64,000 bases of DNA from Chrysoperla carnea. Lineage: Eukaryota > Arthropoda > Insecta > Neuroptera > Chrysopidae. Below the pieces are notes generated by a model. The model was not told where the DNA came from. It made no database searches and saw only the letters and a program-made list of their open reading frames with translations. The DNA is taken from positions 33,748,140-33,812,139 of the forward strand of contig NC_058342.1 in assembly GCF_905475395.1 (NCBI RefSeq), given 5' to 3'. Shown here in pieces: positions 1 through 64,000 of the stretch. Both the position numbers and the translations under genes were made by a program. How positions within the stretch are numbered: position 1 is the first letter of the stretch; every line of letters begins with the position of its first letter.

Positions 1-12
1 ATTGTTGATATA

Positions 13-202
13 TTATAATCTTTTAACTATTGAATTTGGACGGGCTCGTCGAATCATCTGTAAAACTTGTACACTTTGAAATGGACAACTTGGATAAAAA
101 TTATGACAGCCTTGACCTTCCAAACCAGATATTAATTGACCCATATGCGCAGCATAATGATATTTTGATGACATTGTGCCATATATTAATATGTTACTTT
201 GC
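13..202 (-). CDS. Terminal coding exon of an unrecognised protein
   Basis: On the minus strand a good acceptor (pyrimidine run ending in TTTTAG) at 203-204 opens a frame of about 62 codons that stops with TAA at 13-15. The peptide begins QSNILIYGTMSSKYHYAAHM and ends RPNSIVKRL. Its balanced composition (Cys, His, Tyr, Gly) is unlike the Lys/Asn/Phe-rich noise ORFs nearby, which suggests a real conserved exon. The acceptor phase requires the preceding exon to supply two bases of the first codon. I do not recognise the family. The upstream exon may lie towards 2 kb, but the membrane exon at 1844-2132 ends in a different phase, so it cannot be joined directly. Confidence 0.5.
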
Positions 203-372
203 CTAAAACAAAAAAAAAATTTTAATATAGGGTCTTTCAATGAGAGTGATATTTTTTAATTTTTGAATTAAAAACACAATTCAATGTTAATTGTGCTTTA
301 TTTTGTAGCTTAGATATTAAAGTGCACAAAATATCATTCTTTCCCCCACAATTTTTAATGTCGAAGTTTTTC

Positions 373-726
373 CATTGACATTACATTACATAGACTAAGT
401 GCCGAACGATTTTAAGCGTGCCAACATCTGAGGTAATTTCTTAGGTCTAATAAATTGTAGATTCGTAAGAAAAATGTAAAACGAAACGTGATAAGTATTT
501 TTTTAAGCCAAAAAGCGAAAAAGTTCAGTGAAATCGCGATGTTTAATGTAAAACATTTTGTAATTTTGAAAATTTAACATTCATTGTATGTTTTTTGATT
601 AATTTTCCTATATTCTTTTGATAAATGTCTCTAGCTGACCTAAAAAATTACCTCAGTTGTTAGCAAGCTTCTCACTGTAGGGAAAGATAGTCGATGCTTA
701 GTCTATGTATAGCTATAAAGTCAATG
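373..726. mobile_element. Foldback element (MITE-like)
   Basis: Long inverted arms: CATTGACATTACATTACATA at 373 is matched in reverse complement by the segment ending CAATG at 726. A second inner pair is at about 419-447 and 637-665, around TCTGAGGTAAT / ATTACCTCAG. There is no coding capacity, so it is probably a non-autonomous DNA transposon. Target duplications could not be defined. Confidence 0.55.
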
Positions 727-1514
727 AGTTTTTTGCATTAATTCTATGACTTGAATTATACGCCTTGTAGATACGCCCCGAGCAACCCCTCAGTATTGTT
801 AGTAGTTGTTGTATTGTTGAAGGTGTCATCTGTTATTTTCACAAAAAAATCGAAATTGGTTTGGTTTAGTTCTACAATTATTATCTTATAATTTCACGAG
901 ATGGCGCTACTATACATACATTATTTGAAAAATATAAATTTTTAACCTTTTCCTAATGTCATTCTTATTAAAAGAATAGCTCTATGTGCCCACTTCCCCT
1001 ATACAGTGAATTCCTAAAGTTATTTAAATAAGAAGTGTTATTTGATACACATCCACTGACTTACTTTATTAAATTTAATAATTCGCGTTCGTTTGACGAA
1101 AGTGTGTTTTTACGAGGTGTAGCACTCATTTCGCAAATTAATTTTGGTAGACAATGTTCTTTTAACACTTCCAAAACTTCATATTTTGATTTAAAAAGGC
1201 CTGAAACAAAATAAATTACGTGTTTTTATTCAAATTAAATATAATCGCGCCAAAATAGCTTTTTTTTTTGGACGATTTTGTGATTGAGCCGACAAATCTA
1301 TTTCACTGACAAGACACTTGTAAATATGTTATCAAGTTTAAAAATATTTGGAATAAGTTACGATATGTAAAATTTAACCAAAAATTTGGTAAATTGATAT
1401 AGGTGTTCTTAAAATGACCTATTTAGTTCTCAGTTTCAGCACGATATCTCAAAAACGAAAAGAGATATCAAGGTGAAATTTTTATAGTGTGCTTAAGACG
1501 TAAAAAGTGAGTTT

Positions 1515-1801
1515 TAGTTCGTAAATGAGTAACATAGGTTATAACTTGACAATATGTAGACGAAAAGTAAGAATACAATTTTTCGATATCTGGACTAATT
1601 TTCAAAATATCGAAAATTGAAAATTTTATTGAATTATTTAGCTTTCGATATTTCGAAACAAGAAAGATATCGAAAAATGTTATTCTTATTTTTCATCTAT
1701 ATTCATGAAGTTATAACAAAATTTATCATCAAAGTTGAAAATACGGTACAAATATTTTCAACCCTAAATTTAAAATTGCGTTAGTGCTCGTACTACCTTA
1801 A
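1515..1801. mobile_element. TTAA-bounded hairpin repeat, partial copy
   Basis: This stretch carries the internal hairpin TTTTTCGATATCTGG ... TATCGAAAAA also found at 13040-13250 and 60370-60540, and ends with TACTACC followed by TTAA at 1798-1801. It is one terminus of the TTAA/GGTAGTA family. The left terminus is not clear. Confidence 0.5.
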
Positions 1802-1843
1802 ATGAGTTAACAACAGATGGCATTCGAAAAAACAAGATTATAC

Positions 1844-2132
1844 CTAATTTCTCTATCGTGTCCTTTTCAATTTGTTCATCTAAATTCAAAGCAACTGTTC
1901 CACCATGTAAACCAGGCACACGTGGTTCCACTAAACCTTTTTTCACTGGAAACTCTTTTTTATTAATCTGTTTTTTCTGATGTAAATTTTTACTCTTGTC
2001 ATATAAATCCGTTGTCTGATTAGAAAAATATTTTTGATATAACACATGCACAACACCAATATAATCCACGTTTAATAACAAAAATATCAACGCAATTATT
2101 GCAATACGTCCTAAAAATGCTATCACATCCAT
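1844..2132 (-). CDS. Candidate first exon of a small membrane-anchored protein, unknown family
   Basis: An ATG at 2130-2132 (minus) opens a frame with a strongly hydrophobic stretch at about residues 3-21 (IAFLGRIAIIALIFLLLNV), then a basic, hydrophilic region rich in Lys and Gln, then a less biased segment with a PRVPGLHGGTVALNLDEQ motif. This looks like an N-terminal signal anchor and stem, as in type II membrane proteins. A GTATAA donor follows at 1842-1843, giving 96 codons plus one base. Reading through the donor runs into a TTAA-type repeat terminus (1791-1801), which supports the exon ending there. No next exon was found. The function is unknown and the gene model is partial. Confidence 0.4.
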
Positions 2133-2171
2133 AATTTCCCAAACGAAAACTATTTCTGTTTTAATTGTCAA

Positions 2172-4429
2172 ATTATTTTTTTCATTTGTTACATTTTTTG
2201 CATCAAATCATGATTACTTTGATCGTATAACTGAAAACAAACAAAATCAAAGTGAACTTAGGTAATCATGTTATATTACTTAAATGAAAGTATTACTTTT
2301 GTTCAGTGAAAGTATTTCTTTCATTAATTTCACTTTCTTTCATGTGTACATAAAACACATACCTATTTTATTATGTAATTCAACACATAATATATTTATT
2401 CATTTACATATTTTTATAAATCCCGCTATTTTATTAAAAAGGGGAGAGGGAGATCAACGACCCTTATTTTAATTAAATGGCTAAATGGGCTATAGCTCCG
2501 TGCAGAGGCGGATTTACGCTTAGGGACGTGAGGTCTAAGTCTAGGGCGGTATCATTTGAGGAGCCCTGAACCTAATTAATTTTTCTCGGTCTTTGAAAAG
2601 TTGAAATTAATTAAATTTATCGTTTACTGTGAGGTTCAATTTTACTATTTTTAAAAGAATCACTTCCGCATAGAGCAAAAAGTGTGCCATATTAGACGGG
2701 TGGGTGCCATATCGAACGGGGTCTATAATCTAATGGCCCCGCGGGATGGACATTTTAAAGAGTTGACCAGAAAAATGTTTTAAAATAAGTACTCTTTCTA
2801 TGGGTGTATCGAGGATAGATCAAAACATGGCTGATGCCTCCCCCACTCCTAGACCTGGATTAAGTTGGCTTGAAGTATTACCTAATGGCAAAATAATATT
2901 GAATATATGAAGTTTTTGGTTACAAAAATATCAAGTGGGGCTTCCTTCTAGACCAAAAATTCTTGTTTTGCACTTTTCCTGCCCTGGGCTAAAACCTACA
3001 TACGATTATGAGTTGTCTTTAGCTAGTTTAGTATATTTTTTGAATATAAAACGAAATTCTTATTTAGTGTATGTAATGCCATCTTGGTATATAAAATGAA
3101 ACTAGAATGTTTTTAGTAGTTTTAATTTGGTGTATGTAGTGTCATCTATGAATATTATAGAAAAGTACCATTATATTTGTATTACACTGCCATCTATAAA
3201 TTTTAAGTGGAACTATCAATAATTTTCTGAATACAATGTTATCCATAAATGGTATAGGAAATTAATAGCATTATCTCCACGAAAGTGGGAAAAAATTTCC
3301 CAGTAAAAAGATGATAATTTCGAGCTCCTACTGAATATCTGCTTAAAATTTAATCCAAATAAAATTTTGAGAATGAATAATATAATTCGGCTCATAGTGA
3401 ATTTTTCTTTTTTTGTTTTAAATTTTATAGGATGGAACGAGGGCTGGTGTGAGGATTATTGGACTTGGAGGGGGAGTAAGTAAAACACTAAACAGATTTG
3501 TTGATAGTACATAGATGTCTTTAATAGGTCACTTGTTTTTAAAATTTTTTGTTTGGCTTGTGCTTACATATTAAATACAATAGATTTTCATATTTTCTTT
3601 TTTGTTATTTTTTTTTTTTACAAATAGTTTTTCATGTCTTGTATTCATATGCATCGTTTTTCCTTTATTTTCATACAAATTATAGACTATTCATTTTTAT
3701 AGTTTTTATTTTTATTTTAATACTTTGGCCAATATCATTTTTAAATTTTTTTTAATTTACTTTTATTTTAAACTAAGCAATTTTGCTGGCTACAACTTTT
3801 TAATTATGCCCTCACAAAATACTGATCATTCAAAACACAACGGTAAATAAACAAATGAAAAATTTTTAATTGAAAAAAAGAAAATATAATTCAACTAATT
3901 TTTTTTTATGCTATATTCCCCCTCTCCCAAAAGATTTGGTCTTATTTCCCCGATTCCCAGTTGACAGAGGAAATTCTTTTTGCTGGAGTCAGTTGCTGCT
4001 TCTTAAAAGTATTTAATAAGGGGTAAAGGGATGGGAGTTTTTTTTACCGTATGATTTTTGAAGGGTGGCCTAACCATAGAATAAAATCCTGTAGAACAGG
4101 CGGCCCTGTTTTTGTCTTTCTAATACTAATAATGAATCACAATTAAAGTATGTAATTAATAAGTATAATAAAGTAATTAATAAAATAATAAAAGTAAAAA
4201 TGATTGAAATGAATAATCATAGATGTCGTTACTCGATACTTAAGTAAGTAATCGATTGAATTATAAATGGTTGAATAATATGATAAAAATAATAAAATAA
4301 TGAAAAACAAATTGTTGGTTTTTAGAATTGTTTTTTGTATGTTTTGGTATGTTTGTTGTATGTTTGTATGTTTGTATGGTTGAGTTTTATTTCTCAGCTC
4401 AGATGTTCTTTTGTCATTTTTCTGCTTAT
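2172..4429. other. Non-coding stretch between the candidate membrane exon and arginine kinase
   Basis: No convincing exon. It contains a GAGGCGGATTTACGC motif at about 2506 that resembles hAT-type transposon ends, and a degenerate tandem repeat at about 3065-3260 in which each unit contains a variant of TGCCATCTAT, spaced roughly 50-65 bases apart. Long T-runs and A+T-rich ORFs of low complexity make up the rest. The last part (4386 onward) is the arginine kinase 3' untranslated region. Confidence 0.5.
4386..4391 (-). terminator. Poly(A) signal AATAAA of arginine kinase
   Basis: On the minus strand AATAAA lies about 40 bases after the arginine kinase stop codon (4430-4432), a plausible but unusually close polyadenylation signal. 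Cleavage was not observed; this is sequence match only. Confidence 0.4.
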
Positions 4430-7244
4430 TTACAATTCTTTTTCAATTTTGATGAGCTCAGTGATGCCATCGTACATTTCTTTAACGGCTTGGTATTCAG
4501 TCAAACCCATACGCCGTTTGTTTGAAATGTCGTAAATGCCACCTTCGGCTTCAGTGTGTTCACCACGTGTACCACGTACTTGTAAATTGAATTTACCAGC
4601 AATTTCGTCCAATTTTGCTTTGTTGGCAGCCAATTTTGGTACCTGTAACGAAATTATTTTTATGAATTTATCGAAAATTTACTTAGTTCAAGGTAGGGAA
4701 ATTAAAAAAAATCAGAGTCTATGTTTCGCAGTGCCCTCCTCACCAATTAGGAAGCCTAGGCGGTCGAAAAAGAACCTCCAAAAAAAGGAAACTGTACTTT
4801 TTTAATTTTCACTTTTAAAATTAAAATTTTAGATAAATGGCCCCCGTTAGGGCTAATGAAAATGGAAGTGCCAACCGTAGCGTAAGGACGGAAAAAAGGT
4901 AATCCCCCGCCACTGCTGAAGTGTGTCTCCACTAAAAATCCATGTCTATGAGCCACAACAATTGTAAATGTGGCACAGATGATTGATTGACGATTAAATT
5001 AGGAAGATATTGCCCTAAATCTCTCGAAATTCTCGAATCCAGATACTTTCTTAGAAAATATTAATCTGATAGTCAAATAAACTGAATTTTCATGACTTTT
5101 TGAATCCCAGTTAATGTAGAAAATCAAAAGCGGAGACAAGTTTTGGGTCCTTAACTCATACTCCATTTTAATGAAATTCTGACAGAAAATCTTCTCGACC
5201 AGGATGTATTTTTGCCTAAAGCTGATAGGTTATTCTGAAGATTGTGCAGATTCTTGAGAAATTTCTTACTCTGGGCCCAGTTATTTTACCATTCCTGGGT
5301 CTTACAGTTTCAGCCGATAAAGATATATCAGACGAGGACAAGGGTAAAGAAAACTAATAGGTTTAAATGTCATTTGTCAAAATACATACCTTAATGTGCA
5401 CTGAGGCACGGATTGTAGTTCCCAAGTTGGTTGGGCAGAAGGTGAGGAAACCTAATCTGTCATCATGTGAGAATGGAATACGTTTTTCGATGTCATTGAC
5501 AGCAGTTGTTAAACGGCGGAATACTTGGCCTAAATCACCACCCATTTGCATGGAGATGATACGTAAGTGATCTTCTTCGTTACACCAGACCAAGAAAGTT
5601 TTGTTCTCATTGTGGTAGATACCACGACCAGTTGGCCAGAAGCGGCATGCGTTTGCTGTTTGTAAGAAACGGTCACCTTCTTTGAACAAGAAATGATCGT
5701 CGATGAGTTTTTGTTGGACTTCTTTGGTCATACCAGCCAATGGATAGTATGTGCCTTTAAGTTCGCCTTCCAATCCAGACAAGGTGGATGAAACTTTGTC
5801 TTGCATCTCTTTGTATTGTTCCTCAGTTAAACATGGGTTGAATGGGTAGCCTTGGAGTGAGCGACCGCATCGGACACGGGTTGAGACAACATATTCACCA
5901 GCAGGGTCTAAGTTTCCAAGTGTATCACAGTCACCAAAATCTTTTGGTGGATGTTTGTCGGTTTTCTTGAATCCATTATGGTAGTCTTCGATGATTGGGT
6001 CGAATAAATCAGCGAATACTGTGTAAGCTTCAGCATCTGGGGCGTAGATACCTACTCCGGAATCATGGTTGGCCAAACCTATGTACAAAAAAAATAATAC
6101 ATTAAAAAAATTATATTTTTATACCCTGTATATATGAAATATATATATCAAGGTATACTAAGTTTAGTCCCAAGTTTGTAACGGTTAAAGATACTGATGT
6201 TACGAAATTTTTCAAAGCTTATTCTAGAGGATATACAAGTGGTCGAAGAAACGAAGGAATAAAGTCCGAAAAATTTGAGCAGTAAGTCGGCTTAAATGTG
6301 GTTTTCGGCATTCGATTCGTTAGAGCGTCAGGAAACCTAGTCTGATTTATAAGAAATTAAAAATATGCAATTAGCATAATTAATATGCATTTTATAATTG
6401 CATTTTAAATTGACCGTTAATATTAAATCCCAATCCCCCGAGTAACGACTGATAATATGACAAATTTCTCGAAAACTCCAGGCGGCGATAGGGATACCGT
6501 TAAACCAGGTACCTTCGAGACCAATTTTATCACGATATTCGTGTTCAGCGAAAGAGTGGAATATTTTCTGATTTTGCTTGAGAATTTAAAAAAAAAAGTC
6601 TTACCTGATTGGATACAGTCAAGAAGTGTTGAACCAAAAGATGTTTGTTTAGTTTTGAGTTGATCGAAAATTTCACGGGTCAAATATTTCTTCAACAAAG
6701 ATTTGGAATCGGATGCTTCCAATTTTTTGAATTCAGTTTCAAGTTTTTCAAGTACTTCTGCAGAAACCATGTTGCGTTTGGATTTGCTGTAAAATAAAAG
6801 AAAAATAAACTAAATTAGTAAAATTTTAACAAAATTTCGATTTTTTTGGACATTTTAAAATCGATTTCAATTTCAAAATCATGATTATTTCATGAGTTTA
6901 AGAATAATTTCATTTTTAAAAACTACAGCACTTGAGAAGTCAGGTCAATTCTCTTTATCTCAAATAATTTTATCACATTTTTGTATTTTTGTACTATTTA
7001 CCCAAACATTCTGTATTTTGGATAATTTTTATAAATTCGAATATCGATATCTTTTTATTTTATTTAGACGCACTGAGTTAATAAGACAATGCATTTTCCA
7101 CTACGCTATAGCTAAATGAGAAAAATTCGCGCGTTATGCAAATTGTGATCACATAAAAAGATAAAAAGGATACCTTTCATCGTTTGTCTCTGCATTCTCG
7201 ATAACTGTCGCATTTTTTTTATCTTTTGAAGCACAACCGCCCAT
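4430..7244 (-). CDS. ArgK: Arginine kinase, complete, 4 coding exons
   Basis: ATP:arginine phosphotransferase, which makes phosphoarginine as the arthropod energy buffer, normally cytosolic and abundant in muscle and nerve. Exons (minus): 7174-7244 (alternative N-terminus), 6605-6786, 5390-6078 and 4430-4642; all junctions are GT-AG and in phase. Starting at the Met at 6768-6770 the protein is 355 residues, the usual insect length. All key residues are present, each one position lower than in horseshoe-crab numbering: substrate loop SGVGIY at 62-67, phosphate-binding Arg123, Arg125, Arg228, Arg279 and Arg308, catalytic Glu224 (NEEDHLR), reactive Cys270 (CPTNLGT) and Glu313 (RGEHTE) in the mobile loop. 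Intron 2 holds a copy of a foldback repeat. Identification is near certain; the isoform structure is inferred. Confidence 0.97.
6205..6600. repeat. Foldback-repeat fragment in arginine kinase intron 2
   Basis: The segments CTCGAAAACTCCAGGCGGCG ... GTACCTTCGAGACCAATTTT ... TCGTGTTCAGCG (about 6465-6550) and GGTTTTCGGCATTCGATTCG (about 6300-6320) recur in the 14055-14911 element and near 58190-58510. They are pieces of one interspersed family and account for most of this intron. Confidence 0.65.
7174..7244 (-). CDS. ArgK: Alternative first coding exon of arginine kinase with an acylation-type N-terminus
   Basis: ATG at 7242-7244 encodes [20 protein letters not shown] and four further residues, ending in AG before a GTATCC donor (7172-7173). 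The next exon (6786) starts with C, giving AGC (Ser), and continues SKSKRN directly into the standard Met at 6770, with no stop. Gly2, Ser6 and Lys7 match the MGxxxSK N-myristoylation consensus, and Cys4 is placed for palmitoylation. The product would be the 355-residue kinase with a 29-residue N-terminal extension, probably tethered to a membrane. The standard cytosolic form would start at 6770 from this or another upstream exon. Exact splicing and frame support the exon; acylation is inferred. Confidence 0.75.
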
Positions 7245-10200
7245 TTAGCCACTTATAATTTAAATTTGAGTTATATACAAGAAAAAAGTTCTCCAAAAAA
7301 AATTTGCAACACAGCACAAATTTTATTTTGTACGTTTATTGTAAAAAACAATTATGAAAAACAAATTTTCACGTTCCAAAAAATGGAAAAAGGAAAAATT
7401 GTATAATATATATCACAGTTTGTTTGAAAAATTAAAAAAACGGAAAAAATTTGATTGTAGAAAAATTGTTGTATATTTATATTTGAAATATATCGAACAC
7501 TCGAAAAAGCACTTTAAATTGTTGAAAAAAATTGATTTATTACAAAATTTAAATCGAAATTCGTTGATATAAAATTTTCACTAATGTTTCTAAGAGTAAT
7601 CGGGGTTTGTGAATAAAATAATTCTAATTTTCACTATATACTATTAAAATCCAGTCACGCCTTCGTTATGCGCATGCGTTCAATATATCTACAAGCTACA
7701 AACGAGGAAAATACACAACCACTTTTCTAAGCTAGTAAAAAAAACCACCCTAATATTAAAATATTGACCCCCCTCTAAAATAAACTTGTTGGTATCACAA
7801 TTTGCATTTATAGAATAAATATATAAAAAAAAATTCGGTTTTTCAGCAGAGAACACGTGTAATGTAAATTTCCATTAATTTTCAAGTATTGTTTTACCTA
7901 ATTATCTGATAAGTCTTTTAAAATCAATTTCAAAATTTCACACAATCTTATCGGTTTCGAGTCATTTCGGAGTATTATTCATACATTTTTTTTTATCTAA
8001 TCATAGTTTTTAATTTTGTTTTTAGGCCACTTAGAAACATAATATATCACAATTAAAAAGTTTTCTGATTCAAGTTGCAAAGTGAGTACGTAGGGGCTTT
8101 AGATTTAATCAATTTTTTTAAGAATTGATTTTTTAAATTTTGATTAAAACATGAAATTTTAATTATTCGATACAACGATTAATTTTGTAACAGTTTGTAG
8201 TGGCCGCCGCCGAGCCGCATACTTAAATTTTAAACATTGTTTAATTAGTTCGATTATTTTGATAAAATATTCTGAATACAGGAAATTGGAAACGTTTGTT
8301 TACAAATATTTAATCAAATAGTTTATTAATTGAATTTCTGAATATAAATGTTTATAATTCATCGAATAATTATATTCCAAAATCAAATTTTAAATTCAAT
8401 TTTAATACCTTTGCCTTTACGCTTGTGTTCTAACGATTACGCTAATATTTTTCGAAATATAGTCTGAAATACTCTTAATAGAATATGGAATTTTTTTGTA
8501 TTTTTTTAGGTTCCAATTGTCTTGGAAATGGGATCTTTTTGGTTTTAATTTTTTGGATTTATCGTTTCACAAGATCCTTAAATAAATAATCAAATATCTG
8601 CACTAAAATTTCTCTATTTCTGTGCTTTTAAGGATAATTAATATCCAAACAAAAAAATCAGTCGATTTTACGGTTACTAGAGGTTGATTCGGTGCTTACT
8701 TTAACTAAAGTCATCCCTCTCCGAGGAAAAATGAAAGCCCGGTTGTCTAGGACACAAACCGGTTGAGTTGGATCTCCTCGATATAAGAAGTAATAAAAGT
8801 TTTTTCATCATTTTGATCAGATATTTAAATATAGAAGTCGTGTGATTATCTCATTTTTTTAATAACAATTTTATTGATTAGTAAAAATATTATTGATCAG
8901 TAATAAATAATTTAATAATATAATTATAATAATTTAAAATACAGCTATAGTTCGGTTATTATCATGTTTTATGCAAACGTCATTACATATATGTAAAATA
9001 AAAAGTATATCATTCAATAGAGATTATCATAAAAAACATGCATTGATTTGTAACACTTATGCAAACTACATTACATTTGTGCTATAAACCTTGCATAACA
9101 TACAAATATTATTAATTTTTTTAGAAGAAAACATTTGAATGAAACATGAGTTTACATTAATTTTAGGGATAAGTTATTTTGATCTCCGGTGCAGACTTTA
9201 TCTAAAGTAGTGTGCGTTGCGTAATAGACATGTTACGTGCTCCAAAATAAAACTGATACTGAGTTTTCAGTGAATATTCAAGGTATAAAAAATGTAAATA
9301 TTTATATTAATTATGATAGGTTTGTGTATCAAATAAAAAAATTTATGAGGTTTATGTCTTAGATAAATATATTTTATGAGGAATCAACACTGGATATATC
9401 AAGAAATTTAAGTATCGGTTGTAATCTTTTGTAATAGCTAGGGAATTTTTATGAAACTAATTCGATCGTCATCCTAAGATAAAATTTTCCAAAAAATATG
9501 AATAATAGAGGTCGCTAGATAAGGCTTTTCGACGTTTTGCAATATGAGAATTACTTACGGCGAACGTGGAGGAAATATCCCAAGCTTTTCAAGACGTTAT
9601 AATAGTAGTTATCCAAAAGGACTGATTTAATATTTGAAAATTAATTTAACATAAGAAAATTCGTGTTTTTGACCTAGGCTTGAAATTTTCTATCACGATA
9701 TTTTCGTGAAGAATAAAATATTTATATGATAGCAATTTATTTGAACTTGAGTAAAAATATTTAGTTCAAATCAGTTTAAAATTAATCGGAATTGAAACAA
9801 TTTAAATTTACTAATAAAATTCAATTAACTATTATCTATTTCATATAAACTGGAATGTTTATCCAAATGATTATTTTCGGTAGCGGATTTAAGTTACCGG
9901 CAAAGTAATAATTGCTCACTAGGGTTAGACTTTGCTGATGAACCCCCCGGGCCTATATCAAGCAGAATAAGCTCTCTTTTAATATTCAAGTTTTCGTAAA
10001 TTATCGTTTTCCAAATTTGAGTCGATGTTACTACAATTTATCATAAGACCATTTTTTTTCCAAGTCTCATATTTACAGAGTTCTAAAATACAAAATTTAT
10101 ACTGAAAACTTTTCGACTTTTTGTTTGATATGGAAAATTTATTCTTCTGAGATTCGTCGGGACTTGTATAATCAAAATACCTGCAGAAATAAAACTACGA

Positions 10201-10830
10201 TCTCAAAAAATTTTATCCACCATTGGAGACGAGTCTTGAAAATGACGGCTAATTTGCTAACCTGTTACTTATAGCCTGAAAGTGTTTTAAAATATTCGAT
10301 TCACATAATTTGAAATAATCAATTCGAATTATTAAATTAAATTCAATTGAAATGAAGTAATATGAAACGATTAAAAACAATAATTTTATTAATTATTTTG
10401 TTTCTTGTCTGAATATTTTAAGAATGTACATTTTTATACATAATTTTTGTTTTCGTAACCGGCACTAGCTTGTTCCCTTCGTGTTTGTCACTTTGATTAC
10501 AAACCTGTAAAAATGGTTGCATATACATTAAAAATTAATGTAACGACATTAAAGAAACCTTCAATCATAGTCCTTATACATGGTCGTACCAAGGGGAAGA
10601 AAGATTTGGATAACTGCTCCTGCCCTTTTCAGGACCTGGATTTGTCATTGATATAGTTAGCTAAGTGTTCGTTAGTGCCCAAACTTTTTGATCAAAAAAA
10701 TTTGTTCGTTCTATTTAGAGAAATGTTGCTAAGAGTTAATTTGGTGATAAGAGCACAAAAATCATCTTTCTCACAGGAAAAATGAGAGCTTACCAGTCAA
10801 AAACAAGCAAGAATAGGTTTGGGCTCTTTA
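7245..10830. other. Gene-free A+T-rich stretch upstream of arginine kinase
   Basis: This should include the arginine kinase promoter and any non-coding first exons, but no single element can be assigned. No exon with balanced amino-acid composition was seen on either strand. A small G+C-richer patch occurs at 8685-8790 and another at 9185-9240; neither encodes a recognisable protein. Confidence 0.4.
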
Positions 10831-10834
10831 TTAT

Positions 10835-11300
10835 ACCATGTATATGAAATACACCAAGGTATACTAAGTTTAGTCCCAAGTTAGGTGTTCATAAAATCAC
10901 CTAATTAGTCCATTTCCGATTGTCTGTCTGTCTATCTGTCGTCTGTTTGTCGTCTGTTTGTCGTCTGTCTGTCCGTCTGTCATCACGATTACTCAAAACC
11001 GAAAAGATATATCAAGCTGAAATTTTATAGCGTGCTTAGGACGTAAAAAGTGAGGTCGAGTTCGTAAATGAGGTCAACATAGGTCAATTGAGTCTTGGGT
11101 TCGTAGTACCCATCTTGTAAACCGTTAGAGATAAAACAAAAGTTTAAATGTAAAAAATGTTTCTTATAGAAAAATAAACAACTTTTGTTTGAAACTGTTT
11201 ACCCGTGAGAGCGCAAATTGTATAGTATGTATTATATGGGAATATCAGTTATACCAGTTATGTTACAGAGTAATCAACACTGTCTGTACATGGTATTTCA
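10835..11300 (+). repeat. Interspersed repeat with AAGTTTAGTCCCAAG core and TCTG microsatellite
   Basis: Begins near TATACCATG and contains AGTTTAGTCCCAAG, a (TCTG)n/TCGTCTGTTTG microsatellite at about 10917-10985, ACCGAAAAGATATATCAAGC and GACGTAAAAAGTGAGGTCGA. Related copies occur at about 1430-1550, 6140-6200, 20215-20340 (reverse), 22080-22500 and 49125-49290. There is no coding capacity; it is probably a non-autonomous transposon family. Confidence 0.7.
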
Positions 11301-12957
11301 ACAATTTACTCAGTCAATTGTTTGTTTTCACTTGTTTTTTTCTGTAATCAATTTTTCTTACCTTTGCATAAAATATATATTTTATTTATAGGCATCTGAT
11401 TTAACATAAATGTTATGTATATTGCATATATTTAAACAAATATTTATTATGTACATGAGAAAATGTTGATGAAAAATGATTAAATATAAGAAAATCATGC
11501 GCAACGAATGTTTTTAACAAATATTTATTAGAAACAAATATTAAATCTCTTTTGTGCTAAGTAAAAATTATTTACAAACAGAGATTTGTCATCGTTTTTT
11601 ATGATTTTTATTTAACTATAAAATTTACGAGACATCATCTCAAGGATTTTTCATATTTTCTTGTTAATTTAATTTTTTAACCGCTAACTATCACGTACAC
11701 ATACTTAATACTAATCAATACTCAAAATAAACGGAAAAGTTAAAACAAAAAAATTGGAAAATTTACAGGGTGTATCATAAAAAGCGTGCAAAGTAAGTAG
11801 TTAGTATTTTACACAGTTAAAATTAACCAAAATCGAATCTTCCCTACTATCGTATGAGGAATAACATTTACAACTTTGTTGAGGAAAGGGAAAAAGTTAA
11901 TTTATGCTATTTCTGAATGGCAATTTCTCTTGGATTTGATTGAATTTATTGACCTTAAAACTAATAAAAGATTCAATTAGGCATCCGATTTTTGGAATAT
12001 TTTAACAAAATCCTAATTTTACTAAGAAAAAATGATCAAAACATCTTCGCTATTTATGAAACCCCCTGTGATTTTTTGGGTAGCAAAATTTTACATCAAA
12101 ATATTTTTCAATAACTTTTATACGTACATTTTTGAGTACGATCGTATAATTGCGTAATCGATAACGATAATCGTTCGTTTTAAGAATTGATTCAGCATTT
12201 AAGTCTGTAAAAAAGTTCAATACATTATTAGTCTCTCTGAGTGTCTCGTAATTTAAAACTTTAACCGCAACCTAAGAATGTTTTTTTTTTTTATTGTCTA
12301 GCGATTGTATTGAAATCTTATAGTTGTTTGTAAGGTTTTGCACCAATTTCAAAAATTGATGTCATTTGTGTCAATATGATTATGATTCATATACTAAAAT
12401 TAATGTACCGTTTAACGTAGTTTACTATATTCATAAAACGCAATGAAGCCGAAAAATTATTCAATAATTTTTAGTCCTCAAAATGAAGATCGATTTCGAT
12501 GAAATTTTTTAAAACTATTAACGTAAAAAAATTTTGAGTTATACTCAATTGGTATGATTTTAAATAACTGGCAATTTTTCTTTAAAAACCCCATAAAATC
12601 CATGCAATTTTTGAAAACTTTAGGGCGCTTTTGAAGCCAGTCTGAAGGATACCTTGAAAATCAGAAAGAATTAATTTTAACTTTTATTATCATTTACAGT
12701 CAATCATGTTTTGCGTATCCAATTTGACAAACACAATATTGACAAAAAGCTAGATTAACGCACTACCTTAAACTGTACGTTAAATGATAAATGTCATGGA
12801 AAATGAGAGTTAAAACTCTTAGGCAATTATTACTTTTTGTTTAGGTACTTTTAATCATGTATACGATATTTATTTACATCATGGTCTCTCGATTATAATT
12901 GATGATTTTTAATATGATACATACAGCGTAAACTAAATATTTACAAAATATCTTGTC
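11301..12957. other. Gene-free stretch
   Basis: No supported exon. An ACAGGGTGT motif at about 11766 resembles ends of insect TIR elements, and a TACTACC/TTAA-type terminus (CACTACCTTAA) lies at 12761-12771. The rest is A+T-rich unique-looking DNA. Confidence 0.4.
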
Positions 12958-13598
12958 TTAAGGATGTATGAGCATGATAGTGGGGGCACAAATTTAAAAA
13001 TAGATATTTTCAATTTTGATGATAAATTTATATTATTACTTGACGATATAAGACGAAAAGTAAGAATAAAATTTTTCGATATCTGGCTTAATTTTCAAAA
13101 TATCGAAAATTTTGTTTAATTATTTAGCTTTCGATATTTCGAAAACCAAGACACATATCGAAAAATTTTATTCTTATTTTTCGTCTACATTCATGAAGTT
13201 ATAACAAAATTCATCATCAAAGTTGAAAATAAGATAAAAATAATTTCAACCCTTAATCTACCCTGCTCTTACATCCCTTATATGGACGGTGACACTTAGT
13301 TTTTTTCTTTTCTAATTCATTGCTAATATGTTTACTTTCTATTAAAAAGTTTTTTTTAAATTTGTTTTCATTCATTCCAAATGAAAATTATCAAAAACTT
13401 CCAAAATATGTGGTTTTTTTGAGATTCCTCGATAAGATCCAATGTATTTTATATCGATTTTTAATGACTTTTTTCTTAAAAATTTGCACGGTTACCTAAG
13501 CTGAAATTTTAACCACATATTCTTTGAGTAAAAGACTACCTACAAACAAATTTTGAGCCTTTAAATCAAACATTGTTGTCATGCTCATACATCCTTAA
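12958..13598. mobile_element. TTAA-flanked non-autonomous DNA transposon, 641 bp
   Basis: The left end is TTAA then GGATGTATGAGCATGA, and the right end is its exact 16-base inverted copy followed by TTAA (13595-13598). The TTAA target is typical of piggyBac-type elements. Inside is a hairpin built on TTTTTCGATATCTGG and its complement, shared with copies near 1.6 and 60.4 kb. No transposase frame is present, so it is a MITE-like derivative. The superfamily assignment rests only on the TTAA target. Confidence 0.8.
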
Positions 13599-14054
13599 AT
13601 AAAGAGAATTGAAAAAAGTGATCTTATGGAATTATTTACAAGTTTTGCTAATGAATTACGATAGATTTTTGGACAGGATTTGGATGACTAACCATCTCAA
13701 ACTCTTCGAAATAATTACATAATTGCATAAAATAAACACAGACTTAAATATATCTACCTACGTGCTAATTAATCAATTTTGTATAACATTGTAATATTTA
13801 CATTACATATTAGAAATAGAATAATATATCGCATCAGGGACGAGGCGGGGCTATACGAGGAGTGCTGCTCATAACGGATAACCGATACCGATACCTATAT
13901 GTTTACAATAATTTATTAATTTGTTTTGTATTTGTTGAATCAGTTTGATTGGCTTTATTCTAAATATTTATATAATAATAAGATTATGTTTACTTATAAT
14001 TATGTCTTATCAACATTTTAGAAGAAATCTGAAAAAATTCTATTCTATTCTATG

Positions 14055-14911
14055 TTAAGGTAGTACCATCATCACCAGATCTGGTCTCAGAAGTATCTGG
14101 TGCTCAGGGTAAACGGTTTCTCGTCATCTAGCGGAGTTTCGAGACATTTGTTATATAATCGGTCCAAACTCATTGCACGAGAGATGAATAAGATTGGCCG
14201 AATTGGTCTCAGAGGTACCTGGTGCAATGGTATCCCCATCGTCTCCTGGAGTTTTCGAGAAATTTGTCATATAATCAGTCCATAAGCCCTCGTGTAACGA
14301 GTTTGGACTGATTAAACTCCATTAGACGACTAGGAACCGTTATCTGAGCTCCAGATACCTCAAAGATCAATTCTGTCATAAGAATTGGTTAGAATTGACA
14401 GAAAATCAACACAGAATTGACAGAATTGTTTTCAGAGGTACAGAATTGGTCTCAGAGTAAACAGTTCTTTGCCCCTTACCGTTGCTTCAAATATTTCTGA
14501 GACCATTTCTGTCACAATATTCTTGTTCAGCGACCACAAAAACATTCGAGTTACTAGTTTGGACTGGTTATATGACTGAAAATTTCTAGAAAACTCCAGA
14601 AGGCGACTAGCATACCGTTGCACTAGGTACCTCTGAGACCAATTCTGTCACGATATTCGTGTTCACCGACCCCAAAAACCTCCGTGAAACAAGTTTGGAA
14701 TCATTTTCATCGCTATTAAATTACCTGACGCTCTTACGAATCGAATGCCGAAAACCGCATTCTAATCCGACTTACGACTCAAATTTTTCGAACTTTATTC
14801 CTTCGTTTCTTCGTCTTTGGTGCGCGTACATCCTTAACTAAGAAAACTACAATCTTTTGAATAAATTAAAAAATAAAAAGTATAATCCTCGATTCTGCTA
14901 TACTACCTTAA
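14055..14911. mobile_element. TTAA-flanked composite foldback element, 857 bp
   Basis: TTAAGGTAGTACC at the left and its inverse TACTACCTTAA at the right delimit the element. The interior has several inverted and direct repeats of a GGTCTCAGAGGTACC-type motif, each accompanied by TTTGGACTG and a TCGTGTTCA motif. Near-identical pieces occur in arginine kinase intron 2 and at 58190-58510. ORFs inside are by-products of the repeats. Confidence 0.75.
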
Positions 14912-17298
14912 TATGAAAAACTGTCACTTAAATTAAAATGCTTCAGTTGTGTTTATTTGCTAATGACATTATTTGTCAAGTGTACCCTACAAAATATACC
15001 CTATTATTACTATGTTTTTTATTCCCGTTCCACAAATTATTGATCTCTTCAAAATTATACGATCAGTATTTTTCTTTTTTTTTTAATGAGGTAAATTTAG
15101 GTCAGGCAATATAAGGTGTCCCTTATTGAATTCGGCGATACCATGAACGAATGAAGAAGTGTTATTGATTCAATATACGGTAAAATTTGGGTCCTTTTAC
15201 ACTTGTCAATACTTTTTAAGTAGAATTGTGATTTGAACAGTGCCAAAATCTATTAAAAAAAAGGGCGAAGTAAAAAATAACCATGCCTTTTTGTAATCTT
15301 TCGAGGAAAAGTAAAATTTTTATTTTATCCAGAATTTCAAGGAACTTTTTTTACAAGTTTCTCTTTTTTGATCGAAAGTATATTTTTATTAGGTCTGGAT
15401 AATATACTTCAACAGCTGCTCCTATTGGATTAGCCCTAAAAAAATTGTTTCAATTTCAAAACTTAATCCTAGTACGATTAATAAACTTATTAAAAGTATT
15501 TTGAAATATTAATAGTAATCTTAGTGATGAGATGGTGTAGTAGCTAAGGTGTCCGCTTCTCATAACGAAGGCTCGAAGGTTAGGTCGAAAGCCACCTTCG
15601 TTAAAAGTTAATTGTATTACCCAAAAATTTTGTTACCAAAAAAGTACATAATTTTTAACTTAGCGAGACTAAAAATAAAAGAAAGTAAATTATAGTTGAA
15701 AAAACTAAAAAAAGTGGATAATAATTGTAATTGCAATATTCGAAGCGTGGGTTGGTCGATATTTGTTAAATTAACTAATTTAAATAATTAATCTAGAAAG
15801 CACCCCACGCTTTGAATATTACAATTAAAATTACTTTATTTGTTTTTTATAGATTTTTTAAACTAGAATTTTTTCTAAAATTCTGAATAAAGACTGTTTT
15901 GAGTAAAAAATTAATATATGTTTCGTACTAATAAGGCCTTCTTTTAATAAAGCTTTGGAAAATTCTAAAGAAAGCTCGCTCTCTCAATAATACTATAAAT
16001 TTGGATCCCAATTAAAACATATCATCTTATCAACTGAATCTCATATCTTGTAATTGTGTTTCACACTTGACAGTGCTTTTCTTAAGTTAATCACAATTGA
16101 TTACACAGGTAATGATTAATTTTAATAAGAAATCAATAAGAAATATAATATATTTGAATTTGAATATTTTGATTGGCCTTTAAAAATGGTAAGTAAAAGT
16201 ATTGCCATCTGGTAGTTTAAAATGGAAATACTGAAATTGAACCCACTTCTTCATTTAATTAGTACGAATTATTATCGCTAGTCAGCGGATTGCAACTCCT
16301 AATTATCAATAATGATTAAAATTAATTATGTAACGCTGAGTCTCTGTCATTGATAAGGTAATCAATAATTTTATTAATCATGAGAGTACAAATAAAGGTG
16401 CAAAATTTGAAAAATATCAATTTTTTTTTATGATAACACAACAATAAATTTTCTAAATCACCTACAGAAATTGATTTTTAATAACAAATAGCCCTAGAGC
16501 CCGTGACTGTAAAACTGAACTAACACGAAATTTCGCTTATGAATCAATACTATTTAACGATAGGTACAATATGGACTACGTGTGCCAGGGTTTATTCCAG
16601 ATATTTTGATCAAGTTTTGAGCTACATCCCAAGTACTCCTTTTTTAAAGCTGTAAAAACTTATTTTAAAGAACATCAAAAATTTTTATAAAAAGTAGTAG
16701 AAGCTCCCCTTAATATTCTTATCAGTAAAATATTAATGGAATAAATTTTCATTGTTCGAATCGAATTGATATCGATTTAACAAACTTATTAAATTTCAAA
16801 AAATGTTACAATAATTTTTATTTGAATTGATTCTAAATATAGTAGGGAATAAATAAAATATGAGTTCACGTCATAGTATCCATATTCCATATGATTGACC
16901 AGAGTCATGTCCACAGAAAATAGAAGTACCTTATTAAGTTGTAAGTATTCAAAAAACAAAGTTTGAGTTTTAAAATCAATAAAAACTTACAAACATACTT
17001 CTATTTTTATTATATTTTTGTTTTTTATTGACATTTGAATTTGTTTGATTTACTGTCAGGCATCTAAATGTTTTATTTTTATTACTTGGTAACAACTAAC
17101 AGTCAACTGGGATAGTAACTGGGATGTTACATCAAATTTGAATTCAAACTTTCATAGGGTTTTTTGATTTGATTTCTTTTCAAAAAAAGATTTTTTTATC
17201 CTTTCAACAAGGTTTTCTATTTTCATGAAAACTCTCCTTGAAATCGCTTTTCATAAAGGATTTTAATTAGATAAAATTGTACGAAGTTAAGTACAAAA
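14912..17298. other. Gene-free stretch with one degenerate tRNA-like segment
   Basis: No exon was seen. At about 15533-15600 a segment GGTGTAGTAGCTAAGGTGTC followed by CTTCTCATAACGAAGG and a GGTTAGGTCGAA B-box-like sequence resembles a decayed CAT-anticodon tRNA, probably the head of an old SINE. The downstream GCAATATTCGAAGCGTGGG (about 15734) and CACCCCACGCTTTGAATATT (about 15800) form an inverted pair. Confidence 0.4.
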
Positions 17299-17555
17299 CC
17301 GGCTCAGTCTTTGACCGTTTGGCTACTGACTGGGAGGTTGCGGGTTCGAGTCCAGACAGCGGCGATGTGAACAGTTGATGGGGGTGCAGAATTGATCACA
17401 CTGTCTTCGCTTGGATAAGAACGAAGTAGCCGAATCCACCCACATCAAAATGTAATTGTGAATATGTATGTAAATAAATAAAGATTAACAAATAATGATG
17501 TGGGTGGCCTCTGTTATAAAGAAGGAAACCTCAAAACGATATCAGGTGATATCCC
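17299..17555 (+). mobile_element. tRNA-derived SINE, copy 1 (plus orientation)
   Basis: A tRNA-related head carries an A-box-like region and a clear pol III B box (GGGTTCGAGTCC at about 17341). It is followed by a body (AACAGTTGATGGGGGTGCAG ... GGATAAGAACGAAGTAGCC) and an A-rich tail with AAATAAATAAAG, then GATGTGGGTGGCC. The same order occurs in reverse at 19575-19825, confirming an interspersed family. It lies in a gene-free stretch. Confidence 0.85.
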
Positions 17556-19574
17556 CAAATTCTTTTTTACAAATTCAAAAATAGAAATACAAGTTTGCCG
17601 TATTTTTTTTTAAAGATACCAGTAATATCAGAGATAATTAGATATTGAAGAAATCAAAAAAAATTAAAATTATAAAACAATAATGCAAAACAGATAAAAT
17701 CAACTTCATTTGACACTTAAAAATGGTTTCCGAGATATAATAACAAGTCGAAATTCATAAATTTTCTAGCAATCATAAATATTTTAAAAAAATAATAGAA
17801 ATAAAATGAAATAGTTTAAAAAAATAATCCGTCAATGGAAGCCAATTTATCCTGTTAATGCTATACGAATTTAAAATTGATGCCAATTCATAAACCTTTA
17901 TTAAAATTTAATGCAAACTATTTCGATTAATACCATCAGTTTAAAATATCTTGTTCTGACAAATAATTTTAAATCATTTTTATTTATGCAAAGTATTATC
18001 AGATTTGTAATGTCAATTGCATATACTTCAATACTAAATGAAACTTAAAATTTTGATTATTGAATTTTATTCTCATATTAGAGATATTTTCGACCCATGG
18101 CCTATAGAAATGAAGGGTCGGTATCCTTGTTAGTGTTTCAGAGCTATCTAATAATTTCCTTGCTAGTGTAAACTTCCAAAAATTATCCAAAAAATTACCC
18201 AAAATATACAAAAATAGTTTTTTATGATAAAAGCTGCTTGAAATGTTTTTTTTTTTAGTTAGGAATCTTAAATGTGATTTCAAAATTGGAAAATCTTTTC
18301 CAAAAACCATGATTTTTTTAGAAATTAGTTTAGAAAAATTTTATATTTTAAAAAAAAGCACTTCGAAAAAAATTTCAAGCTGTTTTTGAGAACAAAAAAA
18401 GCCTTGTGACTTTGGCTTAATTCGAAAATGTAAAAGATATGTAAAATATTTTTAAAACAAAATTTATTGAAATTGAAATTTAAAAAAAAATGAAACTTGT
18501 ACAAGACGCAAATTTTTGTTAATTGAGATGACATCAATTGACTTATTTTTTTCGAAATAAGTGAATTAAATGTTCAAGGCCTAATTGAAACAACTCACAG
18601 CGGACATAAGAAATGCTAATTGAGACAATTAGATCGATTTAACAAATTTAAAAGGAAACTTAAAACTCCTACAAAATTAATTAAACAATCAACAATCAAC
18701 ATTGCCAATAAAGATTTAGTTGGCAATCAAAAAATTTCTAAAGCCAAAAATTTATTCAAAATCAAAAACAGAATTCAACATGACCTTGAAAAAAAAATTT
18801 ATTGAGGTATCTCATGATACCGGCCGAATGTTATGTATGTCGACCAATTCGACCAATATGCACAGACGCCGAAAAATCGATTTTAGAAACACAGCATGTG
18901 AATAGGTATGATCCAATGACATAGTTTTCCATTAAATAGAAAAATTTCGATAATAAATTTCCGCCAAAATAATTTTATTCCGAAAATTCGAAAAGCAAAA
19001 ATTATTTTGTAAAAAAATTTTGAAATTAAAAAAATTTTTTTAAATATTGAAACATGCTTGAAATTTTTTTAAAAGAAAACTTTGAAAATAATTAGCTTAC
19101 CGTAATCTTGTTTTTAAAAAGTGGTTGGATAATTTTTTATGTTCACTGAGGATCAGAGCACACTATCAACTGAGAAATAATTCCGCGAGCTGGCTGTATA
19201 CTCTCCGGTATTTGAATATATATATCTAAACTAATGTAAATATATATATATATATATATATAATTACATATATATTTATATATATATATATATAACGTGG
19301 AAGCCGAACATATAACAAATCCACGTCTTTAAACATCGTTCGGTCGGCGAAGAGCCGAACAGTTCGGGCGTTTAGCCAACAAATAAACAATCGTATTCGT
19401 GAGCGTAGAAACGAAAATAGACTAAATGATAAGTTTAGCATATATTCCTCATTTTACAAAAGACAAAAAAAATCAAAGAGAAACTATTGTGATCAGGCCA
19501 GGGAAAATGATCTCACCCTAAAATTGTAATTGAAATGAAAATGAAAGACATTTCTATATAAAATATAATAATAA
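17556..19574. other. Gene-free A+T-rich stretch
   Basis: Only low-complexity ORFs are present. A perfect-to-near-perfect (TA)n run lies at about 19238-19298. The bases around 19300-19430 are less A+T-rich (GTTCGGTCGGCGAAGAGCC) but encode nothing recognisable. Confidence 0.4.
19238..19298. repeat. TA microsatellite
   Basis: Two (TA)n tracts flank a short ATTACATATATATTTATA segment. This is a simple repeat, possibly slipped or polymorphic. Confidence 0.85.
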
Positions 19575-19825
19575 TATTGGGGTTTAACCTCCGTTTCGCT
19601 GACATATACGCCTATAAAAGAGGATACCCACATCATTATTTGTTAATCTTTATTTATTTAATTACAAACATATTTACAATTACATTTTTGATGTGGGTGG
19701 AGTCGGTTACTTCGTTCTTATCCAAGCGACGACAATGTGATCAATTCTGCACTTCCATTAATTATAAATTGTTCACACTGCCGCTGCCTGGATTCGAGCC
19801 CGCAACCTAAGTCTAAATGGTCTAG
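19575..19825 (-). mobile_element. tRNA-derived SINE, copy 2 (minus orientation)
   Basis: The reverse complement reads GGTTGCGGGCTCGAATCCAG (B box), a GTGTGAACAAT body, TTGGATAAGAACGAAGTAAC, ATGTGGGTGG-type junctions and the AATAAATAAAGATTAACAAA tail, collinear with copy 1 at 17299-17555. Divergence between the copies is visible but modest. A retrotransposon fragment abuts its head at about 19820. Confidence 0.85.
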
Positions 19826-20155
19826 TCTAAAGATCATAAGAAGAATATATGGTGCAATCCGAATGAGCGAGGAAGAATGGCACATCTCCCTCAACAGAGA
19901 TATCCAAGAGATACCGAAGGGAGAAGATATTGTGAACCAGATGGTTCGGACATGTGCAAAGATTGGAGGAAGGGAGGATGCCCAAGAAAAAAATTACAAG
20001 CCAAAGTGTATGCTACACGAATAAGAGACAGGCCTCGACTCAGATGGTTGGACCAAGTTGATGCGGGTCACTGAATGGGGATCCGTGTCAAGGACCGAGC
20101 AATCTGGAAGAGAGTGGTCGAAGAGGCCAAAGCCGATCCCGGGCTGTAGCGCCTA
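19822..20155 (+). pseudogene. Non-LTR retrotransposon C-terminal fragment, decayed
   Basis: Two overlapping frames read RIYGAIRMSEEEWHISLNRD ... EDIVNQMVRTC and then RDRPRLRWLDQVDAGH, later RAIWKRVVEEAKADPGL. The pattern (EEWRxRxNxEI, GRPRxRWLDxV, WRxxVxEAKAxPGL) is typical of the C-terminal tail of insect endonuclease/reverse-transcriptase proteins. Frameshifts and a stop show it is dead. The identification rests on motif order. Confidence 0.75.
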
Positions 20156-20214
20156 TTGGATTGAATTGGATCTTTTCATCAGACGGGTGGGCAGACAACC
20201 GGAAATGAACTAAT

Positions 20215-20340
20215 TAAGTGATTTTATAAACACTTATATCAAAATTTTATTCGTAGCATCAATATTTTTAAGCGATACAAACTTGGAACTAAATTTAGTA
20301 TACCTTGATATATATTTCATATATACAGAGTATAAAAAAA
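20215..20340 (-). repeat. Reverse copy fragment of the AAGTTTAGTCCCAAG family
   Basis: The reverse complement reads TATATATCAAGGTATACTAA then a variant of the TTAGTTCCAAG core, followed by CACCTAATTAGTTCATTTCCG-like sequence, collinear with the 10835-11300 copy. Confidence 0.6.
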
Positions 20341-21061
20341 ATAATTTATCAGGGAAAACCATGGAAAATGAATTGAAAAGCACTTGTGTAATCATTCACA
20401 GAATTTTTCATAAGGAATAAAAAAATTCTACGTGACATTATGTCTATCATTTCAATTCTATTTTCAGCAGTTTTCCTACCATTCAATGGGGGAAACTCAA
20501 TGATGTTATGCAATAAGACACAACGATGTTACTATGAAGGGTTGGGGGTGACATGGATATGAAGCCGTATACCTTGATATTATATTACCTTGACCCACGT
20601 ATTAAAGTTAAAATAAATGCTGAAAAATTGAAAGTTCAAGGCTACGTGTTTTGAAAACTTTGCTGCCAATTTTCTAGAAGAACCGATTTTTTTTTTTAAC
20701 ATCTGTTTTTTTCTGTTAATTATATCGATTTGTCATACTTAGGTAGTTAATAAGTAATTGTACCTAGAATCCACTTCATAGAATTATCTAAATTATTATC
20801 AATGAGTAGCAATGATAAGGTACGAAGTACTCAGATAGGCTTGCTAAACACGTCATTGTTTTTTTCAAAAAAAAAAAACATTTTAGTCATTTTGCCGTAT
20901 TTTCAAAGAAATGTGCTTTGAAGGCTAAAAAAATCAAAAAATTAAAACTTTTTTTTATCTTTTGCAAGGTAAATGGCTCCATGCTCGAGCATCGCGCCTC
21001 GAAGCAATAGTTCAGAGCACCTAGCCAAATAGACCCTTGTACTCTATCCCCGCTACACTTT

Positions 21062-21600
21062 TCAGTGGCTATTATAACCAACTGATGTACTGAAACCCAT
21101 TATTTGCCTAGCGCTGAGTTTCCTAATTTCTTCTGGTTCGATTATGGTCGGACCAAACCATTTCCTTTGCTGCTGTATGAGCGCCGGGCAGTAACAGAGA
21201 AAGTGAATCGATGTTTCTTCTGAATTTTCTCCGCATCTGTCACACGCGGGAGATAGTCTTTTTTCAATCTGATGTTGGAACTTGTTCAGGTTATCATGCC
21301 CTATGAGTAACTCTACGATGACTCTAATATCAGCTTTGTTTAGTTTCAAGATCTCCTCGGCTCTGTTACCGAGCGAGTTTCTTTCACCCAACAGGCTTTT
21401 GGCGATTCGCCCTCCCTCGTAGCTGGTCCATGCCTTTAATTGCTGGTTTTTCAGATTATCTCCTAATCTGTTAAGATCTTCTTGGTATGGCATCCTCGCA
21501 AGCTTTTCTTAAGTGGGAGCCATGGTGATTCCCAGTTTGGCCAGCTTGTCTGCTCTCTCATTACCGTTCCAACCAGAGTGTCTGGGGATCCAGGTGAAAC
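21062..21600 (-). pseudogene. Non-LTR retrotransposon fragment: RNase H end plus C-terminal tail
   Basis: Reading minus from 21600: FTWIPRHSGWNGNERADKLA, the hallmark end of the RNase H domain of I/R1/Jockey-type elements. An in-frame TAA follows after GITMAPT, and then a 143-residue frame from 21493. That frame has a Cys-rich knuckle (CDRCGENSEETSIHFLCYC) and an ALIQQQRKW tail, as found in these elements. The stop and the absence of upstream reverse transcriptase in the window show a dead 5'-truncated copy. Confidence 0.85.
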
Positions 21601-22079
21601 TAAATAAAAGCTTGTAAAATACGATTTATTCAACTCTTAGATACTAATCTCAAAGATACCAGCCCCTCTCCTGTAAGATTGTCAAATTCTTAAAGAAAAT
21701 CAAACGACTAGTGTCTTACTAGTCTTCCAGTTTTCCCACCTGCCCAAAATATCACAATACAATTCTAAACAAATTACAATATGGGAATAGTTTAAAATGA
21801 TTTTGTATTTAAACTAATTACAGGGTGCGGTTTGTTATTTATAAATTGTATTGACTTCCGTATAATGTACATTATGTGTGACGGAAGTGAACCACGGAAA
21901 TTGACCCTGATTCATATAAAATTTTCATTCTAATAATGGCTCATAAAATATAATTTTTCATTTAGTTCAATTTAGGCAATTTACTTTACATGATTGTTTC
22001 AAAGAATGATTTCTTAAATATTTGAGTGAGTCAAATGAATTCGATTTTTTCGTTTTTGGCTCAAACTAAAAAAAAAACA
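21601..22079. other. Gene-free stretch
   Basis: Nothing recognisable beyond A+T-rich sequence between the retrotransposon fossil and the next interspersed repeat. Confidence 0.4.
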
Positions 22080-22500
22080 GGTATAAAATTTGCTTGAATA
22101 TTTTCAGAGTATATTAAGTTTAGTCCCAAGCTTGTAACCCTTAAAAATACTGATACTACCAACAAAATTTTGGTTTAGGTGTTGATAAAATTATCCTAAT
22201 TAGTCCATTTCCATTTGTCTGTTTGTCTGTTCGTATGTTAACACGATAACTCAAAAACGAAAAGAGATATCAAGCTGAAATTTTAAAAAGTGAGGTCGAC
22301 TTCGTAAATGAGCATTATAGGTCAATTGGGTCATGGATCCGTGGGACACATCTTGTAAACCGTTAGAGATAGAACAAAAGTTTAAATGAAAAAAATGCTT
22401 CTTATAAAAAAAATAAACAACTTTTGTTTGAAACATTTTTTTGTAAACATCATTGTTTACCCACAAGTGTACAAATTTTATAGTATGTATTATATGGGAA
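22080..22500 (+). repeat. Interspersed repeat, AAGTTTAGTCCCAAG family
   Basis: Contains the core near 22115, then CCATTTCCATTTGTCTGTTT, CGATAACTCAAAAACGAAAA, AAGTGAGGTCGAC and ATAGTATGTATTATATGGGA, in the same order as at 10835-11300. The second half is well conserved between the two copies, including TTTGTTTGAAAC and TTTACCC. Confidence 0.75.
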
Positions 22501-23466
22501 TATCAGTTATGAATGTATGGATATCTAAGAGTGGATATCTTTCGTGACGTAAAAAACAAACAATTACGTAATCAAATCTGCCTATACATGGTATTTCAAC
22601 AATTAACTCAGTTAATTGTTTGATTTCACTTGATTTTTTTATATAAAAGTTTTATATAAGATAAAATTCACAAAATTAGGTAATATCCTTTTTTTGTAAA
22701 GTAATTTTGATGGTCTGATAAATAATCTGTGTTTTTGTAAAGTGATGTGAGTTTTTGCAATGATCTAAGTGGTGATTATGATTAGAACTGATTAAAAATC
22801 GATCAATTTTTAGAATATTGTTAAAATTGATTAATTTTATTTGGTTTGGTAAAGTATTCAAGTGCGACTAAGGACTCACTCACAAAATTAATTTCAAACT
22901 AATTTCATATTTACAGAAATCAAGCTATTGTATTTGTATCGAACATGGAATTTCACACAAATTTTATGTTTCTAACAAATTGTTAAAAAGTTTAGGTTTA
23001 TTGCACGGTACATACTTATAAACCAAATACATGCTTTGTAGTCAAATAATGTGTTATTTTTAGCTTTACAATACCACGAAACTACAAAAATATATAATAT
23101 ATTGTGTGCAAGTGAGACTTATAAATTTGATAATATAGATATCATTCTTCAATCATTAATTCTCTAACGATAGTCGTTCATCAAATGATGGATCTTCAGA
23201 ACTCATAATTAAATTAAAACGTTCATATCATCGACAACCTTATATTTTGATGGTATTATTATAAACTACAAGATTGTCTAAATATTTTAGAAAGTTTTTT
23301 ATCATACTCTCTAGATTTTTTGATATAGAAATATTCAATTGAAAAGGATAACCTATATAATTCATCATTTTTCCAGTCAACTTTGAACGATAAAAAAAGT
23401 AATAAAAAGCCCAATGACCTAGGAATTTGTTGTGATTTTTGGAAACTTTGTTGATCAAAAAATGTA

Positions 23467-23830
23467 CAGTCAAACCTGGGTAAGTGAGAGTAAAGCCAGG
23501 AGCCGTCATTTTAAGCTCCCAAAACCTCTATTAGCGAGAAACAGAAATCTCTGTAAGAGAGAGTCGTTTTTCCTTCATGGACCTCCGTAAGTGAGACTGC
23601 TACTCATCTATACTTCTATAAGCGACATTCGAGCTTTATTTATTTATATTATTTAGGAGACATATTTACTACATTCGTACTTGCTGTGACTTGTTATTGC
23701 TGCGTACCTCTATAAGAGAGAAACGCTACCCATGTATCTGCATTAGCGAGACACTCGGGTTAGTGAGAAACCTCTATAAGCGAGAGTGAGATTGTGCTCC
23801 CTTGAATTCTCGCTTATCCAGGTTTGACTG
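23467..23830. mobile_element. pogo/Tigger-like MITE, 364 bp
   Basis: The left end CAGTCAAACCTGGGTAAGTG and right end (inverted) CAGTCAAACCTGGATAAGCG are nearly identical, and each is flanked by TA, the Tc1/mariner/pogo target. The interior repeats CTCTATAAGCGAGA-type motifs. CAGT termini with an AAACCT core are typical of pogo/Tigger. No transposase is present. The boundaries are exact by sequence. Confidence 0.9.
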
Positions 23831-25214
23831 TATTTATAAAGTTTTATTGAAATTTTTAGTATTATCCAATCCTTGCATATCTCCTTAAAGAGAAACGTGA
23901 TAAATTTTTTTTCAATAATTTTATTATAGAAATTCGCTAAGTTTACGCAACGACTGAATTACGAATTTATGTACTAAATAGATTTATATAGTTTGAATAA
24001 ACACAGTATTTAGATGTTCATTCAAATAATATACATAAATATCAAATCAATTGACTCAATTATTTCATTTCCTGTATTCACTACTCTAACTTTGACTCAA
24101 CTGAGTAGTGAGCAGTGAACAGTGAACAGTGAGCTGTGAGCTGTGAGCTGTGGACTATGAGCTTCAACTTCAACAGACTCAACACTGGCAGAGATATAAA
24201 CACACTAAATCATAAAATATATCTATTATTCAGTTATAGTCTATTTCATGTAACTAGGAAATTCAAATAACTGAGATCTTAAGGTAGTACGACCGCCATG
24301 ACAATTTTAGACTTAGGGTTGAAATTATATGGATTATTGCGCATTTCTTACGCACATGACTTCAGTTGACAGGTTTAAAGATGATGATTTTTGATAATTC
24401 TTTAGAATTTGGATAAAGCAATCCTTATAATTTTTTGAGGAAGATTACATTTAGCTATTTTTTCAAATCTCGATTTTGTTTATTCGTCTGTTCCAACTTG
24501 AATAGTAAATGATTTGTAACTTACTGATTTTGAGCCGTCGGTATTTTCCATTTTAAGTGTTAGATATTCGCTAATGTTATCCATTTTCCCTTCTTAGAAT
24601 ACTACTTTAGCTTTTTTTTGTTAGTTAAAATTTGGTTAGTTAAGCTGCGAATGCAAAATATCAATTCGAAAAAAGATTAATTGCATCCAAGCTATATGAA
24701 ATAAATAATCTAAATTATTCAACACACCTAGTTAATTTCTTTTCAGGATTCCGTACCTATACACAATCATTTAAATACCTCAACACTTTGCATATGTGTA
24801 CTAACCATTGCATAAATGATTTTTTTAGATTAATTCCTTTTCTTTAGATGAATGTATATATGTTACTTAAAAAGTACAAACTCGTATTATTATTTAGAAA
24901 GCGTTTTTACCAGTTTATGGTTACTGGATGGCCTGGCCTATGTTTAATCTGAAATGACTAGAATTCGATCATGAATTTCAGTTAGATTAGTTTTAGCTAG
25001 ATAAATGTGTTTAGAGGAAATGGTAGTAAATAGTAAAAACGCTTTTTAACTAAAAACGAGTTTTCATTGTAATATATATGTACTGAACCCTTAAAATTTT
25101 GTACTAATAAATACACTACGAAACCTTAAGTTAGTAATTGATTGGAATTTTTGTTAGTTAGATTTTCTCGGTTAGTAAGTGTTAGTGAAATTTACGGCAA
25201 AAAATTTCACATAC
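23831..25214. other. Gene-free stretch with a TTAA/GGTAGTAC terminus
   Basis: A TTAAGGTAGTACGACCGCC terminus lies at 24279-24297 and marks another copy of the TTAA family, but its opposite end was not found. No exon was seen apart from the proline-rich exon that begins at 25215. Confidence 0.45.
24100..24165. repeat. Short tandem repeat (GTGAGCTGTGAGCT type)
   Basis: A run of GAGCAGTGAACAGTGAACAG followed by repeats of GTGAGCT gives a seven-to-ten-base imperfect minisatellite. No coding potential. Confidence 0.7.
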
Positions 25215-25700
25215 CTCAATTTTGCATCAACTTTTTTAGGCGGACTTTTCTGTTTAGGTGGATTTGGTTGTGGAAACGATGCGTCAATTTCTTTCGATAG
25301 AAAATCAACGACATCTGAATTCTTAAACTTAGGGGAAGATTTTTTCATATTAAATGCATCATTTTTACCCCGTAAATTAGGACTAGGACTTGAATCACTT
25401 TCTGACGATTCTGAACTAAATTTCTTTTCAAAACCAAATGGAGACGGTTTCTTTTTGGGTGGAGGAGGTGGAGACGGTGATAACTGTTTTATGGGACGTG
25501 TAGGAGGTGTTTGTGGGATTGGTTGTGGTTTTGAAGGTACCGGAGGTGTCGTAATTGGTTTAGGTGTGGGTGTTACTGGGGGTGGACCAGTTGATTTAGT
25601 TTCTGGTACTTTTGGTGTTTCTGGCACGTTTGGTGCAGTCGTTTGAGTATTCGTTGGTGCAATACCTCGATATTGTTGTAAGCGTCTGATAATTGTATCC
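25215..25700 (-). CDS. Internal exon of a proline/serine-rich protein, family unknown
   Basis: A 486-base exon with a strong acceptor (long T-run, TTAATAG, at 25701-25703) and donor (GAG|GTATG at 25213-25214). It starts with one base of a split codon, then DTIIRRLQQYRG, a long proline-rich disordered segment (PPPVTPTPKPITTPPVPSKP, later SPPPPPKKKPSP) suited to SH3 or WW binding, a Ser/Asp cluster (SSESSESDSSPSP), and a final NSDVVDFLSKEIDASFPQP segment before the donor. Low complexity prevents family assignment. The antisense frame is a mirror artefact. A cytoskeletal or signalling adaptor is possible but only a guess; neighbouring exons were not found. Confidence 0.7.
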
Positions 25701-26039
25701 CTATTAACAAAAAAAAAAAATAAATGTCACAAATTTTTCAATTCAAAAATGTTATATAATCTTCCAGTAATGTCATTAAAGTAAACCATGATGCGATTAC
25801 GATATGTTAGAATGTGTCATAAAATAGTATATTTCGTTTGCATAAATTGAATAACAATTCAGCCCTTAATTTTAGTTCATAAACTTATACTTTTGAGGAA
25901 ACTTTGTAAACTTTAAAGAATTATTTAAAGAATTTCATAGTATTCGATCGAATTTCATAGCATTCGATCGACTATTTATTTAAATTTTTATAAGTCATTA
26001 CAATGCATATGTGTGCCTGCTTTTTCTATGAAAACAACC

Positions 26040-26770
26040 CGTTGCAAATATCAGAGCCGTAACGAGTTAAAAAATTTAATTTTGACTATCACATCCAAAT
26101 TTTATCCAATTTTAATAAACCAAGTATGTAATTTTACTAAATTTGGGTCATACTTTTCAAATTTGTGGTCAAAATTAACCTAGCTCTAATAGCTTTTAAG
26201 AATATGGAGTCTTTGTCCCGGAATTAAGCACATATGTGATAGCTAGTAAAAAACTGGCCTTACAGCTGAAAAGAATGACCCAAAATTAGTGGGTTACAAA
26301 AAAAAATCCAATAAGATCGGTTCAAATTTGCTTAGGTTACCAAAAAAATAAAAATTTTTAACTTTATGACGTCATCAAAATCCAAAAAATTTAATTTTGC
26401 TCTATCTTTCCCAAATTTTACTCAATTTTGATAAAACAAGTATGTAATTCTACTAAATTTGGGTCATACTTTTCAAATTTGTCATCAAAGTTAACCTAGC
26501 TCTAATAAGTTTCAAGAAGGTGGAGTCCTGGTCCCGGAATTAAGAACATAAGTGATAGCTAGCGAAAAACTGACATCACAGCTAAAAAGAATGACCAAAA
26601 AATAGTGGGTTTCAAAAAAAATTGCAATAAGATCGGTTCAAATTCGCTTATGTTATCAAAAAAATTGAATTTTTTAACTTTATGACGTCATCAAAATCCA
26701 AAAAATTGAATTTTGCTCTATCACATCCAAATTTTATCCAATTAGCGAAGCGGGTAGGTATCACTCTAGT
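26040..26770. repeat. Tandem repeat array A, unit about 310-315 bp, over two units
   Basis: Successive units share AAATTTGGGTCATACTTTTC, CCTAGCTCTAATA, GTCCCGGAATTAAG, ATGATAGCTAGC-like and TTATGACGTCATCAAAATCC. The same unit forms the larger array at 56571-57805. The array ends at ATTAGCGAAGCGGGTAGG. The TGACGTCA palindrome occurs once per unit. Confidence 0.85.
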
Positions 26771-28339
26771 ATTAATATAAACAAAAAAACTTTATCTGTT
26801 TTAAGTGTTCAAAAATGAATTTTGATCGATTTTATAAATTTCTACATTAAATTTTATTTTTCTCAAATCGACTATGAAAAATCAAAATTTAATTGTTTAA
26901 TTGGGGTTATGCCAAATTTTACATAATATTATTTTTTGATTACGTGCAAATATTATTTTTCGTAATTCATGAAAAAAATAATCATTGATTTAAACAGTAT
27001 ATATACTTTTTACAGTTTCATTTGCCAAAAATATTTTTCCTCTTGTGAATTTTACTATTTTTCCGTGAAAAACATATTTTTTTTAAAATAATAATTGATT
27101 TTTTCTTGTTGTTCTTATTTTTAAATACATATGAAGAGTCAAGTTCCTGCCAAGTTAATTAACATATTTTTATATTTGAGTAAATAATAATCAAGCCCTA
27201 TGGTGAATTAGTGGTTATGACAATCGCCAATCCGCATAGTGGACATATACTTTCTTGTTCAAGATAAATGGGTTATGAGTAATTGAAGTGAATTAGAATT
27301 ACTCAGAGAGTAAAGCGGATATGCCAAATTATGTAAAATGTAAATCCTAGATAGGAATAGCTAATCCTATCTCTATCTCAACTCAATTTGTATTTTAAAG
27401 TGATTCGGCTGTTTGAACAAGTACGGTAAATGTTCATTTTTTGCGGTAAAAGATAGTTCACAGTCCCTTGTTCACAACAGACATTTAAATCAAAATAAAC
27501 ATAGTTTTGGGGAAGAGCTCACAAAAATGTTAATTGTACGAAAATTAATCGATGAATGAGTTGCTGCCTCAATTTTTTTAGAGCATTTTTTTACATTTAC
27601 GTCATATAAATTGCCTAGTTTACAATATTTTTAGAGTTCTTACATTTACGTCATACAAATTGCCTAGTTAACTTCAAATGTGTGAAAATCAAATCTACAA
27701 TTTTTGTACCTCAATCAAGTTTTAATTGGACCAGATTCTTGATTATTATTGTCTTATCCTAATTTAGAATTATGGCTTTAAGTCAATTTTAAGTTTTTTT
27801 TTTTAAACAGGATGTTTCAAAAGAAAGGACATCCGATCTTGACCTAACTCTCGTTAGGGGGTCACCCATAAATTAGGTCATACATTAAATAAATATTACA
27901 TTGTGTACCAAGGGTAGGGGGATAAAAATATTTTTTTTCCGAACTAAAAAAAGGGGTGTTATAAGTTTGACCGCTATGTTCGTGTGTGTGTCTGTGGCAT
28001 CGTAGCGCCCAAACGGATGAACCGATTTTAATTTTTTTGGTTTCATTTGAAAGGTAATTTAACGAAGAGTGTTCTTAGTTATGCTTGAAGTGCGAGCTTA
28101 GGGTTCCGTTCTCGAAAAATCTAAAAAATTGGCGATGATCTTCAAAATCGATTCAGTTTAGAAAAGGCATGACGTATAATTTTAACATATAAATAATTAC
28201 TATGGAAATGAATAGTCAAATAAACCTGGCTCAATTTATTTTGAAAAGTGAAATGGTAAAATAATTAAGTAATTCAAAACAATAATTCAAAAGAACAAAC
28301 TCAACTCAAATATTTCAATTTCCATTAAAATATTTCCAA

Positions 28340-28600
28340 AAATTTGTCCCAAAAAAAAGGTAGCTCTTTAAGTATCCTTTTCATCTTATCTGATGTCCTT
28401 AACCATCACTTTGATATTGATTTAAGAAGGATTGTTATAAGTTTAAAGTGTTTATCTGTGCGTTTGTGTGTTTCTCAGGGGTATTGTAGCCCCTAAACGG
28501 TCGAACCGACTTGATTGAGAAAATTTTCCAAAAATCGGTTTACAAGAATTAAATCGCATTTGTCGAAAGTTTTTTAAATTTTGTAAATTTCACTTGTATA
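28340..28600 (+). repeat. Interspersed repeat shared with 59090-59330
   Basis: Contains CTGATGTCCTTAACCATCAC, AGTGTTTATCTGTGCGTTTG, CCCCTAAACGGTCGAACCG and a CCAAAAATCGGTTTACAAG segment. The same order occurs in reverse complement at 59090-59330, so this is a dispersed family. No coding capacity. Confidence 0.8.
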
Positions 28601-28788
28601 ACAAAATTATGTTTAAACAACCGCAACATTTGCTATAAAAATAAAAATGTACGTGCTCGATGCTCGGTGCTCGGTCGCGATGCAATCCGATGTTAAATTG
28701 TTTACAATTTTTCAGCTGAAAAGTAAAACTTTTCAAGTTTGTTGTTAGGTAGTAAGATTTGGGCGTCTATTTTTAATATTATTTATAG

Positions 28789-28913
28789 AGACGGCTACTC
28801 ACAACGACTTGGAATCTCTTAGAGATATTCTTGGAATGCTTGTTTGTGCGTTTTTATTGTGCATTCTATTTTCGATTTCTAATTTATATAAACATATTTA
28901 CAGCGTGTTTCAA
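28789..28913 (+). CDS. Weak candidate exon with one membrane segment
   Basis: An acceptor TTTATAG (to 28788) is followed by 125 bases ending at CAA|GTAAAA. The frame reads TATHNDLESLRDILGM then LVCAFLLCILFSISNLYKHI, a single hydrophobic helix. Composition is more protein-like than the surrounding ORFs, and the acceptor and donor are acceptable, but I could not place neighbouring exons or recognise the family. It may be noise. Confidence 0.25.
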
Positions 28914-28994
28914 GTAAAATTACCGAAAATTATATACAATGGTCTGTCTACAAAATGTTTTACACTGTGCAAAATTTACCACCAGAGTAAGTAG

Positions 28995-31900
28995 GCTGGT
29001 GAATATGTCGGCAAATTTTAAGAGGCGGCAAACTTAGGCCAAACATTTTTTTATCTAACAGAAATTAAAAAATAACATTATTATACAGGGTGTTCTAATA
29101 ATTGTCTGCAGAACTTTCGCTTCCTTAATAAGCTGAGAAAAAAAAGAAGAAAATGTTCTTTACCAAATTTGGATCTGAGGCCTAATTTACGAGATAATTA
29201 ACCTACAATTCTTCAACACTACAATTTAAATTTATGATCTAGTCGATATATTAAAAAATATGGGGGAGGGGGTAGCCGGAAAGTATTGAAAAACTAATGT
29301 GTTAAGATTTTCACTAATATTCCTTGACTTGCCATCTTTTCCACCAACTACTAGTACGAATACATACATTTTGCTACCAAGGACTACCTTAAACCGTGGT
29401 GTAAAACTTTATATCGATTTGTCGAAGGAAATGGAGCTATTGTTTTTGTACTAATGGTGGAATTTTGGAAAACTTTCTTCAAATGTTCATCGATCCTACC
29501 TACTAGATATCAAAAATGACCATCGTTAAAATTTATATATACACATTTGTATCTATACGTTTATGTGTTTGTCAACTCTCTAGCGGTCGAAATTTAAATC
29601 TGATTTGAATAAAATTTGGTATCAAGAAGGGTTTTGGTATTTGAAAGGTCAAGTTCGTTAATGAGAAAAATCGACCGGTAAACAAGGGGTTAACCGGAGG
29701 TCCACAAAGAAAAATGTGTTATTTTTTCAATCTCTGAGGGAATTCGCTTAGCTTACGCAGCTCGTGGGCTACGAATTTTTATGTAATGTTGTTGAATTTT
29801 TTGAATTACTTTTGATTTGAAATGTATATGAGGTAATATCCAATTTTGTGATACCTTGAACACTTTGTACTGTAGACTGTATATTTTTGAAACGACGTTA
29901 AGTTAATATACTTATTTCATAATTATCTTACAATAAAAACATTAGAATTTATTGACTTCTGAAAATAGTTTCGTTTTATATCGGTGGGAAAATTTTTACA
30001 TTGTAGTAACAAAACAACCGCTTTTACTACTACCGTTAACGGTGCGGCGCAAAGCCAAACAACTGCTTAACCCTTTCGCGAGCTTTATTTAGATTATAAG
30101 AAAACTTCATGTTTTGAATAAACAAAAATTTTTTGTTAGAATTTTTATTATTTTTTCTAGAAACATTTAGTATGAAGTTTAGAAACTTATTAATCTGTGG
30201 CTTTCTAATTAGTTTGAACTGAGAACCGCTTACATTTTTCGACAAATATTTATTTAAAAAAATCTGAAATGTTTATTTTTTGCGATTTTTTTCCAAAAGA
30301 AAATTAAAAGTTATAGAACAATTACCCAATCACACAGTCAGTTATTGTGGAAAATGTTTAGGTTGTCCACAAAAAAAAAACAAATTCTTGAAGAACATCG
30401 AAAAATCAACATTTTAATATCGAAGCAATACCGGTTTCAAAAAAAAAAAATCTTTATATTCTTTGGGGGCCATAAATTTCACCCAAAATAATTTTGGAGA
30501 CGTTTTTAGCTATGATCATACTTTGGTCGTCCCAAAAATTCGGTTAGAGGACCAAAAAACAATGAAAAATGGGATATTGATACAACAATACATGTAAGAA
30601 GACGCTGAAAAATGCCCGGAGAATTGGCTAGAAATAAATAATATATATCATTTGGACTGATTCTAGATGCCTTGTTTTCTCAACTACATTTTTTGCCTCA
30701 AATTGCTAAATTCAAAGTTAGCTTAAGCTCATGATGACAACTCCCGTAAGAAAATATGTCCTTAGGGGGCATAAATTACGAATTTGTTGGTCACCCAGAA
30801 TAATTTTCGACATGGTTTTTAGCAATGGTCTTACTTTGGCCATCCCAAAATAATTTCCTGATTCAAGTCAAGTATAACGGGTCTTATGGATACCGTCTTG
30901 ACTAGTAATTCTCAGTGTAATTAAATGCATTGCCCGTTTATATAAAACAAACAATTTAACGTGGCGTATCACGTATAACGAATGTACGTTTATTTTAAAA
31001 TATTCCTCTTGAAAATTTTGTAAAAAACCACAAACATTTGACTATTTTTTGTTGGCATTACAATATTTCAACTGTTGTACAAAATTGGCACCGCTCCAAA
31101 CATTTGCCGCTGATAATTTTAATTTATAGAAACGCCGGCCGGCCGGTTCCGTAAACGCGTTACCCATACAATTCGTGTAAAATCGACAATGTTTTATGAC
31201 TGCTTTTTCAAAACAGCGTATTTATAGAAATAGACAAGTTACAAAAATAAAAAATTCAAAAATTGATTATTTTTTATTTAAAAATTATTATGAAAATTGA
31301 AATACGCATGCGTAGTTATTATAAAATTATTAAAATATTCATGAAAAATCATGTGATAATCGAAAAAAAAAATTAAACTTACCGATATTCGTTCCATGCA
31401 AATGCCGTGTACCAAATTGTGAACATTTTCGTAAATTTTCAGGGAAAAAACTTTCGAACTAAATTTTAAGTCACACAAAACTAGAAATTTTTTAGAGTCT
31501 TGGTTTATTTTTCAATTCGTAAACTCACAGTCATGAATGTACACAATTCGTTTGAATTCATTCAATTATTAAACGCCGTAGATTTGATGGAAAATTGAAC
31601 GAAACTGGCTGCGAACACGAGGTACTAGAGATGTGTATTTGTATTTAACGTCCGTCTAATACCCACTCGTTTTTTTTTTTGCAAATACACCGAAATAAAA
31701 ATTTACCTTCTTACATGCAATTTCCAAAAAGTCTCTCTATAAATTTTCAATTTTAAATTCAAATAATTTTAATCAATCTCCAAAAATCCTATAATGAAAA
31801 TTTTACGATAAGATTATTCGATTTTTAAAAAAAAAATTAAATAAAATTTATCATACGCCCCTATATTATATGCAATTGTCATTACATGAATGTACAAATT

Positions 31901-33742
31901 ACGTATAAAAATAATTCATGCAACAATTACGAAAATTCGAAATCGAATCAGCTGATATTGATTTTTCGCTATGAAAATTTTAAATGTGTGTAATTTAACC
32001 TAAAAATTAACTAGAAAGCATCAAATACTTATTCTTAGAAAGCTCGGAAAAATTTATTCGAAAATAATATCACACAAACTTTGAAAATAATTTATCAACA
32101 CCAAATTTTTATCACAATTCTATTTTTATATAGAAAATAATACGGTTTTTCTCTTCGTAGAAATTTACCTAGAAAATTCAATTCTGAAATGTGTGTTGTG
32201 TGTTAGATAATCGAATTCTAAGGATTGTTTCTTTTTGGCATGCGCAATTTTTCATATTTTCATGTTTAAGGAAATGTTTTAATAGGCCAATAAACTCTGA
32301 TGGTTTTACCTAAAAAGTTTAGCGGAAGCTTTGAAAAATTTGTCCGAATTTCGACGTGGACATATGAAATTTTTGTAATTAACCGGCTCTTTTTTTGGTG
32401 TAAATATACAAATTTAAAGAAATTAAAAAATCAATTTTTACTTGGGTTCAAGTTTCAAAAGTTATTACGATATTTCTTGATCGAAATTTAGGGAAAACTC
32501 ATATGCTAACTTTTTAATAGAAATCTCCGTATTGACTCTTTTTTCGATGAAAATTCACAAATTTTAAGTAAGAAAAATGAATTTTTTTTCATGCAATGCT
32601 TTCAATTTTAAATATTTATCTATATTTCTAGTATTACAAATTTGGCGGGATTACATTTTACCAAAATATAAAAAGAATGACATTGAATCCTTAATATTTG
32701 AAATAAAATTTATTTGCTAGTTTTTATTTTTTTCGCTTATAAAAGTTATAAGTTATCTATTTTTCGTGACTTTATTCTTCACCAATAAAAAAAATTATAA
32801 TATATAAAAATTATATTTCAAATTATATTCTTCCCTAAATTTTGAATCGATTTAACTGCCATCTCTCATCGAAAAGACTAACTTAAAAATAAATGTTTAT
32901 CCAAGAATACATATCCATTAAATTCTTTGCTTAAATATAATTAAATTAAAACCATCCAAGGATTATTATAATTCTGTAATCCTAGCATAAAATATAATAA
33001 TACACATTTTCTAAAATCATTTCCATTAATTTCATAGGATTTGGAGTGGGGAGAGAAGGTATTGAACATGTGAACATGTCAAGAGCCATGTGATTTATAG
33101 TTCCCGCCTAAAATTGTCAACTTTTTGGTACACAAATAATAAACCGAAAATTAGTAATTTTTTCATAAAAAAAATTAATTTTCTTCAATACAATTTTCAT
33201 TTGATGTTTTTAATCAAAAACTTCGAAAATGGGTTAGTATAAAAATTAAATTTTATATTCATATTTTTGGTTATTTATAATATTCGAAAAACTCTGACAT
33301 CTGGTATTAAAATTACGTACTAAATATCAATAAATTAAAAGGAGATAGATTTATATGAATAATCGTTTTATCTATCTCTATTTTTATAATAGTTACGAAT
33401 AAAAGTGAACATCTACATTATCTATAGAGGTTGTATATCAGTAGGAAACATCGAGCAATTCTAAAAGCTAGTTCGTTCTTTATACGCAAGGCGTTTAATT
33501 TCAAAAATTGTGCAAAATTTTAAATTGGTAAGATAAAATTTAGAAGATTTCGAAAATTACATTCAATTTAGAAAAAAATAATACAATTATAACTATTTTA
33601 AGTCATAATTTTGAAGAATATTTGCAAAATTTTGACTATACCAAAAAAAAAAACAAAAAACTAACAAATATTGTTTATTTCATGGTGTCATCATATCAAA
33701 GCTGCGAAATTAGTAATTGAATTAGAAAATCGCTTCGAAATA
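28995..33742. other. Gene-free A+T-rich stretch upstream of the RecA-like gene
   Basis: No exon passes inspection. It contains a TATACAGGGTGTTC element end at about 29091, a TACC/TTAA terminus at 29381-29392 and a G+C-rich palindrome GCCGGCCGGCCGG at about 31134-31147. ORFs of 60-69 codons are Lys/Asn/Phe-rich noise. Confidence 0.4.
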
Positions 33743-36085
33743 ATGAATACTCACACGTTTAGCACCATGTGCCCTAGCTTAGACGAGTTACTACATCATG
33801 GGGTAAAATCCAAAGCAATTACTTTTATAAGTGGAGCTCGTCACTCTGGAAAAACGCAGTTCTGGTACGTATTTTATCACAAACGATTAAAACATACCGC
33901 AGTTTTCATATGAAAATTGAATTATCCTCAATATTTCTGCTAATTTTTGCCCTGAATAGTAAAAAAATGTGTTTTTGTAATAAATAATAGAGTTTTCGAA
34001 TTTCAGAGCCTACTATTTCCAAATTTTTAGTGAGGAACTCAATTTGCATATAAAAATTGCATGGTCCTTTTCGTATTATTTCAAAAATTTTCTTTTTTCA
34101 TAGCTTACAATTAGCATTTGCGCTTCAATTAGAAGAGGCAACTGAAGCTAAACGGACATTATTCTTATCAGCTCATAGATTATTTCCTATAGATCGTCTA
34201 AGAGGTATAAAATATTCGTGGCGCGAAGATTCAAAATTTTAAAAATACTTTTTTATTTTTAGGAATTTCAAATGCAGTATTAAAACATTTAAAATCAAAT
34301 TTAGATTCGATTTCCGATACTGGTTTAAAAAAGCGCATTACGGAATTTAACGTTGCAAGATCTGCTAAAAATACGATTTTTAGTTATTCATCGCATGCGG
34401 ATAATCCTATTTTGAATATGACCCACGCATTACCCGAATTAATTCAAGAAAAAAACGTGAGTTTTAATCAATTATCAAATAATTCTTTATGGTAGTGCCT
34501 TCATACGAGGGTTAATAATAACCCCTTCAACCTTATCTGTTAAGGCAAAAATTCTTAATTCATAGAAATTAATCGGTCCTTATTGACAATCGGACCTTAT
34601 ATTTTGGACATTTCTAAACAATTTTTGTCTTGTCGAATGGTTTTGACCAAAAATTTGTATCACAGTTCTTTAAACAAAATTTTTTTTTTTTTTAGATCAA
34701 GTTAATTATTCTAGATAATATAGAAGATGCAATTTTTAGTGGTTTTTCTGAGAAAGATGACGATTTAATTAACTATTATCCTCGAATATTGAGTCTCTTA
34801 CATATAATCGCTTATACAAACGATATAGCTGTAAGTTTTAAAGTGCTGACCTTATTTACGATCCTTTAAATTGACAAACTTTGTGAACTCTGGTGGAAAA
34901 AGTATTTGAAGAAAGAATAAGGTCTTAGAAAACTCTGAAGAAGTCTTAGAAACTCTCAAAAAGTGTAAAGAACTCGTTATTCAAAGTTATTCAGAGTTCT
35001 TAAGATTTTTTCAGAGTTTTCTAACTTACTAAGACTTATTCTGTCTTTAAAAATTTTTTCCACCAGGGAATCTATATACTATTACTAACCTGTTCGTTCT
35101 TAGGTTGTTATTACTTCAACAAGAAAAGAATTAAACGCTTCACCAGCTCATCTAAATCTGACAATCAAACTTGAAGAACTTTCAAAGTTTCAAGTTAATT
35201 TTTCCCATGTTCACGGTAAAATTTTTCGAGCGGTACTTTATAAATCACCATGCCTTCACGCCATGTCGCCAAATGAATGTAATAAGGACATCATGGTATG
35301 CATTTGTTTATTCTTCTAGGTCAAGGTGCCTGAAAAGTACGAAGAAGATGGTCTGTGCGCAGGAATCAAGAGGGGGGGGGGGTTCAATTATTGTTCATCG
35401 TGTTAGGTCATAAAGTCAATAAAAACAAAACTTTGTGCGCAACGATCTGTACACCGCGATGTATGATGTGACCACTACACCGTCGAGGCTAGGTCGTTCA
35501 GTCAATTTTCAGACATTTTCGATTTAAGGTATGTTTTGAGACGACGCAAAGTTGAAAAGGAGCGATCATTCGAGCGTTCAAACTGTCAGAACGCATCTTT
35601 CATTGCAAATATCGAGTGCTTCGAGTAAATTATTCAAAAATCGATCCTATAAATATTTCGGAAACAAATCGACGTACGTAATGTAAACTGAGATCCAGAA
35701 ATATATTGTGATTGTGATCCAGACTGGCTCAATCTTCAATTGAGCCTTGGTTTCCGCAATTCCATGTCTTATTCATCGTAGATTTCGCTCATGGTTTTGA
35801 GAGTTTTCTATACTTCCTCTCCAGCGTTTTCTCTTCTTTCAAACAAATTCGGGGAAGAGGGGGTGTGTGGTAATTCTCCCAAACATCACCCTCCATGCGC
35901 ACGGGCCTAAAAAGAAGCCATAAAATGTTGCACCTATGTCCTTCACTATCGCCTTAATAAATCACTGATCCTTTAAATTAAAAATTTATTTGTAGATTAC
36001 AAGACGAGGAATTTATGATTTACCGCAGATACCGCCGAAGAAAGATGATGATTCAGAAACAGCAGAGGAAGCGACTGTAAGTTAA
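33743..36085 (+). CDS. RecA/RAD51-paralogue ATPase, XRCC3/Spindle-B-like, 6 exons
   Basis: Predicted recombination-repair ATPase acting with RAD51 paralogues at DNA breaks. Exons 33743-33864, 34104-34204, 34263-34456, 34696-34830, 35104-35295 and 35996-36085 are all GT-AG and in phase, giving 277 residues. The N-terminus STMCPSLDELLHHGV matches the STGCxxLDxLLxGGI lead-in of this family. Walker A is GARHSGKT (31-38), followed by QFCLQLAFALQ. LFLSAHRLFPIDRL resembles the XRCC3 segment after Walker A. Walker B is KLIILDN (141-147). The C-terminus has FRAVLYKS and ITRRGIYDLP. No N-terminal helix-hairpin-helix domain is visible, so the start could lie in an unseen upstream exon; the frame stays open to 33671. 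RecA-like is secure; the paralogue identity is provisional. The last codons ACT|GTAAGT could also be a donor. Confidence 0.85.
35296..35995 (+). other. Intron 5 of the RecA-like gene with a G-run and a G+C-richer insert
   Basis: This 700-base intron contains an uninterrupted G11 run at about 35371-35381 and a segment (about 35320-35900) distinctly less A+T-rich than the other introns. That composition hints at an inserted mobile element, but no termini or protein motif were found. Confidence 0.45.
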
Positions 36086-36563
36086 ACCTCTGATCTATAG
36101 CTGGAGGCAATTTTGGCATGAAGAAAATCAACGCCCTTACACGCCCACGCTTTACTCGCAAGACTGATCTAGTTATAATTATTTTTTGAATTAATTATTT
36201 ATTCTTTAATTATTTTTTTAAATTGGATTTTCTTGAAAATTCAGTTCAATTAATTTTTCATATAGTTTATAATTTGTTTCTATTTAGATATTTAAGTTCC
36301 AATGTTATTAGGTTTCTAAGATTTTCTAATTATATTTCTAAGATTTTCTATTTCTAAGATATTTTTCTAATAAATTTAATTTTCTATAAAAACAATTGTT
36401 TCTGTGTTCGAAAAGTATTCATTTCAAGATACCTCAAACATTTTCCTTTCAAAACTAACGCCCGGATATAAAGATATAACTTTTTGGTTTTCGAATCTTT
36501 TAACGAGCAAACTTTCACCTTTCCCAGCCGAAAATTGACTGTGTTGAGTCAGGACACTCTCGA

Positions 36564-36800
36564 TTGAACTACCCTCTTCATAACATAGGGCTCTGTAACG
36601 ATCCCACTAGTAGGATCTGTATGGAGAACGATCAAACCCATATACATGTTATTTGCACCTGTAGAAACCTGCAGGGCGTCAGGTTAATAATATTTAGGTC
36701 CGAAACCTTGGATACATCAATCTTTGGAGAAATATCGGCGGAGAATCTATATGCTTTCTGCGTGGCGCCTGGCACCGATAGAATCCCATAGCTTCTTAGA
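36564..36800 (+). pseudogene. Non-LTR retrotransposon tail fragment (CMEND-type zinc knuckle)
   Basis: The frame reads HNIGLCNDPTSRICMENDQT then HIHVICTCRNLQGVR, a Cys-x2-Cys ... His ... Cys knuckle followed by the arginine-rich ALxxxR-like tail and a short acidic C-terminus ending at a stop. This is the usual 3' end of the ORF2 protein in insect non-LTR elements. A second fossil with the same CMEND ... IHVIxTCR signature lies at 44740-44800. Only about 75 codons remain. Confidence 0.7.
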
Positions 36801-36804
36801 CGTT

Positions 36805-37011
36805 TCGACTTCTCATGACAGGTTATTCTCAAAGGATCCATTTACTGTTACTGTTTTGGATTCTATGTCCTTAATCATGGATTTTCCCAATCTGAAACTT
36901 CGATGTACAGTGGTTCAAATTGCCAATGAGGCAGGAGAAAAGTCTCTCTTATATTTCCCAAAAATTATTGTCCAGGTCAATATGGATGACGATGGAACGT
37001 TAGAAAAATAA
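36805..37011 (+). CDS. Unassigned ORF segment next to the retrotransposon remnant
   Basis: Within a longer frame the part from about 36805 reads SHDRLFSKDPFTVTVLDSMS ... LKLRCTVVQIANEAGEKSLL ... VQVNMDDDGTLEK, stop at 37011. Composition and lower A+T content look like real or recently real coding sequence, but I recognise no family. It overlaps in another frame the retrotransposon tail, so it may be retrotransposon 3' sequence, or a captured exon. A join to the RecA-like gene was tested and is out of phase. Function unknown. Confidence 0.25.
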   Translation, partial: STSHDRLFSKDPFTVTVLDSMSLIMDFPNLKLRCTVVQIANEAGEKSLLYFPKIIVQVNMDDDGTLEK

Positions 37012-37213
37012 ATTAATTTCCAAAAAAAGATACTTTGAATAAATTTTTTAATATTATTTAAAAAAATAAAATATTGTTTTGTTTTTTGTAACACAAAGTT
37101 ATGAGGCCATTTTCAATTTAATACTTTTTTAGGCATTTGTTGTTTTTCATTTTGTTTTTTCACTGGTATCGGTAACAACTTTTTAATTGTACAAAATAAC
37201 TAATAATTTATAA

Positions 37214-40200
37214 TCACTGGAAAAATATTCTTGCACTACTTAAATTGTAGTATAGAAGGTCGAATTCCTGTAACAAAATAAAACATCATAGATTAGAATT
37301 GGTGGCGGATTTAAGAGAAACTCTCACGGGTGGAGCCGAATTAGATATGCGGCAAAGTAGACACATGTCTAAAAACGCACACGTGGAAGTTTTAAAGAGT
37401 GCCCGGATATGTAACACGAAAGAATACAGTGGGACACATATCAACATCTTCTCACATAGTGAGGTCTTACTTTGGACCCTTCCGTTCGGGCGTCAAGATT
37501 TCAATCGAGGACCACCTTGCAACTGAATAACACAGTCAGGCTGACCTGGGTATCAGGTCACTCTTACGTTAAAGCGATTGAAACAGCAAGATGCTACGTA
37601 ATTTACCAAATCCAGAAGAAGAAGAAAGAATTTTTCATGATTCGGTCGTTTACCGAGGTCGAAAACTTTGATCTAACATTGCCTTTACATTGCCAACAAA
37701 CATTTCGATGTTTCAGCTTGTCTTTTGACTTTGTAGGCTTTGATTTTTCTTCAGAGAAGAATGATTTTCATGAAAAATGAGCCAAGCTAGTAATATAGGT
37801 AATGATTACTCACTTGTTGATATTTTACGATTCGTTTTTCCGTAAGAGGTAATGTTTGTTGCAATTTCAGATCGTCTTTGTTCACATCAGTTTTCTGCTG
37901 TAGTAATTGTTGTTTATCGCGCATGTATTTCTGGCGCACCGATTGAAACCAATGCAACGAATTCATTTCAGTATCTTGTTCCAATAATTTTAAAATATAT
38001 GCCACACCTAAATTTACAAACAAAAATTATTCAAGCCTATTTTAAAATTGGAATCGTAAGTCGAAATATCGAACGCTAGTAATTTCAGTCCGACATCTGA
38101 CAACAAAACTCGTAAACTTACCCATAGCAAAACCGTCATCAGTAAAGGATGCCCCCTCTTTATTCTTTTTATTTAATCTTTCCTTGCAGAAGAGTGTATG
38201 CTCAACAAAATTAATTGTTAGCGGAGGTACAATTGCATAAAAATTTCTTAAATGCATATTTTTTGGATTACGAAAAACTGGTGCAAATACTTCCACAAGT
38301 AACTAAAAAAAAAAAAAAAACGGCGGAGTTAGATTTTAAAAAAGCATGAAAGATGGCAGAGTTAGTTTTTTTAACTAGAGACCAGCATGCATGGGGAATA
38401 ATAATACATAAGAGGGGTACCGCAAATGAATCTCTAGCACCTAGACCAAGGGGGACTTCTGTGCCCTCCTTGAGAAAGAACAACCTGTCACCCGAAGTCG
38501 AGACGTCTCTGGGTAAGAGATGCTATTTTAAGTACATGAAGCTTTTTTAGCTTTTTTAGCCGAACGTTTTAAAGACGATTTAAATCGTACGACCGCTGAA
38601 CTAGTTAAATAATAAATACTCTTGTTTACCTTAAAATATTCGGTTTTCTCGTCAAAATGCTCTGTTAACGTTTCAATTTGTTTTAATAATTGTTCTGCAC
38701 TTTTTACGGTACGTTTTGAACAATTTTCTAACTCAAATTGATAATTTGTGTCGGAATTTGGTAAAAATGCAATGGCATTTCCACAGAAATGTCGACCACC
38801 AGACCGTATCATACGAATGTAACCCATTGCATTACCTTTAAAATAAAAAAACCAAAAACAAAACACTATATTAGTAACAAAATGAATAATGAGTGGACAA
38901 TTTTTATGAAACATAGGGTATATGATCATAAATAGCACAACAAAATCAAATAAAATATCATGGTAACCAAGAAAAAATTAATGCATCTTTGAAATTTTCC
39001 GCATCGATTTTTTTTTATGATTTTTTACAACCTAATAAACAATTATGAAAAATTTCAAAGATGCATTAATTTTTCTTCTAAATTTTTAGTTTCATTGTAC
39101 TAAAATAAAAGAACATACCAATATGACTGATTAACACACGAAACAAGTCCAGAAAACTTTCACCATTAGCTGTCACCCCCAATTTTCGTATTGATTTGTT
39201 AAATTTTTCAGCACGATCGAATGGATACATTTGATCGAGTTCAGTCTTATTTTCTCGAAAATATCGAATGTCTTTGATTAATCGTGATTTAATATGTTCA
39301 TCGTACATAAATTGCGAGAATAATAAAAATTTTTTTCGCAAAAATTGATATGTAAAATTTACCTGTAAACAAAAAAATCATTAAAATTTAAATTGAGTGC
39401 GCCGCCATTTTGTATGTCCGGTATGCATTGAACAGCTTTGGAAAAAAAAATAAACGATTTGATCCTTGGAAAACATAGAGATAATACCATAGAGCTGTAT
39501 AGACATAGAAAACGCTATAAGTGAATTCTTGAGCGTGAAAAACATGTCTAATGAATTGAATCGCTTGAAAGATGTCAAAGTCATTCAATGTTTACATACC
39601 GACATCAAAAATGACGATATATAGGAGCGCCCAAGGCTCGATGATCATGAGCTTGGGTTAAGCCTCTTGAAGAGTAATTAATGAATAGAGAAGAAAATAT
39701 AAACTTACAGTCGTATTCATGATACCGATTCCATGCATTCGTATCGAATTCGCTAAATGTCGTATATTAATCGTGTTCAGATGTTTATTGTTGCTACACT
39801 GCTCGATAAATACTTGATTATTTAAATTATATAAATATTTTGACACAAATACATGAATATTTCGCATTATTTCTAAGCCGTCCAATCCCTAAAAACAAAA
39901 CATTATGAAATCAAACTTTCTCAACCATTATCCCTCACAAATCAACTGAAAAATTTCTATGTGATTCAAGATGGCCCCGCAGCCATCGGGTAGGGACTCC
40001 AGGGAAAGAGAAATAAACAAATTTGTATGAGAAGGATGCCACAAGTGCCAAATTGAAAAGAACAAATTTTTATATGAAGGGCCGCATGTAAGAGGGCGCA
40101 ATGTTGATTTACGAAGATTAAAAAAAGAAAAAGTAGAAAGCAGTTTTCAGGGATGATTTGTAAGGGATGTAAGAAGTGATTAAAAATTTTTCTGGTACCT

Positions 40201-43200
40201 GTTCTAAAGTTTGATTTGGTAAATAATCCTCAACAGTATCTAATTTATGCTTGAAATATGCTAAACGTCGCATTTCGCCGTACGTGTGCCAATCATGCAA
40301 AACAACTGTGGCTAAATTATAAAACGTTGTACTTAAATAATTTTCCGTGTTCGCTGTAAAAATCCATAAAGTTAATTTTGAAATACAGAATGTGCCCAGA
40401 AAAACTCAATTATTTCGAACGTTGCATCCTTTTGTAAGGCATAAAGATTAAAAATAACATGCTTTTGTTTCACTTTCGAAATAGTTGAGTCGTATGAACA
40501 CTTGAACACTCAACGATACTTACTTTTAATATAAAGAAAATGATCTGCAATTCGAATCGGTTTCATTTCTAATAACGATCGTACATGAGCACTATTCGTT
40601 TCGAACGGATTTGGTGCATCAACTTGTAAATGTGCATGCGTTTGTAAACGTAAATTAATTTCTATTGTTTGACATAATGGTAGCATTAATTTTTCATCGA
40701 AACTTGATTCTAAATATTTGATAAATGTTGAGCTATCTTCAGGTGTTAATGTTTCTAGACAATCGTTGATTCCATAAAATGTATACTGAAATTAATATTC
40801 AAGTACAGTGAAACCGCGGTAATTCGACAAACGTTTGAAAATTGAACGTTGAATTACTTACTAAAACTTTGGACATGTCAACTTTCGAATCGAAAATCGT
40901 TTGAAAATAAACTCGAAGTAACATTTGATGCCAATAGATGAAAGATACATCACAGAATTCAATTAATTTTCGATTACAATTAATCAATATGTATATCTGT
41001 TGCAATCGATTACGTATTTGACCGTAAACATTATCAGCAATCGTCATTGTAGCTGCTAACGATAATCGTATAATTAACAAACGACGATCTGTTGGTGGAG
41101 CACTTAACGATTGTTCTGCAATACGTAATGCAGTAATTACATCTAAATTTTTATCTTTGTATGATTTATCTTGTGTCATGCTTTTCTAAAACAAATCAAA
41201 TTATCGAATTTTTAAATCCCTTCAATTTCCTGGATACAGGGTGAATTTTAACTAACCTTTAAATTAAATGTAATCGACAAGACTTGATATTGTAAATATT
41301 GAATAATTATTGAAATGCAATGATTGATTTTATCAAAATGTAATTTAAAAGTATATAAAATTCCTTTCACCAACGAATTCAACCGAAAAATACACATAAG
41401 AACCGTTCGATTAATTGGTTTCCCTTCAGCTGCATGTATATTTGTTATCCAGCGTAACGTATGCGTTATTGTATGCGCTAACGTGATACCATTCATGAAC
41501 AACGTACATCGTTGTTGACAATCCGCTAATTTCATTTGTGATGTTTTACCATCTTTGACCATTTTATCCAATTGCAGAATCCAATTACACGTCTGAAAAT
41601 TGAGTTAAATACTTAGTTCCAATTTTTGTCACTACACGCAATCAAACTGTGAAAAACACTAACAATATTGTTCCTTGTCGACGCCATATTGACACTGTGT
41701 GTGTGTTTCACAGCGCCACGTGTCAAAAAGTGGAAGTAAATTTAAATAACTCGGCTAGGCAAGTAGTAAACGTTTTCAATCCAAGTTGAATGGCTGAATA
41801 TCGTTCAGGCCAAAAGGCAAGGCTATTAATTGGACGGATAAGAAAGCTAATTGGCAGTGACATATACAGGGTGGGGCATTTTAATCTATACACCTAAATA
41901 TCTCGTTTTGTAGTTAACCAATCAAAAAATAACTTTAAAAATAGCTGCAGAGTTTAATGGGGGACATCACGTTCTGGCATCAGATTGGACCTAATTCTTC
42001 GGGTTTCTCTAATTTAGGTGTATAGAATAAAATGGCCCACCCTGTATATATATGTTAATGTATATATTTACCTGATGACACAATGCAAGCGTATCTTTCA
42101 AAATATTCTGAGCTTTATTTGTCAAATAAGCTTGCCGTTGGACGACTGTTGATTGGACATAACGCTCATCAAATATTTGTAATAAATTTGGAATATGACG
42201 AGATAGAAATTGCTCTGGATACCACAACAAATTACCAACGAGTGTCGCCGCACACATCTATTCAATCAAAAAAAAAAAAAAAAAACACTCTCTAAAAAAT
42301 ACTCTTTAAACGAAATCTCGAAACAAATAGAACTTACCTTCTTATTAAATTCGAGTAAATGTTTTACATATTTCTTTTCCGCATTGCCAAACATATGAAA
42401 ATGGAAAACTGTTAATGTATTTATTCGTAGCCAATTTTGGGTACGATCTAAAGATTCATCGTTTCTTTCTAAATCCGCCAGTACATTTGTTAAATATGTC
42501 ATTAATTCATCCCCAAAATTTGAATTTTTTCCAATTAATTTCGATCGATCATCTAAACATGCTTCAATTGTATTCTGAAAAATAATTCTATTTTGAGTAT
42601 CGATTGGGTAAAAGAGAAAAAAAGAAATCATATCCGGCCAATTCGTCGTTATACATGATTTAGACTGTATTTTGTTTTCGAGTTACATACCTGGAAAATT
42701 TTATCGGTCAAAAGAATTGATTCAATTTGATATAGAAGTTTATCGAATGCGCGTAATTGATCTAACGGTAATTGGAATACTTTATGGCTGTGTTGGGCCG
42801 TCCTAGACGTTCGCTTGTAAGTGGCCCAACTATTCTTAATCACTGGATTATTTAATAAATTTTCTATAATTACAATATATACCAAAATATCTGCTAAACT
42901 TTCGCATACATCCTGAAAATCAAAGAAAATTCAATTTTTAGCCCTTCCAAATAGGGTAATACACTCATTTTTGAAAAGTGGCTCATTTAGTGAACGCCAT
43001 ATTGCTCTGTGGTCATGACGTCAGTTGACTGTGTAAATGTTCTGATCAAGAACACATATATAAGAACATGAAACCTCCTATGCCGAGCTATAAGCGCCCG
43101 TGGCTGAATTTGAGGCGCCTATCTGAGCGGGTTCTAATAATCGGTCGTTGCGTACTTTGTACTGCGAATCAGGCTGCCTAAGTGATTGAAAATTAATTAA

Positions 43201-45128
43201 CATTGTTCAATTGATTGAAAACAAAAGACAGCCTGATTAGCAGTAGGCGCTTTTTTCCTGCTATCCTCTCCACGCTAGTTTTATGTCTTAGCGTCCTTAA
43301 TATATATGTTCTTGGCGCTGATATTACACAACCGTATGACGTAATAACATGGCGGCTGCTATCTCATGGCGTTTAAAAACAGATTTAAAAACTGGAAATT
43401 ATGCTACTTTTTCCTGGATCCGTTACTGCATGTAAATGGAATCAAATGGTTTTATGGGCTGAACTAAACTTACCATATAAAAAATATTCGACGTTTTTAT
43501 TGGTATTTTAGATTCTTTTTGTGTAATTGCAACTAATTGTTGAATAATTAATGTAATTAATTCCCTAGCACATTTTATTGATCCACATAAATTTTGTAAA
43601 AGTTCCAAAAGTTTACTTAAATTATCTAAGTTTAGTTTACCACCATCTGAATCTAAAAATCAATTATTAAGAATTATTTATGAGTTAGAGGATGTTTCAT
43701 TGTCAGTGAAAAAAGATGTAATTACCTTTGCCATAAAATAATAGCTCGTTAAAAAATTTTTGTTTGCCCTGTTCGGTTAATATTTTGGCTTCCTCGCAAA
43801 CAGATGCTAACGATGCTAACACTTTACTAAAGATCTTGTTATCAGACTGTACCAATTGTAATATCGATAAATCTTCCCATGCTTCAAACTTAAAAAGAAA
43901 AAAAAGAAATTATTAAACAAATTTCTAAAAAAGAAATTGTTAAACATTGTTTTTTAAAAACGATTAATTTTTATTCCCGACCTGTTTTTTATTAAAAGAA
44001 TTAATGGTTCTACAATTACTTTCACTAAATCAATCATTCAAACGGCTGAAGAAATATTTTGAGCATTGTGAAAGGTTAGTGGAACGCACCCTAAATGAAT
44101 CCATCCTAACTATATTACACATATGAAGGGTAGAGTTCAGGAAGACCACCTTAAAGTAAAAGTGTCCAAAATAACTGTTCTAAAATTGACCAGAATGGCG
44201 CTTATGTAGCAAAAAGTGTTTGATGAGAATACTTCTCTATCCTTCTCTAACAACTTGTTTAGATCTTTATCTTACTCTAATTACTTTCTTTTAAAACTTA
44301 CACTTTTGCTATAGCAGCACCATCAATTTTCTGCTTTTCGGTGGACACTTTTTATATACAGAGATGATTCTGAGATAATTATAAATTGTATTAATAAGGG
44401 GGCGACGCCGCGAGTTAAAGCTAGTAGTGTAATAATTGATAATAAATGGCACTTACTTGTATATCAATAAGATTATACATTGGATCTGATAAATTGACAT
44501 GCTTTTGTAGATTGTACTCCAAATTTGTAAGATCTTCATTATGTTTCTCCAAAAAATTACCATATAATTTCAATTGTGTTTTACCGGCGATTTCTGAAAT
44601 CAAAAATAATCCTTATTTCATGTAAATTTTAGTCTTTAATTCTTAAATTGAACTGAGTTTACGAAGTATATCGATAGAAGAAAAAAGGAAAATATATGAA
44701 TTTGAACTTTTTTGCTATGTTATTACGGTTTACCCACTTGCAAGGCTTGTATGGAGAATGATGAAGCCTTCATTCATGTTATTTCCACCTGCAGAAAACC
44801 AACCTGCTTGGCCATTTCTAGTTACGCCAATGGAAAGTTTACTAATTAGATAATTTTGTTTCCATAATCAATATTTCTAGCCATTACAAATTTAGGAATA
44901 AATTTATACCACTGTTATCATTAAAATGAATCTTATATAAAACCTTTGATTCACTAGTTCAGAGAGTTCCATTTTTTGGAGATGAATCTCGTACTAAATG
45001 ATAAGTGATTTTTTATTTTGTATGTTTTTTTATGAAAGAATGAAAATTAAAAAAATGAAATAAAATTATAACTTACTATGTGTTTCTTTTTCAAAATTTT
45101 TATATTCTAAATCACTTGCTTCTAACAT
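37214..45128 (-). CDS. WASHC4: WASH complex subunit 4 (SWIP), complete, 17 exons
   Basis: SWIP is a core subunit of the WASH complex, which activates Arp2/3 to build branched actin on endosomes for cargo sorting. Exons (minus): 45077-45128, 44457-44593, 43726-43888, 43474-43652, 42691-42912, 42338-42574, 42072-42257, 41257-41592, 40862-41185, 40524-40785, 40199-40353, 39709-39888, 39119-39362, 38630-38835, 38122-38302, 37814-38007, 37214-37267. All are in phase and give 1103 residues, near the roughly 1170 of vertebrate SWIP. Hallmark blocks: ALHDWATY-like [114 protein letters not shown], and C-terminal LSSARIFF. Several introns hold MITEs. Head-to-head with INTS12 (1.4 kb apart). Essentially certain. 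Confidence 0.97.
37299..37615 (+). pseudogene. RNase H-like retrotransposon fragment inside WASHC4 intron 16
   Basis: One frame reads [20 protein letters not shown]; after a shift another reads [20 protein letters not shown] and AIETARC. The order (IxIxSDSxxxLxAL ... VxLxWVPGHSxxxGNExAD) is that of the RNase H domain of non-LTR elements. It is antisense to the host gene and frameshifted, hence dead. Confidence 0.6.
38971..39077. repeat. Short hairpin element in WASHC4 intron 13
   Basis: AATTAATGCATCTTTGAAAT at the left is mirrored by TTTCAAAGATGCATTAATTT at the right, with a roughly 45-base loop. Half-copies of the same motif occur at 47096-47122 and 55770-55803, so this is a dispersed miniature element. 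Confidence 0.75.
40786..40861 (-). other. 76-base WASHC4 intron 9 made of transposon-end-like sequence
   Basis: On the plus strand it reads CAGTGAAACCGCGGTAATTC then GACAAACGTTTG and AACGTTGAATTAC. The start resembles a pogo/Tigger terminus, and GTAATTC ... GAATTAC is an imperfect palindrome spanning most of the intron. The donor GTAAGT/GTAATT lies at the palindrome edge. Confidence 0.5.
41866..42046. mobile_element. MITE with ACAGGGTGG termini in WASHC4 intron 7
   Basis: The left arm TACAGGGTGGGGCATTTTA and TATACACCTAAAT is inverted at the right as ATTTAGGTGTATAGAATAAA then TGGCCCACCCTGTA. It is about 180 bp, with TA at both edges. It has no coding capacity. Confidence 0.85.
43047..43314. 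mobile_element. MITE, CAAGAACATATATA family, copy 1
   Basis: In WASHC4 intron 4. Ends CAAGAACACATATATAAG and GTCCTTAATATATATGTTCTTG (inverse). The interior has GGTCGTTGCGTACTTTGTAC and a CAGGCTGCC / GGCAG-type fold. A second copy in the opposite orientation is at 51025-51320, with matching ATGAAACCTCCTATG and GAGCTATAAGCGC blocks. Confidence 0.85.
44120..44375. mobile_element. Element related to the 8-bp-TSD family, in WASHC4 intron 2
   Basis: Carries GGGTAGAGTTCAGGA at one end and GGACACTTTTTATATACAGA at the other. The interior blocks AAATTGACCAGAATGGCGCT, TCTCTATCCTTCTC and AACTTACACTTTTGCTATAG match the 59723-59982 element in reverse complement. The ends are more decayed than in that copy. 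Confidence 0.75.
44725..44800 (+). pseudogene. Retrotransposon zinc-knuckle fragment in WASHC4 intron 1
   Basis: The frame reads [20 protein letters not shown], the same signature as the fragment at 36564-36800. Only about 25 codons remain, antisense to WASHC4. Confidence 0.6.
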
Positions 45129-46562
45129 GTTTTGAGTTTTGACAGTTTTAATAAGTTGTCAAAACAAGTTGTCAAATTGTATACAATACACTGAACTGAA
45201 CCCTAAATGATTTAAATTTGTTCTGTGGATGAAATTAAAAAAATTATCATTTCTACATTCATTTTTTTTCAAGGCTTTTATCAGAAATATGATTTATTGA
45301 AAATTATTGAAAAAATTTTTTTATCATTTCTTTTTTTTTATAAAACAGTTATATTACATCATGTCATAAATACCGGGTGTAACAGAACAATGGTCAATAT
45401 TCAAGTGGCTGATAGGGTATACCAATACAAGCATTTTAGTACGATAAATGTCTCGGGAATAGGGCTGCTAAATCAAGATTTCAAAAATAATGGAAATCTT
45501 CGTCTTATAGTCTTCGTAAAAATATGAAGAATTTTTTTGTTTTTATTCTTGACAAATTAAATAATATTATTATAAAAACATTCTTCTGAAGACGAGACAG
45601 ATTCGGTACCAATTTTCCAAGCTCTGAGGTCTGTAACTATGAAAGTACTCGTTTCCGGACATATGTTTCTTGTTCGCTCCGTGCATGATTTTTATTTCAG
45701 GGAGGTTTTACTTTATGTATTATAATTATATGGATGCACATATAAGTCTATGGATTGTCTACATAGTTTATATTGAAAATTTAATACTATTTTCTAACAA
45801 ATTTAAATGAGTGATTATGTTTATTTACATTAAATTACATTAATTTGACATTTTTAATACCATTTACATCTTAACAATTGAAAATGAGTCACGATTTATT
45901 GCAATTTTTATAAGTTAACAACGCTGCGATCGATTTAGCTGTCCCCTCCATCTAATATGCCCTGTCAATACCAAAGTGCTTGTTTTGTCACTCATATTGC
46001 CTATTTATTATGTTACACCCGGTAAACACAGCACATCATCGAGAAGTACTAAGTACCTGGCCTATCTGCCGAACGGGTTTATTGAACGCTCTGTATAAGT
46101 ATATCCCATACAAATCTTGTAAAAAATACTCTCGTTAGATTTGACTGTAAACTACCCCCTCCCCTCAATAAATCAGAAACTTATAGTAAAATTTTATAAT
46201 AAATATTCAATCACATTTTTCAAGTTTTAATAAACTTTTTTGAAATTTTACGGCTGCATTAAAAGTGATAAATTAATGAATGTAGTAATTGTTGCGATTA
46301 AAATGAAGACTAATAAATTTAAATTAGTATCAGTGGATCAGTGATAAGGTTAACCTAACTTTCAAGAATCAAATAAACAGTATTCAAGGGCCAAAAAAAC
46401 CCGCAGACTCGTGCTAATTCGACTCCATCCAAGGCATGGCCAACCCGTAGAACACAGATTGAATGCAAGGGCCAAAAAGCCACTTTTAGCAAAAGTGATT
46501 TAAGAAAATATTTACCTTCAAATGAACCGGTAACGGTAAATTTTGAGCTTTAACTTAAAAAA
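45129..46562. promoter_or_regulatory. Divergent WASHC4/INTS12 intergenic region
   Basis: The start codons are 1434 bases apart on opposite strands, so both promoters must lie here or in non-coding first exons. The 650-bp TIR element occupies nearly half. No TATA box, initiator or other specific motif can be assigned with confidence. Confidence 0.4.
45373..46022. mobile_element. TIR element, 650 bp, between WASHC4 and INTS12
   Basis: The left end CCGGGTGTAACA and right end TGTTACACCCGG are perfect 12-base inverted repeats, each flanked by TA. The interior has no intact transposase, and the ORF crossing the left end is an artefact. TA targets suggest Tc1/mariner-type mobilisation. It sits in the likely shared promoter region of two divergent genes. 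Confidence 0.85.
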
Positions 46563-49500
46563 ATGAGTAGTAGCAGCACGGACGATGCACATATCAATCG
46601 TGTAATTGAGCTTATGCATTCCAAAGATGAATCCTCATACGAGGAATTATATAAATTACTTGAGGAGGTTATCATTAAAAAATATGGAAATACACGATCC
46701 TTGGATAACATTCGATTTAAGGTAATGTTCAGCTTTGTATTTGCCACGAAACCACAAAAACTTCGGTTTAATGTGGAATCGAATATATATTTGACAGTTT
46801 ATAAAATGTCAGCTTGGGTTGTGTGGATTATAAAATGAATTAATATTTTGTTTTAGCGTGAGGTTGTTCCAGTTGCAATTGAAACACCCGTTGTGTCTGC
46901 ACCAGTGCCTGCAAAACGTCGATCACAAGATGACAGCGGTCGAAATTCGGATAATGAATTAGTTTTTACACTTTTAAAAGATGATTTAACATGTGTTACA
47001 TGTCGGTAAGCATTTCCAATACTTCCACAATAATCTTAACCACAAAACCATACACAGTCTTTAGCACAATTAAACTAAATATCTAAATAAAAAAATTAAT
47101 GCATCTTTGAAATTTTCTACAGTTGCTTATTATGGTGTAAACACTTCTTTAAAAAAAGTCAGCCTCTCAGGGGCGTACCTAACCCTCTTTTTGGGTGGTA
47201 GCTGGGGGGTTTTAATCAGTTTTTTACAAATTACAAAAAAAACTATTCAAAAAATATTCGATTAAAAGTTCTAGCTGTATTTATGCACATTTTCTTTTTT
47301 TTCGATTTTCTAGCTTCAAAATTGATCGAGATATGCCAATTTTAAAATAAAATTTTCGAATTAAATAAAAAAATTAAATCTGAGCTCACGCTAAATTAAA
47401 TCTAAGCTCACGAGCGAAATTTCTCACTCTAAACACACGATAGTATCCGAATAACTTTAACCTAAGTTTTGACGAGTTTATTCTTATAAAAGTCAAGATA
47501 AATTATGAACCAACAAATTTTTATCAACTAATAGCTGACTCGTCGAACTTCGTACGGCGTAACAGTCAATGAATATCGTGTTCGCTGGAGAATTTCAAGT
47601 TTAAAAATAAAAACTACCGTTCTATAGCCTTCACTTCCCCTGCTCTGACTTGCTTCCGCTTTTGTTAACAATTTCAGAGGTTTTTAATTTTTTGGTACGG
47701 GATCCTAATATTTTAGAAAAGAAAACAGAGCCCACATTATTTTTAAAATCGATCAAGTAGTGGATTTAAAATTGACGGATTTTCAAACAAACCTTCATTC
47801 CTCTGCCCACCCTCTTATTGAGAAAAAAACTATCGTTTAAGTTGGAACAAATTACAGATAGTTACGAAATTTGATCAAAGTCGGTTCAGTAGTTTCGGAG
47901 TTAATCCCGAACATACACCGTGACACGATATTTTTTTATATATGTAAATTTTGTTTTTAGGGATATGGACGTGAGTGCTGGCAACCAATTAATTGAATGT
48001 AATTCTTGTCATGCTCTGTATCATCAAGAATGTCATACTCCATACATTTTGGATTCGGAGCTAAATACGAATTGGATTTGTTCAACTTGTAAAGTAAGTT
48101 TCTTTTTCGTCCGCTGTGATAAACGAAGCCACTTTCCACCTCCGTTGAGCGGCAAAATAGTATACATACCACGGGAGCAAGTAAAGAATGTCTCTGATCT
48201 CATGTTTGTCGCCCGAGGAGAAGTCAAATGAACATGGAATCTGAGATATTCTTTACTTTTGCTCCCTAGATATGTAATACATTATTTTTTTCGGAGTTAG
48301 TTATTTTTCGCTGAATGTAACCTTTGAAATTCGTATGTGGCTCGAATGGATATTCATTCCCCATCCCTTATCCTTTCATCCCTTCATATCAATAAATTTT
48401 TCGATGAAATGATATTTAATCTGAATCGTTAAATATTATTTTTTAGTATCGTGCTCGAAAAGCATCAAAACATTCATCGGGTAGCAGTAGTCGTAACAAT
48501 GGCGGTAGTGGCAGTGGTTCAGGGAGTGAAAGACATTCGTCCACATCAGCATCGAAAGGTGGAAGTTCGTATTCAAAGTCTCAATTATATAAATAAGTAG
48601 AAAATAATTTTTCGCTTTTTTCATTTTTTTTTTCTAATATTTGCTTTAAATAAAAATATGAACACGTATCTAATTTCTCTTGTGTTTCTTACGAATTCCA
48701 AAAACGTGATTCCATTCATTTAGAATTAATTTATGGTATTCTAAAAAAAACGTAGATAATTTAAACGTAGATACAGAGTCTTTTTTTAGACTTATCCCAA
48801 CCGATTTATATGTGCGTTCCATCTAGTCAAAATCAGTTATTGCGACATCGCTTCTAACGATTAATCGATAAATACATATGTGAACATTTATTGACTTCGA
48901 GTTGAGACATATTTATTGAAGTAAATACCGCGATACTCGAAATTAAATTGTATATTCAGAAATTCTATCTAAAAAATATAAATTCCAATAACTTACATTC
49001 CGCTGAATATCGATATTTTGATTGTAACGCAACCGTCAAATAAATTTAGCTACTGACGATGGTTGCGTGTTACAATCGAAATATCGATATTCAGCGGAGT
49101 GTAAGTCTATTATATGAACAAATTTTTGTTATAGGTGTTCATAAAATCACCTAATTATTCCATTTCTAGCTGTCCGTCTGCCTGTGGACACGGTAACTCA
49201 AAAACGAAATGAGATATCAAGCAATGAGTAAAAAGTGAGGCTAAGTTCGTAAATGAGCAACATAGTTCAATTGAGTCTTTCGTAAATGTCACGTTTGTTT
49301 GTCCGTGAGGGCGTAAAATTATTTTGGTGTCCATTTTCTCCAAAATTAGAAAAGATAGAGAGTTGAAAATTTGTAGGTTCGTTCCACTAGTGTGTCTTGT
49401 GAAGCATTCTCGAAAATCGAAATCAAATTCTAGAAAATACTTTCGAAAATTAATAAAAGCTCGCCATAATTCTATAAATTGGTATGGAATGATATATAAA

Positions 49501-49915
49501 TTGGTATGGGGTGATTTGAAATGAAAAACCCTGTATATAGATAGACGTCTGGTGTTTCGTGGAATTTTATTTGGGCTATTTCCTAAAACGTTCAATAGGT
49601 TCTTCATCGTATTCAAAAGTGTCTGGTTCACCATCGAATTCATCATCTGGTACATCAACATCGAAACAATATTCGGGAACGAATAAAAGTTCATCACATT
49701 CTTCTTCTTCTGGTACAGGCACAGGCACTTCAACGCATTCTGGTTCGAAATCCCCATCATCGAATAATTCTGGCTCGAATTCAGCGCAAAATAATCAACG
49801 TATTGTTATACCGAATATAAATATTGTTAGTGCAAGTGCTGATAAACGTTTACAGATTATGAAAAAAAAAGCGGCTGCCAAAATCCAAGAGAAACGTAAA
49901 CCGAAACTTACATAG
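46563..49915 (+). CDS. INTS12: Integrator complex subunit 12, complete, 5 exons
   Basis: INTS12 is a nuclear PHD-finger subunit of Integrator, which cleaves snRNA 3' ends and attenuates transcription. Exons 46563-46721, 46857-47005, 47961-48093, 48447-48558 and 49599-49915 (all GT-AG, in phase) give 289 residues; vertebrate INTS12 is longer (about 460). The N-terminus has a helical LMHSKDESSYEELYKLLEE segment, matching the FLHSKSKDSAEKLKALLDE block of vertebrate INTS12. The PHD finger spans 99-146 with the full C4HC3 set: Cys99, Cys102, Cys116, Cys119, His124, Cys127, Cys143, Cys146, including GNQLIECNSCHALYH. A long Ser/Gly/Thr-rich linker follows, and the C-terminus KRLQIMKKKAAAKIQEK is the conserved end motif. 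Exon 4 can alternatively read through to its own stop at 48594-48596. Confidence 0.95.
48559..48596 (+). CDS. INTS12: Alternative 3' extension of INTS12 exon 4
   Basis: If the AAAG|GTGGAAG donor at 48559 is not used, exon 4 continues GGSSYSKSQLYK and stops at 48594-48596. This would give a short isoform that keeps the PHD finger but lacks the C-terminal KKKAAAK motif. The skipped codons resemble the start of exon 5 (GSSSYSK), so one may be a copy of the other. Confidence 0.45.
49125..49295 (+). repeat. Interspersed repeat fragment in INTS12 intron 4, AAGTTTAGTCCCAAG family
   Basis: Contains TAGGTGTTCATAAAATCACC, a CCATTTCTAGCTGTCCGTCT, AACTCAAAAACGAAATGAGA and AGTGAGGCTAAGTTCG, in the order of the 10835-11300 copy. 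It lacks the first part. Just upstream an inverted pair (CGCTGAATATCGATATTTTG / AAATATCGATATTCAGCG) spans about 49002-49098. Confidence 0.65.
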
Positions 49916-52441
49916 AAAACAGAAAGAAAGAAAAACATTTTTAATTTATTTTTTTATTGTACATTTTTTTTAAAAAAATACCAAAATCTATTTTACAAAA
50001 AAAAAAAAAAAAAAAACTTGTAATCAAAAATTCAAAAATTTGTTTATTTTTCTTCAAAATTTACAGGATGTTCACGAAAATATTTGCAGAAATTCTAACA
50101 GGAATCTCATAAAAATTAAAAAAATTGTTTTTTCGTGATAAAATAAAAACCTCGATAATTTCAAATTCAAGAAAAATGCTTTAACTAGGAAGAAATTAAT
50201 TTGAGCATTTTACTGGCTTCCAAGTAAAATATATTTTTTAAGTGAAAACTTCTATGGGTGATAGGGAATACATGAATAATAAATCATATTTGGTAGGGTA
50301 AAATCCTATAGTTTCGCGTCAGCAATGAAAATAGCTTTACATGGTCGGAGAAGTCAAATTATTTATCCAAGAAGGTTACAAATTTCGAATTCAAATCAAG
50401 TTCGATAGAACGCAAGGTAATTTCTAACTCCAAAAACATAAATATTGCCTAAAATCCCATACAGAGAGCGATTTTATACCCTAGAACCATATCAATATAG
50501 GGAAAAGTGTTTCTAAGAACAAAACAAACACTCTTGTTCCTTGAGAAATCTTTTTGAATCGAAATTCTTTTTTATCCATATTTTGGTTATAGATGCATTA
50601 TTTAGATTTTTTTAAATTTTTGCATTATTGTTTCCGAACATTCTGTACAACATCCCCGTCCTGCTCTCTTGTCATCTCATACTCGTAGTTATGTATGAGG
50701 TATTAGTGTATTAGATAAGCATGTGAGCCACGTGATCCGTCATACAATTATTACAAATCTATCAGTAACTGGGTCTCATGTGATGTCGCTTAATATATTA
50801 CTTAAATAAGGCCTTGGTTTATTATTTAGCATGTCTGGCCGACGTAAACGCCGCGTTTGATATTGTTTTGAAAAACACTTGGGTGTATTAATTTTAGGAA
50901 AATGTAATCACATTTCACCAAATTTGACAAAAGTTTATTTTAAGTATCATAAGCTTTAATTTCGATCGACTTCGTCCATTGCCCATTATAATAAGTCTAT
51001 GAGTTTTGTCTTCAATATGCTCATCAAGAACATATATATTAAGGACGTAAAACCAGTGTAGAGAGGGTAGCAAGAAAAAAAGCGAGTCGGTCGTTGCGTA
51101 CTTTGTACTGCGCATCAGGCTGCCTTTTGTTTTCAATTTGTTGTCTTTTGTTATAAATTGAACAATTTCAATTGATTTCAGTCACTTATACAGCCTGATG
51201 GGCGGTACAAAGTACGCAACGACCGATGACTAGATCCTGCCCAGATGAATTCATTTAAATTTAGCTACGAGCGCTTGTAGCTCGACATAGGAGGTTTCAT
51301 GTCCTTCCTACAGGTTCTTGAAAAGTAAAAAATTCAATTTCAATAAAAAGTATTTAATTTTAGTAATAAAAAAATATTGAATGAGGGGAAAGTATGAGGT
51401 TAGGGTTGGAATTCTGGGAGGGTTATAAGCAAAAATATTAAGCCTCGTAGGGTGGTTAAGCATTGTCAAAAAATATAGTAGTTCTGGTTTGATTACATTT
51501 ATCCTTTGCAAATTAACCTTAGCCCCCCTCCCAATATTTGGGCAATATCGCCCACTTTGAGAAACACTGGTCTAGAAGAATTGAGTAGCAAAATAAAAAT
51601 AAAAATGTCAAGTAGTCGGTATCGGCCCATTAGTTTTTGAGTTTATCCATTACGAACAAAGGTAAATATGCACTTTAGCGACAATTTTAAAACTGCTCCT
51701 AGAACACCATGAAAAAACCAAAACCGTTGTCGGAGCTGGAGAAAAATTAACAGTTTTTTTTTATTAATGAAAGTAACGTATTCTCTCATAGTATTTTTGC
51801 ATTAATAAATAAATTCATTGGTCACAGAGTGAACTTAAGGGCTAAAAACATGCAGATCAGTGCTAACTCGACCCCATTCTAATGGGGTCCATTTGAGGCA
51901 TGGCCAATCTGTAGATCAAAGAACTCAACTCACTCAAGATACTTTTTATAATGGATATCATAACCTCAATTTTTGAACTATCCATTTTTCGCGATCAACA
52001 TCATTTTTTTGTACATTTTCTGGTAATTTTTCACCAGCTCCGACAACGGATTCGTAATCTACGTAAAAAATGCATAAAATTTGATTTTTTTTCTGGTGTT
52101 CTAGGAACATTTTTTAAGAAAGGTCGCTTAAGTGTATTAAATATAAAATCTTTGACTCTTTATAATATTAGTGTAGATTTGATTTTGTGTAATTTCAGTA
52201 ATCCATCGGTTTAAAATAAGTTGGTTGTACTGGTAGCCCTGGTTCAGTGTGTTGTCACTGTTCAGTTTTCACTGTTTGTTTTTCAGTGTGTTTTAGACAT
52301 CTGTAATTACTGTTTGGTGGTGTTCAGTGGGTTGTTTTTTTTTTGAGTGTTCTTTTCAAACACAAACAAAATTAACACATTTCGATAAATAAATCAAACA
52401 AACAAAAAGTCAAAACAAATTTGACTATTTCGAATGAAATA
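49916..52441. other. Gene-free stretch between INTS12 and AHCYL
   Basis: Contains an A-run at about 49997-50017 after INTS12, an ACAGGATGTTCACGAAAATA element end at about 50065, the MITE at 51025-51320, and A+T-rich unique DNA. Two segments (46330-46440 and 51830-51920) share GGCATGGCCAA and GTGCTAA blocks, another dispersed repeat. No exon was seen. Confidence 0.45.
51025..51320. mobile_element. MITE, CAAGAACATATATA family, copy 2
   Basis: Ends CAAGAACATATATATTAAGG and CAGGTTCTTG. Within it CGGTCGTTGCGTACTTTGTA (51089) is matched in reverse by TACAAAGTACGCAACGACCG (51206-51226), and GCATCAGGCTG by CAGCCTGATG, giving a long near-perfect internal hairpin. It is in reverse orientation to copy 1 at 43047-43314. 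Confidence 0.85.

Positions 52442-64000
<11,559 letters not shown>

Follow-up and report, generated by a model that had tools for sequence, protein, structure and literature searches.

A candidate alternative first exon with a predicted acylated N terminus in an arginine kinase gene of Chrysoperla carnea

The site of a phosphagen kinase determines which ATPases it serves. In sea urchin sperm, the flagellar creatine kinase, an echinoderm enzyme with three fused catalytic domains that is encoded by a separate gene, has been reported to be N-myristoylated and ties ATP regeneration to the flagellum. Among arginine kinases, an excerpt of PMC3679164 describes a flagellar enzyme of Trypanosoma brucei with a 22-residue N-terminal extension that is sufficient for flagellar targeting. 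This protein, named TbAK1 there, is the AK3 of PMC4517888, whose available sections note Gly2 and several lysines in the extension and propose a likeness to the calflagins, which are myristoylated and palmitoylated. Drosophila melanogaster ArgK1 (CG4929) has alternative first coding exons, and the exon encoding MFALWYLTFAVDEIRK is sufficient for mitochondrial targeting of a reporter, according to part of PMC13215054. We compare these systems with an arginine kinase gene of the insect Chrysoperla carnea.

Gene structure and the N-terminal extension

The window, the whole stretch of 64,000 nucleotides that was analyzed (C6:33748140-33812139; the genome spans 559 Mb in 337 contigs, six of which sum to ~527 Mb), contains a complete arginine kinase gene on the minus strand. 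TTAGG arrays are also present; like the arginine kinase gene, they agree with an insect source without being proof of one. Its spliced coding sequence (7244-7174, 6786-6605, 6078-5390, and 4642-4430) comprises 1155 nt and encodes 384 amino acids, with a single, terminal stop codon. The three introns (387, 526, and 747 bases) are all of the GT-AG type. The coding part of exon 1 (7174-7244, minus strand), a predicted alternative first exon, specifies 23 residues and contributes two bases to the codon at the junction, is open throughout, and ends in AG at the donor GT (AG|GT). Intron 1 (6787-7173), as read from its splice sites, runs from a weak donor, GTATCC, to TTACAG. Exon 2 (6605-6786) completes the junction serine codon (AG|C across the 7174-6786 join), continues with the basic stretch KSKRN, and arrives with zero stops at the standard Met (ATG at 6770), where the kinase starts. 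By translation, exon 3 (5390-6078) encodes the bulk of the kinase and exon 4 (4430-4642) its C terminus up to the stop codon. A preliminary description of this DNA had proposed an exon at 7174-7244 joined openly and in exact phase to arginine kinase, and the translation and splice junction bear this out; the MGxxxSK motif and Cys4 that it had read at the N terminus are likewise present in the translation of exon 1.

Both phosphagen kinase domains are present (PF00217, E = 1.5e-80; PF02807, E = 4.3e-35), and CPTNLGT in exon 3 satisfies the active-site signature CP-x(0,1)-[ST]-N-[ILV]-G-T as quoted in an extract of PMC3679164. The nearest solved single-domain relatives in the PDB are named arginine kinases, and their alignment runs from the standard Met onward. 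The best PDB stretch starts at query position 28 at the least in all 49 of 49 matched sequences, and the extension is covered by none. Chain 4bhl_A, which we take to be a shrimp enzyme, is an ordinary arginine kinase without the extension, and its residues 1-356 align with residues 30-384 of the long form.

The long form adds a 29-residue N-terminal extension with 6 K/R and 5 D/E, which is expected to be flexible. N-myristoyltransferase prefers Gly2, small residues at positions 3 and 5, Ser6, and Lys7, and the PROSITE-like N-myristoylation pattern is G-{EDRKHPFYW}-x-x-[STAGCN]-{P}. The MGGCASK start of exon 1 fits this pattern and has K7 in addition, which makes N-myristoylation at Gly2 plausible as a motif-level prediction. 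Near Gly2 lies Cys4, a predicted palmitoylation site of a type for which there is no strict consensus, and the lysines of exon 1 are K7, K9, and K10. The exon, its frame, its motif, and the AUG arrangement described below are established from the sequence.

We consider it probable that the gene uses this alternative first exon to make an arginine kinase that is N-myristoylated, probably also palmitoylated, and tethered to a membrane. Exon use, acylation, location, and role are what we infer here, and the steps would be as follows. The short upstream coding exon (7244-7174) would be spliced in frame onto the arginine kinase body. Met1 would be removed, N-myristoyltransferase would acylate Gly2, and palmitoylation of Cys4 by a DHHC enzyme would follow; K7, K9, and K10 together with the KSKR run (K25-K27-R28) may aid binding to acidic lipids. 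The product would be a catalytically ordinary arginine kinase on a membrane, where ATP from phosphoarginine would be formed beside membrane ATPases. The preliminary description suggested a flagellum, a photoreceptor, or the plasma membrane as a possible site. The cytosolic form would begin at the Met encoded at 6770 and would come from another first exon. If this is true, the lipid-anchor exon would offer a genetic handle: loss or mutation of one exon would remove the membrane-bound pool alone.

Start codons and the putative leader

A is the preferred base at position -3 of a start codon. The ATG of the MGGC start has T there (GGCTAAATGG), and the context of the standard Met (CGCAACATGG) is better. 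Such contexts would be expected if exon 1 were an ordinary 5' leader exon, with leaky scanning to the standard Met and a long form that is scarce or absent, and this explanation also agrees with the position of exon 1 merely ~0.4 kb 5' of exon 2 and with a search that found no other first exon. However, ribosomes that skipped the MGGC start would reach three AUGs, all out of frame, before the standard Met (coding sequence offsets 31, 49, and 64). Each has A at -3, and the three share one frame whose stop at offset 163 lies 76 bases past the standard AUG (offset 87). An ordinary leader exon would, moreover, match the acylation consensus only by accident. We regard this explanation as unlikely.

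The three out-of-frame AUGs are a new point, absent from the preliminary description. Since all three come ahead of the standard Met in a frame that closes past it, translation of exon-1 mRNAs should yield chiefly the long form, and a different first exon would be required for the cytosolic form. Exon 1, if it is used, thus likely serves to encode the extension. Among the upstream ATGs with ATG-free leaders of at least 250 bases that we surveyed, none was convincing as the first exon of the cytosolic form; the cytosolic enzyme may alternatively come from a paralog. We suggest tentatively that exon-1 mRNA could yield the membrane-anchored enzyme only, in which case the tethered arginine kinase would be a major product under the control of its promoter and the cytosolic enzyme would come from another promoter or a paralog. 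If so, the main gene would encode a dedicated equivalent, in an animal, of the trypanosome's flagellar kinase.

The ATG-free stretch before exon 1 looks like a 5' untranslated leader. This putative leader (7245-7672, minus strand) is AT-rich, and its 428 ATG-free bases separate the MGGC ATG from the preceding one at 7675, a distance of 431. Gaps of at least 431 precede 4 of 2035 window ATGs, exon 1 included (3/1003 on the minus strand and 1/1032 on the plus strand), and 5 of 6854 ATGs in control DNA, which consisted of 20 stretches of 10 kb from chosen places on C1-C4 and C6 of the one genome (on each of the 40 control strands the initial ATG had no measurable gap and was counted as a miss). 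From dinucleotide content, 5.9 to 7.3 ATGs would be expected in the ATG-free stretch (Poisson P0 of 0.0007 to 0.003). GC content was 0.229 in the leader, 0.394 in exon 1, 0.24 in intron 1, and 0.341 to 0.443 in exons 2 to 4. This step in GC content is modest evidence, since 71-nt stretches equally rich in GC are not rare in the window: they occupy 17.7% of positions in the whole window, 9.9% in 7245-12000, and 0.3% in intron 1.

TATA-like words are found at 7640 and 7277 and an MEF2-like word at 7759, as consensus matches only. The scan for core-promoter words gave many matches in this AT-rich DNA and was uninformative, as was a bacterial promoter scan, which is inapplicable to an animal gene. 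Intron 1 contains, on the minus strand, an Inr-like TCAGTG-type word at 7119, a TATCGATA word at 7049, and a TATA-like word at 7033, again as consensus matches only. It is conceivable that these words (7033-7119) represent an internal promoter.

Rarity of the exon and arginine kinase paralogs

The tests of chance were post hoc, having been run after the feature had been chosen, and the strength of the case is therefore somewhat overstated. A myristoylation-like start follows 7 of the 2037 ATGs on both strands of the window. Two of the 2037 also have K/R at position 7, and one, exon 1, has Cys at positions 3 to 6 as well. Exon 1 is again the sole ATG (1/2037) when an in-phase donor is included, defined as one that lies 30 to 300 bases from the ATG and scores at least as high as the exon 1 donor. 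The control counts for these four successive criteria were 21, 4, 2, and 0 of 6854 ATGs, and control rates of 2/6854 and 201/6854, assumed to be independent, give about 1e-5 per ATG. On the minus strand between 6787 and 27000, exon 1 alone among 311 ATGs has a myristoylation-like start. The exon 1 sequence has one match in the 559-Mb genome, namely itself, and thus no detected repeat. ATGGGNGGNTGYGC, corresponding to MGGCA, occurs at 21 genome sites; it continues to MGGCASK at exon 1 only and not at the 20 others. Exact phase by itself, with odds of about 1 in 3, is weak evidence and counts for little. Taken as a whole, chance is a hard account of exon 1 to sustain. The suggestion in the preliminary description that the exon is in use is supported by these statistics and by the ATG-free leader, and modestly by GC content; use itself is still inferred from the sequence.

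Exon 1 could be used and coding with acylation absent or partial, or with another role, such as that of a simple spacer or of a different targeting signal. The acylation call relies on a sequence motif, and palmitoylation at Cys4 has no strict consensus to answer to, which leaves room for such an outcome. Against it, Gly2, the small residues at 3 and 5, Ser6, and Lys7 suit the preferences of N-myristoyltransferase, and the pattern with K/R7 occurs at just 2/2037 window and 4/6854 control ATGs. The published alternative first exon of Drosophila, which targets mitochondria in the part of PMC13215054 available, is a precedent for a different targeting signal, and on balance we consider a coding exon without full acylation to be improbable.

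The donor of exon 1 (AAG|GTATCC) is weak. Its score is 0.6, versus 7.6 for exon 2 and 5.2 for exon 3, and 7.6% of the 6085 GTs in the window score at least as high. The consensus bases usual at +4 to +6 are absent from this donor. That exon 1 is a chance open reading frame never joined to arginine kinase would fit the weak donor, the reliance on the sequence of one genome, and the frequency of ATGs that start an open frame of 23 or more codons (1459/6854 in the control) or are followed by in-phase donors (54/2037 in the window), but the acylation motif, the Cys, the in-phase donor, the ATG-free leader, and the place just 5' of the acceptor are jointly rare, and this explanation is very improbable.

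In the upstream DNA scanned for the two closest paralogs (C3:12.41 Mb and C1:44.66 Mb), a myristoylation-like start was found at 0 of 148 and 0 of 100 ATGs, respectively; the paralogs thus provide no within-genome support for exon 1. A search of the kinase body against viral_contigs and genome_contigs, in which insect DNA would be only stray, found no contig encoding a relative.

The C3 paralog is a second arginine kinase copy (L015, G000:C3:12409800-12419700, at about 64-1740 on the minus strand) that is 74 to 76% identical to the window gene in matched stretches. Its equivalents of exons 2 and 3 are fused, lacking the window intron at 6604-6079, and its possible start, MCTIAPRGKSSKMN, has no Gly2. 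The C1 paralog, a third arginine kinase gene (L016, G000:C1:44656800-44666700, at about 659-3531 on the minus strand), is more diverged, with 41 to 44% identity in matched stretches and a possible start at MNTFFGSSDECKCLDLK. A distant relative with 30% identity to the window gene is a diverged arginine-kinase-like frame of 477 amino acids (L017, G000:C3:58915500-58925400, 1744-3174 on the minus strand; PF00217, E = 1.7e-28; PF02807, E = 4.3e-9). Two ankyrin-repeat frames (5107-5430 and 7841-8053) lie on the same strand less than 5 kb from it, and the three frames are possibly one ankyrin plus phosphagen-kinase-like gene.

Comparison with known phosphagen kinases

The predicted long form resembles the sea urchin flagellar creatine kinase in that both are phosphagen kinases and N-myristoylation has been reported for the latter. 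In the open-access literature, as far as the retrieved portions of its texts extend, no insect arginine kinase N terminus of the acylation type was found, the trypanosome enzyme being the only case. MGGCASK had no match in that literature, nor did MGGC alongside arginine kinase, and the myristoylation site that appears in an excerpt of PMC7747377 belongs to another protein, NULLO. It would not surprise us if some insects already had a similar predicted isoform in databases that has gone unremarked.

The predicted arrangement is like that of Drosophila ArgK1 as described in the accessible text: one gene in which an alternative first coding exon is joined to a common catalytic part, with the N-terminal exon of ArgK1 setting location. 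Unlike exon 1 of the window gene, the ArgK1 peptide MFALWYLTFAVDEIRK is mitochondrial and, as given in that text, lacks the Gly2/Cys4 motif. A Drosophila-like mitochondrial first exon was also sought in the window and rejected; the best ungapped score of MFALWYLTFAVDEIRK was 27, versus 23 to 31 for five shuffles.

With the T. brucei enzyme, as far as its description in the excerpts goes, the long form shares a short extension (22 residues in T. brucei and 29 in the window gene), Gly2, lysines, and an ordinary kinase body. The T. brucei protein is encoded by a separate protist gene copy and has an extra C-terminal insertion, whereas the extension of the window gene is encoded by a predicted alternative exon. 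The preliminary description had treated the trypanosome enzyme as an acylated precedent. The precedent holds in that acylation was proposed from sequence similarity, but the part of PMC4517888 available contains no demonstration of it; flagellar location was demonstrated for the T. brucei enzyme, whereas a membrane location is predicted for the long form. If the predicted long form is made, it would be an independent instance of what has been suggested for the flagella of trypanosomes. Exon 1 probably joins two known designs, the alternative exon of the fly type and an acylation signal such as that proposed for the trypanosome.
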